A stretch of DNA of 64,000 nt, from contig NZ_QZVT01000001.1 in assembly GCF_003602275.1 (NCBI RefSeq), positions 588,567 to 652,566 on the forward strand, written 5' to 3'. A program made the position numbers and the translations under genes. Of the stretch, positions 1 through 64,000 are shown in pieces (the first letter of the stretch is position 1; each line of letters starts with the position of its first letter). The notes below the pieces were generated by a model that worked only from the letters and a program-made list of their open reading frames with translations, was not told where the DNA came from and ran no database searches. This DNA comes from Arthrobacter cheniae. GTDB lineage: Bacteria > Actinomycetota > Actinomycetes > Actinomycetales > Micrococcaceae.

Positions 1-80
1 ATCAGCAACGGGAACAGCGTCACGGCGATCCTTGCGCTGCGTTCTTCGGCAGCCTTCGGCTGCGGGGAATTGTTACTCAT
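1..80 (-). CDS. N-terminal fragment of a probable membrane transporter (BASS-like)
   Basis: On the reverse strand an ATG at 80 opens 26 codons that run off the left edge. The fragment starts MSNNSPQPKAAEERSARIAV and then turns hydrophobic (TLFPLL), like a charged cytoplasmic tail leading into a first membrane helix. The ARIAVTxFPLL pattern resembles the start of bile acid:sodium symporter (BASS) family proteins, but this is from memory on few residues. It is divergent from the gene starting at 183, so the roughly 100 bases between them should hold both promoters. The fragment is too short for a firm family call. Confidence 0.4.
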   Translation of the reverse strand, partial: MSNNSPQPKAAEERSARIAVTLFPLL

Positions 81-182
81 GGTTAACGGGATATCACGTG
101 CTCCCCCGCGGCCCGCACTGTTACAGTGGCTGACACCCCGAAGGCAAGGGTACTTAGTTCCTCACTGACGGCAGGTAGGACA

Positions 183-518
183 ATGGCGACGACCGACAGG
201 AAATTCACTGCTACCGAGGAGTCGACGAGCAAGCATCCCCACGACTGGGGCCGGGCGATGTCCGTGGCGATCTGCCGCCTGACGGACATGGCGCGGGAGG
301 CAGGCGACCCGGTACACGACGAAGCATTGATCGGCGAGGACCTCCACCTCTTCGTCGAGGACACCCACGACGGCGTCAGCATCACGATGTCGTGGACGCC
401 CCGAGAGCGGGCCGCCCTTCCCCCGGCGACTCCCACCTCCGAGGACGGCCCGGAGCACGGCGCATCGGGCGAACGGTTCGATCCGACCGGCGGCAGCACC
501 GCAGGGTTGGGTCAGTAG
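183..518 (+). CDS. small acidic hypothetical protein
   Basis: The protein has 111 residues and a family I do not recognise. I chose the ATG at 183 because a purine-rich AGGTAGGA lies just upstream; a GTG at 126 in the same frame has no such site. The sequence is soluble, with no signal peptide or membrane helix. A central acidic stretch (DEALIGEDLHLFVEDTHDG) is followed by a low-complexity Gly/Pro/Ser tail that may be disordered. It stands alone, divergent from the fragment at the left edge and about 100 bases ahead of the DUF6480 gene. No function can be inferred. Confidence 0.6.
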   Translation: MATTDRKFTATEESTSKHPHDWGRAMSVAICRLTDMAREAGDPVHDEALIGEDLHLFVEDTHDGVSITMSWTPRERAALPPATPTSEDGPEHGASGERFDPTGGSTAGLGQ

Positions 519-620
519 CGAAAAGCAGCCGGCCTCGCATGCCCCTGGATCAGTAAGCAGACTGATGATTTCCGGCGTAGTGTTGCAGGAAATTACACGG
601 CGAACCACGTGGAGGACAGT

Positions 621-887
621 ATGAGTGAGAAGCGCCCGGATCCCTCGAATGCGGGAAACCCCGATCCGATCGAAAACAACATCACCGGCCTCGAGCCAGG
701 AGGCGGCGTGCCACCGGGCGAAACACCTCCGGGCGAGGCCAGCACCACCTGGCAGCAGGGACATGCCGACGATGAAACCCCGTCACGCGGCCTTCAGGGA
801 GTGTGGCTCGGCATGATCGGGCTGATCGTGCTGCTCGTGCTGGTATTCATCGTCGGAAACATCGTCGGCCTCTTCAACATGTTCTGA
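621..887 (+). CDS. DUF6480 family small membrane protein
   Basis: The 88-residue protein begins at the ATG at 621, which has a good GGAGGA site; an in-frame GTG at 609 lies upstream of that site and is unlikely. The N-terminal half is polar and carries the family signature TGLEPGGGVPPGETPP around residues 23-38. One transmembrane helix occupies roughly residues 64-84, ending close to the C-terminus. Proteins of this type are small, single-helix and of unknown role in Actinobacteria. A strong terminator starts 14 bases after the stop, so it is probably monocistronic. Confidence 0.8.
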   Translation: MSEKRPDPSNAGNPDPIENNITGLEPGGGVPPGETPPGEASTTWQQGHADDETPSRGLQGVWLGMIGLIVLLVLVFIVGNIVGLFNMF

Positions 888-900
888 TCTCTTGGTAAGC

Positions 901-938
901 GAAAGCCCCCACCCGCCGGCCGGCGGATGGGGGCTTTC
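901..938. terminator. bidirectional hairpin terminator
   Basis: A perfect 10-bp stem, GAAAGCCCCC at 901-910 paired with GGGGGCTTTC at 929-938, lies between the stop codons of the convergent DUF6480 and PRC-barrel genes. The AAAG/CTTT ends give a short A or T tract in either direction, so it can serve both genes. Confidence 0.85.
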
Positions 939-960
939 GTCCGTGCGGCGGAAATCCGCG

Positions 961-1284
961 CTAGGACGCCGCTTCGTCGCGCAGGCGGTAGTAGTCGATC
1001 AGCGCCGACTCCTCCTCGGGCGAGAGTTCGACGCTGCTGACGGCGTCGGGCGCGTCCGTGATCATGTTCTTCGTCCAGGCGAGGTGCAGGTCATCGCCCT
1101 CGAACCGGGAGTTCGCCAGGGGCACGTAGTGCTTGCGCGAGTTCAGCAGACCCAGTGACACCGTGACCCAGGCGGGGATACCCGATTCCTTCTCGAGGTG
1201 CACGTCGTTCACGTCTCCGAGCTTCTTGCCCTTGCTGTCCCAGGCGACAGCCGCCTGGAGCTTGTTGATTTCTGCCTGAGACAT
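961..1284 (-). CDS. PRC-barrel domain protein
   Basis: The protein has 107 residues. The first two thirds match the PRC-barrel pattern, in which small beta-barrel domains bind partner proteins or RNA: residues 13-70 contain VAWDSKGKKLGDVNDVHLEK, then VTVSLGLLNSRKHYVPL. The C-terminal third is acidic and helical. A GAAGGGA site precedes the ATG at 1284. The pattern resembles actinobacterial stress-associated PRC-barrel proteins. There is no signal peptide or membrane segment. It converges with the DUF6480 gene across a shared terminator. Confidence 0.75.
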   Translation of the reverse strand: MSQAEINKLQAAVAWDSKGKKLGDVNDVHLEKESGIPAWVTVSLGLLNSRKHYVPLANSRFEGDDLHLAWTKNMITDAPDAVSSVELSPEEESALIDYYRLRDEAAS

Positions 1285-1364
1285 CGGCTTCCCTTCGGTG
1301 GAGGAGGATTGGTTCGCTCCCCATTCCAGCCCAGATACTGCCTGGGGGCAATCAGGATCCGGCG

Positions 1365-2420
1365 TCAGGCCTTGTCCGCGGCTTCACCGAGCATCGGCAG
1401 GAAGCGGTCCAGCGCCCACACCAGGCTCAGCGGATTGGCCGCGGAGATGGAGAGCGTCAGCGTGTTGTCACTGTCCGCGACGAGTGCGCCCTTCGAGACG
1501 GCGGGGATCTGCGCGAGCAGCGGATCGGCGGAGATGGCCTCCTTGGTGGCCTCGTCCGGCACCCAGGTCACGAAGATGTCCGAATCCAGTTCATTGGCAC
1601 GCTCGGCCGACCACGGGATGAAGAACTCCTCGGAGCCCGTGGTGTTGTCGGTGACGACATCGGCCTGGACCATGCCGAGCTCGGTCAGGAAGCGGGGGCG
1701 GTTGTCGTTCGCGGTGTACACGCTCACGCCGTCCGCACTGGCCGGTTCGAGGTTGCCGTAGATGAAGGTCTTGCCCTCGAGTTGCGGATACTCGGCGGCG
1801 GCGTCTGCGATCGCCCCCTCCGTCTCCGACACGAGCTGCTCGGCATCCTCGGACAGGCCGAGCGCCTCACCGATGATGCGCGTCGAATCCTGCCAGGCCG
1901 TGCCGTAGGCCACTTCAGGGTAGGCGACGACCGGCGCGATCTTGCTGAGGGTGTCGTAGTCCTCCTGCGACAGACCGGAGTAGGCGGCAAGGATCACGTC
2001 CGGGTTCGTGGCTGCGATGTCGTCGAAGGCGATGCCGTCCGTCTCCGAGTACTGCGCCGGCGCAGTCCCGGTCCCGATGGCGGCGCCGAGCTCCTCGAGC
2101 TTCGCGTCCTTCCACGGAGTCGACTGGTTCTCGTTGCCACCATAGGTGTCGGCAGGCATCCCGACGGGCACGACGCCGAGGGCAAGGGACACATCCGCGT
2201 TCACCCACGAGACGGTGGCCACCCGCTCGGGCTTCTCGGCGAGGGTGGTCTCGCCGAAAGCGTGCTCGATGGTGACGGGGAAGGCGTCCGCATCAGCGGA
2301 GGCGCTGCTTCCCCCGCCGGCCGCCGTGCCGCTGTCGGCAGGGCCGGTGGAGCAGGCGGAAAGGGAGAGGACGGCGACGGCGGCAGCGGCAATCAGGCCG
2401 CGCAGGCGTGGGGGGGCCAT
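1365..2420 (-). CDS. iron-siderophore ABC transporter substrate-binding lipoprotein
   Basis: The 351-residue protein has the two-lobed FepB/FhuD/TroA-like fold. A lipoprotein signal ends in the lipobox LSAC with the lipidated Cys at residue 23, followed by a Gly/Ser linker. The first lobe shows PERVATVSWVNADVSLALGVVPVG, and the phrase ATNPDVILAAYSGLSQEDYDTLSKIAPVVAY is typical of binders for ferric siderophores or haem. It should sit on the outer face of the membrane and hand its ligand to an ABC permease. No permease or ATPase gene is adjacent, so the partners must be elsewhere. An iron-box-like sequence lies about 55-70 bases upstream. Confidence 0.9.
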   Translation of the reverse strand: MAPPRLRGLIAAAAVAVLSLSACSTGPADSGTAAGGGSSASADADAFPVTIEHAFGETTLAEKPERVATVSWVNADVSLALGVVPVGMPADTYGGNENQSTPWKDAKLEELGAAIGTGTAPAQYSETDGIAFDDIAATNPDVILAAYSGLSQEDYDTLSKIAPVVAYPEVAYGTAWQDSTRIIGEALGLSEDAEQLVSETEGAIADAAAEYPQLEGKTFIYGNLEPASADGVSVYTANDNRPRFLTELGMVQADVVTDNTTGSEEFFIPWSAERANELDSDIFVTWVPDEATKEAISADPLLAQIPAVSKGALVADSDNTLTLSISAANPLSLVWALDRFLPMLGEAADKA

Positions 2421-2473
2421 GAGGCTCCTTGGCTTCGACGGCCTCGCACGAGGCCATGGGGACGGGATAGAAG

Positions 2474-2492
2474 TAAGGGTAGCCTAAGGCGA
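2474..2492 (-). promoter_or_regulatory. IdeR/DtxR-type iron box
   Basis: TAAGGGTAGCCTAAGGCGA matches the DtxR/IdeR consensus TTAGGTTAGCCTAACCTAA at the core GTAGCCTAA and most of the left half; the right half is degenerate. It lies just upstream of the siderophore-binding lipoprotein, the expected position for repression when iron is plentiful. Confidence 0.65.
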
Positions 2493-2499
2493 GCTAATT

Positions 2500-2514
2500 A
2501 CGAAAAGTTTTCGT
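2500..2514. repeat. inverted repeat in an AT-rich spacer
   Basis: ACGAAAA-G-TTTTCGT forms a perfect 7-bp inverted repeat between the stop of the ChaB gene and the iron box. It could be a weak terminator for the ChaB gene or an operator for the siderophore gene. The sequence alone does not decide. Confidence 0.4.
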
Positions 2515-2524
2515 TACGTAATAG

Positions 2525-2947
2525 CTACGACTCGCGGGCCTTGCGCGTCTCCCGGTCGTTCGCCTTCTGCAGGGCGTCGACGAGTTCACCCTTCGTCATG
2601 GCCGAGCGGCCCGGCACATCGAGCTTCTTTGCAAGGTCGTAGAGGTGCTTCTTGCTGGCGTTCGCGTCCACCCCGCCTGCCGTAGGGCGCCCGTCGGCGC
2701 CTCCGCCTGCCGCCTGATCGTCGGACGGCCCCTTCGACTCCTTCGGCTCCCAGTGGTCCCCCACCTTCTCGAAACCGTGCTTGAGCGAGGCGAATGCGGT
2801 CCGACGTGCGCGCTCGCCGTCGCCGTACTGTTCCTCCGCGGCGTCGAGGGTCGCGGCGAAGGTGTCCTGCGCCTTCGCGTCGGAGCGCTGGAGCGTGCTG
2901 GGAAGCGTCTCGGCCTTGACCTCGCCGTCCTCGGTGAATCGCGACAT
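2525..2947 (-). CDS. ChaB family protein with C-terminal Rho_N/SAP-like domain
   Basis: The protein has 140 residues. Residues 10-65 match ChaB (LPSTLQRSDAKAQDTFAATL and LKHGFEKVGDHWEPK), a family named for its link to a cation transport locus but of unclear mechanism. A flexible Gly/Asp linker follows. The last 35 residues (SKKHLYDLAKKLDVPGRSAM, then TKGELVDAL) form a Rho N-terminal or SAP-like helical motif that often binds nucleic acid. I chose the ATG at 2947 because GAGAGG lies 9 bases before it; the ATG at 2956 abuts that site. Related tails occur in the protein at 51012. Confidence 0.8.
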   Translation of the reverse strand: MSRFTEDGEVKAETLPSTLQRSDAKAQDTFAATLDAAEEQYGDGERARRTAFASLKHGFEKVGDHWEPKESKGPSDDQAAGGGADGRPTAGGVDANASKKHLYDLAKKLDVPGRSAMTKGELVDALQKANDRETRKARES

Positions 2948-3168
2948 CCGCTGCATCCTCTCGTGGGTTCGACCCCGCCTCCCCAGAGGCGGCCCGGCCG
3001 GGACGGGCGCTACCCGGACTCACTCGAGCATATCCGGCACCCTGTCCATCGTCCCTCCCGCACGGTACCGTGAACCGCACCAGCCATTGGGTAAGGCCAA
3101 CCGCAGCGGGGACGCGGTGGCTGTGCCCGGCCGGCCGGCCACTACTCACGCGCCAATGGAGGACTTTC

Positions 3169-4362
3169 GTGATCAGGAGCAACACCACAGCACTGGAACG
3201 GCCCAGAGCTGCCCGGAACCGGACACTTGCACTCGGCCTTGCTGCACTCATCAGCCTGCCGCTTCTCACCTCGGGGCCGGCACAGGCCAAGGGCAACTTC
3301 CCCTCACCCGAGGGCAATACCAGCACCGCCAGCATCCTCACCTACGCCGACACCGTCAAGGAACTGGAAAGGATCGAGGAGACCTCCCGCTACGGGGTGG
3401 ACGTCTTCACGCTCGCCGAGGCGGGCACCGGGGTCGACACCAGCGAGCAGGGCCGGGACCTGTACGTGGCAACCGTCGGTGACGGACCGAAGGACGTCTG
3501 GGTGCAGGGCCGCATCCACGGAAACGAGCCCTACGGCGCCGAAGCCATCCTCAGCCTGCTCAAGGACCTCGGAACCAACGGCTCCCCCGAGTACGAGGAG
3601 ATCCGGGACGCCTTCACCATCCACTTCATCCCGATGTACAACCCGGACGGCAGCGAACTCAACATCCGCCAGACCGTCCTCTGGGATACCGCCGCGAACG
3701 CGCCCCGCAAGGGCGCCAACGGACAGGACCTCATCGTGGACCTCAACCGCGACTGGGTGGCGGACAAGTTCCAGGCGCGGGAGTCGCTCGCCTTCTACGA
3801 GTACTGGACCATGGTGGATCCTGAGTACGGCATCGACATCCACCACCAGGGCCTCAAGCAGCAGTACGGCACGGGCGACGACGTCACCCTGTCCCTCGGC
3901 ATCTCCCTCGCTCCGGGTGGACCGACACTGCCCACCCTCAAGGGTGGCGCATACGACGTCCTCACCCGCCAGATGCACGGGTACGTGTACGAGGAGCTGA
4001 AGGGCACCGGCTTCATCACGATGGATCGGTACCAGGTGGGCAACAGCCTGGAGATCGACATCAAGGGCGGGGTCGTTTCCGCCATGATGCTGGGGCTGAA
4101 CCACCAGAACCTCAACCCCGAGGGCCACTCGAATCCCGTGGTGTTCTTCGAGACCTCCGGCAACACCAGCGACGGGTCACTCGGCCAGAAGGCACGGGGG
4201 AAGAGCATCCAGCAGAACATCCTGGCCATGCGGACGCTGCTCGGCGGCCTCGCCAGTGGCGAGGTGCAGCAGACGGATCCCGAGGTGTGGGAGGACATCC
4301 CCCACGCACCGGTCACCGGCTACAGCACGGACTACGCGGGCACCATCCCCGTCACGCCGTAG
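3169..4362 (+). CDS. secreted M14 family zinc carboxypeptidase
   Basis: The protein has 397 residues from the GTG at 3169, which has GGAGG eight bases upstream. A classic signal peptide ends near AQA at residue 40, so the enzyme is exported. The metallocarboxypeptidase signature is complete: HGNE gives zinc ligands His117 and Glu120, the third ligand His lies in IDIHHQG near residue 224, and the catalytic Glu is in VFFETSG near residue 327. It should remove C-terminal residues from peptides outside the cell. The gene ends in a very strong terminator and appears monocistronic. Confidence 0.9.
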   Translation: MIRSNTTALERPRAARNRTLALGLAALISLPLLTSGPAQAKGNFPSPEGNTSTASILTYADTVKELERIEETSRYGVDVFTLAEAGTGVDTSEQGRDLYVATVGDGPKDVWVQGRIHGNEPYGAEAILSLLKDLGTNGSPEYEEIRDAFTIHFIPMYNPDGSELNIRQTVLWDTAANAPRKGANGQDLIVDLNRDWVADKFQARESLAFYEYWTMVDPEYGIDIHHQGLKQQYGTGDDVTLSLGISLAPGGPTLPTLKGGAYDVLTRQMHGYVYEELKGTGFITMDRYQVGNSLEIDIKGGVVSAMMLGLNHQNLNPEGHSNPVVFFETSGNTSDGSLGQKARGKSIQQNILAMRTLLGGLASGEVQQTDPEVWEDIPHAPVTGYSTDYAGTIPVTP

Positions 4363-4377
4363 GTCCTTCGCCAGGCT

Positions 4378-4418
4378 CGACGACGGCGCCTCCGCACTCG
4401 GCGGAGGCGCCGTCGTCG
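4378..4418 (+). terminator. very strong hairpin terminator of the carboxypeptidase gene
   Basis: A perfect 18-bp GC-rich stem, 4378-4395 with 4401-4418, encloses a five-base loop (actcg) 15 bases after the stop codon. The 3' arm runs directly into the 20-bp tandem repeats. Confidence 0.8.
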
Positions 4419-4490
4419 TTCGGTACGAGCCGTCGTCGTTCGGTACGAGCCGCCGTCGTTCGGTACGAGCCGCCGTCGTTCGTGATGAGC
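4411..4490 (+). repeat. four tandem copies of a 20-bp unit
   Basis: Units at 4411-4430, 4431-4450, 4451-4470 and 4471-4490 follow CGTCGTCGTTCGGTACGAGC. The first two are identical, the third differs by one base and the fourth has diverged in its second half. The first unit overlaps the 3' arm of the terminator, so the array may have grown out of the hairpin by replication slippage. There are no spacers, so it is not a CRISPR array. Confidence 0.9.
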
Positions 4491-4551
4491 CGGGATCGGG
4501 CTGGCGCAAGGAGATCCCTGGCGCCCGATCGGCGTTTCGCCTCGCCCCGGC

Positions 4552-5415
4552 TCAGCCGCGGGCGGTGAGGAATGCCTCGAGCGCCGGAAGGTCGTCCGTG
4601 TTGATGTGGTCGACACCCGCGTCGGCGAGTTCCGCCCAGACTGCCTCGCGGGCGGCGCCGGGGAGGTCGGGGGTGGCCCAGAACCTCACGCGTGCTCCCT
4701 GCTGGTGGGCAGTGGCGACATAGTCCCGCAGCTTCGTCCGTTCAGCCGGAGGCATCTCCCCGACACCCAGCCAGGTGAAGAGCTGCGTCCAGTTGTTGCT
4801 GACCAGGGGCATGAGGCTGGACGGCAGGGCCGAACCGAGATCCGTCGCGCGGCCGTCATAGAAGCTCAGGCGCTGCCGATCAGCCTCCATCGTGGCCAGG
4901 GGGCGGTTTCCGCTGACAACCACGCTCACGGCACCCTGCAGGACCCTGCCGTTGGAGAAGCGGCTGAGCATGCTTCGGTGCTCGCCGAGCTCGGCCTCGA
5001 TGGCGGCCCACGTCTGTTCGGCGTCGCCCTTGATGTCCACGAGGAGCTGGAACCCGCTTTCCCAGCCCGGATAGACGCTGCCCGCCCTGCCGCTGACGAG
5101 GTCGTCGAGCGGATCGAGGTACAGGCTTTCGAGTGTCACGCCGGGCCTCACATCCTCGAGATCATGGGCCACCAGGAGCTCGCCGTCGACGAGCCAGACG
5201 TCGGCCTCGACGCTCGTGAAACCGTGCGCGAGCGCGTCGTACAGCGGGCGGTTCTGCTCGTAGTCGTTGTGCGCATGGGCCGCCGCCTGCGGGGTCCCGA
5301 GCAGGGTGTTGTCATGGGCCGGGGCGGCCGACGCCGGCAGGGCGGCGACGAGAGTGGCGGGCAGGGCGAGCGCGATGGCGGCGAGGATGGCGGCGAGGGG
5401 GCGTGCGACGGGCAT
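4552..5415 (-). CDS. secreted GDPD/PI-PLC-like phosphodiesterase
   Basis: The protein has 287 residues with a signal peptide ending near ASA-AP (residue 31). It resembles glycerophosphodiester phosphodiesterases of the TIM-barrel PLC-like superfamily. His47 and His49 lie in AHAHNDYEQNRPLYDAL, Glu70 and Asp72 in SVEADVWL, and His84 in LVAHD, matching the expected catalytic and metal-binding set. The C-terminal VRFWATPD and GVDHINTDDL also fit the family. It likely cleaves glycerophosphodiesters or phosphoinositide-like substrates outside the cell. GGAAG precedes the ATG. Confidence 0.85.
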   Translation of the reverse strand: MPVARPLAAILAAIALALPATLVAALPASAAPAHDNTLLGTPQAAAHAHNDYEQNRPLYDALAHGFTSVEADVWLVDGELLVAHDLEDVRPGVTLESLYLDPLDDLVSGRAGSVYPGWESGFQLLVDIKGDAEQTWAAIEAELGEHRSMLSRFSNGRVLQGAVSVVVSGNRPLATMEADRQRLSFYDGRATDLGSALPSSLMPLVSNNWTQLFTWLGVGEMPPAERTKLRDYVATAHQQGARVRFWATPDLPGAAREAVWAELADAGVDHINTDDLPALEAFLTARG

Positions 5416-5475
5416 GGGCGTTCAGCTTCCTTCGAGGTGCAGGGACGGCACCACGCTAGGAAGCGGACATGAGCA

Positions 5476-5499
5476 GGAGGCCGACGCCGGTTGGCCTCC
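5476..5499. terminator. possible hairpin terminator
   Basis: GGAGGCC at 5476-5482 pairs with GGCCTCC at 5493-5499, downstream of the ATP-grasp gene. There is no T tract, so it is a weak candidate. Confidence 0.35.
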
Positions 5500-5575
5500 C
5501 GATGAACGCAGGCGGACGGCCCGACCCGTCGTCGGTCCCGGCCCGCCCGGAATCCGCGCCGGAGCAGCGCACCTG

Positions 5576-6523
5576 TCAGCCCAGGGTCGCGAGGTACCTG
5601 ACCAGCTCACGCGGAGCAGAGGTCGGGGCCACTGCTTCCACTGCCGCGTTGTAGTTCGTGTTGGTGTTGACGTCGTAGGTCAGCACGCGGCCGTCGGCGG
5701 TCTCGATGAACTCGATGCCGCAGACCTCGAGCTGGTTGCGCCGCGCGAACTCCTCGAACGAGGCGATGACCGGGTGGTCGAAACCCTCGCGGAGGCTGAA
5801 GAGCTGCTGTCCGGGCTCGGGGGCGATGGTGGCGCCGGGCGGCATGATGGGCCTGCCCGTCTCGGGGTCGATGGCGCACGCATCCGCCGGGCACAGCTGG
5901 AAACCGCCGCGGGCCGTGTCCGCCTTGATCGCGTAGACGAACCTGCCGCCCACGATCTCCGCCCTGGTGATGAAGGGCTCGGCAGCCTGGATGAACTCCT
6001 GCACCAGGGTGATGCCGTCCTGCGGCTCCTCGAACTCGCTCGAGGCCACGTACGCGGCCAGCTCCTCGTGCGAGTCGAACTTCCGGACGCCGAGGCCCTT
6101 GCCGCCCTGGTTGTGCTTGATGATGAAGGGGACGTCGAAGCCCTGCGCGGCTTCGAGGATCCGGTCCCTGCCCACGGCGGCGACCGTCCGGGGAGTGTCG
6201 ATACCGGCGGCCTTCAGCGCGGTCAACTGGTCCACCTTGCTCATCTCGAGCTCGAGCACGCGCCGGCCGTTGACCGTCCGGCGCCCATGGGCCTCGAGCC
6301 AGGACAGGACGGAGCGGGCGTAGTCCTTGGACAGGCCATGGTCCCGGGTGTGGGCCGAGGCGCTGATCCGGGACCAGAAGATGCCCTCCGGCGGGGCGGA
6401 ATCGAGGTCCAGGACACCATCCGTGAGCAGCCATTCGACCACTTCGACGCCTTCGGCCTCGAAGGCGCGGGCGAAGGGCGGGAACCATTCAGGGTTCTCA
6501 TGCAGGGCGTAGACCGTGGTCAC
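5576..6523 (-). CDS. RimK-like ATP-grasp ligase
   Basis: The protein has 315 residues. The GTG start at 6523 has GGAAGG upstream. ATP-grasp features are VPFIIKHNQGGKGLGVRKF (the nucleotide-binding lysine and glycine-rich loop), a later IEFIETADGR with metal-binding acidic residues, and the ending YDVNTNTNYN typical of RimK/glutathione-synthetase-type enzymes. These join an amino acid or peptide to a carboxylate using ATP. It is the last gene of a unit with an M20 hydrolase, an AbgT transporter and a small membrane protein, which suggests amino-acyl conjugate metabolism. The substrate cannot be told from sequence. Confidence 0.8.
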   Translation of the reverse strand: MTTVYALHENPEWFPPFARAFEAEGVEVVEWLLTDGVLDLDSAPPEGIFWSRISASAHTRDHGLSKDYARSVLSWLEAHGRRTVNGRRVLELEMSKVDQLTALKAAGIDTPRTVAAVGRDRILEAAQGFDVPFIIKHNQGGKGLGVRKFDSHEELAAYVASSEFEEPQDGITLVQEFIQAAEPFITRAEIVGGRFVYAIKADTARGGFQLCPADACAIDPETGRPIMPPGATIAPEPGQQLFSLREGFDHPVIASFEEFARRNQLEVCGIEFIETADGRVLTYDVNTNTNYNAAVEAVAPTSAPRELVRYLATLG

Positions 6524-6618
6524 GGGGGTCCTTCCGATCGGCAGAGTGCAGGTAGTGCTTCGATCCGCATAACCGGAGCCGCCGGGCACCTATTCCACGC
6601 CGACCGCCCCGCAGGTGG

Positions 6619-6897
6619 TCAGGAGCCGGCGTCGGCGTCGTGCCCGCCGCCCCTGAACAGGCTGCGCCGAATCGCATACACCTGGGCGCCGGCGAGTGCG
6701 GCGCTGATGAGGAGGGCCAACGGCCAGGACAGATCAGTGGCATAGACGAGGACGAACGCTATCGAGGCGGCGAGGACGACGACACCGAGGGCCAGGGCCA
6801 CCCTCAGGTGCCACCGGAGTCCGACGGACCCCGTCGGTGCAGGCCGCCCCGCATTCTGGTCGCCGTGCCCGTCACGGTCCACGTCTCCCCCGTCCAT
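6619..6897 (-). CDS. small two-helix membrane protein
   Basis: The protein has 92 residues and no recognised family. The first 28 are polar, then two transmembrane helices follow (about residues 32-53 and 57-74), ending in a basic and Gly-rich tail (IRRSLFRGGGHD). Such hairpins are common as accessory or DUF4229-like membrane proteins. It lies 47 bases after the AbgT gene and about 95 bases before the ATP-grasp ligase on the same strand, so it is probably co-transcribed. The ribosome site is weak (AAGGGA about 12 bases upstream of the ATG). Confidence 0.6.
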   Translation of the reverse strand: MDGGDVDRDGHGDQNAGRPAPTGSVGLRWHLRVALALGVVVLAASIAFVLVYATDLSWPLALLISAALAGAQVYAIRRSLFRGGGHDADAGS

Positions 6898-6944
6898 CGT
6901 CGTCGCGGTTCCCTTCTTCGTTCAAGGATCGCATCGAAGTCCCC

Positions 6945-8516
6945 CTATTGCTGGATGAAGATGCCGTTGCCCGGGCCCAGTGGCAGATCGAGGTAGAAGA
7001 ACACCGTCAGGATGGCTACCCACGCGAGCCAGAACGGCACCACGAAGGGCAGCATGCGTGCCATGAGCGTCCCGAGGCCGGCTTCCGGCTCGTACTTCCG
7101 CAGCATGGTGAGGAGCACGATCATGTAGGGATTCAGCGGGGTGATGACCTGCGTGGCAGAATCACCGACGCGGAACGCGCCCTGGATGAAGGCCGGTTCG
7201 TAGCCGAGCAGCGCGAACAGCGGGACGAACACCGATGCCATGAGCGTCCACATCGATGAGCCCGAGATGATGAAGAGGTTCAGCACCGAGGTGAGCAGGA
7301 TGAAGGCGATCACCGCCGGGTATCCCGTCAACCCGATGGCCTCGAGTCCCGATGCGCCCGCGACGGCGATCCAGGACCCGATGCCGGACCAGTTGAACAG
7401 GGCGATGAACTGGCCGAGGATGAACGCCAGCACCAGGAAACCCGCCATGTCCCTGATGGCCTCTCCCATGACGCGCGGTACATCCCGGCCCGTGGTGATG
7501 GTACCGACGATCCGCCCGTAGACGAGGCCGGGGATGGTGAAGAGAAGGAACACGATGAAGACGATCGAGCTGAGGAGCGGCGAGCGCGGCAGGAACCCGC
7601 CGGCCTCGTTGCGCCAGGGCGAGTCCGGAATGATCACCGCGACCAGGACCGCCAGCGCGACGGCGGCGCCGACGATCATGGACCACCTCAGGGCACGGGC
7701 CTCCTGGGGCTCCAGTTCGGCCTTGAGGACCGCGGGCGCGGACGCGTGCTCGCCGTCCTCGGCCAGTTCGTCGACCGGCACGTTCTGCCGGGAGAGGCGG
7801 GGCTCGAGGACCTTGTCGATGATGAACCCGGCAATGAGGATCAGGACCACCGAGGACGCGATGTTGAAGTAGTAGTTGGACAGCGGCGTCACCGGCGACC
7901 CCGGGTTGGGGAGATTCTCCGTGACCGCCGTCGTGATGCCGGCGAACAGGGCGTCGAGGCTGGTGACCAGCAGGTTGGTGGAGTACCCGGCTCCGGCGGC
8001 CGCGAAGCCGCCGAGGAGGCCCGCGACCGGGTGGCGGCCGGCAGCCTTGAAGACGAGTGCCGCGAGCGGCGGGATGATGACGAACGCGGAGTCTGACATG
8101 ACGGATCCGACGACGCCGACGAAGCCCACGGCGTAGGGCAGGGCCCAGCGCGGAGCCGAACCGAAGACACGACGGATCAGCGCCCCGAGCAGCCCGGACT
8201 TCTCGGCCACGCCGACGGCGAGCAGGATGGGGAGCACCGTGGCCAGCGGCGGGAACCCGAGGTAGTTGGCCCCCAGGTTCTCGGTGAGCCAGGTCAGGCC
8301 CTCTCCCGTGAAGAGGCCCTTGATGACCGTCGATTCCTCCGCACCGGGCACCTGGACGGTCACGTCGGCGAGCGCCATGCCCGTGGTGACCACGGCGGTG
8401 ATGCCGAAGAGGATCAGGAAGAGCATGAAGGGATCGGGCAGCTTGTTGCCGACCCGCTCCACTCCGGTGAGGAACCGGTCCGCCAGTCCCGGGCGTGTTG
8501 CTGCTGTGGATGACAT
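6945..8516 (-). CDS. AbgT family transporter
   Basis: This 523-residue inner-membrane protein has many hydrophobic helices. It matches the AbgT family, whose Escherichia coli member takes up p-aminobenzoyl-glutamate; others act as drug or sulfonamide exporters. Diagnostic stretches are NKLPDPFMLFLILFGI near the N-terminus, GSVMSDSAFVIIPPLAALVF, and the C-terminal GDSATQVITPLNPYMIVLL. AGGAG precedes the ATG. It lies 72 bases after the M20 hydrolase gene, the usual AbgT partner, which supports import of an amino-acyl conjugate followed by cleavage. Confidence 0.93.
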   Translation of the reverse strand: MSSTAATRPGLADRFLTGVERVGNKLPDPFMLFLILFGITAVVTTGMALADVTVQVPGAEESTVIKGLFTGEGLTWLTENLGANYLGFPPLATVLPILLAVGVAEKSGLLGALIRRVFGSAPRWALPYAVGFVGVVGSVMSDSAFVIIPPLAALVFKAAGRHPVAGLLGGFAAAGAGYSTNLLVTSLDALFAGITTAVTENLPNPGSPVTPLSNYYFNIASSVVLILIAGFIIDKVLEPRLSRQNVPVDELAEDGEHASAPAVLKAELEPQEARALRWSMIVGAAVALAVLVAVIIPDSPWRNEAGGFLPRSPLLSSIVFIVFLLFTIPGLVYGRIVGTITTGRDVPRVMGEAIRDMAGFLVLAFILGQFIALFNWSGIGSWIAVAGASGLEAIGLTGYPAVIAFILLTSVLNLFIISGSSMWTLMASVFVPLFALLGYEPAFIQGAFRVGDSATQVITPLNPYMIVLLTMLRKYEPEAGLGTLMARMLPFVVPFWLAWVAILTVFFYLDLPLGPGNGIFIQQ

Positions 8517-8588
8517 GCGTTCTCCTGGGCGGTCGATGCTGCGGATTCTGCGTGGGGTGCTGATCGTGGAGTGGCTGATCGTGCAGTG

Positions 8589-9908
8589 TCAGGCGAAGTA
8601 GGACGGCACGTCGATCGCCCCGCCCTGCGCCTCGAATTCCTCGTGGACGGCGGTGCGGAGGGATTCGTCGGACAGGTAGTCGAGCGCGGTGAGCGCCAGC
8701 CCGACGGCGCCGTCCAGCGCTCCCTGCTCGGCGGCCCCACTCCGGGCCGCTTCGGCGAACCCGCGCGTGTGCAGGGCCGTGGACGGTTCGGCCACGCGGA
8801 TCAGCGGGTGCATGCCGGGGATCCGGTAACTGACGTTACCGAAATCCGTCGACGCGGCGAGGGTCTCCGAGACGACGCCGAGCGGGAGCGGTGAGCGCCC
8901 ACGCCGCTGCTGGGCGGCGACCCATCGGCCGGTGAGTGCACTGTTGGTGCGGATCGGGAGCGACGGCGGATGCTCGTCCCACAGCAGTTCCACGCCGGTG
9001 CCCGTCATGAGGGCGGCTCCGCGTGCCACCTCCTCGAGGCGGGCGCTGAGGTCCCGCAGGGTCGCGGGCTGCTGCGAGCGCGCGTAGAGCTTGAGGACAG
9101 CGCGGCCGGGGATGATGTTGGGGCTCTCGCCGCCCTCGGAGATATTCGTGTGCACCCGGTCCGACGGCGGCAGTTGCTGTCGCAGCAGGCCGATGCCCTG
9201 GTAGGCGAGGTTCGCGGCGTCGAGCGCGTTCCGGCCCATGAAGGGTTGCGCGGACGCGTGCGCCTCCACACCGGTGAACGTGATGGTGAGCAGCCGCCGG
9301 CCGAGCCAGACCTGATCCGCGAGGTCGTAACCGTAGGGGTGCACCATGATGGCGGCGTCGATACCGTCGAAGGCACCGTTTCGCGCCATGACCTCCTTGC
9401 CGGAGTGGCCCTCCTCGGCGGGGGTCCCGAGGAACACGACGCGCCCTGGTAGCCGATCGGCTACGGAAGCCAGGGCCAGGAAGGCACCCAGCCCGGCCGC
9501 CGCGATGACGTTGTGCCCGCACGCATGACCGATCTCCGGGAGGGCATCGTACTCCGCGAGGATCGCGATGGTGGGACCCCGGTCCGCGCTGCCGATCTCC
9601 GCCCGCACCGACGTCTCGACGCCGTGGACGCCGAGCGTCGCATCGAGGCCCTGGCGTGTGAGTTCCTGATGCAGCAGCATCACGCTCCGGTGCTCCCTGT
9701 ACGCCGTTTCCGGGTGTGCGTGCAGGGACTGGACCACATGGCGAAGGCGCTCCGCGACAGCCTCCACACCCTGCTCGACGTCGTCGGACAGGTCCGGGGA
9801 GGCCCCGCCGAAGGGCGAAGGATCCGGCACCGCTTCTGCGAGCAGCCTCCGCGTGCGCTCGTCGATCGACTGCAGGTATGCGTGGTCGGGCTCGGTGGGT
9901 CGGCTCAT
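8589..9908 (-). CDS. M20 family amidohydrolase (AbgB-like)
   Basis: The 439-residue cytoplasmic metallohydrolase shows family signatures: the metal-binding region DALPEIGHACGHN, the catalytic and ligand Glu pair in TPAEEGHSGKEV, and a dimerisation lid with HASAQPFMGRNALDA. Homologues cleave N-acyl or p-aminobenzoyl-glutamate amide bonds. It heads the unit with the AbgT transporter. There is no Shine-Dalgarno site. Instead TAAGCT (9915-9920, minus strand) stands exactly six bases before the ATG, so the mRNA is probably leaderless. Confidence 0.9.
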   Translation of the reverse strand: MSRPTEPDHAYLQSIDERTRRLLAEAVPDPSPFGGASPDLSDDVEQGVEAVAERLRHVVQSLHAHPETAYREHRSVMLLHQELTRQGLDATLGVHGVETSVRAEIGSADRGPTIAILAEYDALPEIGHACGHNVIAAAGLGAFLALASVADRLPGRVVFLGTPAEEGHSGKEVMARNGAFDGIDAAIMVHPYGYDLADQVWLGRRLLTITFTGVEAHASAQPFMGRNALDAANLAYQGIGLLRQQLPPSDRVHTNISEGGESPNIIPGRAVLKLYARSQQPATLRDLSARLEEVARGAALMTGTGVELLWDEHPPSLPIRTNSALTGRWVAAQQRRGRSPLPLGVVSETLAASTDFGNVSYRIPGMHPLIRVAEPSTALHTRGFAEAARSGAAEQGALDGAVGLALTALDYLSDESLRTAVHEEFEAQGGAIDVPSYFA

Positions 9909-10018
9909 TCGAGTAGCTTAGGCAACGATCAGGGTGCCGTGCTGTCCCCTATGTAAACGCTGGGTAACAGTGCGGCCGGGCTCCTGAAAGATAATCTTCC
10001 GGAAATATCCCTGCAACA

Positions 10019-10044
10019 CCGCTCCCGAATCATGGAGGGAGCGG
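10019..10044 (+). other. hairpin in the leader of the 73-residue gene
   Basis: CCGCTCCC (10019-10026) pairs with GGGAGCGG (10037-10044) around a ten-base loop, about 45 bases before the start at 10090. It may shape the 5' leader or terminate transcription. It does not match a riboswitch class I know. Confidence 0.4.
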
Positions 10045-10089
10045 CTCGCCAGTCTCAACGGGCCGCACCCTGAACCGCCAAGGAGCACC

Positions 10090-10311
10090 ATGACCGCCAT
10101 CGCCACTCCCACCACCGCCCGCATCCTCGATCTCGGTGCCCTGAGCGCCGGGACCGTCGTCGAGGCGCGACGCAAGAACGAGGTGCACTACCGCGGCTGC
10201 GTCGAGGATGCCGCTCCCGGCCTCGGCGTCGTCTGGATCCGTGACGACCTCGCCGGCCACCGGGCCCTCCTCCACCTCGACGAGTACAGCATCTGGCGGA
10301 TCAGCGCCTGA
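10090..10311 (+). CDS. small hypothetical protein
   Basis: This 73-residue soluble protein has a clear AAGGAGC site eight bases before the ATG. Its pattern of alternating hydrophobic residues (GTVVEARRKNEVHYRGCVED, then GVVWIRDD) suggests a small beta-rich domain, and it ends HLDEYSIWRISA. I do not recognise the family. A 5' leader with a stable hairpin precedes it and the ABC-F gene follows 38 bases later with its own promoter. The good ribosome site and codon pattern support a real gene. Confidence 0.7.
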   Translation: MTAIATPTTARILDLGALSAGTVVEARRKNEVHYRGCVEDAAPGLGVVWIRDDLAGHRALLHLDEYSIWRISA

Positions 10312-10337
10312 GCCCCGGGCCGGCATCCCACCCCTCC

Positions 10338-10343
10338 TAGACT
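10338..10343 (+). promoter_or_regulatory. -10 element of a leaderless promoter
   Basis: TAGACT is followed by exactly six bases (all G) and then the ATG of the ABC-F gene. That spacing places the transcription start on the start codon, and no other ribosome-binding site is convincing. Confidence 0.6.
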
Positions 10344-10349
10344 GGGGGG

Positions 10350-11987
10350 ATGACTGTAACCCTCGTGGCGAAGGACCTGTCCGGGGGCCACGCCCACAGA
10401 ACCCTCTTCTCGAAGCTGGACCTCACCGTCGCACCAGGCGACGTCGTCGGGGTGGTCGGGGCTAACGGTGCCGGAAAGACCACGCTCCTGCGCCTGCTCG
10501 CCGGAGCGGACACACCGCTGGCAGGGACCGTCCGCACCACACCGCCCGACGCCTTCGTGGGCTGGCTCCCGCAGGAACACGAGCGGCTCGAGGGCGAGAC
10601 CGTCGCCGCCTACATCGGCCGCCGGACCGGCACGACGGCGGCGACCTCCGCCATGGAGGACGCCGCGGCTGCCCTCGGCAGCGGTGAGAAAGGCGCCGAC
10701 GACGTTTACGCGGTAGCGCTGGACCACTGGATGTCCTCCGGCGCCGTGGACCTCGACGACAGGATGCCGGCCGTTCTGGCCGACGTCGCCGGCGCCCTGG
10801 ACCCCGCAACCCCGACCACCGCCCTGTCCGGCGGACAGCTCGCCCGTGTGGCCCTCGCGGCCCTGTTGCTCAGCCGCTTCGACATCGTCCTCCTCGACGA
10901 GCCCACCAACGACCTCGACCTCGAGGGTCTCGAGCGCCTCGAGGCGTTCATCCAGAACCTGCGCGGAGGCGTGGTCCTCGTCTCCCACGACCGCGAGTTC
11001 CTGGCGCGGTGCGTCACCACCGTCGTCGAACTGGATCTCGCCCAGAACAGGGTGGCCGTGTACGACGGCGGCTATGACGCCTTCCTCGAGGAGCGCGCAG
11101 TGGCACGGCGCCACGCCCGCGAGGCGTACGAGGAGTATGCGGAGAAGAAGCAGGACCTGGTGGGACGTGCCCGCACGCAGCGCGAGTGGAGCTCGCAGGG
11201 TGTGCGCAACGCGATGAAGAAGAGCCCCGACAACGACAAGATCCGCCGGAAGGCCAGTGCCGAGTCCTCCGAGAAGCAGGCGCAGAAGGTGCGCCAGATG
11301 GAATCGCGCATCGCCCGGATGGACGAGGTGGAGGAGCCGCGCAAGGAGTGGCAGCTCCAGTTCACCATCGGCTCGGCGACGCGCTCCAGCTCCGTCGTCG
11401 CCACCCTCAACAACGCGTCCGCGACGCAGGGCACGTTCACGCTCGGGCCGGTCTCGCTGCAGGTCAACGCAGGTGAGCGCATCGGGATCACCGGACCCAA
11501 CGGCGCCGGGAAATCGACCCTGCTGCGGTTGCTGCTCGGTCACCAGCAGCCCGACGACGGCGCTGCCGCCCTCGGTTCCAGCGTCGCGGTCGGCGAGATC
11601 GACCAGGCGCGCGGTCAACTCGATGAGACCCTGCCGCTCGGCACGGCCTTCGAAGCGCTGGTCCCCGAACTGACGCAGGGCGAGGTGCGGACCCTCCTCG
11701 CGAAGTTCGGGCTGAAAGCGGACCAGGTGCGCGCCGTCGTCGGTTCCCTCTCGCCCGGGGAGCGCACCCGCGCCGGGCTGGCCCTGCTCCAGGCCCGCGG
11801 CGTGAACCTCCTCGTCCTCGACGAGCCGACCAACCACCTGGACCTCCCCGCGATCGAGCAGCTCGAGGATGCGCTCGAGTCCTACACGGGCGCCCTGCTC
11901 CTCGTCACGCACGACCGCAGGCTGCTCGAGAACGTCCGCCTGGACGAGCGCTGGCAGGTCGACGGCGGCCGGGTCACCGTCGGCTAG
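10350..11987 (+). CDS. ABC-F family ATPase
   Basis: The protein has 545 residues with two ABC domains and no membrane segments. Domain 1 has Walker A GANGAGKTTLL (near residue 36), signature LSGGQLARVALA and DEPTNDLD. Domain 2 has GPNGAGKSTLL, LSPGERTRAGLAL and DEPTNHLD. A charged helical linker (EEYAEKKQDLVGRARTQREW) joins them, as in ABC-F proteins that act on the ribosome. Some relatives protect against antibiotics and others are translation factors; the sequence does not decide here. Transcription appears leaderless (TAGACT six bases before the ATG). Confidence 0.9.
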   Translation: MTVTLVAKDLSGGHAHRTLFSKLDLTVAPGDVVGVVGANGAGKTTLLRLLAGADTPLAGTVRTTPPDAFVGWLPQEHERLEGETVAAYIGRRTGTTAATSAMEDAAAALGSGEKGADDVYAVALDHWMSSGAVDLDDRMPAVLADVAGALDPATPTTALSGGQLARVALAALLLSRFDIVLLDEPTNDLDLEGLERLEAFIQNLRGGVVLVSHDREFLARCVTTVVELDLAQNRVAVYDGGYDAFLEERAVARRHAREAYEEYAEKKQDLVGRARTQREWSSQGVRNAMKKSPDNDKIRRKASAESSEKQAQKVRQMESRIARMDEVEEPRKEWQLQFTIGSATRSSSVVATLNNASATQGTFTLGPVSLQVNAGERIGITGPNGAGKSTLLRLLLGHQQPDDGAAALGSSVAVGEIDQARGQLDETLPLGTAFEALVPELTQGEVRTLLAKFGLKADQVRAVVGSLSPGERTRAGLALLQARGVNLLVLDEPTNHLDLPAIEQLEDALESYTGALLLVTHDRRLLENVRLDERWQVDGGRVTVG

Positions 11988-12051
11988 GACTGGCGGGCGG
12001 GTATCACCTGCGCGTGGCACCATGGAAGCCGAGGCGGGGGCGACCCGCTTC

Positions 12052-12093
12052 CCGGACGATGGGTGCCGTACCCGGTGTGCGACAAGACGGCCC
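12052..12093 (+). promoter_or_regulatory. guanidine-III (ykkC-III) riboswitch
   Basis: The segment begins CCGGACGA, continues GTGCCGTACCCGG and ends GACAAGACGGC. These are the conserved blocks of the compact guanidine-III pseudoknot aptamer, in the correct order and spacing. It ends one base before GTGGGAG, the ribosome site of the exporter gene starting at 12107, so guanidine binding would control translation. The position in front of an SMR guanidinium exporter is the known arrangement for this class. Confidence 0.88.
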
Positions 12094-12106
12094 GTGGGAG
12101 TGCATC

Positions 12107-12421
12107 ATGGCCTGGCTCGTCCTCGTAGTCTCCGGCGTCCTCGAAGCGATCTGGGCGACCGCCCTCGGCAGGTCCGAGGGCTTCAGCAAGCCGGGACCGA
12201 CGCTCGTGTTCGCCGTCGCCATCATCGCCAGCATGGCGGGCTTGGCCTATGCGATGCGCACCCTGCCCGTCGGCACGGCCTACGCCGTCTGGGTAGGCAT
12301 CGGAGCATCCCTCACCGTCATCTACGCGATGGTCACGGGCACCGAGCCGGCCTCCCTGCTCAAGATCGTGTTCGTCCTGATGATCGTCGGGGGCGTGATC
12401 GGGCTGAAGCTCACACACTGA
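12107..12421 (+). CDS. gdx: SMR family guanidinium exporter (Gdx/SugE)
   Basis: The 104-residue protein has four transmembrane helices and works as an antiparallel dimer in the cell membrane. The essential Glu13 lies in helix 1 (VVSGVLEAIWATALGRSEGF), and LPVGTAYAVWVGIGA with the ending VGGVIGLKL are characteristic of the SugE/Gdx subtype. That subtype exports guanidinium in exchange for protons, unlike the broad-drug EmrE subtype. I chose the ATG at 12107 because GTGGGAG and a guanidine-III riboswitch end just before it. The pairing of riboswitch and exporter makes the substrate assignment strong. Confidence 0.93.
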   Translation: MAWLVLVVSGVLEAIWATALGRSEGFSKPGPTLVFAVAIIASMAGLAYAMRTLPVGTAYAVWVGIGASLTVIYAMVTGTEPASLLKIVFVLMIVGGVIGLKLTH

Positions 12422-12609
12422 CCTGCGGATGCCCGCCCGAAGCTGCCCAGGCAGAGAGACGTCCCGAATCCCCCTTCTTTCCTCGCACTGCCTTGAGACA
12501 GCGGCACGACCCTGCGTCAAAACTGAGGGCGAACCGCCGGTTCGGTTGAGGTCCGCGGGAGAGGATCGATACAGGTTCAGCCGGGAGCCGCGACGAGGAG
12601 TTCAGCACG

Positions 12610-13152
12610 ATGCAGAATGACGACACCCTGACCGCGATGACGTTCGCCGGTTTCTCCGCCTATGAGACCTGGACGCGCTACTGCAGCATGGGCGGCTGCA
12701 CCGGCTACTTCGAGGTCGACGCCTACCTCCACGGTCTCTACGGCGTGGGCCGCGAGGACGCCGACCTCGTCTCCCGGGCCGTCAACGGACTGATCGACGG
12801 TGCCTGCCCGGCCGACGAGGCCGGGTTCTGCCGCGCCCCCTACTCATGGACGTCGAACTCCGAACAGCCTTCCTACGACGCCGTGCTGGACGGCGCGATC
12901 GACGTCATGACCGGGGAGATGACCGGCGACCTGGACTGGCTCGACGACGGGCCCATCCTGGTCGAGGTGGACGACCTCGTGGGCCCCCACTCGCCGGACA
13001 CCTTCGGCTCGATGCTCCTCACCGGGCTGGATGTCAGCTGCCTGTCCGGCCGGCCCGGCATTCCGCTCCCGCCCGGCGCACCATTGGAGCTGCTGCGCGA
13101 GGTCCTGGACAGCGGGATCATCGGCCGGATCGTTTCCGGCGAGCGGGAGTAG
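12610..13152 (+). CDS. conserved hypothetical protein with EVDAYLHGL motif
   Basis: This 180-residue soluble acidic protein has no known family that I can name. A GAGGAG site precedes the ATG. Residues 15-60 contain a Tyr, a Gly-Gly pair and FEVDAYLHGL, then a helix ending in NGLIDG; the protein at 49707 repeats this layout (EVDAYLHGL, RE, A-N-L-D). The C-terminal two thirds are unique to this copy, rich in Asp and Gly, and end in a helix (PLELLREVLDSGIIGRIV). It converges with TerC, the two stop codons being only two bases apart. Confidence 0.7.
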   Translation: MQNDDTLTAMTFAGFSAYETWTRYCSMGGCTGYFEVDAYLHGLYGVGREDADLVSRAVNGLIDGACPADEAGFCRAPYSWTSNSEQPSYDAVLDGAIDVMTGEMTGDLDWLDDGPILVEVDDLVGPHSPDTFGSMLLTGLDVSCLSGRPGIPLPPGAPLELLREVLDSGIIGRIVSGERE

Positions 13153-13154
13153 CC

Positions 13155-14351
13155 CTACCTGCCCGGCTCACGCTCCAGCGCGGCGTCGTGCTCCGCGTGC
13201 GCCTTCCGGATCATCTCCATGAACTCGGTCTCGTTGCGGATGAGCCGCTTGAACTTCTCGGGGAGCTTCCTGAGGTCCTGTTCCTCGGCGCACAGCCTGG
13301 CGTAGATCTTCTCGCGCTCGGTGATATCGGTCTCGTAGTTGAGGTCGAGGTATTCGGCGGCGTGGCGTTTGGCACCCGAGATGGCGTTCTTCGCCCTGCC
13401 CTTGGGGCTGAGGACCGACGCCAGGACTGTCACGACGAGCACGCCGAGGATCACGCTCAGCGAGAGGCCCGTGCTGATCTCGACGACGCTCACGTGCTCG
13501 CCGTTGTTGATGAACGGCAGGTTGTTCTCGTGCAGAGCGTGGAGGATGAGCTTCACGCCGATGAAGCCGAGGATCACCGCCAGGCCGTAGGAGAGGTAGA
13601 TCAGGCGGTCCAGCAGCCCGTCGATGAGGAAGAACAGCTGCCGCAGTCCCATGAGCGAGAAAGCCGTCGCGGTGAACACGATGAAGGTGTTCTGGGTCAG
13701 GCCGAAGATGGCCGGGATGGAGTCGAGCGCGAAGAGGATATCGGTGGCACCGATGGCCACCATGACGAGCAGCATCGGCGTGAGGACGCGCTTGCCGTCC
13801 TCCATGGTGAAGAGCTTGTCGCCGTCGTAGTGCTCCGATGCCGGCAGGAAGCGTTTCGCGAGCCGGATGATGACGCTCTCGTTGTCGTCGTCGTGTGAGC
13901 TGGGCTTCAACAGGTTCCCTGCCGTGATGAGCAGGATCAGGCCGAAGATGTAGAACACCCAGGCGAAGCTGTTGATCAGCGCGGCCCCCAGGAAGATGAA
14001 GCCGGTGCGGGCGATCAGCGAGAAGACGATGCCGAACAGGAGCACCTTCTGCTGGTCCGCCCGGGGGACCTTGAAACTCGACATGATGATCAGGAAGACG
14101 AAGAGATTGTCCACGGACAGCGCCTTCTCCGTCACGTAGCCGGCGAAGTACTCGGTACCCATGGTGGGGCCGCCGAAGATCAGCACGCCCACTCCGAAGA
14201 GAAGCGCGATGCCCACGTAGATCGAGGACCAGATCGCGGACTCGCGGAGGCTGGGCGTATGGGCCTTGCGCACATGGAAGAAGAAGTCGAACACGAGCAG
14301 GCCCACGATGCCGATCACCGTGCCGGTCCAGACGTAGAGCGGTACTTCCAT
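13155..14351 (-). CDS. TerC family integral membrane protein
   Basis: The protein has 398 residues and about nine membrane helices. TerC/Alx features are VTEKALSVDNLFVF and ATDILFALDSIPAIFGLTQN, each with conserved acidic residues inside a helix, and a long cytoplasmic charged C-terminal tail (residues 320-398). Family members are linked to manganese efflux, metallation of secreted proteins and tellurite resistance. AGGAG lies in front of the ATG. I looked for a yybP-ykoY manganese riboswitch in the 125-base leader and saw none. Confidence 0.92.
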   Translation of the reverse strand: MEVPLYVWTGTVIGIVGLLVFDFFFHVRKAHTPSLRESAIWSSIYVGIALLFGVGVLIFGGPTMGTEYFAGYVTEKALSVDNLFVFLIIMSSFKVPRADQQKVLLFGIVFSLIARTGFIFLGAALINSFAWVFYIFGLILLITAGNLLKPSSHDDDNESVIIRLAKRFLPASEHYDGDKLFTMEDGKRVLTPMLLVMVAIGATDILFALDSIPAIFGLTQNTFIVFTATAFSLMGLRQLFFLIDGLLDRLIYLSYGLAVILGFIGVKLILHALHENNLPFINNGEHVSVVEISTGLSLSVILGVLVVTVLASVLSPKGRAKNAISGAKRHAAEYLDLNYETDITEREKIYARLCAEEQDLRKLPEKFKRLIRNETEFMEMIRKAHAEHDAALEREPGR

Positions 14352-14476
14352 GCTGCGGGTCTCCTCGAGGATGCTGCCGGTGGGGTGCAGTTGTGCCGGG
14401 CCTTCGGTCGTGCTCGCAACGGTACCGGCCCACCCCTAGACTGGCGCAGTCCGTACCTTAACGTCGAGGGGATGCC

Positions 14477-15637
14477 ATGAGCCCGATGATGCGCGCTGCA
14501 GTGCTTCGCGCCGCCGACCTGCCTGTTCCCTACGCAGGGAGCAACCCCCTCTCCCTGGAAACGGTTCCCGTGCCGGAGCCCCGGGCGGGCGAGGTGCTGG
14601 TCCGCATAGCCCGGGCCAGCCTCTGCCACTCGGACCTGTCGGTCATCAACGGCTCGAGGGTCCGGCCGCTCCCCATGGCCCTCGGCCATGAGGCGACCGG
14701 CGTCGTCGAGCGCGTGGGCGACGGCGTCAGCGACGTCCGGACGGGTGACCACGTGGTCCTCGTGTTCGTTCCGGCTTGCGGCTCCTGCCGCGCATGCTCC
14801 TCGGGCCGGCCGGCACTCTGCTACCGCGGTGCGGAGGCCAACGGGAGCGGTGACCTGCTGCACGGTCCGGCCCTGCTGAGGACTGTCGACGGCGAGCGCA
14901 TCAATCACCACCTCGGCGTCTCCGCGTTCGCCGAGTACGCCGTCGTGGCACGGGAGTCGGTGGTCGTGATCGACGACGACGTCCCCTTCGACATCGCAGC
15001 GATGTTCGGCTGCGCGGCCCTCACGGGTATCGGCGCCGTCCTGAACACGGCAGCCGTCACGGAGGGCCAGTCCGTCGTCGTCTTCGGGCTGGGCGCCGTC
15101 GGGCTGATGTCCGTCATGGCCGCGGCCCAGGTAACCGGCACAACGGTGATCGCGATCGATCCCCTGCCGTCCAAGCAGGAACTCGGCCTCCGGTGCGGCG
15201 CGCAGCATGCCGGCTCTCCCGACGACGCCGCCGACCTGGTGCGGCAGTCGACGGACGGAGGGGCGGACGTGGTCATCGAAGCCGTGGGCAGCGCGCGCGT
15301 CATGGAGGCGGGCCTGCAACTGCTGGCCCGCGGCGGGGCCCTGGTATCCGTCGGCCTCCCGCACCCGGATCAGGAGATCTCGACGCAGGCGCTGCAGTTC
15401 GCCGGCATGGGGCGCCGCTTGCTCGGGTCCTACATGGGTGATGCCGTACCGGAGCGCGACATCCCTGCATACCTCGACCTCTGGCGGCAGGGACTCCTAC
15501 CCGTCGAACTGCTCCACACCGACACCCGGCCCCTGGCCGACCTCAACGAGAGCCTCGACGCGCTCGCCGAAGGCCGCGTGGTTCGACGGATCTTCACCCT
15601 CGACGAGGGCCCTGTCACCGTTGGCACCGCCTCCTGA
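14477..15637 (+). CDS. zinc-dependent alcohol dehydrogenase (class III-like)
   Basis: This 386-residue medium-chain dehydrogenase has the catalytic zinc Cys in SLCHSDLSVINGS, the second zinc ligand in GHEATGVVERVGDGV, and a full structural zinc set CGSCRACSSGRPALC. The NAD-binding fold carries VFGLGAVGLMS followed by an acidic residue (IAIDP), which favours NAD over NADP. It most resembles the S-(hydroxymethyl)glutathione or mycothiol dehydrogenase branch, so formaldehyde or alcohol oxidation is plausible. GAGGGG precedes the ATG. The aldo/keto reductase gene follows 47 bases later. Confidence 0.88.
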   Translation: MSPMMRAAVLRAADLPVPYAGSNPLSLETVPVPEPRAGEVLVRIARASLCHSDLSVINGSRVRPLPMALGHEATGVVERVGDGVSDVRTGDHVVLVFVPACGSCRACSSGRPALCYRGAEANGSGDLLHGPALLRTVDGERINHHLGVSAFAEYAVVARESVVVIDDDVPFDIAAMFGCAALTGIGAVLNTAAVTEGQSVVVFGLGAVGLMSVMAAAQVTGTTVIAIDPLPSKQELGLRCGAQHAGSPDDAADLVRQSTDGGADVVIEAVGSARVMEAGLQLLARGGALVSVGLPHPDQEISTQALQFAGMGRRLLGSYMGDAVPERDIPAYLDLWRQGLLPVELLHTDTRPLADLNESLDALAEGRVVRRIFTLDEGPVTVGTAS

Positions 15638-15684
15638 AGCCTGCTTACCATGTGGGCAGCACGTCTATCCAAAGGAGAACGACA

Positions 15685-16548
15685 ATGCAGCAACGCTCAC
15701 TCGGCGGAACCCACGTCAGCGCCATCGGCCTCGGTGGCATGCCCATGTCCATCGAGGGTCGTCCTGACGAGGACCGATCCATCCGCACCATCCACGCAGC
15801 GCTCGAAGCAGGCGTCACCCTGATAGACACAGCGGACGCGTACCACCGCGACGCGAACGAGGTGGGCCACAACGAGACGCTCATCGCCAAGGCCCTCGCG
15901 AGCTACGGCTCGGATGCGACCGGCATCCTCGTCGCCACCAAGGGCGGCCACCTGCGCCCCGGTGATGGGTCGTGGACACAGAACGGCCACCCCGATTATC
16001 TGAAGGAAGCCGCGAAGGCATCGCTCAAGCGGCTCGGGGGCGACGCGATCGACCTCTACCAGTACCACCGCCCGGACACCGAGGTTCCCTACGAGGACTC
16101 CATCGGTGCCCTCAAGGACCTGCTGGACGAGGGCGTGATCCGCATGGCGGGTATCTCGAACGCCACCGTGGACCAGATCCGCAAGGCCAACCAGGTCCTG
16201 GACGGCAGGCTGGTCTCCGTGCAGAACCAGTTCTCCCCCGCCTTCCGGTCCAGCGAGGACGAGCTGCGGTACTGCGGTGAGAACGGCATCGCATTCCTGC
16301 CCTGGAGTCCCCTCGGCGGCATCCAGAAGGCAGGCGGGCTCGGAGAGCACTTCACCGCCTTCCAGCAGATCGCCGACAAGCACGGCGTGAGCCCGCAGCA
16401 GGTGTGTCTGGCCTGGGAACTGGCACTCGCCCCGACCGTCATCCCGATCCCGGGTGCCTCGCGTCCCGAGAGCATCCAGGACTCGGCGCAGGCCTCGGAC
16501 CTCCAGCTCTCCGCCGATGAGATCGAGATCCTCTCGACCGCCGACTGA
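15685..16548 (+). CDS. aldo/keto reductase
   Basis: The protein has 287 residues from the ATG at 15685, supported by AAAGGAG. It is a TIM barrel with the catalytic Tyr in DTADAYHRD, Lys in VATKGGH and His in YQYHRPD, and an NADPH-binding end near PIPGASRPESI. It should reduce aldehydes or ketones with NADPH; the substrate is unknown. It follows the alcohol dehydrogenase gene closely and may share its transcript. A GC-rich hairpin lies after its stop. Confidence 0.9.
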   Translation: MQQRSLGGTHVSAIGLGGMPMSIEGRPDEDRSIRTIHAALEAGVTLIDTADAYHRDANEVGHNETLIAKALASYGSDATGILVATKGGHLRPGDGSWTQNGHPDYLKEAAKASLKRLGGDAIDLYQYHRPDTEVPYEDSIGALKDLLDEGVIRMAGISNATVDQIRKANQVLDGRLVSVQNQFSPAFRSSEDELRYCGENGIAFLPWSPLGGIQKAGGLGEHFTAFQQIADKHGVSPQQVCLAWELALAPTVIPIPGASRPESIQDSAQASDLQLSADEIEILSTAD

Positions 16549-16575
16549 TCCTTCGCCGCGCCACAACCGCAGGAC

Positions 16576-16605
16576 GCCGGCCGGCGGAGTCGATCACCGG
16601 CCGGC
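16576..16605. terminator. hairpin between convergent genes
   Basis: GCCGGCCGG (16576-16584) pairs with CCGGCCGGC (16597-16605), a 9-bp stem that touches the last base of the cyclase gene. It can terminate transcription from either side, although the T tract is poor. Confidence 0.55.
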
Positions 16606-17255
16606 TAGCCGGTGGCGTCGATCGCGACGGCGCGGACGGGCGAGCCGTCCGCGCCGGCCAGGGCGAGTGGGAGCACCGAGACCAGCGGTCGCGCCCAATC
16701 CACGGCTGCGAGGTTCGTCAGGTTCTCGAGGATCAACCCGCCCGCGCCCTGGAAGAGAGCATGGAACGGCAGGACGCCGTCGTTGTGCAGGGTCGAATCA
16801 GGATTCAGGGTGTCCGTTCCGACGACGGTGATTCCGGCCGCCAGCAGCCCCTCGGCCACCTCGGCGGCGAGCACCGGGTGGTCGAGGTACCGCGGCGCCC
16901 CGAAGTGCTCGGACCAGTCCGTCCGGAACAGCACCATGGCGATGCCTGCGACGTCGTCCATCCGCCCCCGTACCGCGTCCCACCCGATCACCGCCCGTGG
17001 TTCCAGCCCCGAGCACTCCACGATGAGCGCCGGCCCCACGAGCCGTGCGAGGTCGAGGTCGTCGACGGACTGTCCCGTCACCACGGAGTGGAGGGGCGCG
17101 TCGACATGGGTGCCCGTGTGGGATCCGAGGTGGAGCGACGCGACCTGGTAGCCGTCCTCGGCGACGGTCGCAACGGTGGTCACCAGGACCTCGGGATCAC
17201 CGGGGTAGACCTGCATCCCGGTGCGGATCGGCTGGGTCAGATCAACGATCCGCAT
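16605..17255 (-). CDS. cyclase family (kynurenine formamidase-like) hydrolase
   Basis: The protein has 216 residues. The metal-binding signature HTGTHVDAPLH near residues 46-56 is diagnostic of the cyclase/kynurenine formamidase family, which uses manganese or zinc to open amide or lactam rings (kynurenine formamidase, isatin hydrolase). Further support comes from RTDWSEH, GTDTLNPD and the C-terminal VSVLPLALAGADGSPVRAVA. Its start overlaps the end of the NCS1 permease gene by 14 bases, so the two are translationally coupled. Uptake of a cyclic nitrogen compound followed by ring opening is a reasonable inference. Confidence 0.88.
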   Translation of the reverse strand: MRIVDLTQPIRTGMQVYPGDPEVLVTTVATVAEDGYQVASLHLGSHTGTHVDAPLHSVVTGQSVDDLDLARLVGPALIVECSGLEPRAVIGWDAVRGRMDDVAGIAMVLFRTDWSEHFGAPRYLDHPVLAAEVAEGLLAAGITVVGTDTLNPDSTLHNDGVLPFHALFQGAGGLILENLTNLAAVDWARPLVSVLPLALAGADGSPVRAVAIDATG

Positions 17256-18651
17256 GAGCCCGCTGTGTATCCGGCAGGTCGAGGAGGTGGACGTGGGGTC
17301 GCTTCGAGCGGTCGATCCGCCCGGCAGCAGCCGCCCAGCCCAGATAGAGCAGCGCGGACAGGATGAAGGTGGGGATGGTGGCTCCGATCGGGCTCGGGAC
17401 CACGTAGGTCAGGAGCAGGGATCCGCCCGCACCGATCAGCCAGACCAGGACTGCCGCGATGTTGACGCCCCCGCTGTACCAGTACTCGCCGCCCTTGCCC
17501 CGCAGGATGTCCCGCCCGTAGTGGCGCGACCTCACCAGGTAGTAGTCGACGATCATGATGGCGAAGACCGGGATGAACAGCGAGCCGATGACCACGAGGA
17601 ACGCGGTGAACTGGTTGAGGAGCGCGAGCCACGTGGAGCCGAGGATCGAGATCGCCCCGAGGACGATCGCCGTCGGCAGGAAGGTGACCCTGCGCGAGGG
17701 CGCCATGTTCACCACGGACGCGACCATGCCGTAGACCACCATGGTGTTGGTGGCCATGACGGACAGGAAGATTACGACGGCGAGCGGCACACCGAACGCC
17801 GCGACGATCACCGTGGGGTCGAAGGCCAGAGCCTCACCGCCTTCGAGCACCACGTAGCCGATGGCCGTGGCACCGAGGGTCATCGCGAGCACCGTGGACA
17901 GCGCGTATCCCACACCGCTACCGACCATTCCTGCAGCCTGCGTCCGTGCGAGCCGGTTGAACTCGGCGGACAGGACGGTCCACGAGATCGCGGTCGCGAT
18001 GACGACGTCGAGCGCGGCGACGGGCGTCCAGCCTGCCTCGGCATCCTGCGGGATTCCTGCGAAATCGGCGGGGCTGTGCGCGAGGAAGGCCGTTGCGAAG
18101 ATGTAGGCCATGAAGGCGAGGATCACGAGGGCAAGCCACGGTTCGACCCGCGCGATGCCCGAATGCCCGAAGATCGCAAGGCACACCACGAGCAGCTGGC
18201 ACAGCACGGAGAACAGGACGGGGCTCGAGAAGCCGGTGGCCTGCTCCACGAGGAAGTTGACGGTGACACCGGCGAGCATCGCCTGCACCCAGCTCCAGCC
18301 CATGAGCGTCACGACGTTCGCGGCCACCGGGAGGAAGGACCCGCGCAGCCCGAACGAGCCCTTGGTGAGCGACATGGTGGGCAGTCCGGTTCGCGTGCCC
18401 ATGTTGCCGACCAGCACCAGCACGGAGCCGCCGAGCAGCGTCCCGAGGACGATCATGGCGATCGCGAGACCCCAGTCGATGCCGGGGACGAAGAGAGTCC
18501 CCGTCAGCAGCGTGGTGACCACCAGGTTCGCCGCGAGCCAGATCATCCCCATGCGCGCCGGTCCGAGTGTGCCCCGCAACGGGCCATAGCCGTCGGAGTG
18601 CTGGTCGAGGTGCTGTGCCAGGCGCCGATAGGCGGAGGGGCTCGTGGTCAT
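17242..18651 (-). CDS. NCS1 family purine/cytosine permease-like transporter
   Basis: This 469-residue membrane protein has about twelve helices. It fits the nucleobase:cation symporter-1 family: WLAANLVVTTLLTGTLFVP in helix 1, SLTKGSFGLRGSFLP, GWSWVQAM, and the C-terminal DYYLVRSRHY. Members import cytosine, purines, hydantoins, allantoin or thiamine precursors with sodium or protons. The gene is the middle member of an operon, overlapping its neighbours by 4 and 14 bases, between an NTF2-like protein and a ring-opening cyclase. This hints at a cyclic amide substrate. Confidence 0.88.
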   Translation of the reverse strand: MTTSPSAYRRLAQHLDQHSDGYGPLRGTLGPARMGMIWLAANLVVTTLLTGTLFVPGIDWGLAIAMIVLGTLLGGSVLVLVGNMGTRTGLPTMSLTKGSFGLRGSFLPVAANVVTLMGWSWVQAMLAGVTVNFLVEQATGFSSPVLFSVLCQLLVVCLAIFGHSGIARVEPWLALVILAFMAYIFATAFLAHSPADFAGIPQDAEAGWTPVAALDVVIATAISWTVLSAEFNRLARTQAAGMVGSGVGYALSTVLAMTLGATAIGYVVLEGGEALAFDPTVIVAAFGVPLAVVIFLSVMATNTMVVYGMVASVVNMAPSRRVTFLPTAIVLGAISILGSTWLALLNQFTAFLVVIGSLFIPVFAIMIVDYYLVRSRHYGRDILRGKGGEYWYSGGVNIAAVLVWLIGAGGSLLLTYVVPSPIGATIPTFILSALLYLGWAAAAGRIDRSKRPHVHLLDLPDTQRAHADR

Positions 18652-19070
18652 GGTGCACTCTCTTCCGGGGAGTCGTCGGGGGTGGGGCTGAGGTGCTCAT
18701 GGATCGCCAGGATGCCGGTGGGGAGACGACGGAAGACGATGGTCTCCCGCTCCTGCGTCGTCTCGGGGACCCCTCCGGTGGAGGTGGTGGTCTGGACGTC
18801 GTGGGTGAGGACGACCACGGGCCCCATCAGCTGAACCCGTTGATTGCTGCTGACGCACGCGGTCACCTGCCAACCGTCGTCGAGCCACCCTGCCCACAGC
18901 TGCTCGTAGTCCGCCCGGCTGTCGAGCCGCCGCGCCTCGGTGTGGAACACGAAGGTTGCGTCCTCGGTGAAGCAGTCGAAGTAGGCGCGGGTCCGCGTTG
19001 CGCCGAAGGCCGCGACGACACCCGCTGCTGCCGTGAGGACCTCCTCCTCTGTCAGCTCTGTCCCTGTCAT
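18648..19070 (-). CDS. NTF2-like (SnoaL/DUF4440-type) protein
   Basis: This 140-residue soluble protein has an alpha+beta cone fold by pattern: an N-terminal helix (LTEEEVLTAAAGVVAAF), then DCFTEDATFVFHTEARRL and a series of beta strands (VTACVSSNQRVQLMGPVVVLTHD). Such proteins act as small-molecule isomerases, hydratases or ligand carriers. A GGAAGGAA site precedes the ATG. It is the first gene of the operon and overlaps the permease by four bases (ATGA). Confidence 0.8.
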   Translation of the reverse strand: MTGTELTEEEVLTAAAGVVAAFGATRTRAYFDCFTEDATFVFHTEARRLDSRADYEQLWAGWLDDGWQVTACVSSNQRVQLMGPVVVLTHDVQTTTSTGGVPETTQERETIVFRRLPTGILAIHEHLSPTPDDSPEESAP

Positions 19071-19106
19071 GCGGTTCCTTCCAGCCGTCGAGTTGCCCCC
19101 CAGTCA

Positions 19107-19150
19107 ACTTCTGTTGTCATGCGATTGTGTGTGATGCAGGCAACACAAGT
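19107..19150. promoter_or_regulatory. inverted repeat in the divergent promoter region
   Basis: ACTTCTGTTG (19107-19116) and CAACACAAGT (19141-19150) form a 10-bp inverted repeat with one mismatch, each flanked by GTCAAC. It spans the -10 region of the minus-strand promoter and looks like a regulator's operator. Confidence 0.5.
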
Positions 19151-19153
19151 CAA
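19124..19153 (-). promoter_or_regulatory. promoter of the NTF2/NCS1/cyclase operon
   Basis: On the minus strand TTGACT (19148-19153) and CACAAT (19124-19129) are 18 bases apart, about 55 bases ahead of the NTF2-like start. It lies within the inverted repeat at 19107-19150. Confidence 0.5.
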
Positions 19154-19227
19154 CGGTCCGCGACTGCTGGACGGTTCGGGGCGGTCTTCCACACCGGCGG
19201 TCGGGAAGGCGTTGCTAGGGTGGCACC

Positions 19228-19926
19228 ATGTCCCCCAATCCCGTCGCCCTCATCACCGGTGCCTCCCGCGGCATCGGCCGTGCCATCGCGGCCGAACTCG
19301 GTGCAACACACCACCTGCTGCTCGGGGGCCGGGACCTGGCCGCCCTGGCGGACCTGTCGTCGTCGTTCCCTTCTGCCGAGCCGTTCGCTGCCGAGCTGCG
19401 TGACGCGGGCCAGGTGGCGGCCGCGGTCGCCGGGATACCCCGGCTCGACGTGCTCGTCCACTCGGCGGGGATCCTGCGGATGGGCACGGTCGCGGACCTG
19501 TCCGATGCCGCCTGGCGCGAAAGCTTCGAGGTCAACGTCTTCGCAGTGGCCTCCCTGACGCGCGCGCTCCTGCCGGCCCTGCGCGCTGCACGCGGGCAGG
19601 TCATCGCCATCAACAGCGGATCGGGCTACAGGTCCGGCGCCGGCTCCTCCGTCTACAGCGGTACGAAGTTCGCGTTGCGTGCCCTCACGGATGCCCTTCG
19701 CGAGGAGGAGAGGCCGCACGGCGTGCGGGTCAGTTCCATTCATCCCGGCCGCGTCGCCACCGACATGCAGGTGGAACTGCATGCCTGGGAAGGCAAGGAC
19801 TACGTGCCCGACGCCTGGATCCAGCCGGATCAGGTAGCGAAAGCGGTGCGGCTCGCGGTCGACGCCACGCGCGAGTCCGCCATCGAGACGCTGAGCATCC
19901 GCCCGTCGGGCATCACGCTCGACTAG
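19228..19926 (+). CDS. short-chain dehydrogenase/reductase
   Basis: The protein has 232 residues. The Rossmann start ALITGASRGIG, an HSAG motif in place of the usual NNAG, and the catalytic YSGTK preceded by a Ser (INSGSGY) are all in place. Cofactor choice is probably NADPH, given Arg after the glycine motif (GGRD). The substrate is unknown. There is no ribosome-binding site; TAGGGT (19216-19221) lies six bases before the ATG, pointing to a leaderless mRNA. Its stop overlaps the end of the convergent DUF2071 gene. Confidence 0.9.
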   Translation: MSPNPVALITGASRGIGRAIAAELGATHHLLLGGRDLAALADLSSSFPSAEPFAAELRDAGQVAAAVAGIPRLDVLVHSAGILRMGTVADLSDAAWRESFEVNVFAVASLTRALLPALRAARGQVIAINSGSGYRSGAGSSVYSGTKFALRALTDALREEERPHGVRVSSIHPGRVATDMQVELHAWEGKDYVPDAWIQPDQVAKAVRLAVDATRESAIETLSIRPSGITLD

Positions 19927-20687
19927 TCCTTCTGCCCGGGACTCTCCCGCACCACGCGTGGCTTCCCGAACTGGGTCTGCACCCCGGGTGAGAACAGGAC
20001 CGACGACGGCGGACCCTCGACGCGGATGCCGGCAGCACCCAGCAGGCCGTCGTCGAAGTCGGTCAGGGTAGCGGGGTGGAGCGGCCAGGGCGTGTGGGTG
20101 TTGGGGATGTACAGGGTGCGGCCCGCCAGCGTGCTGTGCAGTCCGAAGCGCGCGGTGAGTTCCAGCGACACCGTATCGTCCGCCGTCCGCGCCGTATCCG
20201 GCCGGACCACGAAACGGGACGTCGCCTGTCGCCTGAATCGCACGACGTCGTACCCGTACTCCCGCCGATCGCCGCCGCCGCGTGTCACCGGTGAGCACCG
20301 CGACCACACGTAGGGGATTCCCCCCGTGCGCGCGGCGAGCACCACGGCCAGACGGGAGGCGTCGAGCGTCACGAAGACCACGCCGCGCGTACCATCGGGA
20401 CCGCGCGAGTAGAGCCGCACGTTGATCTCGGTGAAGGAGCCGAAGTAGGGAACCGGCAGGCCCTGCCCGAGGCCGGCACCGAGCATGCGGAAACCGATCA
20501 GGCCCACCCACGACGAGCCGTCGACCTCGTCGGGCACGACGCCGGGCGGCATGAAGCGCGCCACCGCTTCCGCCTCGACGCGCCAGTGCAGGAACACGGC
20601 ATCCGCCCAGAACTGGTCCATGATGACGGGCCTGGGCAGCTCGGGCGCGAGGTGCCAGGTGTCGTCGTGCTGGTGATCGTCGGTCAT
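19923..20687 (-). CDS. YqjF/DUF2071 family protein
   Basis: The protein has 254 residues. I chose the ATG at 20687 because it overlaps the stop of the upstream GH26 gene as ATGA; a longer open frame upstream lies inside that gene and is not coding. The family layout is present: LHWRVEAEAVARFMPPGVVPDEVDGSSWVGLIGFRM, then FTEINVRLYSR and GVVFVTLDASRLAVVLAAR. Homologues fold like acetoacetate decarboxylase but their activity is unknown. Coupling to a cell-surface glycoside hydrolase is curious and may be incidental. Confidence 0.85.
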   Translation of the reverse strand: MTDDHQHDDTWHLAPELPRPVIMDQFWADAVFLHWRVEAEAVARFMPPGVVPDEVDGSSWVGLIGFRMLGAGLGQGLPVPYFGSFTEINVRLYSRGPDGTRGVVFVTLDASRLAVVLAARTGGIPYVWSRCSPVTRGGGDRREYGYDVVRFRRQATSRFVVRPDTARTADDTVSLELTARFGLHSTLAGRTLYIPNTHTPWPLHPATLTDFDDGLLGAAGIRVEGPPSSVLFSPGVQTQFGKPRVVRESPGQKD

Positions 20688-21844
20688 GAGAGCTGCTCCC
20701 CGCAGTCGTCGGGTTCCTCGGCGAAGCGGTACCAGTCGGGCAGCGCGGCCGTGAATTCGGAGCGGACGGCCGGATCCTCTGCCACGGTCCAGTCCACGGC
20801 GGCGCCCACCTCGGGTTCCACCTTGTTCCACTCGAACCAGTTGACCATCTTCAGCTGCGGGAACCGCTCGTGCACGGCCGGGTCGAAGACCTGCTCCCAC
20901 CACGCACGCTTGATGTTGAGCGTCCGCAGGGTACCGATATCGTCCGTGACGAGGGCCGCGGTCTCGGGAATCGCCAGAGGCTTGCCGTGACCCACGCCGT
21001 AGTCGGCATAGAAGTCCGGCAGCATGGAGTCGTCACCGTTCTCTCCGTCATAGGTGCCCGTGAGCTGGTTGGCGAACTTGCCCTCCTCTGGCATCTCGCT
21101 CTCCCCCCAGGGGTAGGTGCTGCCCCAGTGGTACAGCGACATCCCCACCCAGTCGACGGCGTCGTCGCCCGGGTAGTAGGGACCGTAGGGATCGTCGAAG
21201 CTTGTGAGGACGCCGTCACCGGTGGTGTCGAGGTCGGCGAAACCGGCCGACCCCGGCAGGGCTTCATGAACGCCGCCCGAGAAGGGGTATCCCCCCGCGT
21301 AGTTCGGCGCCCACATCATCGCCGAGCCCGGAGCGGCCCGATGGACAGCATCGGCCATGCGGCGGAATGCCTGGATGTACTCGCCCGGCTGCTGACCCCA
21401 GGGATACCAGGATCCGTTCATCTCGTGGGCGAAACGCACGATGACCGGGACGCCGTTGGTGTTGAAGCGCGCGAGCATCGCTGCCAGCTCGTCGACCCGG
21501 TCATCCGTGACCATCGCCAGCCCCTCGTGCGGTTCGAGCGTCAGGAGGAGCGTCCCGCCTTCCTGGCGCACCTGTTCGGCCGCCGCCGTGACGAGCCCGG
21601 GATCCTCCGCCGAGAAGGGGAAGTCGGCGAAGGACACCGCCAGCGCCGGGCGCCCACCCAGCTTGTCGGCGTACTCGGCCAGCGTCTCCTTGCCCCACTC
21701 GATGTTCACGCCCATCAGGGTGCCGTCCTCCGGCGCGAGGTGCCGCCCGTCGATGGCATCGCAGGATGCAGCAGGATTGATGTTGCAGGCGCAGAGCGTC
21801 AGGAGGAGCAGCGCCGTGAGTGCGCGTGCAAGTTGAGAGACCAC
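20684..21844 (-). CDS. GH26-like glycoside hydrolase lipoprotein
   Basis: The 386-residue protein has a lipoprotein signal whose lipobox LCAC is near residue 19. The TIM-barrel enzyme has VRFAHEMNGSWYPWG, with the general acid Glu after FAH, and AIPETAALV, with the likely nucleophile Glu. These are hallmarks of family 26 beta-mannanase or beta-glucanase-like enzymes. It should be anchored on the outer membrane surface and act on a beta-glycan. TAGATT (21851-21856, minus strand) lies six bases before the GTG start, so it is probably leaderless. A second GH26 enzyme lies at 33052. Confidence 0.85.
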   Translation of the reverse strand: MVSQLARALTALLLLTLCACNINPAASCDAIDGRHLAPEDGTLMGVNIEWGKETLAEYADKLGGRPALAVSFADFPFSAEDPGLVTAAAEQVRQEGGTLLLTLEPHEGLAMVTDDRVDELAAMLARFNTNGVPVIVRFAHEMNGSWYPWGQQPGEYIQAFRRMADAVHRAAPGSAMMWAPNYAGGYPFSGGVHEALPGSAGFADLDTTGDGVLTSFDDPYGPYYPGDDAVDWVGMSLYHWGSTYPWGESEMPEEGKFANQLTGTYDGENGDDSMLPDFYADYGVGHGKPLAIPETAALVTDDIGTLRTLNIKRAWWEQVFDPAVHERFPQLKMVNWFEWNKVEPEVGAAVDWTVAEDPAVRSEFTAALPDWYRFAEEPDDCGEQLS

Positions 21845-21896
21845 AGCGTCAATCTACAACCGCCACGGCGTTACGGAGCGCGGCCGTACCGCAGCA

Positions 21897-22964
21897 TCAG
21901 AAGGCGTAGCGGATCCGGCAGTAGGGCAGGCCTGCAGCTGCCAGACCGAGGAACTCGTCGAGGTAGCCCCGCTTCTCGTAGGCGATGTAACGCACATTGG
22001 CGAAACCGTTCTGCGACCGTTTGGTCTCCTGCAGGTCCGGCCGCCACAGGATCTCCTCCGCCTGCGGGTGCCAGCCCAAATTGATCTCATGGAGCTGCTG
22101 GTTGTGCGTGAGGAAGATGACCTCGGCCGCGAGTTGCTGCTTGGCCGCGGGCGAGAGGGCCGCATCGAGCTGCCCGAAGAGCTCCGTCCAGTCCCCCTGC
22201 CACCCGGGCGTCACGATGACAGGGGAGAAATTCACGTGGACTTCGTAGCCCGCCTCGACGAAGTCGTTGATGGCGGTGATCCGCTCGGCGACGGGCGTGG
22301 TGCGAACGTCCACGGTGCGAGCGAGTTTCTCCGGCATGAGCGAGAAGCGGATGCGCGTGCGTCCCTGCGGATCCCAGGTGAGCAGGTCCCTGTTCACGTA
22401 CTTGGTGGCGAAGGACAGCTTTGCGGTGGGCAGATCCCGATAGAGGTGCACCAGGTCCTGCACGTTGTCGCTGACAAGCGCATCCACCGAGCAATCGCTG
22501 TTCTCCCCGATGTCGTAGACCCACGCCGAGTCATCGCACTGGTTGGGTTCCAGCTTCATGCCCTGCCGGGCCACGTGCCGCTCGAGGTAACCACTGATCT
22601 GGTCGATATTCGCGAAGACGGTGATGGGATTGCTATAGCCCTTGTGGCGGGGGACATAGCAGTAGGCGCAAGCCATGGCGCACCCATTGGCCGTCGAGGG
22701 CGCGATGAAGTCAGCGGAACGGCCGTTGGGCTTCGCGGTCAACGACTTCTTGACTCCGATGATGAGTGCCTCGGTCTTGATGCGCACCCAGCGGCGCACG
22801 TTGGCCTCGTCCCCGCTCAGCTCTGGAATACGCCAGTGGCTCGCGACCTCGACGACGTCGGCATCCGGCCAGCGGGCGAGGATCTCCTGACCCCTGGGAA
22901 GCGCGGCCGCGGCCGGTTCCACGTAGATACGACTTATCTGGAGCAATTTGCTGGCCTGGAGCAT
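21897..22964 (-). CDS. spore photoproduct lyase-like radical SAM protein
   Basis: The protein has 355 residues from the ATG at 22964, which has AAGGG upstream. Radical SAM cysteines occur as CAMACAYC (Cx3Cx2C) near residue 95, within the family phrase STANGCAMACAYCYVPRHKG. Further SplB-like blocks are GENSDCSVDAL, FATKYVNRDLL, RIRFSLMPEKLARTVDVRTT and HVNFSPVI. SplB repairs the thymine lesion formed by UV in spores. Actinobacteria of this type make no endospores, so the role is probably UV-lesion repair in vegetative cells or a related radical reaction. It ends YCRIRYAF. Confidence 0.88.
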   Translation of the reverse strand: MLQASKLLQISRIYVEPAAAALPRGQEILARWPDADVVEVASHWRIPELSGDEANVRRWVRIKTEALIIGVKKSLTAKPNGRSADFIAPSTANGCAMACAYCYVPRHKGYSNPITVFANIDQISGYLERHVARQGMKLEPNQCDDSAWVYDIGENSDCSVDALVSDNVQDLVHLYRDLPTAKLSFATKYVNRDLLTWDPQGRTRIRFSLMPEKLARTVDVRTTPVAERITAINDFVEAGYEVHVNFSPVIVTPGWQGDWTELFGQLDAALSPAAKQQLAAEVIFLTHNQQLHEINLGWHPQAEEILWRPDLQETKRSQNGFANVRYIAYEKRGYLDEFLGLAAAGLPYCRIRYAF

Positions 22965-23160
22965 GGAACCCTTCGTAGTGCCGGTCTGGGAACCAGAATA
23001 TCGATTGCCACCGACACTTTCCCGGCTCCTCGGGATTGCCCCCGGTCTGGTCGCAGGGCTCGTTGAGGGCGGTGGCGGGGCTACGGCAACCGGTTCGCCA
23101 GCGACCCGCCGGCGCCTGCTCCGAGGACCCTGGTGCCCCACGCAACGAGACGGAAGCCGC

Positions 23161-23188
23161 GGAGGCCCTGCTGGTGACCAGGGCCTCC
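23161..23188 (-). terminator. hairpin terminator
   Basis: GGAGGCCCTG (23161-23170) pairs with CAGGGCCTCC (23179-23188), 15 bases past the stop of the gene at 23204 on the minus strand. The stem is perfect but the T tract is short. Confidence 0.65.
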
Positions 23189-23203
23189 TGAATGGTTCAG
23201 CGG

Positions 23204-23764
23204 TTAGTGGCGGCCGCCGCCGAGGATGCCGAGCTCGACTGCTGTGGCGGCACCGTCGGCTTCTGCCTGGGTTAGGGTTCCGTCTGCCACTGCTGCGTCG
23301 AGCTCGTCCTGCACAGCTGCGGTGCGCTCGGCCTGTTCCTCGGCTTCGAGGTCATCCACAACGGTCTGGACGGTCGCTTCGTCGACACCGAGGGTGTCGG
23401 CCAGCGAGGCGACGACGGCGCTCTCGAGCGCCGCGCGGTCGGCGTTCTGTCCCTCGGCGGTGTCGACGCTGTCCCGTGCGGCGTCCTCGGCCGCCTCGAG
23501 TGCGTCGCTCACCGTCGTCTCATCGAGGCCGAGGTTGGTTGCAAGGCCCGCGGCGTCGATACCTCCGCGGTGCCCGTGACCGCCCCTGCCCTCGCGGGTG
23601 TCCCTATCTGCGGTCACGTCCCCACTGTCGGCCTCAGCAGTAGCGGAGGACGTGGGTGCGGGGGTGGTCGTCGTCGCAGAGGCCATCGAGGTAGCGCCGA
23701 AGCTGAGTCCGAGCGCGACGGCTGCTGCACTGACGCCGAGTGCGATCTTCTTGGAAGTGAACAT
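23204..23764 (-). CDS. secreted helical protein of unknown function
   Basis: The protein has 186 residues. I chose the ATG at 23764 because it starts a typical signal peptide (MFTSKKIALGVSAAAVALGL, ending near MASA) and GAGGA lies 10 bases before it. The mature protein begins with a Thr/Ser/Pro-rich linker and a His/Gly patch (REGRGGHGHRGG). It then has two similar helical repeats, each with LGxDExTV followed by an acidic Ala-rich helix (LGLDETTVSDALEAAEDAA and LGVDEATVQTVVDDLEAEE). This is common in Actinobacteria, without a known role. It ends ELGILGGGRH. Confidence 0.75.
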   Translation of the reverse strand: MFTSKKIALGVSAAAVALGLSFGATSMASATTTTPAPTSSATAEADSGDVTADRDTREGRGGHGHRGGIDAAGLATNLGLDETTVSDALEAAEDAARDSVDTAEGQNADRAALESAVVASLADTLGVDEATVQTVVDDLEAEEQAERTAAVQDELDAAVADGTLTQAEADGAATAVELGILGGGRH

Positions 23765-24110
23765 GGTGTCTGGTCCTCGCTTGCCGCAACGCGGCATTGG
23801 TGATTGTTCCTGGTAGTTGTCGTCCCTGTGGTGGACTGCTTCAACTCTCGGGCCGCAAGGTAGGCGGGTGCTGTCGCGCACCTGTCACCGAGCTGTGGGA
23901 CTTCCACCACGAGGCACGTGGCTGAACAGAAGGTCGGGATACGGCCCGAGCACCCTGCGGTTGATGCTCGCGAGGTTCACAGGTCCGTACCGAGTGCGGC
24001 AAGGACCGACCGTGCGCGGACGAGAACAAGATGGAGTGGCCCGACACCGCAATAGTTAGGGTACGAATTGTTGCTACACTAGTCATGCAAGCCAGGCCTC
24101 AGGAGGATCC
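23765..24110. other. 346-base divergent intergenic region
   Basis: It holds the 5' leader of the secreted protein gene and the promoter of the MarR gene. Near the right end is a lower-GC stretch with TACACT at about 24072 as a possible -10 element. An imperfect palindrome, GTACGAATTGTTGCTAC at 24061-24077, is a candidate autoregulatory MarR operator. I see no gene in the remaining 250 bases. Confidence 0.5.
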
Positions 24111-24587
24111 ATGGACAGCACTACCGACGATGATCTGCTGCTCGAGCGGCAACTCTGCTTCGCCCTGTCCGTTGCCTCGAGGAGCGTGGTCGGCGCGTAC
24201 AGGCCTGTTCTCGAGAAGCTCGACCTCACGCACCCGCAATACCTCGTGATGCTCGTCCTCTGGGAGCGCAGTCCCCGGACCGTGCGCAGCATCGGCTCCG
24301 CCCTCGCCATGGAGTCCGCCACTCTGTCACCGATGCTCAAGCGCCTCGAGGCGATGGGGCTCCTGACCCGCACCCGCGTTCCGGGTAACGAGCGCGCCCT
24401 CGCCGTAGACCTCACGGCCGCCGGCCGGCAGCTGCGGTCCAGGGCGCTCGAAGTACCCGTCACCATGTTGAAGCGCCTCGGACTGACACGCGAGCAGGTG
24501 GACACGCTCAACGAGGCGATGCACGCCATCATCAGGGCCACTGGGACCGAGCTGCCGGCGTCGACCCGCCCTGAACACCAGCCGTGA
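24111..24587 (+). CDS. MarR/OhrR-like transcriptional regulator
   Basis: The protein has 158 residues, a winged-helix dimer by family. The N-terminal ERQLCFALSVASRS carries the reactive Cys (near residue 16) found in OhrR-type organic peroxide sensors. TVRSIGSALAMESATLSPMLKRLEAMGLL is the DNA-reading helix-turn-helix and the wing contains RVPGNERALAVDLT. AGGAGG precedes the ATG. No ohr peroxidase gene is adjacent, so the peroxide link is only by family. The next gene, a small ORF at 24656, follows 68 bases later. Confidence 0.88.
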   Translation: MDSTTDDDLLLERQLCFALSVASRSVVGAYRPVLEKLDLTHPQYLVMLVLWERSPRTVRSIGSALAMESATLSPMLKRLEAMGLLTRTRVPGNERALAVDLTAAGRQLRSRALEVPVTMLKRLGLTREQVDTLNEAMHAIIRATGTELPASTRPEHQP

Positions 24588-24655
24588 CCCCTCTTCCCCC
24601 GCCCCCATCACCCCGAGACAACCCCGCCCCAGCACCCCGAGAAAAGGATCCACCG

Positions 24656-24868
24656 ATGAGCAACAAAGACCCGTTGTCGACACGATTCATGGCCGCGACC
24701 GGCAAGCTGCGCATGTTTTTCGGACCAGCTCAGCGCGGATCCACGGACGGACCGATCGTCTACCTCGATGACGAGGCACAGCGGCAACGGCAGGCAGAAC
24801 TGCAGCAGTGGACCGTGGTACGGAATCCGGACGGTTCCACCTACCTGACGCCGAAGCGGGAACAGTAG
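24656..24868 (+). CDS. small hypothetical protein
   Basis: This 70-residue basic protein starts MSNKDPLSTRFMAATGKLRMF and ends in GSTYLTPKREQ. AAAAGGAT precedes the ATG at 24656. An in-frame GTG at 24584 would add a Pro-rich extension overlapping the MarR gene and is unlikely. It may be co-transcribed with the MarR gene. I recognise no family; the pattern WTVVRNPDGSTYL suggests a short beta hairpin. Confidence 0.6.
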   Translation: MSNKDPLSTRFMAATGKLRMFFGPAQRGSTDGPIVYLDDEAQRQRQAELQQWTVVRNPDGSTYLTPKREQ

Positions 24869-25099
24869 GAGGCACGCCTCGCCGACGCGCTGCCGACTGA
24901 AGCTGCACATTCATGTCCGCCGAGTCCCGCGGCGCCGCGGGAGACCGGCAACGTGGGCACTCCGTCCGAAAATTTGCGGATATCCTGCGTCCCGAAGCAT
25001 AGGGAAGTAGCACGGCGGGTGGCAGACTGTTCGAGTCAATCTTTCGCCGCCCATGGGGACGTTCGGGCGCCAGCGCACGTCAGAAGAGGTCTCACAGTC

Positions 25100-25459
25100 A
25101 TGAGTACAACGCGCCCGCCTGGAACGATGCTTTCCGACGGCTCCGGACTGCCCCGGACCACGCTCCTCGTGATGTCGGGCGGCCGGGACGCCCAGGGCAT
25201 CGGACCCTTGGCCGAGCAGCTCGCACGGGAGACGAACGACCTGCTCGACACCCTCGGGGGTACGATCGCGCGTCTCGCCCTCGCGCACCGGTCCTGCACT
25301 CCGGACCCCGAGGATCAGGTCATGGACGACGACGCCTTCGCGTGGGTCCAGCAGTCCCTCGAGGACATCTCGGCTACCCTCCGTGGGCTGTCGCTCGGAC
25401 GCGCGACCGAGAAGTCCGCTCAAGCCGACGCGCCGCGAGCGCTCATCGGGCTGGGCTGA
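25100..25459 (+). CDS. hypothetical helical protein
   Basis: The protein has 119 residues starting at the ATG at 25100, with GAGG 10 bases upstream. The middle is helical and acidic (LAEQLARETNDLLDTLGGTI and DDDAFAWVQQSLEDISATLR). There is no signal peptide and no family I know. Its last codons and stop fall inside a 27-bp tandem duplication (25453-25506), so the C-terminus GLG may be recent. It converges with the uracil-DNA-glycosylase-like gene across a good terminator. Confidence 0.6.
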   Translation: MSTTRPPGTMLSDGSGLPRTTLLVMSGGRDAQGIGPLAEQLARETNDLLDTLGGTIARLALAHRSCTPDPEDQVMDDDAFAWVQQSLEDISATLRGLSLGRATEKSAQADAPRALIGLG

Positions 25460-25506
25460 GCCGCAGCGCGGCTGAAATCGGGCTGAGCCGCAGCGCGGCT
25501 GGAATC
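25453..25506 (+). repeat. 27-bp tandem duplication
   Basis: Two copies, 25453-25479 and 25480-25506, read GGGCTGAGCCGCAGCGCGGC followed by TGAAATC in the first and TGGAATC in the second, a single mismatch. The first copy contains the stop codon of the gene at 25100. Confidence 0.85.
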
Positions 25507-25520
25507 GTCACCACACATGG

Positions 25521-25558
25521 CAACGCCGTCGTCGCTCCGGAGAACGACGACGGCGTTG
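25521..25558. terminator. bidirectional hairpin terminator
   Basis: CAACGCCGTCGTCG (25521-25534) pairs perfectly with CGACGACGGCGTTG (25545-25558) between two convergent genes. Confidence 0.7.
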
Positions 25559-25581
25559 GCCGTCTACAGGGCCTGAAGCAG

Positions 25582-26226
25582 CTAGATGGACTGGCGAGCG
25601 CGGATCCCGGCCCGGCCCATTGCGTCCGTGTAGGCGGACTGGATGTCCTTCAGCCACATCTCCTGGTTGGCCGGGGTGCCCTTGAAAGCGCGCTCCCCCG
25701 GTGACCGGACCTCGTAAATCTTGAAGCCGCGCTTGGCGATAGCGCGGTTCTCGAGCTTCATGAGCCTGCGTGCGGCCTTGTGGGCGTCCGCTCCGTGTGC
25801 CACGAGGGCCGACGCGCGGGGAACCTGCTGGAGGAACGTGAGCAGCGGCTTCACGCCATCGGCGATCTGATCCATTGTCAGCGCCCGCTCCTTGCCCTCG
25901 GGCAGGTACCACGGGTGGGCGTTCCACGGCATGAAGGCGTCGGGCCGCAGGCCCACCTTCTCGTAGATCTCGGCCATGCGCACGGAACTCGGGTCATCGT
26001 TCTCGAACGAGACGAATCCCGAGGGCAACGATGCTCCCGGGTTCGAGAAAAGACTGACGATCTTGCAACCATCGACATCATGGATGGGATCGATGTACGG
26101 AACCGCTGATCCGGGCTTCGACTCGGCTAGTGTGTCGCAGAGTCGGTTCACGTCCTCGATCTGCGGATCGTAGCGTTGTTCCCACTGCTGGGCCCTATAC
26201 GTGGGGTCTGCCATGCGCTGTACCAA
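25582..26226 (-). CDS. uracil-DNA glycosylase superfamily-like protein
   Basis: The protein has 214 residues if translation starts at the TTG at 26226, which has GGAGG five bases upstream; the ATG at 26214 is the alternative and longer starts are possible. The family pattern is VPYIDPIHDVDGCKIVSLFSNPGASLPSGFVSFENDD, then FMPWNAHPWYLP and ALVAHGADAHKAARRL, as in actinobacterial uracil-DNA-glycosylase-like proteins. The motif NAHPWY stands where family members have the catalytic loop. The annotation rests on fold-level similarity, and activity on uracil is not assured. It is monocistronic. Confidence 0.72.
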   Translation of the reverse strand: MVQRMADPTYRAQQWEQRYDPQIEDVNRLCDTLAESKPGSAVPYIDPIHDVDGCKIVSLFSNPGASLPSGFVSFENDDPSSVRMAEIYEKVGLRPDAFMPWNAHPWYLPEGKERALTMDQIADGVKPLLTFLQQVPRASALVAHGADAHKAARRLMKLENRAIAKRGFKIYEVRSPGERAFKGTPANQEMWLKDIQSAYTDAMGRAGIRARQSI

Positions 26227-26530
26227 TTCCGCCTCCTCGCGAACGGCGCCTGAGGTGGCGCGAACGTGTCCGCAGGTTTCCAGCCTACGCCAGTCCGCCG
26301 TGGACTCCTCGGATCGCGGCGCCGCCCGTATGTCCACCGGCCATCGGAGGACGCCGTTGCAAGGCGTGAGGGAGCACTGCGATGGCCTTCGGACAGGGCA
26401 GGCACCAATCCCTGCGGACGCCCCGCCGCGGCTCGGCGGGGCAGCGCGTCAGGGTTCTCCGGGAGCCGGGCGGGTAGCCGACGCCCGCGAGGACGGGTGC
26501 GGGAACAACGGAATCGGCATTGTCGATCCG
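26227..26530 (-). other. 304-base intergenic region
   Basis: It contains the upstream region of the glycosylase-like gene, a GC-rich terminator hairpin at 26419-26441, and about 90 bases of featureless 3' flank of the aldo/keto reductase gene. No gene or further motif is evident. Confidence 0.5.
26419..26441 (-). terminator. hairpin terminator
   Basis: GCCCCGCCG (26419-26427) pairs with CGGCGGGGC (26433-26441) around a five-base loop, downstream of the aldo/keto reductase gene on the minus strand. It has no T tract. Confidence 0.5.
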
Positions 26531-27577
26531 CTATCCCTCGAGGGCGGCGGCCCAGAGGTTGATATCGGATTCGACGGCGAACTCGTCGATGGCGTGCAGT
26601 TCTTCAGGGGTGAAGTCGAGGTTCTGGACGGCAGCCAGACTGTCCTCGAGCTGGTGGACACTGGACGCCCCGATCAGTGCCGAGGTGACCGGGGTCCCCT
26701 TGGTCCGGTCCCGCAGGACCCAGGCGATCGCCATCTGCGCCAGGCTCTGCCCACGGCCCTCGGCGATACCGCTCAACCCGCGGATGCGCCGCAGGTTCTC
26801 ATCACTCAGTTGACCTGCATCCAGCGACTTGTTCGCCGCGGCACGCGAATCCTCCGGGACGCCGTGCAGGTACTTGCTGGTCAGCAGACCCTGGGCCAGC
26901 GGCGAGAACGCGATCGAGCCGGCGCCGACCTGCTCCAGCGCCTCGTAGAGGTTGGGCGTCCCGTCCTCCGTCCACCGGTTCAGCATCGAGTAGGACGGCT
27001 GGTGGATCAGCAGCGGCGTACCCAGGTCCCGGAGGATGGCCGCGGCCTCGAGCGTACGCTCGGGTGAATAGGAGGAGATACCCGCGTACAGGGCACGCCC
27101 GGACCGGACGGCGGTATCCAGGGCGCCCATCGTCTCCTCCAGCGGCGTACCCGGGTCGGGCCGGTGGCTGTAGAAGATGTCGACGTAATCAAGGCCCATG
27201 CGCTCGAGCGACTGATCCAGGCTCGCCAGCAGGTACTTCCTCGAACCCCATTCACCGTACGGGCCCGGCCACATGTCGTAGCCGGCTTTGGTCGAGATCA
27301 CGAGCTCGTCGCGGAACGGCCGGAAATCGTCCTTCAGATGCCGGCCGAAGTTCGTCTCCGCGCTGCCGGCGGGGGGACCGTAATTGTTGGCCAGGTCGAA
27401 GTGCGTGACACCGAGGTCGAAGGCCCGGCGCAGGATGTCCCGCTGGATCTCGAAGGCCTTATCGTCCCCGAAGTTGTGCCACAGGCCCAGGGAGACAGCA
27501 GGCAGGTGCAGCCCACTCCTCCCCACACGGCGATACGGCATTCTCTCGTAGCGGTCATCGGCGGGTAGATACGTCAT
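26531..27577 (-). CDS. aldo/keto reductase, YghZ (L-glyceraldehyde 3-phosphate reductase) type
   Basis: The protein has 348 residues from the ATG at 27577, which has GGAAG upstream. It is close to Escherichia coli YghZ over its whole length: RVGRSGLHLPAVSLGLWHNF, FDLANNYGPPAGSAETNFG, STKAGYDMWPGPYGEWGSRK and IFYSHRPD. The Tyr, Lys and His of the catalytic set are present. YghZ reduces L-glyceraldehyde 3-phosphate and other aldehydes with NADPH. The gene lies 126 bases downstream of a Gfo/Idh/MocA gene on the same strand, so it probably belongs to the LacI-controlled sugar cluster. Confidence 0.9.
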   Translation of the reverse strand: MTYLPADDRYERMPYRRVGRSGLHLPAVSLGLWHNFGDDKAFEIQRDILRRAFDLGVTHFDLANNYGPPAGSAETNFGRHLKDDFRPFRDELVISTKAGYDMWPGPYGEWGSRKYLLASLDQSLERMGLDYVDIFYSHRPDPGTPLEETMGALDTAVRSGRALYAGISSYSPERTLEAAAILRDLGTPLLIHQPSYSMLNRWTEDGTPNLYEALEQVGAGSIAFSPLAQGLLTSKYLHGVPEDSRAAANKSLDAGQLSDENLRRIRGLSGIAEGRGQSLAQMAIAWVLRDRTKGTPVTSALIGASSVHQLEDSLAAVQNLDFTPEELHAIDEFAVESDINLWAAALEG

Positions 27578-27703
27578 CGGTACTTCCATTCGTGGTACGG
27601 CGGGTGTGACGGGTGCGTTCGGGCGCTTCCGACGGTACCGGAGGTAGGCGCCGTCGGGCCGTGAACAAGAGGCACCGCGTCATGCCCGCGGCGCCCCCTG
27701 TGA

Positions 27704-28834
27704 TCAGGAGAGGGTGGAAGCCTGCGGATCCCAGTCCTCCGGCAACGGCTCGGCGGCAGTTGCACTGCTGGACAACGAGACGAACTCGCCGGTGTCGATG
27801 CTCTCGGCGATCGAGACCATGGCATCGAGCACGTGGTACGCCATCTCGCCCTGCGCACGGTGCGGGCGGCCTTCGCGGAGCGCCCGGGCCATCTCGAGGA
27901 CACCACTGCCGCGCGTCGACGTCGCACCGACGGCGGGAATCACCTCGGGCTCGTCGGACCCGCGTCGGGTCAGCGTGAGGTCTCCGGTGAAGTTGTTGGG
28001 ATCCGGGAACGCGAGCGTGCCCTCCGTGCCCGTGACCTCCACGAATCCCGCGCGTTTCAGTGGTGAGTCGAAGCTGAAGATGCTTTGCGAGGACTCGCCG
28101 TTCGCGAACTGGGCGATAGCGCTGACGTGGGAGGGAACCGTGACGTCGAAGACCTCGCCGGCCTTGGGACCGGACCCGATGGTCCGGGTCTGACGGGATG
28201 TCGACCCGAACCCGGCCACCTTCGTGATGGCGCCGAAGGTCTGCACGAGGGTCGTCAGGTAGTAGGGGCCGATGTCGAACAGCGGACCGGCGCCCTCCTG
28301 GAAGAGGAACGCGGGGTTCGGGTGCCAGGACTCGGGACCCGGGGACTGCATCAGGGTCAAAGCCGTCAGGGGTACACCGATGTCACCGCGGGCCACGAGG
28401 CGCAGCGCGGTCTGCAACCCGGCACCGAGGAAGGTGTCGGGGGCGCAGCCCAGGCGGACCCCCGCGGCGTCGGCGGTCTTCAGGAGGCCGATTCCGCTCT
28501 CGCGGTCGAGGGAGAAGGGCTTCTCGCTCCAGACGTGCTTGCCCGCAGCGACGGCGGCCGTGGCCACCTCGACGTGCGCGGCGGGGATTGTCAGGTTCAC
28601 GACGATTTCTACGTCGGGATGGTCCAGTGCGTCCTGCACGCCACCTGACGCGGGGACGCCGAACTCGGCAGCGCGGGCCGCTGCGACCTCCTCGAACATG
28701 TCGGCGACGATGTGCACCTTCACGTCGGGAAAGCTCGTCAGGTTCGTCAGGTATTCCTTGCTGATGACGCCCGCGCCGATGATGGCGACGCCGACGGGCC
28801 CGGTTCGTGGGCTTCCAGTGGTGCCGGTGCTCAT
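27704..28834 (-). CDS. Gfo/Idh/MocA family oxidoreductase
   Basis: The protein has 376 residues. The N-terminal NAD(P)-binding fold has VGVAIIGAGVISKEYLTNL, and the catalytic region has the SEKPFSLD (EKP) motif near residue 103. The C-terminal domain has FDIGPYYLTTLVQTFG, typical of inositol and glycoside oxidoreductases. It oxidises or epimerises a sugar or cyclitol. GAGGG precedes the ATG, which overlaps the stop of the isomerase gene by four bases. With the divergent LacI regulator this is a carbohydrate catabolic unit of unknown substrate. Confidence 0.92.
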   Translation of the reverse strand: MSTGTTGSPRTGPVGVAIIGAGVISKEYLTNLTSFPDVKVHIVADMFEEVAAARAAEFGVPASGGVQDALDHPDVEIVVNLTIPAAHVEVATAAVAAGKHVWSEKPFSLDRESGIGLLKTADAAGVRLGCAPDTFLGAGLQTALRLVARGDIGVPLTALTLMQSPGPESWHPNPAFLFQEGAGPLFDIGPYYLTTLVQTFGAITKVAGFGSTSRQTRTIGSGPKAGEVFDVTVPSHVSAIAQFANGESSQSIFSFDSPLKRAGFVEVTGTEGTLAFPDPNNFTGDLTLTRRGSDEPEVIPAVGATSTRGSGVLEMARALREGRPHRAQGEMAYHVLDAMVSIAESIDTGEFVSLSSSATAAEPLPEDWDPQASTLS

Positions 28835-29565
28835 TTCTTTCCCTCGTTCAGGTACGTCAGGCTGTCCGCGACGGCGGTGAAGACATCGCCGTCGAAATCA
28901 TCGAGTTCCACGACGGCAGCCTCAAGGCCGGGAACGGCGTCGAGGATGTCCCAGACGCGCATGGCGCCGTGTCCGACCGCCACCTGCTCCTTGTCGTTCT
29001 TGGTGAGCGGACCGTCCTTGATGTGGACGAACCGCACACGGTCGCCGAGGCGGCGCAGCAGTTCGGCAGGATCCTCACCGCCGACGGCGGCCCAGTAGGT
29101 GTCCACTTCGAGAATGACCTCGGGATCGAGGTAACCCGCGAGGACCTCGAGGGCTGACGTGCCGTTGATGTGCTCCTCGAGCTCGAACTCGTGGTTGTGG
29201 TATCCCACCGTGATGCCGTAGCCGGCGCCCTTCTTCGCGGCTGCGTTGAGGGCGTCCGCCGTGGCCTTGATGTCTGCGTCGGTAGTCCAGTGGGAACGCT
29301 CGACGTGGGGGTCGATCACGGTGCCGATGCCGAGCTTGCGGGCCGCCTCGAAGATCTCGTCCTGGTCAGCGCGCAGGAGCGGAGCGTGGCCGGAAGGGGC
29401 TGTGAGCCCGTTGGAGGTGAGCGCCTCGGCCAGCTCGTCCGCGGTGGCCACGAAGTTGTAGGGCTCCACGGCGGTGTAGCCGAGTTCCGCGACCCGCTTG
29501 ATCGTTCCCGGCAGGTCCTCCCCCATAGCCGTCCGCAGTGTGTAGAGCTGGAGTGAATACGTCAC
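28831..29565 (-). CDS. sugar phosphate isomerase/epimerase (AP-endonuclease-2-like TIM barrel)
   Basis: The protein has 244 residues from a GTG with GAGGAG upstream. The family phrases SLQLYTLRTAMGEDL, GYTAVEPYNF, YHNHEFELEE (metal-binding His and Glu), LEVDTYWAAVGGEDP and FVHIKDGPL place it among IolE/IolI-like xylose-isomerase-type TIM barrels. Metal ligands appear complete (Glu, Asp, His, Glu pattern). It probably isomerises a keto-sugar made by the neighbouring oxidoreductase. It is the first gene of the operon and lies just downstream of a LacI-type operator. Confidence 0.9.
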   Translation of the reverse strand: MTYSLQLYTLRTAMGEDLPGTIKRVAELGYTAVEPYNFVATADELAEALTSNGLTAPSGHAPLLRADQDEIFEAARKLGIGTVIDPHVERSHWTTDADIKATADALNAAAKKGAGYGITVGYHNHEFELEEHINGTSALEVLAGYLDPEVILEVDTYWAAVGGEDPAELLRRLGDRVRFVHIKDGPLTKNDKEQVAVGHGAMRVWDILDAVPGLEAAVVELDDFDGDVFTAVADSLTYLNEGKK

Positions 29566-29596
29566 AAGGATTCTCCTCGCTGAGAATGTGGAGTTA

Positions 29597-29610
29597 CTGA
29601 ACCGGTTCAG
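29597..29610. promoter_or_regulatory. LacI-family operator
   Basis: CTGAACCGGTTCAG is a perfect 14-bp palindrome with the central CG typical of LacI/GalR operators. It sits 32 bases upstream of the isomerase start and 67 bases before the divergent LacI gene. Confidence 0.8.
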
Positions 29611-29676
29611 GTACTACGTCGAACCTAAGGGATACCGCGAAGCCGGTCAAGCAGAAGGGGCCGCTAGTGTGTAGCC

Positions 29677-30699
29677 ATGGCCAAGGAAACCATCGCCGGA
29701 CTGGCGAGGCGGCTGGGCATCTCGAAGGCATCCGTGTCCTACGCCCTCAACGGCCAGCCGGGTGTCAGCGAGCTGACCCGGCGTCGCGTGCTGGATCTGG
29801 CCGAGGAACTCGAGTGGTACCCCAGCTCTTCCGCCCGCGCCCTCTCGCGCTCCCGCTCCGGAGCCGTGGGGATGGTCCTCTCGGCGGACCCCCTCCTGAT
29901 CGGCACGGAACCGTACTACATGGGGTTGCTCGCCGGCATCGAGACCGCCCTCGCCGAGGGTGACATGGCGCTGATGCTGCGGATGATCGGCAAGGACCCG
30001 GCACAGGAGCGGGCCACGTACGAGCGGTGGGCCGGTGAGCGGAAAGTGGACGGCGTCCTGATATTCGACCACCTGCATGACGATCCGCGACCTGCTCTGC
30101 TGGAGAGGCTCGGTCTCCCGTTCGTGCTGCACGGCGCGACGGGAATGGAGGCACCGCCCGCCTTCTCGGCTACGACGACCGAGAACGCAGCTGATGCCGC
30201 GACGATCGTCGACCATCTCCACGAGCGCGGCCACCGGCGCGTGGCCCACGTCTCGGGTCCGCTGACCCACAGGCAGGAGGAAGAGCGGATCAGGGGCGTG
30301 CGGAAGTCTTCGGCCCGGCACGGAATCGACGTGGTTCAGTACGAGGCGAATTACGCGCTCGAGTCGGGACGCGAAGCCGTCGTGGCCCTGTTCGGCACCC
30401 GCTCGGCCGAGTCGGCGACCGCCGTCGTCTTCGGGAACGACCTCATGTCCATGGGCGGACTGCTCGCGCTCCGCGAACTCGGCCTGCGGTGCCCCGAGGA
30501 CGTGGCAGTCATCAGCTGGGACGACTCGTTGCACTGCCAGCTGGCCTCCCCCTCCGTCACCGCCCTCTCACGGAACCCGACCATGCAGGGTCGCGTCGCC
30601 GCCGAGCTGCTCCTGTCCCTGCTCGATACCGGGGAAGCCCGGGTCCGGTCGCTTCCGCGCACTGAACTCCTGGTGAGGGACAGCACCGCGATCCTGTGA
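29677..30699 (+). CDS. LacI family transcriptional regulator
   Basis: The protein has 340 residues. The N-terminal helix-turn-helix and hinge are clear (TIAGLARRLGISKASVSYAL, then RRRVLDLAEELEWYPSSSARALS). A periplasmic-binding-protein-like domain follows, with a sugar-binding groove and GNDLMSMGGLLALRELGLRCPEDVAVISWDDS. It should bind the palindrome at 29597 and repress the divergent sugar operon until its inducer arrives. TAGTGT (29665-29670) is six bases before the ATG, so its own mRNA looks leaderless. Confidence 0.93.
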   Translation: MAKETIAGLARRLGISKASVSYALNGQPGVSELTRRRVLDLAEELEWYPSSSARALSRSRSGAVGMVLSADPLLIGTEPYYMGLLAGIETALAEGDMALMLRMIGKDPAQERATYERWAGERKVDGVLIFDHLHDDPRPALLERLGLPFVLHGATGMEAPPAFSATTTENAADAATIVDHLHERGHRRVAHVSGPLTHRQEEERIRGVRKSSARHGIDVVQYEANYALESGREAVVALFGTRSAESATAVVFGNDLMSMGGLLALRELGLRCPEDVAVISWDDSLHCQLASPSVTALSRNPTMQGRVAAELLLSLLDTGEARVRSLPRTELLVRDSTAIL

Positions 30700-30741
30700 G
30701 CGTGGGCACAGGCGCGGTCCCCGCTTGCTTCCCGGGTCACG

Positions 30742-31707
30742 TCAGACGCGGAGTTCCGGCAGAACGCTCGTCCCGAAGGTTTCCAGGAAGGGGCGTTGGT
30801 CCTGGCCGACGTGGTGCAGGTACAGCTCATCGAACCCCAGCTCGGCATACTCGTGGAGCCATTGGGCGTGCTGGCCCGCCGAGGAGGAGATGTTGACCGT
30901 CTGGCCGACCTCCTCCAGGGAGAGGTTCTCCGCATCGGCGTACTCGTCGAACTCCTGCGCGGTGGCGATGTCCCACGCAGCAGGCGGGCCGACCGAGTTG
31001 GTCCGCCACTGGTCCATGGCCAGGGCCGCCGCCTCGTCCTCCGTGGGCGCCCAGCTGAGGTGGACCTGGAGGACTGTCGCGCCCGTGCCACCCTCGTCGC
31101 GGTAGGCACCCACGAGCTCCTTGAGCCGCTCGGGCGGCTGGTTGGTCGTGATGAGGCCGTCCGCCCACCTGGCTGCCCGCCGGGCTGTCTCCACGGACAT
31201 CACCGGACCCAGCAGGGCCGGAGGAGTCTCCGGCACGTCCCACAGCCTGGCCCGGTCCACCGTCACCAGCCCCCGGTGGGTGACCTCCTCACCTGCGTGC
31301 AGGCGCCGGATGATTGAGACGCACTCCTCCAGTCGCTGTTGCCGCACCGCCTTGTCCGGCCACGGATCGCCGGTGATGTGCTCGTTCATGTTCTGCCCAC
31401 TGCCCAGCGCCATCCAGAAACGCTGGGGGAACATCGCTGACAGGGTCGCCGAGGCCTGCGCGGTCACGGCGGGGTGGTACCGCTGGCCCGGGGCGGTCAC
31501 CACTCCGAAGCGCAGGCCGGTGGTGGCGAGGGCAGCACCGAGCCAGGACCAGGCGTACCCCGCGTGTCCCTGGGTGAGGGACCACGGTTCGAAGTGGTCA
31601 GAGCACATCGCGGCCCCGAATCCCACCGACTCCGCACGCTGCACGTCCATCAGCAGCTGGGAGGGTGCGATCTGCTCGTGCGAGGCGTGGAAACCTATGA
31701 CACTCAC
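30742..31707 (-). CDS. LLM-class flavin-dependent oxidoreductase (TIGR03885-like)
   Basis: The protein has 321 residues from the GTG at 31707, supported by AGGAG. It has the luciferase-like TIM barrel: IGFHASHEQIAPSQLLMDVQ, SDHFEPWSLTQGHAGYAWSWLG, FPQRFWMALGSGQNMNEH and WADGLITTNQPPERL. The phrase FDELYLHHVGQDQRPFLETFG at the C-terminus fits the non-F420 branch. The enzyme would use FMN with NAD(P)H; the substrate is not known. It stands alone, with a promoter region of its own. Confidence 0.88.
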   Translation of the reverse strand: MSVIGFHASHEQIAPSQLLMDVQRAESVGFGAAMCSDHFEPWSLTQGHAGYAWSWLGAALATTGLRFGVVTAPGQRYHPAVTAQASATLSAMFPQRFWMALGSGQNMNEHITGDPWPDKAVRQQRLEECVSIIRRLHAGEEVTHRGLVTVDRARLWDVPETPPALLGPVMSVETARRAARWADGLITTNQPPERLKELVGAYRDEGGTGATVLQVHLSWAPTEDEAAALAMDQWRTNSVGPPAAWDIATAQEFDEYADAENLSLEEVGQTVNISSSAGQHAQWLHEYAELGFDELYLHHVGQDQRPFLETFGTSVLPELRV

Positions 31708-32024
31708 GGTCTGCTCCTGCTTTCCCGGGCGCTCCGTCCTCGTCGCCTGTCGCCAAGCACAGGTCAGGGACGCCCACCATGACCTCTTCGCGTCGCTGTT
31801 CGACGACACTCAGTGCACTGTATTACGCGCGGCCTCCGGCCCTCAACACCGGAATCGAGTGACTTCACATGGCCCGTACCAGCCCTCACCCGGTATAAGG
31901 GCAACCGCCCCACTCACCCGTCCCCGGCCCGTCGGCGGCTCACCGTGCCGGTGATCCTTACTCCCCGTGGCGTACGTCCGGTTCGGCCTGCTGTGCGTTG
32001 CGGAGCACCTCCGATGCATGCCGG
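31708..32024 (-). other. 317-base intergenic region
   Basis: It carries the leader of the LLM oxidoreductase. On the minus strand TTGAGG and TAATAC lie 15 bases apart near 31822-31849, and the perfect palindrome CAGTGCACTG (31811-31820) lies just downstream of TAATAC. This looks like a promoter with an operator. The right 170 bases, next to the peroxiredoxin stop, hold nothing I can name. Confidence 0.45.
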
Positions 32025-32696
32025 CTACAGTGCCACCAGTGCGTCGATGACGTCGCAGGTCTCCGTCCGCGTGGTGTAGTCCACCCTCGCGTCGATCAAG
32101 CGGATCGTTCCGGTCGCATCAGCGACGATCACCGTGGGAAAGGGGATGGCAGCGGTCTGATCCATGTTCGATCCGGCGACGTCGATGCCGAGGGCGGCCC
32201 GAGCCCGAACCGACTCGGCGCTCGGTGTCGCCACGATACCCAGACGCGTGGCCAGGGCATTTCCCTCGTCGGAGTACAACGCGAAATGCAGGCCCAGCTC
32301 CTTCGCCGCTTCCCTGGCGATATCGGGGCTCTGGGGACTGATCGCGATCAGCCTGGTTCCGAAGGCTTCGACCACGGGCCGCAATTCCCGCTGGTAGGTC
32401 TGCAACGTGATGCTGCAGTAGGGGCACCACGAACCACGGTAGAAGACGATGATCGCGGCGGCGCCTCCGAGAATGTCCGCCAGGCGTTCCCTGCGTCCAT
32501 CGGTGTCGTACAGGTCGGCGTCAGGAAGCCTGTCACCGACGCGGGCAACTCCGCTCGGAAGCCCGACGCGTCGAAGATCCGCCTGCTCCCTGGCGAAGAC
32601 CGCCGCGAGTTCAGGGCCTACCCGCGCTTCGAAGTTCGATGTGAATCCATCGAACTGCGTCGCTATGGTGTTCGTGAACATTGGTTCTTGCTTCAT
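32025..32696 (-). CDS. AhpC/TSA-like peroxiredoxin
   Basis: The protein has 223 residues. The redox motif WCPYC lies in VFYRGSWCPYCSITLQTYQR, near residue 91, and a conserved AISPQSPDIAREAAKELGL follows. An N-terminal extension of about 50 residues with helices precedes the thioredoxin fold, as in the peroxiredoxin-like family. It should reduce hydroperoxides with thiols. GAGGGGA precedes the ATG. Overlapping palindromes lie 46-68 bases upstream of the start. Confidence 0.88.
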   Translation of the reverse strand: MKQEPMFTNTIATQFDGFTSNFEARVGPELAAVFAREQADLRRVGLPSGVARVGDRLPDADLYDTDGRRERLADILGGAAAIIVFYRGSWCPYCSITLQTYQRELRPVVEAFGTRLIAISPQSPDIAREAAKELGLHFALYSDEGNALATRLGIVATPSAESVRARAALGIDVAGSNMDQTAAIPFPTVIVADATGTIRLIDARVDYTTRTETCDVIDALVAL

Positions 32697-32741
32697 TCGT
32701 TCCCCTCAGCACACTTGGCGCGGGAGCCTCTGTCGGCAATA

Positions 32742-32764
32742 GGACCATTGTGGTCCAGACCACA
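32742..32764. promoter_or_regulatory. overlapping palindromes ahead of the peroxiredoxin gene
   Basis: GGACCA-ttg-TGGTCC (32742-32756) and TGTGGTC-ca-GACCACA (32749-32764) overlap. The TGTGGTC half-site recurs in the two operators between the FCD regulator and the lactate enzyme at 63011-63052. Confidence 0.55.
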
Positions 32765-32954
32765 CCAAATTCCCAGCGACACGAGCATCCGTCTCTGCCC
32801 GGATTCGGGGCCCGTCCGCGCTCGCTGGGAGTCCTGCGGAAGACCTGCACCAATACTTGGTCAGCCTTCGGTGCAACCCGGCCTCCGCGAAGTGGAGCGC
32901 GCAGGACAATGGACAGTGGCTTCCCCTTCGGGGAAACCGACAGCGCTCGGGTAA

Positions 32955-33036
32955 CCGCTCAGCGACAAAGGCAAACCCGGTGCGAGCCGGCGACGCAAAG
33001 CCACGGGACCCGTCGGGTCAGCCGGGCTACCGAACC
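32955..33036 (+). promoter_or_regulatory. c-di-GMP-I (GEMM) riboswitch
   Basis: Conserved blocks occur in order: AAAGGCAAACC (32967-32977), then a short P2 hairpin, GACGCAAAGCC (32992-33002), a P3 arm ACGGGACCCGT, and CCGGGCTACCG (33022-33032). The base matching the ligand-contacting G20 is G (32970), which favours c-di-GMP over cGAMP, and the stacking A47 equivalent is 32997. The aptamer ends about 15 bases before the start codon of a secreted glycoside hydrolase, so control of translation or early termination is possible. Confidence 0.88.
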
Positions 33037-33051
33037 AGCTAGGTGCCGCTC

Positions 33052-34293
33052 ATGCTTCACGTTCCCTCCGTCCCCGTCCCGGTCGGTGCCGTCCGTGGCA
33101 CCGCTGCCCGGCTCCTCCTGCTCCTCACCGCCATCGCGGTGCTGACGATCGGCCTGACGCCTGCTCCCGCACAGGCAGCAGCCGGCATCACGCTGAGCAG
33201 CGCCTCGGGGGTGGCCGGCACCACGGTCACCGTGACCGGAGCCGGCTTTCCCAAGCGGACGAAGGGGACCGTGGTAGCAGGCTCTAACCGGGTAGCAGTG
33301 ACGACCACGTCGACGGGCGCCTTCCAGGCGTCGATCATTCCCACGGGTTCCGGGACCGTGACCGTGACGGCAACGGTCGGCAGCTCCGTCGCGAGTGCAA
33401 GCTTCACCGTCGTGGCACCGGCTCCCGTTCCCGCCGCTCCGAAGGCCATCCGATTCGGAATCGGCACCAATGGTGGTCCGGCGGCCGGCCTCGAGCTCGA
33501 CGAGGTGTCCACGCTGGCCGGCGAGGCACCATCCATCGTCCTCTCCTACAAGGATTTCAACCAGCCGGTCCCCATCGCAGAGCTGGATGCGGTCCGCGCG
33601 CGGGGTGCAGAGACGCTGCTGACCTGGGAGCCCTGGACGTGGGGTGGCGGAACCGAGCAACCCGCGTTCTCGCTTGACCGCATCGCTGCAGGTGACTTCG
33701 ACGCCTATCTCCGCGAGTGGGGTACCGCCCTCGGGCAGTGGGGCCAGCCGGTGTACCTGCGGTTCGCGCACGAGATGAACGGCAACTGGTACCCGTGGGC
33801 GGAGGGCGTCAACGGCAACGACACCGGTGATTACATCGCCGCCTACCGCCATGTCCACGATGTCGTCCAATCGACCGGCGCCACGAACATCAGCTGGATC
33901 TGGAACCCGAACGTGCCCTACTGGGGCTCCACCCCCCTGGCCCAGCTCTACCCGGGCGAAGGCTACGTCGACAGCGTTGCGCTCGACGGCTACAACTGGG
34001 GCACCTCGCAGTCCTGGAGCACGTGGCAGGAGCCTCAGGCCCTGTTCGGGGAAGGGATCGCCCAGCTTCGGCAGCTCGCACCCGGCAAACCGATCGTCAT
34101 CGCGGAGACGGCGTCCTCGGAGCTGGGCGGGTCCAAGGCGCAATGGATCACCACCCTCTTCAGCTACGTCTCGGCCCAGCCGGATGTGGTGGCACTGGTC
34201 TGGTTCCACATCGACAAGGAAGCCGACTGGCGTATCAACAGCACGACGGCGTCGGCGGAGGCGTTCGCGGCAGGATTGGCCGCGCGCCGCTGA
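33052..34293 (+). CDS. secreted GH26-like glycoside hydrolase with N-terminal Ig-like domain
   Basis: The protein has 413 residues from the ATG at 33052, with AGGTG seven bases upstream; a GTG at 33043 is less likely. A signal peptide ends near AQA (residue 42). Residues 45-125 form an Ig/IPT-like beta domain rich in Thr and Val (ITLSSASGVAGTTVTVTGAG). The TIM barrel follows, with YLRFAHEMNGNWYPWAEG (acid Glu) and IVIAETASSELGG (nucleophile Glu). The GEMM riboswitch in front ties its expression to c-di-GMP, which suggests a role in matrix or biofilm polysaccharide turnover. A related lipoprotein is at 20684. Confidence 0.9.
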   Translation: MLHVPSVPVPVGAVRGTAARLLLLLTAIAVLTIGLTPAPAQAAAGITLSSASGVAGTTVTVTGAGFPKRTKGTVVAGSNRVAVTTTSTGAFQASIIPTGSGTVTVTATVGSSVASASFTVVAPAPVPAAPKAIRFGIGTNGGPAAGLELDEVSTLAGEAPSIVLSYKDFNQPVPIAELDAVRARGAETLLTWEPWTWGGGTEQPAFSLDRIAAGDFDAYLREWGTALGQWGQPVYLRFAHEMNGNWYPWAEGVNGNDTGDYIAAYRHVHDVVQSTGATNISWIWNPNVPYWGSTPLAQLYPGEGYVDSVALDGYNWGTSQSWSTWQEPQALFGEGIAQLRQLAPGKPIVIAETASSELGGSKAQWITTLFSYVSAQPDVVALVWFHIDKEADWRINSTTASAEAFAAGLAARR

Positions 34294-34362
34294 TACACCC
34301 TGCCTGCGTGGGGACAGGACAGGGAATCATAGGGCCGGGGCTTCGGTGCGCCGAGGGCTGCG

Positions 34363-35169
34363 TCAACCAGCGGGCAGGAACGGCTGGCACCGGGGGCACC
34401 ACCAGGTCCGGCGACGGCCCGGGTCGCCGGGCACCTCGGCCCTGACCCGCACGCTCGTCCCGCATCGCAGGCAGGGTTTCCCGGCCCGGCCCGCCACCCA
34501 GTGCTGTTCACCCTTGCGCGTGTTGCCGGTCGTGACCTGGTGAGCCCCGGGCTGCGTGGCGGAAAAGCGCAGGCACCGCGCGCCGAGCGCCACGAGCGCC
34601 GCCACGTCGACCTCGCCCAGTTCCGTGTCCGGGTGGATACCGCGCAGGAAACAGAGTTCGTTGGCCCAGAGGTTACCGAAGCCGGCGACGTTGCGCTGAT
34701 CGAGCAGGGCGGCCGCCACGCGTTCGCCTGGCTCTCGCTGCAGCCGTCGCACCGCCTCGTCCGCGGACCAGTCGGATCGGAGTGGATCGGGTCCGAGGTG
34801 CCCGACGACGTCGTGCTCCGCGCGCGTGGGCAGCAGATCCACCACCGGGAGGTCGAGCCCGTAGGCCGTGGGCCCACTCCGGACCCCGAGGATCACCCGG
34901 GCGTCCGGCAGCAGTGCCCGGGGAAGCTTCCGGCCAGGCGCCGTCACGGTCCACGACCCCTGCATCCGCAGGTGGGTGTGGAGGGTCAGTCCGCCGTTGA
35001 ACCGGGTCAGCAGGTGCTTGCCGTGGGTCACATGCTCCACCACCTGCATACCGTCGAGGACATCGGTGGCATGGGCCGGGACCCGAAGGTCTCCGCGCTC
35101 GAGCGTGCGGCCATCGAGCGACCTCCTCAACCGCGCCGCGAGGCGGAAGACGCTGTCGCCTTCGGGCAT
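34363..35169 (-). CDS. Fpg/Nei family DNA glycosylase (endonuclease VIII-like)
   Basis: The protein has 268 residues. The start MPEGDSVFRLAARL at 35169, with GGGAGG upstream, exposes the catalytic N-terminal Pro2 and Glu3. The helix-two-turn-helix has NVAGFGNLWANELCFLRGI. The zinc finger CLRCG with 20 residues to WWCPRCQ ends the protein. It removes oxidised bases and nicks the DNA backbone. The MPEGD start and the Leu-rich first helix fit actinobacterial Nei2 rather than Fpg (MutM). An open frame extending further upstream is not used. Confidence 0.92.
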   Translation of the reverse strand: MPEGDSVFRLAARLRRSLDGRTLERGDLRVPAHATDVLDGMQVVEHVTHGKHLLTRFNGGLTLHTHLRMQGSWTVTAPGRKLPRALLPDARVILGVRSGPTAYGLDLPVVDLLPTRAEHDVVGHLGPDPLRSDWSADEAVRRLQREPGERVAAALLDQRNVAGFGNLWANELCFLRGIHPDTELGEVDVAALVALGARCLRFSATQPGAHQVTTGNTRKGEQHWVAGRAGKPCLRCGTSVRVRAEVPGDPGRRRTWWCPRCQPFLPAG

Positions 35170-35326
35170 GAAGCCTCCCTGCTGTGATGTGTGTCGGAGT
35201 GAGGCTAGCGTCCGGCACCGACACTCCCGGCGCAGTGTCGACACCGTGTGGTGATTCCGACGTTGCCGTTGCGTCACCGATGAAGGCCCCAGCACCAAGC
35301 GCACGCCGTTCCCAATGAGCAACGCC

Positions 35327-35344
35327 GCCGGCCCGTGGGCCGGC
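35327..35344 (+). other. GC-rich hairpin
   Basis: GCCGGCCC (35327-35334) pairs with GGGCCGGC (35337-35344) and is followed by TTCCGTT. It resembles a terminator, but no plus-strand gene lies just upstream, so its role is open. Confidence 0.35.
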
Positions 35345-35458
35345 TTCCGTTATAGCCGGGAGACCGATATCCTGATTCTGCGCCGGGCCCTGCCCGGCCA
35401 GCGTGGTCCAGAAGCGGGCCTTTTCCCATGTCCGCGTCGAACCACCGAACAGGCCCTC

Positions 35459-35710
35459 ATGAACACCAGACTGTCGCCCGCCGAAGACTTCCCGGAAGAT
35501 CTCACCACCCTCGATCTGCCCGCCGTCGAGGTGTTGAACAGCAAGATCCACCGCGAACTCGACTACGAGTACGCCCACGACGGCGAACCGTCCCTGGAGA
35601 CGGAGATCCGGCACGAGGAACTGACCGAGGAACTGGACCGGCGTGACAAGCAGCCGGAGTCCACCCCCCTTCGTCCCGACGTCGCCGAGCCGGCCCGCCG
35701 CTTCTCCTGA
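35459..35710 (+). CDS. small protein with DFPEDL domain
   Basis: The protein has 83 residues starting at the ATG at 35459. It consists almost only of the domain seen at the N-terminus of the GNAT proteins at 48831 and 61559: EDFPEDLTTLDLPAVEVLNS, a run of acidic residues, and HEELTEELDRRDKQ. The GNAT part is absent. The leader is long and the ribosome site weak, so the start is less certain. It may be a stand-alone partner or regulator of the larger proteins; this is inference from the shared sequence. Confidence 0.65.
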   Translation: MNTRLSPAEDFPEDLTTLDLPAVEVLNSKIHRELDYEYAHDGEPSLETEIRHEELTEELDRRDKQPESTPLRPDVAEPARRFS

Positions 35711-35844
35711 CGCGGCCGTCCCGTCGTTCGGGACTGCTGCCGACACCGTTCCGCGGACACTGCTGATCGGGACGTCCTTCCACCCCTGCTGCATTCGCCG
35801 GCGCCGGCCGCTTCCGGGCACCCGCGCCCTTGTCCATTGGGATG

Positions 35845-37161
35845 TCAGTAGGTACTTGCCCTCTGGCCGGAGCGCCGGCCGGGAAGCGATGCACCGTGCG
35901 TCGTCGATGGAGTTGATTCGGCCATCCGCACCCCGGTCACCAGCAGAAGGTATGCCACCACCGCGCACGACAGCATGACCACCGCAGTAGGCACGGGTGA
36001 GGACAGCCCGAAGGCTCCCGTGACGGGGGCGAGCACAGCAGCACCGGCCATGTTCGAGGCACCGAGCAGCGAAGCAGCGGTACCCGCGCGAAGGCCATGG
36101 TGCTCGAGTGCCGTGGCCTGCAGCGCGGGATTGATCAGGCCGTATGACATCGTGAATCCCATGATGGGCGCCATCAGCCCCCAGAGACCGATCTGCGGTG
36201 CGAGACCGACGCTCACCAGCAGGAGCGTCGCAGTTCCCACGAGCGCTGCAGCACCGCCGCGCACGGCGAGCGCCGGGCCCGCACGTCGGGCCACATAGCC
36301 TCCCAGCTGCGCACCGACCACCATCAGCGCACCCTGTGCGCCGAAGATCAACGCGTACCCGGTAGGGCTCAGCCCGAATACCTCCTGAAGGAGGAAGGCA
36401 CTGCCGGCCATGAAGGACATCATGGCCGCGAAGAGCAGGCCACCGCCTATCGCCACGGATCTGAACTGCCGATCCGTGACGAGCGCACCGTAGTCGTCGC
36501 GGAGGCGCACACCCTTTCGCAGGAGACGCCGCTCCGCCGTATGGGTCTCGTTGCGTAGCAGGAGGACCCCAGCAACGCAGAGCAGTACCAGACCGTAGCC
36601 GAACAGGATCCAGAAAAGACCTCGCCAGCCGACGACGCCCAGCAGTTGGGCGCCGAGGGCGGGCGACGCGACCACGAAGACGCCCGAGACAATCGACAGC
36701 CGAGCGAGCAACACGAGGAGCTGCCTGCCTGAGTAGAGGTCGCGGACTATGGCGAGGGCGATGACCGCGCACGCTGCGGAGCCTATACCCTGGACCGCCC
36801 TGCTCGCGATGAGCCATCCCATGGAAGGCGCCCACGCACAGGATGCCGTTGCCACGCAGTACACGGCGATCATCGTCGCGAGGGGCCGTGCTCGCCCGAT
36901 GGCATCGGACACCGGACCCGATGCGAGCTGACCCATTCCCATCCCGATGAATGCCGCTGTCAGCGTCAACTGCACGGCGGACTCATCCGAGCCGAACTCG
37001 CGACGGATCGCAGGGAACGACGGCAGGTACAGGTCCATGGTGAGGGGCCAGATCACCTGCAGCATCGCGAGCGCGGCCATGACGGACAGGACCCGGGCGT
37101 GGGGCGGGGCAGGTGACGCCCCCACCCCTCGTCGATCGGTGGCATCACGGGGCTGTTTCAC
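35845..37161 (-). CDS. Bcr/CflA family MFS drug exporter
   Basis: The protein has 438 residues from the GTG at 37161 (AGAAGGG seven bases upstream); ATGs at 37197 and 37212 are possible longer starts. It has about twelve helices with family motifs PLTMDLYLPSFPAI in helix 1, FIGMGMGQLASGPVSDAIGRARPL (the A-like motif with RxxR) and SRAVQGIGSAACAVIALAIVRDLYSG. It belongs to the Bcr/CflA proton-driven exporter group, which moves bicyclomycin, chloramphenicol or sulfonamides in other species. The substrate here is unknown. Confidence 0.88.
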   Translation of the reverse strand: MKQPRDATDRRGVGASPAPPHARVLSVMAALAMLQVIWPLTMDLYLPSFPAIRREFGSDESAVQLTLTAAFIGMGMGQLASGPVSDAIGRARPLATMIAVYCVATASCAWAPSMGWLIASRAVQGIGSAACAVIALAIVRDLYSGRQLLVLLARLSIVSGVFVVASPALGAQLLGVVGWRGLFWILFGYGLVLLCVAGVLLLRNETHTAERRLLRKGVRLRDDYGALVTDRQFRSVAIGGGLLFAAMMSFMAGSAFLLQEVFGLSPTGYALIFGAQGALMVVGAQLGGYVARRAGPALAVRGGAAALVGTATLLLVSVGLAPQIGLWGLMAPIMGFTMSYGLINPALQATALEHHGLRAGTAASLLGASNMAGAAVLAPVTGAFGLSSPVPTAVVMLSCAVVAYLLLVTGVRMAESTPSTTHGASLPGRRSGQRASTY

Positions 37162-37341
37162 GTCGGAACCCTTCTGGTGGATAGCGCTTTCCAGCATATC
37201 CTCCTGCAGCATGCCGCCGAGTGGAAGGCTCCCGGCTGGTTCCTCCCGACTGCAACAGCACGATTCGGAAAACTTCCCTCGCCTGCCCTGCCGCGTTGGT
37301 CTAGATTCAGTAGCAACGCAGTCGACCAGAGGGAGAACAGC

Positions 37342-37770
37342 ATGAAGAACAAACTCGTGTTCACAGCGGGTATGGCTGCCGGTTACGTCCTGGGAACGCG
37401 GGCGGGCCGGGAGAGCTACGAGCAGATCAGAACCAAGGCCCAGCAGCTCTGGAACAGCCCGAAGGTGCAGGACAAGGTCAGCTCGACCACCGGCGCCCTG
37501 AAGAGCAAGGCTCCCGGGTTGCAGAACTCCCTCAAGGGCGTCATGAAGAAGGGTGGCTCGGGGAACTCGGACGGCGCGAAGGCACCCCAGGATCCGGGCA
37601 AGGATGTCGGGGCCAGCGGTGACCTGCCCCTGGACGTGCCGCCGGTCATCACCATAATGGACTCGGGCAGCAACAGTCCTACCGGTCCGAGCGGCGGAGA
37701 TCCGCTCACGGTCGAGGACACGCCTTTCCTCGCCCAGGATCAGGAAACACGCCCCGATCTCGGCAAATAG
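37342..37770 (+). CDS. YtxH-like small membrane-associated protein
   Basis: The protein has 142 residues from the ATG at 37342, with GGGAG upstream. The start KLVFTAGMAAGYVLGTRAG is a Gly-rich helix that fits the YtxH-type domain. A helical region (RESYEQIRTKAQQLWNSPKV) and a basic stretch follow, then a disordered acidic tail. Such proteins appear in stress-associated or envelope clusters without known activity. The gene is divergent from the exporter and ends in a good terminator. Confidence 0.75.
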   Translation: MKNKLVFTAGMAAGYVLGTRAGRESYEQIRTKAQQLWNSPKVQDKVSSTTGALKSKAPGLQNSLKGVMKKGGSGNSDGAKAPQDPGKDVGASGDLPLDVPPVITIMDSGSNSPTGPSGGDPLTVEDTPFLAQDQETRPDLGK

Positions 37771-37791
37771 GAATTCGGCCGGTTATACAGC

Positions 37792-37819
37792 CAGGGCTCC
37801 GGTGCAGACCGGGGCCCTG
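37792..37819. terminator. hairpin terminator
   Basis: CAGGGCTCCGG (37792-37802) pairs with CCGGGGCCCTG (37809-37819), with one T-G wobble, between two convergent genes. Confidence 0.6.
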
Positions 37820-37849
37820 CCTGTGTGACCGGGCTTGCCCGACCGGAGG

Positions 37850-38815
37850 TCAGACGCCCTCGCTGATGGCTTCCTCCGAGTCCAGGCAGGCCTGGCACTC
37901 CTCCTCCACCAGCAGCGCGTTGATGGCCACGGCAACCCGGTAGGCGTCACCCGCCGCCGGCACGAGTTGGGCTGCAGGATCGGCTGCGTTGCCGACGGCC
38001 CAGACCCGCTCCACGGACGTGCGTCCGATATCGTCCGTGACGACGCAGCCGTCGTCGCGCATGTCGCAGCCGAGGGCATCGAGTAGTGGCAGTCCCGCGT
38101 CCGAACCCGGCTCGCAGAAGACGGCCGAACACGCGACCAGCGGTCCGTCGTCGAGCTGGACGCCGCGAAGGGGCCGGGGTGCGCCGTCGCCGACCGGTCC
38201 GAGGACCAGACCCTGCACGTGTCCCTCCATGATGCGGATGCCGCGCGTCCGGAGGCGGCGCTCGTCATCCTCGGACAGCGGGGCGAGGTCGTGGGGGAAG
38301 AAGGTGACGTCGTCGGACCATTGGCGCACGAGAAGTGCCTGGTGGAGGGACGTCGGAGTGGAACCGAGGACCCCGAGCGCCTGGTCGCGGACCTCCCACC
38401 CATGGCAGTACGGGCATTGGAGCAGGCCGCGACCCCAGGCCTCCCGTGCCCCGGGCACCTCGGGAAGGACGTCGCGCAGACCGGTGGCGACGACGATGTG
38501 CCTCCCCTCCACCGACGTGCCGCCGGAGATCGCGACGGACCATCCTTCTCCGTCTTCGCGGGCATCCTCGGCGGTACCGTCGAAGAACGTGATTCCGTAG
38601 GGGTCGAGGTCGCGCCGAGCGAGGGCGACGAGGTGGTCCGGCGCGGTCCCATCCCTCGTGATGAAGCCGTAGGCCGCATCGGCCGGGGCGTTACGTGGTT
38701 TTCCGGTGTCGATGACCGCAACGGTGCGGCGTGCTCGTCCGAGGACGAGCGCGGCGCTCAGGCCCGACACTCCCCCACCGATGATGACGACGTCGTATCT
38801 CTGCTGGCTGTCCAT
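37850..38815 (-). CDS. TrxB-like NAD(P)/FAD-dependent oxidoreductase
   Basis: The protein has 321 residues. The FAD-binding VVIIGGGVSGLSAALVLGRA begins at residue 9, and the central region has QCPYCHGWEVRDQ with a CxxC pair where thioredoxin reductases have theirs. The C-terminal TSVERVWAVGNAADP matches the FAD-ribityl-binding ATG/GD motif. In place of the usual GGGDSA NADPH motif it has GVLGSTP, so the pyridine-nucleotide site is altered and its reductant is uncertain. This group is widespread in Actinobacteria as NAD(P)/FAD-dependent oxidoreductases of undetermined substrate. Confidence 0.88.
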   Translation of the reverse strand: MDSQQRYDVVIIGGGVSGLSAALVLGRARRTVAVIDTGKPRNAPADAAYGFITRDGTAPDHLVALARRDLDPYGITFFDGTAEDAREDGEGWSVAISGGTSVEGRHIVVATGLRDVLPEVPGAREAWGRGLLQCPYCHGWEVRDQALGVLGSTPTSLHQALLVRQWSDDVTFFPHDLAPLSEDDERRLRTRGIRIMEGHVQGLVLGPVGDGAPRPLRGVQLDDGPLVACSAVFCEPGSDAGLPLLDALGCDMRDDGCVVTDDIGRTSVERVWAVGNAADPAAQLVPAAGDAYRVAVAINALLVEEECQACLDSEEAISEGV

Positions 38816-38877
38816 CCCTCTATCCGATCACGCGTTACCGCGCTGATGCGGAGCGAGATTTCGCTTGCGGTCAGCGG

Positions 38878-41049
38878 TCAGGTGAGCGGACCGTTGGGTT
38901 GCTTGCCAGGGGGCGAAATACCGAGGGCTGCGACGAGGGAGGCGAAGCGCTCGCTCCCCGTGAGGTCCTCGACCAGGACTGCCCTGCCGTCGGCGTCGGC
39001 CAGGGGTATCTGCCAGTTCGGGTACTCGTCGTTGGTGCCGGGTTGATTCTGGGTGCGCCGCTCTCCTACCGCGTCGGCGAGAGCGACGCCCAGGAGGACG
39101 GACGGCGTCTCCGCGATGAAGGCGTGCAGCGCCTCCACGGTCTCCTGCACGCTTGCTTCCCCCTTCGTGAGCAGGTTCCGCTCGCGCAGGAGGGAGATGA
39201 ACTTCTCCTGGGCCGCGCGATCCTCCGCCTGCTCCTCATCCGCAGGCCGGCTGAGGAGGCCCAGCCTGTCCCGCAGCTTCACGTGTTCGCCCGCGAGGTA
39301 GCCCGCGCTCGGCGGAAGGTCGTGGACGGTCACCGTCGTCAGACAGCCCTTGCGGTAGGACTCGGGAGGCAGCGGCCCGTCCTCGTCCTGCTCGAACCAG
39401 AGGATCGAGGTGCCGAGGATCCCGCGCTCCCCCAGGTACTCCTGCACGCCGGGCTCGAACACGCCGAGGTCCTCGCCGACCACGATGGCCCGGGCGCGCT
39501 CCGCCTCGAGCGCCAGAATGCCGATCAGGGCCTTGTGGTCGTAGTAGACGTATGCGCCGGCCCCGGGCTCCTGGCCCTGCGGGATCCACCACAGGCGGAA
39601 CAGCCCGAGAATGTGGTCCACCCGGATACCACCCGCATGCCGCAGGATGTTGCGGAGCATGTCCCGGAACGGTGTATATCCTGCTTCGGCGAGACGCTCC
39701 GGATGCCACGGTGGCTGGCTCCAGTCCTGGCCGTGCTGGTTGAACATGTCCGGCGGAGCCCCGACGCTGATACCGGCGGCCAGGACGTCCTGCAGCGCCC
39801 AGGCATCGGCGCCGCTCGGATGCACGCCGACGGCGAGGTCATGCACCACGCCGATCGACATGCCCGCACCCGTGGCTTCGAGCTGCGCCTCCTGCAGTTG
39901 CTCGTCGACGAGCCACTGCAGCCACTCGTGGAATTCGATGCGAGCGGCGTGCTGCTCCGCGAAGGCTCGTGCACCGGCCGAACCCGGCCGTCCGACGTCG
40001 TTCCACTCCGGAGCGCCGGGCTCGAGCGTCTCGGCGAGCGCCGACCACAGCGCGAAGTCGGCCAGCCCCTGGCCCTGGTGGGCGCGGTAGGCGTCGAAGT
40101 CGTGCTGGCGCTGTTCCGGCCGCTTGACGGCGTGGACCAGTTCCAGCGCTTCCAGCTTCGCCGCGTAGGACGAGTTCCGGTCCAGCAGGTCGGTCTGGGT
40201 ATTGGCCGCGGCGAAGCCTGCGGCGAGTTCGGCGATCCGGTTGCGGGCGGCGTCGCCGAGCCGGGCGTACTCGGGGATGTCCTCGATGCGGAGGTAGAGC
40301 GGATGGAAGTAGCGCCGGGTCGTGGGCAGGTACGGTGACGGCTCCACGGGGGGCACCGGCTCGGCGGCATGCAGTGGATTCACCAGCACGAAGCCTCCAC
40401 CGTGCCCTGCGGCCGCCTGGGCGATCAGGCCGAGGTCGGCGAGGTCGCCGATTCCCCATGAACCGGAGGAACGGACGGAGTAGAGCTGAGCCATGAGGCC
40501 CCAGGTGCGTTGATGCATCAGCGCGGCCGTGGTGCTCAGGCGATCCGGGGTCACCACGAGGGCGCAGGACGTCTCTTGTCCGTCCACGCGCGCATGGAGG
40601 GTGTGCCAGCCGAGGGGCAGGGCGTGGGGCAGGGCGGCCTCGCGTCGCTCGACGTCCTGCCCGTCGACTCGGCGCGTACCGGTTGCACGGGCCACCGTTC
40701 CCGTATAGCGGACCCCATCCTCATCGACGGCCCACACCTCCGCATCCGCATCCACCGGTACGTGCAGCGGAACGGCATCGGTATCACTCTGGCGCACGAC
40801 GACGACGGCGGGCAGCACGGATCGCCAGGGGCCGGCCTCGGCATCCTCCAGGGCCCGGTCTATAGCGGCGTCCGACGACGCATCTACGCCGAGGGCCGCG
40901 AGAACGGTCACGAGCGTCTCGGGAGAGACCTTGGCCGGCTGACCGTCCCAGCCCTTGAAGCTCGTGCCGACCCGGTGCGCCTCGGCGAGCTGCTCGAGGG
41001 GCGTGGGTGTCACCGGGTCGGATTCTTCGGGGTGCGTCGTGTTGGCCAT
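38878..41049 (-). CDS. malQ: 4-alpha-glucanotransferase
   Basis: This 723-residue GH77 enzyme transfers alpha-1,4-glucan segments between chains in maltose, glycogen and starch metabolism. Family motifs are SWGIGDLADL near residue 196, GIRVDHILGLFRLWWIPQG (nucleophile Asp), VVGEDLGVFEPGVQEYL (acid Glu) and TVTVHDLPPSAGYL (third acidic residue). The N-terminal 150 residues form the extra domain common in actinobacterial MalQ. TAGATT (41056-41061, minus strand) lies six bases before the ATG, so the message appears leaderless. It stands alone on its strand. Confidence 0.95.
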   Translation of the reverse strand: MANTTHPEESDPVTPTPLEQLAEAHRVGTSFKGWDGQPAKVSPETLVTVLAALGVDASSDAAIDRALEDAEAGPWRSVLPAVVVVRQSDTDAVPLHVPVDADAEVWAVDEDGVRYTGTVARATGTRRVDGQDVERREAALPHALPLGWHTLHARVDGQETSCALVVTPDRLSTTAALMHQRTWGLMAQLYSVRSSGSWGIGDLADLGLIAQAAAGHGGGFVLVNPLHAAEPVPPVEPSPYLPTTRRYFHPLYLRIEDIPEYARLGDAARNRIAELAAGFAAANTQTDLLDRNSSYAAKLEALELVHAVKRPEQRQHDFDAYRAHQGQGLADFALWSALAETLEPGAPEWNDVGRPGSAGARAFAEQHAARIEFHEWLQWLVDEQLQEAQLEATGAGMSIGVVHDLAVGVHPSGADAWALQDVLAAGISVGAPPDMFNQHGQDWSQPPWHPERLAEAGYTPFRDMLRNILRHAGGIRVDHILGLFRLWWIPQGQEPGAGAYVYYDHKALIGILALEAERARAIVVGEDLGVFEPGVQEYLGERGILGTSILWFEQDEDGPLPPESYRKGCLTTVTVHDLPPSAGYLAGEHVKLRDRLGLLSRPADEEQAEDRAAQEKFISLLRERNLLTKGEASVQETVEALHAFIAETPSVLLGVALADAVGERRTQNQPGTNDEYPNWQIPLADADGRAVLVEDLTGSERFASLVAALGISPPGKQPNGPLT

Positions 41050-41244
41050 GGTTCCAATCTAGGCGTGTATCAGCGGCCTCCGCATCCGGTCCTCGGCCCG
41101 CTGTCCTGTTTGACCCGGGGTCCGCGGATGAGCCGCATCGCCACCCGATACGTGGACGGGTAGCAGTCCATGTGTCCACCCACAAGGGCTTCGCAGGCGC
41201 GCGCCAGGCTGGCGGTGCCTCCCCCGACGGTGCCACCGTGGATC

Positions 41245-41559
41245 ATGGCTTATTTCCTCGAGTACCTCGTCCCTGCAGAGAGCGGCGGAGCAGAGGTACC
41301 GGTCGACGACGCCAATGACGGCTCCACGGTGCCGGCCGGCGAAACCGCCGAGCGGGTGGTCCACATCGACGCCCTGCCCGCCCGCAGCCGGATCGCGGCG
41401 GGATCACTCGAGGATGCCCGGACCGAGGCGGAGCAGCTCCTCCTGCACAGCAAGGCGGATGCGGGGGAGCTCTTCGACGACCCCGGCGATTTCCTGGAGG
41501 CAGGGTCCGGACTGCGCGTCGGCGGATTTCGTGAGGGCCGCGGGTGGAGCGACGACTGA
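41245..41559 (+). CDS. hypothetical acidic protein
   Basis: The protein has 104 residues starting MAYFLEYLVPAESGG. It contains an acidic stretch and a helical region (GSLEDARTEAEQLLLHSKAD) and ends in a Gly-rich segment. I recognise no family. The ribosome site is weak, and the start is chosen as the first good ATG in the frame. Its codon pattern and the conserved-looking helical half favour a real gene. It converges with the MarR gene, the stop codons being four bases apart. Confidence 0.55.
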   Translation: MAYFLEYLVPAESGGAEVPVDDANDGSTVPAGETAERVVHIDALPARSRIAAGSLEDARTEAEQLLLHSKADAGELFDDPGDFLEAGSGLRVGGFREGRGWSDD

Positions 41560-41563
41560 GCCG

Positions 41564-42037
41564 CTACCAGGTGTCTTTCCTGTAGGTGCTGTTGAGCCGC
41601 GCAATCAGCGCTCCGAGACTCTTCAGGTCCTCGGGTCTCCAGCTGCCCATCAGTGCGGTGAAGGCGATGCGTCGACCCGTCTGCGCGGCCGCGAGTTGCT
41701 GCTCACCGAGGCTCGTCAGCAGGACGCGTTGCGAACGGGCGTCGAACGGATCGAGCTGCCGGTTGACGAGGCCCAGCCGCTCGAGCGCGGCGAGCTGGCG
41801 GCTGACGGATGGTTTGCCCACACCGATGCTCAGGGCGATATCCGTTGCCCGCAGCGATCCCTCCCTCTGCAGGAGGGTCAGGATCCCGTAGGCAGCGGGC
41901 TCCATCTCGGGATGCACGGTCTTCGCGAGCGCGTGGGAGGTGGTGCGCTCGCGGCGCCACAGCACGCTCGTCTGCTCTTCGAGCACTTCGATGGCATGCT
42001 CGAACTCGGCGCCGTCGGGACCCTTCGCTGTCTCCAT
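41564..42037 (-). CDS. MarR family transcriptional regulator
   Basis: The protein has 157 residues. The winged helix spans residues 45-110, with ATDIALSIGVGKPSVSRQLAALERLGLVNRQ as helix-turn-helix and the wing around DARSQRVLLT. The N-terminal helix includes LEEQTSVLWRRERTTSHALAK. There is no Shine-Dalgarno site; TACGCT (42044-42049, minus strand) stands six bases before the ATG, so it is likely leaderless. It lies 62 bases after the MBL hydrolase gene but seems to have its own promoter. Confidence 0.85.
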   Translation of the reverse strand: METAKGPDGAEFEHAIEVLEEQTSVLWRRERTTSHALAKTVHPEMEPAAYGILTLLQREGSLRATDIALSIGVGKPSVSRQLAALERLGLVNRQLDPFDARSQRVLLTSLGEQQLAAAQTGRRIAFTALMGSWRPEDLKSLGALIARLNSTYRKDTW

Positions 42038-42099
42038 GGGGGAAGCGTATAGATGCCCGGGGCAAGCAGGAACCCAATTCCCGGAAAAGTCCGAGTATG

Positions 42100-43116
42100 T
42101 CAGCGCGCGGGTGCACCGTTGGTGTGGACGAAGTCGCGGTGCATCTCCGTCTGGCTCAGTGCCGACAGGAGCTGGAAGCCGTGCAGGCCGTCCCAGCCCG
42201 CGGTCCAGGTCATGCGCGAAGCGAGTTCCCATACCGTTGGTTGCTCGGAGACGGCATCCCCCAGGATCACCGCCACCTCACGTGCGCGCTTCAACTGGTG
42301 GTCCGCGCACTCGGCGGCCCGATCCGCGAGGCCCGAGAACCGGTAGCCGTGCCCGGGCAGTACCTCGTACCCGTCGAAGGGGTGGAGAAGATCGATGGAT
42401 GCCACGTAGTCAGCCAGTGGGTTCGACGACGTCACTCCCCCGAGGCCCAGGCCCGGGAACACGGTCGGCAGGACGTGGTCCCCGGTGAGGATGAGGCGGC
42501 GGTCGTCGTCGCGCAGGCAGATATGTCCTGCGGTGTGGCCCGGCGTGGACACCACGGTGATACCGAATCCGGGTACCGGCAGGACATCACCGTCCGAAAG
42601 CTCGTGGTCGACCGCCAGCACGAGCCCCTCGGGCGACCGGTCCACATACTGGACGAGCTCGTGCCGCCGCTGCTCGGGAACGCCCCAGGCCTCGAGCCGT
42701 CCGAGGGCCTCGTCCAGATCCAGGAGCCGGTGGCTGTGCTTCTCCAGTGCCCGTCGTTCCACCGCGTGCATCCCCAGCTCAGCGCCGGACTCCCGGCGCA
42801 GCCGCGCCGCCATCCCCACATGGTCGGGGTGCAGGTGCGTACCTGTGATACCGGTGACGACGTCGGCTCCCGTCGTACCCGGTGCGACGACGGCGAGAGC
42901 CGCGACCAGCCGATTCCAGTTCACATCGGAGTCCCAGCCGGGGTCGACGACGTGGACGCCGCCATCCCTTTCCCGGAGCAGGTAGGTGAAGGAGTAGGCG
43001 AGATGCCCACCGGGCATCGCCTGCGCGAGCGCCCAGACGTCGTCGCGCACCTGCTCCAGCGACGGCAGCTCTCCCCGCCCGATCGCGTCCACTTGCTGCA
43101 TGCTCGTACTGTTCAT
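42100..43116 (-). CDS. MBL fold metallohydrolase
   Basis: The protein has 338 residues. The zinc-binding THLHPDHVG (HxHxDH) lies near residue 93, with VVSTPGHTAGHICL and LTGDHVLP supplying further ligands, and LPGHGYRFSG near the end. It is of the glyoxalase II or lactonase-like group with a C-terminal helical domain containing ADHQLKRAREVAVILGD. The substrate is unknown. The gene lies just upstream of the MarR gene on the same strand and may be its target. Confidence 0.9.
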   Translation of the reverse strand: MNSTSMQQVDAIGRGELPSLEQVRDDVWALAQAMPGGHLAYSFTYLLRERDGGVHVVDPGWDSDVNWNRLVAALAVVAPGTTGADVVTGITGTHLHPDHVGMAARLRRESGAELGMHAVERRALEKHSHRLLDLDEALGRLEAWGVPEQRRHELVQYVDRSPEGLVLAVDHELSDGDVLPVPGFGITVVSTPGHTAGHICLRDDDRRLILTGDHVLPTVFPGLGLGGVTSSNPLADYVASIDLLHPFDGYEVLPGHGYRFSGLADRAAECADHQLKRAREVAVILGDAVSEQPTVWELASRMTWTAGWDGLHGFQLLSALSQTEMHRDFVHTNGAPAR

Positions 43117-43184
43117 GCGTCCTACCCCGGTGGTCCTTCCCCTCGAGCAGGCGTTAAGCCCCGGGGCCAGTCATCGCCCTGCCG

Positions 43185-43213
43185 CCGCGGTGGGGCTGAA
43201 TGCCCCACCGCGG
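43185..43213 (-). terminator. strong hairpin terminator
   Basis: CCGCGGTGGGGC (43185-43196) pairs perfectly with GCCCCACCGCGG (43202-43213) around the loop tgaat, 19 bases after the stop of the 34-residue small-subunit gene. Confidence 0.75.
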
Positions 43214-43231
43214 GCATACGGGCGCTCCTCG

Positions 43232-43336
43232 TCAACCGCCGAACAGGGCAGCGACGCGGGTGAGGGTCTGGAAGACCCCGTAGGCGAGCGGCACTCCGAC
43301 GAGTGCCCAGACGACGGCGATTCGTGCTCGTGTCAT
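43232..43336 (-). CDS. MFS transporter small subunit (34 residues)
   Basis: The small gene has AAGGGAGG seven bases before its ATG and begins one base after the stop codon of the OFA-family permease, so it is surely translated from the same message. The protein MTRARIAVVWALVGVPLAYG, followed by VFQTLTRVAALFGG, is a single membrane helix with a basic start. Short proteins of this type are known partners of OFA (oxalate/formate-antiporter-like) permeases. A strong terminator follows. Confidence 0.85.
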   Translation of the reverse strand: MTRARIAVVWALVGVPLAYGVFQTLTRVAALFGG

Positions 43337-43337
43337 G

Positions 43338-44726
43338 TCAGGCCTCCCTTACTGATTCTCGTTGCGCGTCCCTGACCGGCTCATGGAAGCGGGGGTCGAC
43401 AGGCTTGATGAGCAGGTTGGCGATGAAGCCGACGATCAGGAGGCCCACCATGGTGAGGAGTGCGGGCTGGTAGGCGCCGGCGGTCAACTCGCCGGGGGTG
43501 CCCTGCGAGTCGAGGAACGCATTCACGATCAGGGGTCCGGCGATGCCCGCTGCCGACCAGGCGGTGAGGAGCCGACCATGGATCGCTCCGACCTCGTAGG
43601 TCCCGAAGAGGTCGCGAAGGTACGCCGGCACGGTGGCGAAGCCGCCACCGTAGAAGGAGATGATGACGAAGGCCAGCACCACGAAGAGCAGTGTCGTGGA
43701 GGATCCGACCAGGGCAAGCACCAGGTAGAGGGCAGCACCGACGCCGAGGTACACCATGTAGATGCGCTTGCGGCCGATGATGTCCGACGTCGTCGACCAG
43801 ACGAAGCGTCCACCCATGTTGCCGATCGAGAGCAGTCCGACGAACCCGCCGGCGACGGCGACGGTCACGGCCGTCGTCCCGTCAGCGCCGCGGAAAAAGT
43901 CCTGGATCATCGGTGAGGCCTGCTCCAGGATGCCGATGCCGGCCGTGACGTTGCAGAACAGGACGATCCAGACGAGCCAGAACTGGCGGGTCTTGATCGC
44001 GTTCGCTGCGGAGACGTTGTCGGTCGTGACGAGCGGCTTGGACTTCAGCTGCGAGGGATCGAAGCCGTCCGGCTTCCAGCCGTCGGCGGGCACCTTGATG
44101 GTGAAGGCGCCGAACATCATGTAGATGAAGTACAGGACGGCGAGGGTCAGGAACAACTTCCCCACGGCGTCGCCGCTGGCTACCCAGCCTTCGGCCCCTG
44201 AGTTCGGGTCATACATGCGGAGCAGTTGAGTGGACAGCGGACTCGCGATGAGCGCTCCTCCGCCGAACCCCATGATGGCCATGCCCGTAGCCAGGCCTGG
44301 ACGGTCGGGGAACCATTTGATGAGCGTGGACACGGGGGAGATATATCCGATGCCCAGGCCGATGCCGCCGATGAAGCCGTAGCCGAGGTAGACGAGCCAC
44401 AGCTGATTCGTGAAGATGCCAAGCGCTCCGACCAGGAAACCGGAGGTCCAGAAGAGGGCCGAGGTGAACATTGCCTTGCGGGGACCGTTGTGGTCCACCC
44501 AGGTGCCGAGGACGGCGGCACTGAGGCCGAGCATCACGATCGCGGTCGAGAAGATGATGCCGATCTGCGTCAGCGTTGCGTCGAAGTGGGCCGTCAGCGC
44601 CGTCTTGTAGACGCTCGTCGCATAGGCCTGCCCGATGCAGAGGTGGACGGCGAGTGCCGCCGGTGGAATGAGCCATCGGTTGAACCCCGGTGGCGCGATG
44701 GTGTGGTCGCGGTCAAGCCAACTCAT
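43338..44726 (-). CDS. OFA family MFS transporter
   Basis: The protein has 462 residues from the ATG at 44726 (AGAAGGG upstream). It has about twelve helices with the oxalate/formate-antiporter-like N-terminus FNRWLIPPAALAVHLCIGQAYATSVYKTALT, FGGGALIASPLS and SIGNMGGRFVWSTTSDIIGRKRIY. Characterised members exchange oxalate and formate, and others carry monocarboxylates. A 34-residue small subunit follows directly. It is divergent from an APC permease. The substrate is probably a small organic acid. Confidence 0.9.
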   Translation of the reverse strand: MSWLDRDHTIAPPGFNRWLIPPAALAVHLCIGQAYATSVYKTALTAHFDATLTQIGIIFSTAIVMLGLSAAVLGTWVDHNGPRKAMFTSALFWTSGFLVGALGIFTNQLWLVYLGYGFIGGIGLGIGYISPVSTLIKWFPDRPGLATGMAIMGFGGGALIASPLSTQLLRMYDPNSGAEGWVASGDAVGKLFLTLAVLYFIYMMFGAFTIKVPADGWKPDGFDPSQLKSKPLVTTDNVSAANAIKTRQFWLVWIVLFCNVTAGIGILEQASPMIQDFFRGADGTTAVTVAVAGGFVGLLSIGNMGGRFVWSTTSDIIGRKRIYMVYLGVGAALYLVLALVGSSTTLLFVVLAFVIISFYGGGFATVPAYLRDLFGTYEVGAIHGRLLTAWSAAGIAGPLIVNAFLDSQGTPGELTAGAYQPALLTMVGLLIVGFIANLLIKPVDPRFHEPVRDAQRESVREA

Positions 44727-44905
44727 CGATAACCCTTCTGTGAGCATGAGTGGCCGCCCCCCGGCCATTGTTTATGAGGGCAATTATGCTGTGCGTCACA
44801 GCGTTCGGTGACCGGACCACGATCGGCGGTATTTCTGGCGCGACGAACGGTACTGTGCAGCACAGAACAACCAGCAGGCTTACTAATTCCCTTACACTTG
44901 CGCTC

Positions 44906-46234
44906 ATGACCAGCACGCAACAGCACACCGACACCAAACTCCGGCGGGGCATCTCGGGCCCGCTGCTGTATCTCTTCATCCTCGGCGACGTCCTCGGTGC
45001 CGGTGTCTATGCACTGGTCGGGGTGATCTCCGCGGAGGTGGGCGGCGCCATCTGGATGCCGCTCATGGTGGCTTTGGCGCTGGCCCTCCTGACCGCCGGC
45101 TCCTACGCCGAACTCGTCACGAAGTATCCGAAGGCCGGCGGTGCAGCGGTCTTCGCCGAACGGGCCTTCAGGAAGCCGTTCATCTCGTTCCTCGTCGGGT
45201 TCTGCATGCTGGCAGCGGGAGTCACGAGTGCCGCCGGGCTGGCGCAGGCCTTCGCTGGCGGTTACCTGACCACGTTCGTCGATGTACCCGCGGTCCCCGC
45301 GGCTCTCGTCTTCCTCGTGCTCCTGGCACTGCTCAACATGCGTGGCATCAAGGAATCGGTGCGCAGCAACGTGGTCATGACCGTCATCGAGGTCTCCGGG
45401 CTGGTCCTGGTGATCGTCGTCGTCGGAATCTTCGTGGCCGGCGGCAACGGGGACATCTCGCGCGTCAACGAGTTCCCACCAGGGGTCGGTGCCGCCTCCG
45501 CCGTCCTGGCCGCCTCGCTGATCGCCTATTACTCCTTTGTCGGTTTCGAGGTATCGGCCAATGTGGCCGAAGAGGTCAAGGACGTCAGCCGCGTGTACCC
45601 GAAGGCGCTCTTCGGTGCTCTGTTGACCGCCGGCGTCGTCTACCTCCTGATCGGCCTCGCCTCCTCCGCGGCGCTCGCTCCGGATGACCTCGCGGGCTCG
45701 AGCTCCCCGTTGCTCGATGTCGTGGCCGCCACCGGTGCAGGCATCCCGGCCTGGCTGTTCAGCCTCGTGGCCCTCATCGCGGTGGCCAACGGCGCACTCC
45801 TGACCATGATCATGTCCAGCCGCCTCACCTACGGCATGGCCGAGCAGGGGCTCTTCCCCTCGGTCTTCGGCCGCGTCCTGCCCCACCGCCGCACCCCGTG
45901 GGTGGCAATCGTCGCGACGACCCTCGTGGCCATGACGCTAACCCTCACCGGCGGGCTCGAATCACTGTCCCAGACGGTCGTCCTGCTCCTGCTGTTCGTG
46001 TTCCTCAGCACCAACATCGCCGTGATCGTCCTCAAGAAGGACACGGTGGAGCACAAGCATTTCCGCATTCCGGTGGTCGTCCCGTACCTGGCGATCGCGT
46101 CCTGCGTCCTCCTGCTCACGCAGCAGACCGCCGAGATCTGGCTCCGCACCGGAATCCTCCTCGCGGTCGGCCTTGCCCTGTACGGCGCGCAGCGGCTGGT
46201 GCGTGGCCGGGCGAAGGCGCCGTCCGGCTCCTGA
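44906..46234 (+). CDS. APC family amino acid permease
   Basis: The protein has 442 residues with about twelve helices. Family features are LLYLFILGDVLGAGVYALVG near the N-terminus and AAYYSFVGFEV-type sequence (IAYYSFVGFEVSANVAEEVKD) in helix 6. The ATG at 44906 is seven bases after TACACT (44893-44898), without a ribosome site, suggesting a leaderless message. An in-frame upstream extension is rejected for that reason. The substrate is unknown. It shares a divergent intergenic region with the OFA transporter. Confidence 0.9.
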   Translation: MTSTQQHTDTKLRRGISGPLLYLFILGDVLGAGVYALVGVISAEVGGAIWMPLMVALALALLTAGSYAELVTKYPKAGGAAVFAERAFRKPFISFLVGFCMLAAGVTSAAGLAQAFAGGYLTTFVDVPAVPAALVFLVLLALLNMRGIKESVRSNVVMTVIEVSGLVLVIVVVGIFVAGGNGDISRVNEFPPGVGAASAVLAASLIAYYSFVGFEVSANVAEEVKDVSRVYPKALFGALLTAGVVYLLIGLASSAALAPDDLAGSSSPLLDVVAATGAGIPAWLFSLVALIAVANGALLTMIMSSRLTYGMAEQGLFPSVFGRVLPHRRTPWVAIVATTLVAMTLTLTGGLESLSQTVVLLLLFVFLSTNIAVIVLKKDTVEHKHFRIPVVVPYLAIASCVLLLTQQTAEIWLRTGILLAVGLALYGAQRLVRGRAKAPSGS

Positions 46235-46236
46235 AC

Positions 46237-46270
46237 CGGCGAGCCTGGTCACGAGACCGGCGGCTCGCCG
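46237..46270. terminator. bidirectional hairpin terminator
   Basis: CGGCGAGCC (46237-46245) pairs with GGCTCGCCG (46262-46270), and an inner GGTC-acga-GACC extends the stem. It lies between the convergent permease and thioesterase genes. Confidence 0.7.
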
Positions 46271-46271
46271 A

Positions 46272-46814
46272 TCACCACGCGTGAGGAGCGGGCCTGCGTG
46301 TACTGGGGAGGGAGGTGTCCAGCCGCCATGCGTGCAGCCATTCCGGAAGCACCATGTCCGCGGGTGGCGGCCCGAACGCCCTGATGATTTCGTCATTGCC
46401 CACCGGGCCCGCCTTGGACACGAGGCGGGTGGCGATGTAGGCGCGTGCGTGGATCTCGCCGTCGACGACGGCCCGCTGCTCGAAGTAGATGGCGCGTTCG
46501 TCCAGGCCGATGATGCGCGTCTCGACGGTGTACCGCTGCCCGAGTTGCAGGGACTTGCGGAAGCTGATGGTCTCCCCGGCCGCTACCGGGCTCCACCCTC
46601 GCCGGCGCATCTGCCGCCAGACACCGCTGCGCACCATGAGGTCGAACCGCCCGAGATCGAAGACCGAGAAGTACATCCCGTTGTTCATGTGCATCGCGAT
46701 ATCGATGTCCGTGAGGAGAACCCGCAGCCCGATGCTGCTCGGGTCCCAGATGCTGAGGGCCGAGCGCCTACGGGATCTGAGCAGCAGCAGTATTGTACGG
46801 ATGATCAGGTGCAT
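46272..46814 (-). CDS. hotdog-fold acyl-CoA thioesterase family protein
   Basis: The protein has 180 residues. The hotdog core is LLTDIDIAMHMNNGMYFSVFDLGRFDL, with Asp and His-Asn-Asn positions typical of 4HBT thioesterases, followed by strands YTVETRIIGLDERAIYFEQR. The N-terminal 20 residues are basic and hydrophobic (MHLIIRTILLLLRSRRRS) and could touch the membrane. It should hydrolyse acyl-CoA or related thioesters. TAATAT (46821-46826, minus strand) is six bases before the ATG, so it is probably leaderless. It is divergent from the mycothiol-dependent enzyme. Confidence 0.85.
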   Translation of the reverse strand: MHLIIRTILLLLRSRRRSALSIWDPSSIGLRVLLTDIDIAMHMNNGMYFSVFDLGRFDLMVRSGVWRQMRRRGWSPVAAGETISFRKSLQLGQRYTVETRIIGLDERAIYFEQRAVVDGEIHARAYIATRLVSKAGPVGNDEIIRAFGPPPADMVLPEWLHAWRLDTSLPSTRRPAPHAW

Positions 46815-46874
46815 GGCGCTATATTACTCGGCGGTAACATAGCTGGCCCTCACCACCGCGCCTACACTCGGTGG

Positions 46875-47612
46875 ATGAACCAACCCTCCCCGCACGCCCT
46901 TCCCTTCGGCCGGTACCGGGAGCTGTTGGACCAGGACTACCGCACCCTCGCGGACCTCGTGCACCCCACCCTCGACCGGCCGGTGCCGGCGTGCCCCGGC
47001 TGGAACGGTGAGGACCTCGTAAGGCACACGGCGATCGTCTTCCTGCACAAGGCGGAGACCATCAGGACGGGCGAGAGGCCTAGCCACGGGTGGCCTCCGG
47101 TCAGCGTGGGCAGCCTTCCTCCCCAGGCGCTCCTCGCCCACTGCTATGCCCGCCTCGTCGAGCAGTTCGACAGCCACGAGCCCGAGGATCGAGCGGAGAC
47201 CTGGGTTCCGGAGGACCAGACCGTCGGTTTCTGGATCCGCCGCCTGACCCACGAGACGTCGATCCACCGCTTCGACCTCGAGGATGCCGCAGGTGGTCCG
47301 GTCACGTCCATGGACGCCGACCTGGCACTGGACGGCATCGACGAGGTGCTGACCGTGATGCTCCGGCGCGGCAGGCCGGACCCGGCGGCGAGCGGCACGA
47401 CACTCCGGCTCGAGACCGGCGGAGACTCCTGGGACATCCGACTCGACGCGACGCGCGCTGTCGTGGATCGGCATGCAGCGGCGAACGAGCAGGCAATGGT
47501 GCGCGCCGACGCCGAGCCAATGCTCCTCTGGCTATGGGGCCGCGCGCCGCAGCCCGCTTCTGTCCCGGAGGCCGCCGTCGAACTCCGCGAACGGTTGTCC
47601 CGCGCCCTCTGA
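46875..47612 (+). CDS. maleylpyruvate isomerase family mycothiol-dependent enzyme
   Basis: The protein has 245 residues. The DinB-like helical N-terminal domain carries DRPVPACPGWNGEDLVRHTA (with the metal-binding His) and RRLTHETSIHRFDLEDA. The C-terminal domain (from about residue 155) is an SCP2-like or MDMPI C-domain. This group uses mycothiol, the actinobacterial thiol, as cofactor for isomerase or transferase reactions. TACACT (46863-46868) lies six bases before the ATG, so it is likely leaderless. Confidence 0.88.
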   Translation: MNQPSPHALPFGRYRELLDQDYRTLADLVHPTLDRPVPACPGWNGEDLVRHTAIVFLHKAETIRTGERPSHGWPPVSVGSLPPQALLAHCYARLVEQFDSHEPEDRAETWVPEDQTVGFWIRRLTHETSIHRFDLEDAAGGPVTSMDADLALDGIDEVLTVMLRRGRPDPAASGTTLRLETGGDSWDIRLDATRAVVDRHAAANEQAMVRADAEPMLLWLWGRAPQPASVPEAAVELRERLSRAL

Positions 47613-47677
47613 ACGGAACAATTCCTGCGGATCATCGGTTGCCGCCACCAGGAAGCTATCCAGCACGAGGAGCAATC

Positions 47678-48679
47678 ATGACCGCCAGTACGCAGATCCA
47701 GCTCATCAGGCGTCCGGTCGGCACGCCGACCGAGGAGGACTTCGCCACGGTGACGGTGGACCTCCCCGACCTCGGACCCGACGAGGTGCGGGTCCGCAAC
47801 AAGTTCGTGTCCGTGGACCCGTACATGCGTGGACGCATGAACGAATCGAAGTCCTACATCCAGCCGTTCGGCCTGAACGAGACCATGACGGGCGGGGCCG
47901 TGGGCCGGGTGGTGGAGTCCACCTCGGACGTCCTCCCCGTCGGCACGGCAGTCCTCCACGGGCTCGGTTGGCGTGACCTCGCCCAGGGCCCGGCGGCGCA
48001 GTTCACCGCCCTGCCGGACACGGGCCTCTCCCTCTCCGTCTTCCTCGGAGCTGCCGGCATGACCGGCCTCACCGCCTACGCCGGCCTCAAGCGCGTAGCC
48101 GGTCTCAGGGAGGGCGATGTGGTGTTCATCTCTGGCGCTGCCGGCGCCGTCGGCTCCATGGCGGGACAGCTCGCCCGCAAGCTCGGCGCCTCCCGCGTCA
48201 TCGGTTCAGCCGGTTCCGCGGAGAAGGTGTCGCTGCTCAAGGAGAAGTACGGCTACGACGAGGCCTTCAACTACAGGGACGCCCCCGTCCGCAGGCAACT
48301 GCGCGCGGCCACACCCGACGGCATCGACGTCTACTTCGACAATGTGGGCGGCGACCACCTGGAGGCAGCCCTCGATCGCCTCAACACCGGAGGCCGGGCG
48401 GCCCTGTGCGGTGCGATCTCCCAGTACAACAGCACCGAGCGCTCGCCCGGTCCCGACAACATGGCGAACCTCGTCACGCGCTCGCTGAAGCTGGAGGGGT
48501 TCATCGTCGCGCAGCACCAGGACCTGCAGCCCGAGTTCGCCGGGAAGATGACGGGTTGGCTGGCCGATGGCAGCGTTGTCTTCGACGAGACAGTGGTGGA
48601 CGGGATCGGCAACGCCGTCGGCGCCTTCCTGGACATGATGAACGGCGCGAACACCGGCAAGATGCTCGTCCGCGCCTGA
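47678..48679 (+). CDS. NADP-dependent MDR family oxidoreductase (CurA-like)
   Basis: The protein has 333 residues from the ATG at 47678 (GAGGAGCAATC upstream). It is a medium-chain reductase without zinc cysteines: FVSVDPYMRGRMNESKSY, LGAAGMTGLTAYAGL, FISGAAGAVGSMAGQLARKLG (NADP-binding) and YFDNVGGDHLEAALDRLN. Such enzymes reduce alpha,beta-unsaturated carbonyls, such as curcumin or prostaglandin-like substrates. It follows the mycothiol-dependent enzyme gene by 65 bases and may be part of the same detoxification unit. Confidence 0.92.
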   Translation: MTASTQIQLIRRPVGTPTEEDFATVTVDLPDLGPDEVRVRNKFVSVDPYMRGRMNESKSYIQPFGLNETMTGGAVGRVVESTSDVLPVGTAVLHGLGWRDLAQGPAAQFTALPDTGLSLSVFLGAAGMTGLTAYAGLKRVAGLREGDVVFISGAAGAVGSMAGQLARKLGASRVIGSAGSAEKVSLLKEKYGYDEAFNYRDAPVRRQLRAATPDGIDVYFDNVGGDHLEAALDRLNTGGRAALCGAISQYNSTERSPGPDNMANLVTRSLKLEGFIVAQHQDLQPEFAGKMTGWLADGSVVFDETVVDGIGNAVGAFLDMMNGANTGKMLVRA

Positions 48680-48695
48680 CGGGCACGCTGACGGC

Positions 48696-48770
48696 GGGTC
48701 CCGGCGCTACACGCTCAGCGGAAGTGTCCTCGGGTCGGTGGCGGAGCGAATCCTGCTCCGGCCGGGACCC
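48696..48770. other. structured convergent intergenic region
   Basis: GGGTCCCGGC (48696-48705) is complementary to GCCGGGACCC (48761-48770), and inside lies GGAGC-gaatcct-GCTCC (48743-48759). The folded region may terminate both convergent genes or be a small RNA; nothing else is visible. Confidence 0.35.
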
Positions 48771-48830
48771 GGGCGATTTCGTCACGAAGCGCAACCAGTT
48801 CCTGGTCGCCGTGCCGTCGGGCGGTGGTTC

Positions 48831-49463
48831 CTAGTCGTCGCCCGCCGCGCGCAGCGTGGCCTCGAGCCGCCTGCGCTGGTCCGCCGGCAGGAGGGTGCGG
48901 TACTGCGGGAATTCGGTCAGGAACTCACGCACCCGCGGGCAGTAGGGCACGACGGCGATGCGGCGCCGGTGGGCGTTGAGGAGTACCTGGCGGATGAGGG
49001 CCGGTTCCACGTCGATGGCGTCGAACCGCGGGTCGACGACGGCCTGGATCAGGACCGCGTGCGGCCCCTTCATCTCGTACTTCACGTGACCCACCATGGT
49101 GCCGTCGCTGAAGAGCTCGAACCGGGAGAAGAGGGAATTGTCCCGGAATCCGCTGCGGGTGCGTGCGGGTTCGGTACGGGCCTCCGCCTGCACCTCGCGC
49201 CGCTCGATCTCCTCCACCAGCAACTCGTACTGGTGCAGCGCATCCATGGGCGGGAAGTCCCGGTCGAGCAGGCGATAGGTCTGGTTACAGAGGACCCGCA
49301 ACTGGCGGGTGGAGACGACGGTGAGGTCTTCGGGGAAGTCCGCATCCTCCGCGCGGGGCGCGGGGCTCGGCGGGACCTGCTCAGGGGCGCGCCATCCGAA
49401 CTGCTCCGGCTCAGCGAGCTGCACGGACTGCGGACGGTAATCGACGAAAGAGGAAGTTTCCAT
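48831..49463 (-). CDS. DFPEDL-domain protein with YjdJ-type GNAT domain (copy 1)
   Basis: The protein has 210 residues from the ATG at 49463 (GGAG upstream). Residues 40-90 hold the DFPEDL domain (DFPEDLTVVSTRQLRVLCNQ and YELLVEEIERRE). Residues 105-195 resemble the NATD1/YjdJ small GNAT fold: FELFSDGTMVGHVKYEMKG, IQAVVDPRFDAIDVEPALIRQVL and VVPYCPRVREFL. The usual acetyl-CoA loop (RGxG) is replaced by DAIDVE, so catalysis is uncertain. A close paralogue with a similar leader is at 61559 and the isolated domain is at 35459. It is divergent from the gene at 49707. Confidence 0.8.
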   Translation of the reverse strand: METSSFVDYRPQSVQLAEPEQFGWRAPEQVPPSPAPRAEDADFPEDLTVVSTRQLRVLCNQTYRLLDRDFPPMDALHQYELLVEEIERREVQAEARTEPARTRSGFRDNSLFSRFELFSDGTMVGHVKYEMKGPHAVLIQAVVDPRFDAIDVEPALIRQVLLNAHRRRIAVVPYCPRVREFLTEFPQYRTLLPADQRRRLEATLRAAGDD

Positions 49464-49706
49464 GGTCAGCTCCACGATGGTGGTTCGATGGCCCGCTGCT
49501 AGGCCCTGCTGGAACTATAGGCTCAATCTCTCCGCATGTGCAAACAAGTACCCTTACCAATTCCCCGACGCATGGGTCCACACCCCCCCTTGCCCGCTTG
49601 ATCGAATCTTGATGTCCCCCTCAGGAGGGCTTGATGGGCTACGGGCTACCGTGACGTGAGCACTTGGCCCCCTTGCCCGTGCAGACCTGCGTCCGAGGAG
49701 ATTCCT

Positions 49707-50024
49707 GTGCAATTCGAGACCGCCTACACGGCCATGACGACGTCGTTCCTGACTCTTCGCGAGGTGCACCTGCACTACCTCAATTCCGGCGGCTCCTTCG
49801 ACGAACTCGAGGTCGACGCCTACCTCCACGGGCTCGCCCCGCTCCCCCGCGAGGAACGGAACTGCCTTGCCCAGGCCCTCAACGAGCTCCTCGACGACCT
49901 CCTCGCCGCGGGCCTACCCGCGTGCGCAGCCCGGGCTACCTACAGCGGCTCATTCCCCGCAGATGGGGACCAGGGTGTCGGTCGTGTTGACGCCACCGTC
50001 GCGGGCGGGACAGTCTTGGGCTGA
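49707..50024 (+). CDS. conserved hypothetical protein with EVDAYLHGL motif (short)
   Basis: The protein has 105 residues from the GTG at 49707, with GAGGAG nine bases upstream. The first 60 residues align with those of the protein at 12610: both have a Tyr, Gly-Gly, EVDAYLHGL, Arg-Glu and an A-N-L-D helix (REERNCLAQALNELLDD). The C-terminal 40 residues are short and differ. There is no signal peptide. It is divergent from the DFPEDL-GNAT gene and 27 bases before an aldo/keto reductase gene. The function is unknown. Confidence 0.7.
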   Translation: MQFETAYTAMTTSFLTLREVHLHYLNSGGSFDELEVDAYLHGLAPLPREERNCLAQALNELLDDLLAAGLPACAARATYSGSFPADGDQGVGRVDATVAGGTVLG

Positions 50025-50051
50025 TACCACCCCGCGAGCAGGAGTTCCCCC

Positions 50052-50879
50052 ATGGCAGTCGCCCCCACCGTCCAACTGCGAGGCGGCGCCCACCTCCCCC
50101 TCCTCGGCCTCGGCACCTGGCCGCTCGACGACGACCAGGCGGCGGAGACCGTCAGCCTTGCCATCGGAACGGGATACCGCCTGATCGACACGGCTGAGAA
50201 CTACCGCAACGAGAAGGGAGTGGGCGAGGGCATCCGCCGCTCCGGGATCGATCGCGAGGAACTGTTCATCACCACGAAGTTCAACAGCGAGCACCACAGC
50301 GTTGACGGCGTGCGGCGCGCCTTCGAGACGAGTAGCCGCCTGCTCGGACTGGACTACATCGATCTGCTCCTCGTCCACTGGCCGAATCCCGAACAGGGCC
50401 ACCACGTCGAGGCCGTGCAGGGTATTGCCGCTCTGATGGAACAGGGTCTCGTGCGCGCGATAGGCACGTCGAACTACAAGCCGTCCCACCTCCAGCAGGT
50501 CATCGACGCCGGGATCGTGCCCGATGTGAACCAGATCCAACTCGACCCCCAGCGCCCCCGCATCGAGGAGCGCGCCTTCCACAACGAGCACGGCATCGTC
50601 ACCCAGTCGTGGAGCCCCTTGGGTCAAGGCAGCGGACTGCTCGACGAGCCCGGTGTCGTCGCTATCGCGAAGGCACACGGCCGGACCACTGCCCAGGTAG
50701 TACTGCGGTGGCACGTGCAGCAGGGAATGGTCGCGATCCCGAAGTCCTCACATCCTGAGCGCCTCGCCCAGAACCTCGACATCTTCGATTTCGAGCTCTC
50801 CGGTGCCGAGCTCGCCCAGCTCTACATGCTGGAGTCGGGCGAGGCGGAGATCGTCGACTCGGACCAGTTCGGGCACTGA
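50052..50879 (+). CDS. aldo/keto reductase (2,5-diketogluconate reductase-like)
   Basis: The protein has 275 residues with AGGAG before the ATG. It is an AKR5-type TIM barrel: LPLLGLGTWPLDDDQA, YRLIDTAENYRNEKGVGEG (Asp and Tyr), FITTKFNSEHH (Lys), LLLVHWPNPE (His) and IPKSSHPERLAQN (NADPH-binding). It should reduce carbonyls or keto-sugar acids with NADPH. The short gene at 49707 precedes it by 27 bases, so the two may be co-transcribed. Confidence 0.92.
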   Translation: MAVAPTVQLRGGAHLPLLGLGTWPLDDDQAAETVSLAIGTGYRLIDTAENYRNEKGVGEGIRRSGIDREELFITTKFNSEHHSVDGVRRAFETSSRLLGLDYIDLLLVHWPNPEQGHHVEAVQGIAALMEQGLVRAIGTSNYKPSHLQQVIDAGIVPDVNQIQLDPQRPRIEERAFHNEHGIVTQSWSPLGQGSGLLDEPGVVAIAKAHGRTTAQVVLRWHVQQGMVAIPKSSHPERLAQNLDIFDFELSGAELAQLYMLESGEAEIVDSDQFGH

Positions 50880-51011
50880 GCGCGGCCCTCCTTACTTCCG
50901 GAATTCCTTGACAGCGTCCGCAGCCGTGGGGAAGGTAGTAAGCACGCTTAGTTCACGGTCGGACGGATATCTCCGGTAGCGGCTGGAACATCGACCGGAA
51001 GGAAGACGATC

Positions 51012-51608
51012 ATGGCGGACGCAACCGGCAATCAGACCCCCGACACCCCGGATTCAGGCGAGGACGACCTCCGAGGCAGGAAGGTTCCCGAACTCCGCGA
51101 CCAGGCGAAGGAGGATGGTGTCTCGGGCACGTCCGGGATGCGCAAGGACGAGCTCGTCGAGGCGATCGTCGAAGCGGAGGAAGGCTCGGGAGACGAGCTG
51201 GACGAGTCTTCCGACGACGTCGGTGCAGGGCCCGACGACGGAAAGATCCGGACGGGACCGGACACCTCGAAGTCCCTCAAGTACTCGCAGGAGATCACCT
51301 CGCCCGATGAGGATCCCGAGCGCGAGGGACGCAGCCTGGCCACCACCCATCACGAGGTCATCAAGCAGTGGGCGGAAACGCGCGGCGGGCGGCCGGCGAC
51401 GGTCGACGGGACCGAACACGGCGACCACCTCGGCGTACTCCGGCTCGACTTCACCGGCGAGACGGACAAGCTGCGGCACGTGAGCTGGGACGAGTGGTTC
51501 AGGACGTTCGACGAACGCCAGTTGAATTTCATCTACCAGGAGCAGCGCAAGGACGGCAACCAGTCGACCTTCTTCATCCTTGAGAGCCCGAACCGCGAGG
51601 ATGCCTGA
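51012..51608 (+). CDS. Rho_N domain protein
   Basis: The protein has 198 residues with AAGGAAGA before the ATG. Residues 20-55 form a Rho N-terminal or SAP-like motif (GRKVPELRDQAKEDGVSGTS, then MRKDELVEAIVEAE). A very acidic linker follows. The last 85 residues (HHEVIKQWAETRGGRPATVD, DKLRHVSWDEWFRTFDERQL, then NFIYQEQRKDG) form a conserved alpha/beta domain seen in actinobacterial proteins of unknown role. The N-terminal motif may bind DNA or RNA. The SAP-like tail of the ChaB protein at 2525 is similar. Confidence 0.8.
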   Translation: MADATGNQTPDTPDSGEDDLRGRKVPELRDQAKEDGVSGTSGMRKDELVEAIVEAEEGSGDELDESSDDVGAGPDDGKIRTGPDTSKSLKYSQEITSPDEDPEREGRSLATTHHEVIKQWAETRGGRPATVDGTEHGDHLGVLRLDFTGETDKLRHVSWDEWFRTFDERQLNFIYQEQRKDGNQSTFFILESPNREDA

Positions 51609-51747
51609 CGGCCATCAGCATTCAGGCTGACACGCTTCCCGGCATATCCTTGGCGTGGCGACGTCCCGCCCGGGTGCCGCGACGTCCTGACGTCCTTCCA
51701 CCGGGCGCGCGGGACGCACCGACGTAACCAGGAAGGACTCTGCCCGC

Positions 51748-52524
51748 TTGCTCCAGATCGCCGTCATCCTCGCCGCCGGCTTCTGGGCGGGCATGATCAA
51801 CGTCGTGGTGGGCTCCGGAACGCTCGTGACGTTCCCGACCCTGCTGCTCTTCGGCTACCCACCGATCGTCGCGAACATCTCGAACAACATCGGGCTCGTC
51901 GGCGGTGGCCTGTCCGGCTCATGGGGCTACCGCCGCGAGATCGCCGCGAACAAGCGGCTCCTCCTGCGGCTGCTCCCCCTGTCGGTCCTCGGTGGTCTGG
52001 GCGGGGCATTCCTGCTGCTGATCCTGCCCGCGGAGGCCTTCCAGGCCATCGTGCCCGTGCTGATCATCATCGGCCTCGCGATGGTGGCGCTGGCTCCCCG
52101 GGTCCAGCGGGCTGCCGCAGCCAAGGCCGGCGACACCGCTCCCGATGCCCGGCCGTCGCGCCGTCGGGCGCTGCTCCTCCTGGCCGGAATCGGCGTCCTC
52201 GGTGTCTATGAGGGTTACTTCGGCGCAGCGCAGGGCATCCTGATCGTCGGCTTGATGAGCATGGTGACCATCGAGAGCCTCCAGCGGATCAACGCCATCA
52301 AGAACGTGCTCACCACAGCCGTCAACGGAGTCGCCGCCGTGACGTTCATGCTGTTCGCGTGGGACTCGATCAACTGGGCGCTCGTCCTCATCATCGCCGT
52401 CGGCGCGACGCTGGGCGGCTTCCTCGGCGCCAGGGTGGGGCGGAAGCTCTCCCCGCTCGCCCTGCGCGCCACCATCCTCGTGATCGGCACCGCCGCGCTG
52501 ATCCGCATCGTCTTCTTCGGCTGA
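51748..52524 (+). CDS. TauE/SafE family permease
   Basis: The protein has 258 residues and about eight helices. The start is TTG at 51748, with AAGGA upstream. TauE/SafE features are AGFWAGMINVVVGSGTLVTFP, PPIVANISNNIGLVGGGLSGSWGYRRE and a second repeat (GVYEGYFGAAQGILIVGLM, then NAIKNVLTTAVNGVAAVTF). The family exports sulfite or sulfoacetate in some bacteria; the substrate here is open. The next reading frame downstream is a peptidase remnant. Confidence 0.92.
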   Translation: MLQIAVILAAGFWAGMINVVVGSGTLVTFPTLLLFGYPPIVANISNNIGLVGGGLSGSWGYRREIAANKRLLLRLLPLSVLGGLGGAFLLLILPAEAFQAIVPVLIIIGLAMVALAPRVQRAAAAKAGDTAPDARPSRRRALLLLAGIGVLGVYEGYFGAAQGILIVGLMSMVTIESLQRINAIKNVLTTAVNGVAAVTFMLFAWDSINWALVLIIAVGATLGGFLGARVGRKLSPLALRATILVIGTAALIRIVFFG

Positions 52525-52599
52525 CCCGGCTACACCTCCCACTCCCCGCCCAGAATTCCAGAATCCTCATGCGACGCTTCTCCTGGACGCCATCAAGGG

Positions 52600-52815
52600 C
52601 ACTACGACGAGGGCGCTCCGGAGGGCTGGGAGAAGGAGCACATCTCCATGTACGCCACGATGCACCCGTACGAGGACTTCGCGGAAACCTTCGCCCATTA
52701 CCTGCACATCTGCGACACGGTGGACACCGCTCCCGCCGTCGTCGCCAAGCTGGACTTCGTCCACAAGCTGCGTGTGCGGGTCGGGGAGCCCGTCGAGGGC
52801 ACCCTCCGGCAGTAG
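52600..52815 (+). pseudogene. remnant of a putative zinc-binding metallopeptidase (Peptidase_Mx-like)
   Basis: A 71-codon frame reads HYDEGAPEGWEKEHISMYAT, MHPYEDFAETFAHYLHICDT and VDTAPAVVAKLDFVHKL before its stop at 52815. HPYEDFAETFAHYLHICDT is the signature of the Peptidase_Mx-type family. No start codon or ribosome site lies upstream and the N-terminal three quarters is missing. VDTA joins directly to PAVVAKLDFVH, whereas relatives carry about 45 residues between these blocks, so an internal deletion seems to have occurred too. It is a decaying fragment, lying between the TauE and PNPOx-like genes. Confidence 0.7.
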
Positions 52816-52821
52816 GAAGCC

Positions 52822-53484
52822 CTACGGCCAGAGCATCTCCTGGCGCCAGCCCTCACCGAAGCGGGTGTAGAGCAGGCGGGTGTGGCGCCGGTCCTGGTCC
52901 GCCTGCCAGAACTCGACGGCGTCCGGAGCCACGGTGAAGACCGTCCACGTGGTCGAAGCGAGCCCTTCCGTGGCCTCGATGCGTCGCACCTGGTCGTCGA
53001 CCGCCGCATCGAGCTCCTTGCGGCCCGGCATCACGGAGCTCTGGCTGCCGGCCAGTACGAGCGCGCGGGCCACGGGGTGCCTCCGCTGGAAATCGGCACG
53101 GTTCTCCTCGGTACCGCCGGTGGACACCGCGCCCCGGATCCGCACCTGGCGGCCGGCGGCGGGCCAGAAGAAGGTCAGGGCGGCCGACGGGTTCGCGGTG
53201 AGTTGCCTGCCCTTGGGGCTGTCCATGCTCGAGGCGATCTGGAAGCCGTCCTTCGTCAGATCCTTGAGGATCACCACCCGGGAATCCGGTAGCCCGTCCT
53301 CGCCCACCGTGGAGAGGTTCACGGCATGAGGAGCGGCGACGCCATCCTCCACCGCCCGCTGCAGCCATTCGACGAAGAGGTCGATCGGGGAGCTGGGCGC
53401 CGTGGCCGGGTCGAAGGGCGGCATCTCGTCGGGGAAGACGGGAACGCCGCGGACGATGTCGCGGATCAGGACTGGATCGCTCAT
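52822..53484 (-). CDS. PNPOx-like FMN-dependent oxidase
   Basis: The protein has 220 residues with a split-barrel flavin fold. VNLSTVGEDGLPDSRVVILKDLTKDGFQIASSMDSPKGRQL and LTFFWPAAGRQVRIRGAV match pyridoxine 5'-phosphate oxidases and PhzG. The C-terminal FWQADQDRRHTRLLYTR keeps the phosphate-binding end. It probably oxidises pyridoxamine/pyridoxine 5'-phosphate or a related compound with FMN. TAGGCT (53491-53496, minus strand) lies six bases before the ATG, so it is likely leaderless. Confidence 0.85.
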   Translation of the reverse strand: MSDPVLIRDIVRGVPVFPDEMPPFDPATAPSSPIDLFVEWLQRAVEDGVAAPHAVNLSTVGEDGLPDSRVVILKDLTKDGFQIASSMDSPKGRQLTANPSAALTFFWPAAGRQVRIRGAVSTGGTEENRADFQRRHPVARALVLAGSQSSVMPGRKELDAAVDDQVRRIEATEGLASTTWTVFTVAPDAVEFWQADQDRRHTRLLYTRFGEGWRQEMLWP

Positions 53485-53634
53485 GCCGTCAGCCTAGCCC
53501 GGGGGTGTGACGGCCCGCAGCCGGGGAGGACGCGGAGCAGGACCAGCGATACTCATCGGCGGCGATCGCGCAAACCGGCTCGGGGCCTACCAGCCGTGAT
53601 GCCGATCCTGTCTCCTGCGGCATAGAGTCGATGG

Positions 53635-54429
53635 ATGCCAGCGCATCAGGACCAGTACGTAGGACCACGCGACCTCACTCGATGGTCGTCGCCGGTCGGT
53701 CGGTTCCTCGTCCGGTGCGTCCGTCCGCTCGCTCGGTGGATCGGCCCGCACGCAGCGCTCCTGCTCCTCATCGCCGTGGGCGGCGGGGTCGCCGCGGCCC
53801 TGACGGCGGCCTCGGCCGAGGTCTACGAATCCGTGGTCGAGCGCAACGGGGTCGCGGCCCTGGACCAACCGGCCCTGGATCTCGCGGTCTCGCTCCGCGA
53901 GGATTGGTTCAACGCCTTCATCACGGGCTACACCAACATCGGTGGCCCGATCGGCATGCCCGTGCTCGCCATCTCGATCATGGTGCTGCTCGCCGTGCGC
54001 CGTCGATCCTGGACACCCGTGATCCTGCTCCCGGCAGCCGCCTTCGGCTCCCTGCTCATGACGGTTGCGGGCAAGGACGCCATCGGACGCCTGCGTCCCC
54101 CGATCGGGCTCGCCGTACCTCCCTACGAGTCGTCGCCCTCGTTCCCCAGTGGGCATTCCCTCAACGCCATCGTGATCGCCGGGATCGTCGCCTACCTGCT
54201 CGTGGTGCGGCAGAACCGTCGGCGCGCGCGGGGGATCACCATCATCGTGGCCATCCTCTTCGCCGTCACCATGGGCCTCAGCCGGGTGTACCTCGGCCAC
54301 CACTGGCTCACGGATGTGCTGGTCGCCTGGACGCTCGGGATCGCATGGCTGGCCGTCGTCATCACCGCCCACCGACTCTTCCTGACGTTCCGCCTGCACC
54401 GGGCGGTGCTGCGGGAGACACGCGCCTGA
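53635..54429 (+). CDS. PAP2 family phosphatase
   Basis: The protein has 264 residues with about six helices. The three PAP2 motifs are present: KDAIGRLRPP, PSFPSGHSLNA and SRVYLGHHWLTDV, giving the catalytic His and Asp/Arg set. It should dephosphorylate lipid phosphates, such as undecaprenyl pyrophosphate or phosphatidic acid, at the membrane. TAGAGT (53623-53628) stands six bases before the ATG, so the mRNA is probably leaderless. Confidence 0.92.
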   Translation: MPAHQDQYVGPRDLTRWSSPVGRFLVRCVRPLARWIGPHAALLLLIAVGGGVAAALTAASAEVYESVVERNGVAALDQPALDLAVSLREDWFNAFITGYTNIGGPIGMPVLAISIMVLLAVRRRSWTPVILLPAAAFGSLLMTVAGKDAIGRLRPPIGLAVPPYESSPSFPSGHSLNAIVIAGIVAYLLVVRQNRRRARGITIIVAILFAVTMGLSRVYLGHHWLTDVLVAWTLGIAWLAVVITAHRLFLTFRLHRAVLRETRA

Positions 54430-54601
54430 GCCGCCGGACGGGCTCGACGCCATCTGCTCGGCTTGTTCGCCCCGCGTACCGTCGACGAACAGGTAAGCAG
54501 AATCAATGATTTTCCTTCGGGACCGCGAACTTCCCCTGACCCATCGACGCCTTCATACTTGCTGGGTGCAGAAAGCACTTCCCTCCTAGGAACGGACGAC
54601 G

Positions 54602-56062
54602 ATGTCGGAGAACTCAGGGTCGCAGGGCTCGCAATCGGTGCTACGGCGGAAACCCATCGATAATGTCGAGGACGAGACGGGCCGCTCCGGCCTGTTCAAG
54701 AGCCTGGGCCTGTGGCAACTGACCGCGATCGGCGTCGGCGGCATCATCGGTGTGGGAATCTTCACCCTTGCCGGCCTCGTGGCGAACGGCGGCGAGGACG
54801 GAACCCCGGTCGGTCCGGCCGTCCTGATCTCGTTCCTCGTCGCAGGGCTCGCGAGTGCCGCAGCCGCCCTGTCCTATGCCGAATTCGCCGGAATGATCCC
54901 CCGCGCGGGCTCCGCGTACACCTACGGCTACGTAGCGCTCGGCGAGATCATCGGGTGGTTCATCGGGTGGGACCTCCTGCTCGAGTACATCGCCATCGTG
55001 GCGGTCGTCGCCATCGGCATCTCGGGGTACTTCACCGAGTTCATGTCCGGCATCGGCGTCACCGTGCCCACCTGGATGCAGGGGACCCCGGACACCATCG
55101 AGGGCGGCCTGATCAACGTGCCCGCGATCGTGGTGTGCCTGCTCATCACCTTCATTCTCAGCCGCGGCACCAAGACCTTCGGCCGGTTCGAGCTCATCGC
55201 CGTGGGCCTCAAGATCCTCCTCATCCTCGGGATCGTCGGCCTCGGTTTCTTCTACGTGAACGCCGAGAACTACTCGCCGTTCCTGCCGTCGGGCTTCGGC
55301 GCCGTCTTCACGGGAGCCGCTACCGTCTTCTTCGCGGTCTTCGGTTACGACGCGATGAGCACCGCGGCGGAGGAGGCGACGGACGGCAAGAAGCACATGC
55401 CGAAGGCCATCCTCCTGTCCCTCCTGATCGCCATGGTGCTGTACGTCCTCGCGACCCTCGTCCTCACCGGCATGCAGAACTACCAGGACATCAGCCCCAC
55501 GGCCGGCTTCGCGTCGGCGTTCCAGTCCGTGGGCCTCCCGGTCGTCGCGACCATCATCTCGGCCTTCGCGGTGATCTCCATCCTCACCGTCATGCTCACC
55601 TTCCTCCTCGGCGTGACCCGCGTCTGGTTCTCGATGAGCCGCGACGGACTCCTCCCGGCCTGGTTCTCCACGACGGACAAGAACGGCACGCCTCAGCGGG
55701 TCACCTGGATCGCAGGTATCGCCTCGGCTCTGCTCGCCGGGGTCTTCCCCATCCGCGCCGTCGCGGACCTCACCAACATCGGCATCCTCGCGGCATTCGT
55801 CGTCGTCTGCATCGCGGTGATCGTGCTGCGCCGGACGCGGCCCGAGGTCCCCCGCACCTTCCGGCTTCCGCTGATGCCGGTCGTCCCCGCCTTCGGCGTC
55901 CTCGCGTCGCTGTTCCTTATGCTGCAACTGGACTGGGAGACGTGGGTACGGTTCGGCATCTGGCTCCTGATCGGCCTCGCCCTGTACTTCTTCTACGGCC
56001 GGAAGCACTCGCTGATGAACCCCGACAGCCCGCGGCACGCCCTGCTGAAGAGCGACTCCTAG
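54602..56062 (+). CDS. APC family amino acid permease
   Basis: The protein has 486 residues and about twelve helices. The cationic amino acid transporter-like N-terminus is LWQLTAIGVGGIIGVGIFTLAG, with the conserved YAEFAGMIPRAGSAYTYGYVALGE of helix 3 and FGYDAMSTAAEEATDGKKHMPKAI of helix 6-7. The C-terminal FPIRAVADLTNIGILAAFVVV is also typical of this branch. The substrate is likely a cationic or general amino acid. TAGGAACGG precedes the ATG weakly. It has its own terminator-less 3' end. Confidence 0.93.
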   Translation: MSENSGSQGSQSVLRRKPIDNVEDETGRSGLFKSLGLWQLTAIGVGGIIGVGIFTLAGLVANGGEDGTPVGPAVLISFLVAGLASAAAALSYAEFAGMIPRAGSAYTYGYVALGEIIGWFIGWDLLLEYIAIVAVVAIGISGYFTEFMSGIGVTVPTWMQGTPDTIEGGLINVPAIVVCLLITFILSRGTKTFGRFELIAVGLKILLILGIVGLGFFYVNAENYSPFLPSGFGAVFTGAATVFFAVFGYDAMSTAAEEATDGKKHMPKAILLSLLIAMVLYVLATLVLTGMQNYQDISPTAGFASAFQSVGLPVVATIISAFAVISILTVMLTFLLGVTRVWFSMSRDGLLPAWFSTTDKNGTPQRVTWIAGIASALLAGVFPIRAVADLTNIGILAAFVVVCIAVIVLRRTRPEVPRTFRLPLMPVVPAFGVLASLFLMLQLDWETWVRFGIWLLIGLALYFFYGRKHSLMNPDSPRHALLKSDS

Positions 56063-56166
56063 CGCCGACCGCACGTCCGGGCGTGCGGTAACGGGGAGGA
56101 CGCGGGATGATGGTGCCCTGGAGCAGCAGCTCCGGGGCACCCGCCCAGCCGAGCAGGAGAAGCACG

Positions 56167-56547
56167 ATGTCCCAGGATCCCTACCCGAGCGAACGTCCTT
56201 CCACCCAGCCCCTCCCTCCGTATCAGCAGCCGTACCAGCAGCCGTACGCATCGGGCGGCTACCAACCGGGCTTCTATCAGCCGTCCTACCAGTCGATGGA
56301 GGGTGAGAAGGCGGCGCAACTCTCCCTCATCCTCGGGCTGGTGGGGTTCTTCGTGGCCGGATTCGTCCTCGGGCCGCTTGCGATCTGGCAGGCATCGAAG
56401 GCGGAGAGCTTCGGCGTGCAGGCAACGGCCGGCAAGGTCCTCGGCTGGATCGTCACCATCCTCAACGTCCTGGCGGTCCTCGCAGTCGTCCTCTTCTTCG
56501 TCCTCTTCCTCGCGGGTATCAGCGCATCGGCGGGCTACAGCACCTGA
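56167..56547 (+). CDS. DUF4190 family membrane protein
   Basis: The protein has 126 residues from the ATG at 56167 (AGGAGAAG upstream); an in-frame ATG at 56107 has no such site. The N-terminal 60 residues are rich in Pro, Gln and Tyr (PPYQQPYQQPYASGGYQPGF). Two helices follow: LSLILGLVGFFVAGFVLGPLAI and a Val/Leu-rich helix ending in FLAGIS. Such proteins are common in Actinobacteria, function unknown. Confidence 0.8.
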   Translation: MSQDPYPSERPSTQPLPPYQQPYQQPYASGGYQPGFYQPSYQSMEGEKAAQLSLILGLVGFFVAGFVLGPLAIWQASKAESFGVQATAGKVLGWIVTILNVLAVLAVVLFFVLFLAGISASAGYST

Positions 56548-56609
56548 TCGGGCAGGGTCGCCGGTGACGCACGGGTGAGGGACCCGGCGGCCGGTCCGCG
56601 GACGACGGC

Positions 56610-57581
56610 CTAGAGGGTCGGGAAGAGGCTGCCGGTCTGGCGCTCCGCATCGAAGAGATGCGACGTCGGACCGGTTCCGACGATCAGCGGATCCGGTGTG
56701 CCAACGACGCCGTGGTCCTTCTCGTCGTAGTCGAGGACGGACAGGACATACCGCAGGGCTTCGATCCGCGCCCGCTTCTTGTCGTTGCTCTTGACGACCG
56801 TCCATGGAGCATCGGCCGTGTTCGTGTAGAAGAACATGGCCTCCTTCGCTTCCGTGTACTCGTCCCACTTGTCGAGTGACTGCAGGTCCATGGGACTCAG
56901 TTTCCAGCGCCGCACCGGGTCCGTGTGGCGCTGGGCGAAGCGGCGCCGCTGCTCCTCGCGCGACACCGAGAACCAGAACTTGATGAGGTGGGTGTCACTG
57001 CGAACGAGCATCCGCTCCAGTTCCGGAGCCTGGCGCATGAACTCGAGGTACTCGGTGGGCGTGCAGAAGCCCATGACGCGTTCGACGCCGGCGCGGTTGT
57101 ACCAGGACCTGTCGAACAGCACGATCTCGCCGCCCGACGGAAGCACGGACACGTATCGCTGGAAGTACCACTGCGTCTGTTCGCGCTCGCTCGGCTTGTC
57201 CAGCGCCACGATCCTTGCACCGCGCGGATTGAGGTTCTCCGTGAACCGCTTGATGGTCCCACCCTTGCCCGCCGCATCCCGCCCCTCGAACAGAACCGCC
57301 ACCTTCGCACGGTTCTCCCTGACCCACCCCTGCATCTTGAGCAGCTCGATCTGCAGTGCGCGCTTCGCCTTCTGGTACTCGCGCTCCGTCATCCGGACGT
57401 CGTACGGGTAGTCCTCCCGCCACGTCGGCTGGTCCGGGTGCGGCAGGAGCACGTGATTCTCGCCCTCGGCATGCGGCGTCGGCACCGGGACGGCCGGCGG
57501 CGCGCTGGGGGCTTCGTCGGCGGAAGAACCTGCTTCCCGCTCCTCCGTGAGCCCGCTTGCTGCGCCCGGTCCGTGTGTCAT
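56610..57581 (-). CDS. ppk2: polyphosphate kinase 2
   Basis: The protein has 323 residues from the ATG at 57581, with GGAGGAG upstream. The Walker A-like loop VLFEGRDAAGKGGTIKRF, FDRSWYNRAGVERVMGF, with the catalytic Asp/Arg/Tyr set, and FSVSREEQRRRFAQRHTDP are all signatures of class I PPK2. It uses polyphosphate to phosphorylate ADP or GDP. The N-terminal 65 residues are Pro/Ala-rich and probably disordered. It is monocistronic, divergent from the DUF1684 gene. Confidence 0.93.
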   Translation of the reverse strand: MTHGPGAASGLTEEREAGSSADEAPSAPPAVPVPTPHAEGENHVLLPHPDQPTWREDYPYDVRMTEREYQKAKRALQIELLKMQGWVRENRAKVAVLFEGRDAAGKGGTIKRFTENLNPRGARIVALDKPSEREQTQWYFQRYVSVLPSGGEIVLFDRSWYNRAGVERVMGFCTPTEYLEFMRQAPELERMLVRSDTHLIKFWFSVSREEQRRRFAQRHTDPVRRWKLSPMDLQSLDKWDEYTEAKEAMFFYTNTADAPWTVVKSNDKKRARIEALRYVLSVLDYDEKDHGVVGTPDPLIVGTGPTSHLFDAERQTGSLFPTL

Positions 57582-57821
57582 GTCCGTCTCCTCCTGCTGC
57601 ACCCATGGGAGGGCTTCCCGTGGCACCGGCGCCATCGTGGATTGGCGATGCACCATGGCCGCGTCGATCCTTCATCGTGGCAGACGAAGCGCCGACCGGC
57701 ACTCCGACCCGACGTCGCCGGGCCGGGTGGACGGATCGACACGGCCTTGCTAGTTCCGGGAATGCCGAGCGCGCGGCGCGGGTTGGAGGGGGTGCAGGAT
57801 CCGACGGACCAGGAGGTCATG

Positions 57822-58640
57822 ATGAGCACCACCACGCGAACGGCAGAGGAAGAGTGGCTGCGCTTCCGGGAAGCTCGTGAGGCGGCGCTGGCGGAGTCGC
57901 ACGGCTGGTTGACGCTGACCTCCTTCCAGTGGCTTGCCGATGCTCCCTCAGGGGTCGAACTGGTCCCCGGGCTCTGGTCGGAGACGGATGGGACCGCCCG
58001 CGTGACTGCCCGAGCCGCCCACGCGCTCACGGACCTGACGAACGGCCGTTCGATAGACGGCACCGTCACGGCGACGCTCGACGACGAGGAATCGCTGTCC
58101 TGGGTCGCCTCCGACGGGCCGGATGGACGCCGCATCGTGGTGGAGCTCGCTCGTCGTGCAGGCCGTTATGTCATCCGGACCAGGGACGCCGAAGCGCCCA
58201 CCCTCACCGGGTTCACGGGCGTGCCTGCCTTCGAGTACCGGCCCGACCTCGTGGTGGAAGGGCGATTCGAGCCCTACGACGAACCGGTCGACGAGCGCAT
58301 CGGCACGGCCCACCCCGAGGTACCCGGAACGCACCGCTCGGTCGGCGACGTCGTGTTCCGGCTTCCGGGTGAGGACGGCGACTTTCGGCTGCGCGCCTCG
58401 CAGGAGAACACCGGGACCCTCGCCATCACCTTCCACGATGCCACCAACGGCGTCTCGACGGCCCCCTGGCGCAAGGTGACCGTGCGCCGACCGCGCCGGG
58501 ATGGCACTGTGATCCTCGATTTCAACAGGACGGTCAATTATCCGAGCGCGTTCACGCCGTTCGGCACGTGCCCGGCGCCCGTGGACGGGAACGTCATCGG
58601 GGCCGCCGTCGAGGCCGGCGAGAAGATGCCACGCCCCTGA
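57822..58640 (+). CDS. DUF1684 family protein
   Basis: The protein has 272 residues; AGGAGG five bases before 57822 favours that ATG over one three bases earlier. The family pattern is EEWLRFREAREAALAESHGWLTLTSFQWL, then FEYRPDLVVEGRFEPYDEPV, GDVVFRLPGEDGDFRLRASQ and the C-terminal LDFNRTVNYPSAFTPFGTCP. The function is unknown. No signal peptide is present, so it is cytoplasmic. The downstream region converges with the sigma factor gene. Confidence 0.88.
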   Translation: MSTTTRTAEEEWLRFREAREAALAESHGWLTLTSFQWLADAPSGVELVPGLWSETDGTARVTARAAHALTDLTNGRSIDGTVTATLDDEESLSWVASDGPDGRRIVVELARRAGRYVIRTRDAEAPTLTGFTGVPAFEYRPDLVVEGRFEPYDEPVDERIGTAHPEVPGTHRSVGDVVFRLPGEDGDFRLRASQENTGTLAITFHDATNGVSTAPWRKVTVRRPRRDGTVILDFNRTVNYPSAFTPFGTCPAPVDGNVIGAAVEAGEKMPRP

Positions 58641-58679
58641 CGCACCCCTCGGTTGTCGGTTCCCAGGCTGGGCGTCCGA

Positions 58680-59282
58680 TCAGGCAGGCGAACGATCGGT
58701 TCGCAGGCTCATGACGCCCTCGCGGATCCGGCTTCTGACCGTCCCTGTTGCGGTTCCGAGCTGCCGCGCCGTCTCGTCATAGGTCAGCCCGCCGAAGTAG
58801 GCGAGATCGAGGGCCTCCCGCTGCAGTGGCTGAAGGCCGCCCAGAGGGGTGGCGAGTTGCCTGGCCCCGTGATGGTCGAGGACGTCCTGCACCACCGGTG
58901 TAGGGCCGGCTGCGGAGTCGGGACGCGCCCTGGCGCCGGCCGCTTCGACCGGCGACATCACCGAACGGACCCGATCGATGGCTTTCCGTCGCGCGATCGA
59001 GAGGATCCAGGTCGGCGCGCTGTCCTGGTCGGGATCGAAGGATGCGGCCTTCGACCAGAGCTCCAGGAAGATCTCCTGCGCCACCTCCTCGCTCATCACC
59101 GGATCCGCGACGACCCTCCGGACGAGCCCGAGTACACGGGGTGCTGCCAGCCTGTACAGCTCCGCAAAAGCAGCCGTGTCCGCCTGGGCGATACGGGCGA
59201 GGAGCACCACCAGCGCGTTGTCTGCCTCCTGGCTTCCCCCGAACGCGGGGGTTGCGGATATGGCGGATGTCCCGGACGTCAC
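58680..59282 (-). CDS. sigK: ECF RNA polymerase sigma factor, SigK group
   Basis: The protein has 200 residues. Region 2 reads AFAELYRLAAPRVLGLVRRVVADPVMSEEVAQEIFLELW followed by TWILSIARRKAIDRVRSV. Region 4 is LQPLQREALDLAYFGGLTYDETARQLGTATGTVRSRIREG, close to SigK of mycobacteria. SigK normally works with the membrane anti-sigma RskA, but no such gene follows; the next 40 bases end in the DUF1684 stop. The GTG start at 59282 lacks a good site, so the true start could be elsewhere in the frame. Confidence 0.92.
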   Translation of the reverse strand: MTSGTSAISATPAFGGSQEADNALVVLLARIAQADTAAFAELYRLAAPRVLGLVRRVVADPVMSEEVAQEIFLELWSKAASFDPDQDSAPTWILSIARRKAIDRVRSVMSPVEAAGARARPDSAAGPTPVVQDVLDHHGARQLATPLGGLQPLQREALDLAYFGGLTYDETARQLGTATGTVRSRIREGVMSLRTDRSPA

Positions 59283-59382
59283 CGGGTCACGGTCCGAAGC
59301 CGGACGGGGTGAGGAAGACGCTGGAACAGGTGCATGAAGACCTCCGGCAGAAAATAGCTAACTAAATGAGCAATATACCTCT

Positions 59383-60129
59383 CTAACTATCTCCTGCACA
59401 GCCCGCTCCCTCCGCCTGGTTCCCGGGGTAGATTCTCCGGGTCTCGGTCCGACGGTTCCGGCTGGTGATCCAGTGGGTCGGATAGATCTTCGGCAGGATG
59501 TTCACAAGCGCCAAGGAGGCGTAGATGACCGTGTTGATGGCGACGAACACGGCAAGGATCGCCGGCTTCGTGTGCCAGACGGATGGTGGCATCCGTGCAG
59601 TTGTCGGCGACGACGATGATGCGATCGGGCCGGTGCGACTGGCTCTTGAGCGACGCGATGGTCTGCGGGAGGGAGGCCTCTTCGTTATGGGCGGGGATGA
59701 GGACGGTGACCGTTACCTCGCCTGCGAACCCGCCATGGTTGGCGCCCATGACGACTTTGGGGGCTGGTGGCCGGGGTTCATGGATCGGCGGGACGTGGTG
59801 GTGATGCGCCGCTCCACCAGGGCGAGTCCGGTGCCTGCCAGGAGCGCCAGGGCGATGGCGGCGAGGATGATGCTCACCTCCGGAGCGTCGGAACTGTAGA
59901 GGACGCTCCACAGGCCGATGACGGCGTCGTTCGGTTCGGTGATCGTGGAATCGGGTCCGTTCGCCGCGACGGCAACCCATAGCAGAGCGGCGGCGGCAGT
60001 GACCAAACCGACGATCACGAGACCGACGATGCGGTCGAGCTTGCCCTTGGACGCGTAGGGCGCCTCCGGCCCGGTCCCGTCCGGGTCCGGGCTGCGGGTG
60101 TGGGCGGCACTGTGCGTCATCGTCATCAT
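59383..60129 (-). pseudogene. broken family-2 glycosyltransferase
   Basis: Three reading-frame segments are needed. The first (60129 to about 59790) has a basic start and two helices (LDRIVGLVIVGLVTAAAALL and SIILAAIALALLAGTGLALV). The second has VTVTVLIPAHNEEASLPQTI and IIVVADNCTDATIRLAHEAG, the N-terminus of a GT2 catalytic domain. The third (59592-59383) has a C-terminal helix KPAILAVFVAINTVIYASLA and ends RRIYPGNQAEGAG. The catalytic domain between the last two, about 300 residues in relatives, is missing and at least one frameshift is present. Confidence 0.75.
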
Positions 60130-60387
60130 GGTTCGTTTCTCTCGAGACCTCGGCCCCGGCGGCTTCTCCTGGAGCGCCTGGCTGGATGCAGCACCGCCAC
60201 CCCCAGCAGGCGCGGTGCTTCTCCTCCGAGTCTTCCCTGTCAGCCTCAACCGGGTCCCACGCGGAGACCGAGGAAAGGATCAATGAAGGGCGTGGGTTCT
60301 ATGGCAGCTCGTCCGGGCCGAGCAGCAGGACTGGTGAGGGAGGCGCACCCGATGCCGGCAGCACCGGGTGCGGAGCACAATAGTGGT

Positions 60388-61050
60388 GTGACCGAGGCAT
60401 TCGATGCTCTGATTCCACGCCCCCGCCGGGAACTGGCGCCCGGTGCCGTGCATCTTCCGGGCTGGCTCGACGCCGGACGGCAGCGCGAACTGGTGGGGCT
60501 CTGCCGCTCGTGGGCGAGCGGCCCCGTGCCGATGCGCGCCGTGAAGATGCCGAACGGCGGCGTCATGTCCGTGAGGAGCGTCAGCCTGGGCTGGCACTGG
60601 CTCCCCTACCGGTACAGCCGCACGGCCGACGACGTCGGAGGCGCCGCCGTCGCACCCTTCCCGGACGTGCTGGGTGACCTGGGCCGCGAGGCCGTGGAAG
60701 CCGCCTACGGACCGGACGAGGGCTCGCGGTACGAACCCGATGCCGCGCTCATCAACTATTACGACGACGCCGCGAAGATGGGCATGCACCAGGACCGGGA
60801 GGAGCGCGTCAACGCTCCCGTGGTGTCCCTCAGCCTCGGCACGGCATGCACCTTCCGCTTCGGCAACACGGAGAACCGTAACCGCCCCTGGCAGGACGTC
60901 GAACTCGCCTCGGGCGATCTCTTCGTCTTCGGAGGACCTTCCCGCTTCGCTTACCACGGGGTCCTCAGGACGCTGCCGGGAACGGCCCCGACCGGCATCG
61001 GCTTCGAGGGCCGGCTCAACATCACCCTCCGTCAGACCGGACTCGGCTGA
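60388..61050 (+). CDS. alkB: AlkB-like 2-oxoglutarate- and Fe(II)-dependent dioxygenase
   Basis: The protein has 220 residues from the GTG at 60388; ATGs at 60283 and 60352 with purine-rich sites are alternatives. CACAAT lies six bases before the GTG, and the family usually starts near here (EAFDALIPRPRRELAPGAVH). The Fe-binding set is MHQDREE (HxD) and FAYHGVLR (His), with NITLRQ holding the 2-oxoglutarate Arg. ALINYYDDAAKMGMHQD is the AlkB signature. It repairs alkylated bases by oxidation. It ends inside the convergent DinB-like gene by 19 bases. Confidence 0.9.
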   Translation: MTEAFDALIPRPRRELAPGAVHLPGWLDAGRQRELVGLCRSWASGPVPMRAVKMPNGGVMSVRSVSLGWHWLPYRYSRTADDVGGAAVAPFPDVLGDLGREAVEAAYGPDEGSRYEPDAALINYYDDAAKMGMHQDREERVNAPVVSLSLGTACTFRFGNTENRNRPWQDVELASGDLFVFGGPSRFAYHGVLRTLPGTAPTGIGFEGRLNITLRQTGLG

Positions 61051-61559
61051 CCTCCGGCAAGGATAATCCCCCGCGCGTAGGCGGCCTGGCCTGCGTGCTG
61101 GACCGCGTCGTCGACCACGCTCACGAGCCGGACCAGCAGCGTGACCGGAGGATCCCACCGCTCATCCACCACCCTGCCGAGGTCCGCGTCGCTGAGGCCC
61201 GCGACGAGGCCCTGCGAAAGGTCATGGACGGCATCGAAGTAGTCGAGCAACTGTTCGGCCGAGGCGACCTTCACGGAGTCGACCTGAGCGGACGAGTGCC
61301 CGTACCCAGTATCCGTCCGGTCCAGTTCAAGTCCCCACCGGTCGGCGTACCCGCCCGTCAGCCACAGCTCGTCACGGCCGAACGCGTCCGCGAGGTGGCT
61401 GTCCTCGACGCGCGTCAGGTGCCAGATCAGCCACGCGATCGAGTTCGCCGAGCCGCCCGGGCGCAGGGAGAGCTGATGCGCGTCGAGGCCCTCGACGGCG
61501 GTCCGGACAAGTTCGGGCAGCCGGCTGAACGCCTCTGCCAGCGCCTCGACCGACGCCAT
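61032..61559 (-). CDS. DinB/DUF664 family protein
   Basis: The protein has 175 residues with a four-helix bundle. The metal-binding patterns are IAWLIWHLTRVEDSHLADAFG (His), LSQGLVAGLSDADLGRVV and VDDAVQHAGQAAYARGI (His near the C-terminus). Such proteins bind a metal and often act as thiol-dependent transferases. The ATG shares its A with the TGA stop of the GNAT gene (TGATG), so the two are translationally coupled. Confidence 0.85.
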   Translation of the reverse strand: MASVEALAEAFSRLPELVRTAVEGLDAHQLSLRPGGSANSIAWLIWHLTRVEDSHLADAFGRDELWLTGGYADRWGLELDRTDTGYGHSSAQVDSVKVASAEQLLDYFDAVHDLSQGLVAGLSDADLGRVVDERWDPPVTLLVRLVSVVDDAVQHAGQAAYARGIILAGGQPSPV

Positions 61560-62197
61560 CAGGCGTCGCGCCCCGCGTGGTCGGCTCGGGAGGCCAGAAG
61601 GCGGGCGAAGCGGCGGCGCTGCGCCGCTGGGATGAGCGAGAGGTACTGCGGATGGGCGGCCAGGAAATTTTGTGCCTCGGGGCAGTAGGGCACGACGGCG
61701 AGCCGACGGCGGTGCGCGTTGAGGAGGACCGCCTGCATCAGGACGGGCTCGAGTCCCATGCGGCGGAACCGAGGATCGATGACGGAGTGCAGCAGGAGCA
61801 CGTGGCTTCCGCGCATTTCGTACTGCATGTACCCGGCCATGACGCCATCGCGGAAGAGCTCGAACCGGGAGAAGAGTGCGTTGTCGCGGAACGTCTCGCG
61901 GGCAGCCACATCGGTCCCGCGCCGTTCGGCCTGGCGTTCACGGCGCTCGAGCTCCTCGACCAGGGCCTCGTACTGCTCCCGGGTCTCGAGGGCCGGGTGG
62001 TCCGTGTCCAGCTGCTCGTAGGTGCGGTTGCACAGCAGGCGTAGCTCACGCGTGCTGACGTCCGTGAAGTCTGCGGGGAAGTCCAGATCCTGCGACTGGC
62101 GCACCGGGGCGAGGTGCCTGGACCGCCCGTTCCAGGGCGGCGAGGGCTCGTCCTTGCGTGCGGTGGGATGGTCGAGCATCTGCGGCAGGCGTTCCAT
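61559..62197 (-). CDS. DFPEDL-domain protein with YjdJ-type GNAT domain (copy 2)
   Basis: The protein has 212 residues from the ATG at 62197 (GGAG upstream). The architecture equals that of the gene at 48831: the DFPADFTDVSTRELRLLCNR domain, YEALVEELERRE, then a small GNAT-like domain with FELFRDGVMAGYMQYEMRG, VIDPRFRRMGLEPVLMQAVL and VVPYCPEAQNFLAAHPQY. Here RFRRMGLE is nearer the usual RGxG acetyl-CoA loop, so activity is more plausible. The leader GTGGAGCTAACC is nearly identical to that of copy 1. It is coupled to the DinB-like gene. Confidence 0.8.
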   Translation of the reverse strand: MERLPQMLDHPTARKDEPSPPWNGRSRHLAPVRQSQDLDFPADFTDVSTRELRLLCNRTYEQLDTDHPALETREQYEALVEELERRERQAERRGTDVAARETFRDNALFSRFELFRDGVMAGYMQYEMRGSHVLLLHSVIDPRFRRMGLEPVLMQAVLLNAHRRRLAVVPYCPEAQNFLAAHPQYLSLIPAAQRRRFARLLASRADHAGRDA

Positions 62198-62265
62198 GGT
62201 TAGCTCCACGTCCGGTGGGTCCACGGCCGTCTGCTCGACCAGTAGGTGCAGTTTAGGTGACCTGC

Positions 62266-62295
62266 GTCATATTAGAAAGCCCGGCAGGCTGTCAA
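62266..62295 (-). promoter_or_regulatory. sigma-A-type promoter of the GNAT/DinB operon
   Basis: On the minus strand TTGACA (62290-62295) is a perfect -35 element with TATGAC (62266-62271) 18 bases downstream, or TAATAT (62269-62274) at 15. It overlaps the end of the FCD regulator gene. Confidence 0.6.
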
Positions 62296-62993
62296 GCGCT
62301 GTCGGAATGCCTGTGGATACCCGACTCGCGGTAGAACCCCTCGATATGGTCCCTCACCAGGTGTGCCGCGTGAGCTCCCTGGCCTCCCACGACGGCCGCC
62401 AGGATAGCGCGGTGCTCCCGGCGCAGCCGTTCCGAGGTGGTGGTCCAGACGGGCAGGCCCGCGGTCAGGCGCTGGGTGTAGTCGGCGATCGACCCTCGAA
62501 GTGATCCCATCATGGCCCCGATCAGCACATTGCCCGCGGCCTCTGCGAGCGCGACGTGGAAAAGGGCATCGCGCTCGAGGAACCCGGCGGGTCCGTCGTG
62601 GTGCCTGTCCATCTCGTCGAGGAGCGCCGCGGCCCGCTCGAGGGCAGGAGAATCCCGCGAGGCGTGCTCCACGCACCATGTCTCGAGCAGGAGCCGTGTC
62701 TCGACGATGTCCTTGATGGGCAGGTGCGCACTTGCCACGTGGAGCCTCAGCGCGGCGTCCAGGGCGAGTGCCGGGTTGCCCGTGATGATCGTGCCCGCCT
62801 GCGGACCGGAACCGACGCCGGCCCGTACGACGCCGAGTGCCTCGAGGACGCGGGTTCCTTCCCGCACGGATGCGCGGCTGATGTTCAGATGCTCCGCCAT
62901 GGTGCGCTCTCCGGGCAGGCGTGAACCGATGGCGAGCCGCCCCGCAGCCAGTTCCTGTTCGAGCCAGACCGAGACCACCTGATGGTTACGCAT
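62292..62993 (-). CDS. FCD/GntR family regulator (LldR-like)
   Basis: The protein has 233 residues. The GntR winged helix is in residues 12-65 ([37 protein letters not shown]) and the helical FCD effector domain follows, with [21 protein letters not shown]. Such regulators often sense lactate, pyruvate or other carboxylates. TAGGAT (63000-63005, minus strand) lies six bases before the ATG. It is divergent from the LldD-type enzyme with two palindromic operators between, so it very likely controls lactate oxidation. Confidence 0.92.
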
Positions 62994-63010
62994 GCCGCCA
63001 TCCTAGCTTG

Positions 63011-63025
63011 TGTGGTCCGACCACA
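63011..63025. promoter_or_regulatory. FCD regulator operator 1
   Basis: TGTGGTC-C-GACCACA is a perfect palindrome fitting the GntR/FCD consensus TNGTnnnACNA (TGGTCCGACCA at its core), placed between the regulator and the LldD gene. Confidence 0.8.
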
Positions 63026-63037
63026 GGACGTAGTATC

Positions 63038-63052
63038 TGTGGTCGGACCTCA
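63038..63052. promoter_or_regulatory. FCD regulator operator 2
   Basis: TGTGGTC-G-GACCTCA repeats operator 1 with one mismatch, 27 bases away centre to centre, about 46 bases before the LldD start. Two sites suggest cooperative binding. Confidence 0.75.
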
Positions 63053-63097
63053 GGTCCTCTGCGTTACCCGCACCCGCCCGACGAACGAAGGCACGCC

Positions 63098-64000
63098 ATG
63101 CAGACACTCCCCAGCGCAGCTGTTCCGCCGGCCCTCAAACGCCGCATCCCTCGAGTTGCGGACCTCGCTCCCCTCATGCAGTTCAAGAAGCCGGAGTTCG
63201 GCGCGGCAGCGAGACTGCAGCGGGCCAATACCATCTGGGACCTGCGCGACATGGCGAAGCGGCGCACTCCCACGGCCCCCTTCGACTACACCGACGGTGC
63301 CGCCGAAGCGGAGATCTCTCTCGGCCGGGCGCGCGAAGCCTTCCTCGATCTGGAGTTCCGGCCGGGCATCCTCCGAAATGTGCAGACGGTCAGCACCGTC
63401 ACGCCCATCCTCGGCGGCAGCTCCGCGCTGCCCTTCGGTATCGCACCGACAGGATTCACCCGCATGATGCAGTCCGAGGGCGAGTACGCCGGGTCGCAGG
63501 CCGCGGAGGCGGCGGGAATCCCCTACACACTCTCGACGATGGGCACCGCTTCCATCGAGGACGTCGCGCAGGCCGCTCCCAACGGACGCAACTGGTTCCA
63601 GCTCTACCTGTGGACGGACCGGGACCGCTCGATGGAGCTCATCGCCCGTGCCGCCGCCGCCGGGAACGATACCCTCATGGTCACCGTGGACACCGCCGTC
63701 GCCGGCGCCCGCCTCCGCGATGTCCGCAACGGCATGACCATTCCGCCGGCCCTCACCCTGAAGACCGTTCTCGACGCCTCCTACCGTCCGGCCTGGTGGT
63801 TCAACTTCCTCACGCACGAACCGCTCTCCTTCGCCTCGCTCTCGCGCTATTCAGGCACGGTCGCGGATCTCATCAACTCGATGTTCGATCCCACGCTCAC
63901 CTACGAGGACCTCGACTGGCTGCGCAGCGTCTGGAAGGGGAACCTCGTGGTGAAGGGGATCCAGACGCTCGACGACGCGAAGAAGGCCGTGGACCACGGA
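63098..64000 (+). CDS. lldD: FMN-dependent alpha-hydroxy-acid oxidase, LldD2-like (partial)
   Basis: The gene starts at the ATG at 63098 (GAAGG upstream) and runs off the right edge after 301 codons without a stop. The start [20 protein letters not shown] matches mycobacterial LldD2. FMN-binding residues lie in [29 protein letters not shown] and [16 protein letters not shown], and the visible part ends [17 protein letters not shown]. It oxidises L-lactate (or a similar acid) to pyruvate at the membrane. The FCD regulator and operators before it support lactate control. Confidence 0.92.

Follow-up and report, generated by a model that had tools for sequence, protein, structure and literature searches.

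In the 64,000-nucleotide stretch of Arthrobacter cheniae DNA that was analyzed (the window), a c-di-GMP-I riboswitch is predicted to control the translation of an exported GH26 enzyme, the latter being a putative beta-glucanase. The explanation that best accommodates the data is that of a c-di-GMP switch that acts on translation and keeps a glucanase directed against the cell's own glucan OFF in sessile cells, to which we assign a probability of roughly 0.6. The substrate would be the beta-glucan made by a cellulose-synthase-like enzyme. While the cells are sessile, the c-di-GMP-bound aptamer would fold against the landing site of the 30S subunit, and less glucanase would be produced. When c-di-GMP falls, the glucanase would be made and the matrix trimmed or the cells released. 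Transcription would be activated separately through 11-bp repeats. The relevant features are as follows.

32833 to 32865, plus strand: three tandem 11-bp repeats, CCTGCGGAAGA CCTGCACCAAT ACTTGGTCAGC, a possible activator site (period-11 score)
32905 to 32910, plus strand: candidate -10 element, GACAAT (inspection of upstream regions)
32918 to 32938, plus strand: 5' leader hairpin upstream of the aptamer (RNA fold of the leader)
32944 to 32964, plus strand: hairpin P0 abutting the aptamer, with its core at 32949 to 32960 and the loop AACC (covariation over 39 sequences, RNAalifold and leader fold)
32960 to 33034, plus strand: c-di-GMP-I riboswitch aptamer with a short P3 lacking a tetraloop receptor (cmscan, RF01051 and RF03167)
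33041 to 33045, plus strand: Shine-Dalgarno sequence AGGTG (sequence; a similar sequence lies at the same place in most leaders of the genus)
33052 to 34293, plus strand: exported GH26 enzyme of 413 residues, with a signal peptide, an N-terminal part and a GH26 domain (Pfam PF02156 and a match to PDB 2bv9)
20684 to 21844, minus strand: second GH26-family protein, 386 residues, outside the regulon (Pfam PF02156, E 2e-10)

The aptamer is a member of an already known family. A cmscan search of the 64-kb window matched it to the Rfam family c-di-GMP-I, RF01051, with 63.2 bits (gathering score 35) and an E-value of 5.3e-10, and the segment is almost certainly a riboswitch of this class. An earlier note, made from the sequence alone, had placed the leader in the GEMM (c-di-GMP-I) class and had asked for a covariance-model search, and the cmscan result bears the assignment out; the three motifs that it listed, GGCAAACC, GACGCAAAGCC and CCGGGCTACCG, are all found in that order. 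The bases corresponding to the ligand contacts are G 32970, A 32997 and C 33030, as in c-di-GMP binders, and are presumed to be equivalent to positions 20, 47 and 92 of Vc2 from the published numbering of Vc2 and the alignment to the Rfam model. The G at position 20, from which c-di-GMP rather than cGAMP had been expected, is thus present. In an alignment of 39 of the 48 leaders of the genus, the columns for G20 and C92 are invariant, that for A47 contains A in 38 leaders and G in one (L127), and most of the remaining core columns show little or no variation. The residues G20, A47 and C92 of Vc2 are named as c-di-GMP contacts in PMC4744006.

The window aptamer resembles RF01051 in sequence, in P2 and P3, in the G20, A47 and C92 contacts, and in its place before an exported surface-related gene. 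It differs in that P1 is limited to two modeled pairs, P3 is short and receptor-less, P0 is conserved, and the Shine-Dalgarno sequence lies ∼10 bases or less from the aptamer. The P2 loop is GCGA, and the receptor columns in P3 are deleted. The docking of a GNRA tetraloop into its receptor is not taken as required for membership in RF01051, given that the model accepts the window sequence despite these deletions.

On the basis of its contact bases, the ligand is very probably c-di-GMP. A shift to cGAMP or to another dinucleotide, which would place the aptamer near the Rfam variant c-di-GMP-I-GGC (RF03167), is quite improbable. The likeness to that variant consists of a short P3 loop without a receptor and a score at threshold, namely 58.6 bits against a gathering score of 59, and a second copy of the aptamer in the A. 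cheniae genome passes with 64.6 bits. The RF03167 consensus, however, shows GACGCGAA, and we read the "GGC" of its name as the three contact bases, whereas position 47 is A, not G, in the window copy and in 38 of the 39 aligned sequences. Likewise, the A20 of cGAMP riboswitches is absent. Even less probable is that the aptamer is decayed or decorative and devoid of regulatory effect. Decay does happen, but the window copy is intact and its core is conserved across the aligned leaders. The decayed case is the copy upstream of GH26 in A. agilis DSM 20550 (L006:3874-3970), which scores 42.2 bits in a model built for the genus and in which, on inspection, A47 and P1 are gone. The 11-bp repeats have been kept there, and the locus thus constitutes a natural experiment.

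The gene behind the riboswitch encodes, as the earlier note had proposed, an exported GH26-like glycoside hydrolase. The signal peptide was read from the sequence, and the catalytic domain matches Pfam Glyco_hydro_26 (PF02156) with an E-value of 3.5e-10 and 40.2 bits against a cut-off of 20.2. The Ig-like domain also claimed for it is plausible only, the sole match in that region being a sub-threshold one, of 19 bits where the cut-off is 86, to the NCBIfam model of an enediyne-antibiotic chromoprotein. Both catalytic glutamates are present (codons 33772-33774 and 34105-34107) and align with those of PDB 2bv9. Membership in GH26 usually suggests a mannanase. In a phmmer search, however, the best solved relatives are entries named "Endoglucanase H," with E-values from 8.5e-52 (PDB 2bv9) to 8.8e-50, and the next GH26 structure (6.4e-11) and the mannanases (1.8e-10 and worse) lie far behind. 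This ranking makes it highly likely that the enzyme is a beta-glucanase. Endoglucanase H, a clostridial protein, is taken by us to be the GH26 lichenase CtLic26A. The window enzyme shares its catalytic domain and differs from it in its N-terminal part and in its predicted control by a riboswitch. The nearest named relatives of the window enzyme are found in Arthrobacter agilis and its kin, with identities of up to 81%.

The second GH26 protein of the window had been described as lacking a riboswitch and as having a leaderless promoter. Indeed, no Rfam match at gathering score was observed there, and by inspection a TAGATT motif six bases before the GTG start fits a leaderless promoter. The contrast that the earlier note drew between the two enzymes is nevertheless weak. 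The two share 27% identity, and the second has a closer counterpart, at 38%, in the GH26-like domain of a fusion with OpgC whose gene follows one for a cellulose-synthase-like protein. In this fusion of a GH26-like domain with an OpgC acyltransferase (L232:10620-13226, plus strand), the nucleophile position is, by eye, apparently a glutamine rather than a glutamate, and for that reason the domain may serve in binding and not in cleavage. Apart from the c-di-GMP-I aptamer, the window contains one Rfam match that reaches its gathering score, a guanidine-III riboswitch (12029-12096, plus strand, 60.9 bits). It lies directly before ATG 12108, the product of which resembles, by eye, an exporter of the small multidrug-resistance type, with which this riboswitch is usually paired.

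Control by the window riboswitch is probably translational, since a scan of 32600-34500 turned up no terminator-like site. The Shine-Dalgarno sequence begins six bases past the end of the aptamer. The enzyme had been said to start about 15 bases beyond the aptamer; the distance is 17 bases to ATG 33052 and eight to GTG 33043, which also opens the frame. The ATG is the likelier start because an ATG occurs 11-20 bases past the 76-base aptamer stretch in all 48 loci of the genus. The distance from aptamer to start codon is 14-21 nt for the 18 GH26 genes under such a switch, 15-18 nt for six GH16-like genes, and 18 nt for a GH5 gene. Free folding of 47 of the 48 leaders (L090, without GG in its Shine-Dalgarno region, was dropped) revealed no shared pairing that hides the Shine-Dalgarno sequence, and RNAalifold predicted no anti-Shine-Dalgarno helix over 39 leaders. 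These negative results weigh against the proposed explanation. A pseudoknot between the P0 loop and the Shine-Dalgarno sequence was considered and rejected, the mean complementary run being 2.83 as compared to 2.98 for shuffled partners, with 499 of 500 shuffles as high.

All five pairs of the P0 hairpin vary on both sides, with 82.6% of the cells paired over the 39 sequences; the structure had been drawn from the same sequences on which it was scored. For the structure as a whole, shuffles and slid partners score below the real alignment of the 39 leaders, and four of the P0 pairs were predicted unprompted by RNAalifold. In the window, two of the four core pairs are G-U, and the lower stem would pair with the 5' strand of P1. 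An extended P0 stem that excludes P1 appears in the window fold and, by inspection, in a few GH26 leaders of the A. agilis type, and is not general. The free fold of the window leader is not more stable than those of shuffled sequences (z 0.89). A covarying P0 beside a minimal P1 may represent a new expression platform. Further upstream, hairpins similar to that at 32918-32938 are seen by inspection in some other leaders of exported enzymes, and the GACAAT element recurs in several GH26 promoters; a consensus scan of the 32600-34500 region identified no sigma-70 site, and the start of transcription is placed, as a guess, near 32917.

The earlier note saw a single case; the window locus belongs to a set found across the genus, in which a DNA-binding response regulator also figures. 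The genus yields 48 matches to RF01051, distributed over 32 of the 38 genomes scanned. Downstream of these matches lie 18 GH26 genes, 22 genes for OmpR-type response regulators, six GH16-like genes, one GH5 gene and one masked gene. L108, with its coding part masked, enters neither the class counts nor those of co-occurrence, and its leader was kept in the alignments. The response-regulator and GH5 assignments are backed by Pfam, and the GH5 protein is closest to endocellulase E1 (E 7e-118). The label "GH16-like" is based on the motif E-x-D-L-C-E, which is invariant in the set and which we take to be the GH16 signature. A single sequence showed a weak match to a 1,3-1,4-beta-glucanase (E 8e-4), a profile of the six members retrieved no PDB chain at E 0.1, and the members matched no catalytic Pfam family. 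Three exported enzyme families with relatives of the beta-glucan type thereby appear to lie under one RNA switch.

With stricter filters than those of the genus scan, which lose weak matches, RF01051 was found in 23 of 295 genomes sampled from the family, four of the 23 being outside the genus, and in 43 of 394 sampled from the class. Among 31 of the family and class loci, a script located the aptamer in 24 and a downstream reading frame in 20, of which 13 are type IV pilin-like by inspection. In three loci from other actinomycetes (L238, L241 and L168), a c-di-GMP-I riboswitch precedes small exported proteins of the MRKSTKI...AGSAFTASN type. When the presence of the riboswitch is mapped onto a tree of 81 GH26 domains, four changes are required, counted as three because one is accounted for by L015, whose upstream DNA is masked; gains and losses are not told apart in this tree, and the decayed L006 was scored as riboswitch-bearing. 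One riboswitch-bearing GH26 (L076) sits on a long branch far from the others, which implies either recruitment more than once or frequent losses. A contig labeled as Vibrio cholerae strain 35D (L011) carries an Arthrobacter-type GH26 locus with its riboswitch, and this record is probably mislabeled or contaminated.

With respect to the substrate, the A. cheniae genome encodes a cellulose-synthase-like GT2 protein of 696 residues with a Pfam Cellulose_synt domain and the TED and QRLRW motifs. Its gene overlaps that of the GH26-like/OpgC fusion and is located on a different contig (C17) from the window (C33). No match to a PilZ domain was detected in the protein; the genome contains five GGDEF matches. 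Homologues of the synthase (E 1e-60 or better) occur in 25 of the 38 genomes of the genus. Among genomes in which the riboswitch controls an exported enzyme, 20 of 22 have such a homologue, versus four of the 15 without an enzyme so controlled, the latter comprising nine genomes with the regulator only and six without the riboswitch (G002, with a masked gene, was excluded). The corresponding Fisher p-value of 9e-5 is optimistic, given that the species are related and kinship was uncorrected. In six of the 25 synthase-bearing genomes, the synthase and a riboswitch-controlled enzyme lie less than 1 kb apart: a GH16-like gene is divergent from the synthase in three (G019, G007 and G018), a GH26 gene is convergent with it in two (G023 and G028), and in G016 a GH26 gene follows ∼960 bases behind on the same strand. 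The co-occurrence and these gene neighborhoods lead us to favor, with some reserve, the view that the enzyme acts on the beta-glucan of the cell's own matrix. Together with the relatives of beta-glucanase type, they lend indirect support to the matrix dispersal that the earlier note had raised as a possibility.

Arthrobacter live in soil and on leaves, and it is conceivable, albeit doubtful, that c-di-GMP instead reports attachment and that the glucanases are released against plant or fungal beta-glucan in foraging. Such a habitat would suit this role, and three enzyme families under one switch are what might be expected of a degradation regulon. The co-occurrence with the cellulose-synthase-like gene, and the nearness of an enzyme gene to it in six genomes, speak against it. 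For a substrate made by the cell itself there is a precedent in rhizobia, in which c-di-GMP activates a mixed-linkage glucan (PMC9495663). In the Gram-positive Romboutsia, the synthesis of such a glucan was found to be independent of c-di-GMP (PMC10374906). The two results make the substrate idea testable, and that from Romboutsia warns against assuming it. The system predicted here would resemble that of the rhizobial BgsA glucan in that c-di-GMP governs an extracellular beta-glucan. It would differ in that rhizobial synthesis is activated through the synthase protein, as described in PMC9495663, whereas in A. cheniae the RNA would control a hydrolase gene and the glucan is predicted.

As for the sign of the window switch, OFF is marginally preferred because the logic is the same as that of the zmpI protease switch of Clostridioides difficile. 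With the opposite sign, which we regard as rather unlikely, c-di-GMP would turn translation ON, and the glucanase would be produced alongside the polymer to aid its trimming or secretion, a role played by the cellulase BcsZ in cellulose operons. The GH16-like genes that diverge from the synthase in three genomes are arranged as co-expressed pairs may be. In addition, the class I riboswitch Vc1, which precedes the gene for the exported GbpA of Vibrio cholerae, promotes expression with no apparent terminator or anti-Shine-Dalgarno sequence (PMC4744006), and the window leader is equally bare. Vc1 is similar to the window switch in its class and its exported, glycan-related product, but as described there it has a tetraloop receptor, a 225-nt leader and a chitin-binding product. 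The nearest logical parallel argues for OFF: the exported protease ZmpI (PPEP-1) is under repression by a class I switch, and the seven functional switches of that class in C. difficile are all OFF (PMC6366702). The zmpI switch, like that of the window, precedes an exported enzyme that releases surface material. It differs in that a protease acts on adhesins under transcription termination, whereas in the window a predicted glucanase is probably controlled at translation with a sign that is inferred.

The second riboswitch of the A. cheniae genome (C33:508034-508108) lies before a gene for an OmpR-type response regulator. Between them is a leader reading frame of 36 codons (L002:1595-1705, near 508130 on C33 of G000), the stop of which overlaps the regulator start by 8 nt; such leader frames start with M-x-R-T in most loci. 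An overlap of 4 or 8 nt is seen in 15 of the 22 regulator loci, two being without a leader frame and five unresolved by the script, and the regulator is thus likely to be translationally coupled to the leader frame. In the two loci without one (L087 and L107), the regulator by inspection seems to be without the phospho-acceptor aspartate. Three further relatives of the riboswitch-controlled regulator are present in the genome (E 1e-45 or better).

OmpR-type regulators often bind sites with 11-bp spacing. The best period-11 score exceeds the 95% point of shuffles in 18 of 18 GH26, five of six GH16-like and the one GH5 leader, and in none of the 22 response-regulator leaders. The promoters scored are those from which the repeat consensus had been derived by eye, so only contrasts between periods and classes are informative. 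In 22 of the 25 leaders of exported enzymes, the best repeat pair is situated 104-133 bases ahead of the aptamer; the distance is 67-73 bases in the other three, L085, L088 and L096. Genome-wide, the pattern CCTGCN6CCTGC has 48 matches against 41 for the reversed control, with no clear enrichment; a tighter pattern with two mismatches allowed has six against one, and the window site is among the six. For 63 GH26 loci without the riboswitch (L077 was too short), period 11 is barely above other periods (9.37 versus 8.70-9.26). A few of these loci score high nonetheless (L038, L052 and L031), which indicates that the repeats are independent of the riboswitch. Upstream of the synthase, period 11 is slightly above the others (9.96 versus 8.81-9.75) in 24 regions, of which three are shared with GH16-like genes and which do not include G017 and G020. 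Box-like repeats are also observed on the strand divergent from the synthase in L264, L268, L269 and L270 by script and in L271 by eye. No GH16-like match was found in ∼700 bases at these five loci, and the repeats are possibly relics of a lost divergent gene.

An obligatory pairing of enzyme and regulator, as proof of a feed-forward loop, was rejected: nine genomes carry the switch before an enzyme but not before a regulator, and nine show the reverse. Quite tentatively, the riboswitch regulon of the genus, with its three putative beta-glucanase families and its OmpR-type regulator, might form a two-step c-di-GMP gate for the turnover of the cell's own beta-glucan, in which the regulator may bind the 11-bp repeats.

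No c-di-GMP riboswitch regulon of exported glucanases was found in the open-access literature searched, which is not proof of its absence in print. The 48 aptamers from 38 genomes, preceding three enzyme families and one regulator, provide a compact set for the study of a minimal class I switch without a visible terminator. If the proposed reading is true, a Gram-positive genus of the soil would use RNA to tie c-di-GMP to the enzymatic turnover of its beta-glucan matrix, and no c-di-GMP-binding protein would be needed in that step.
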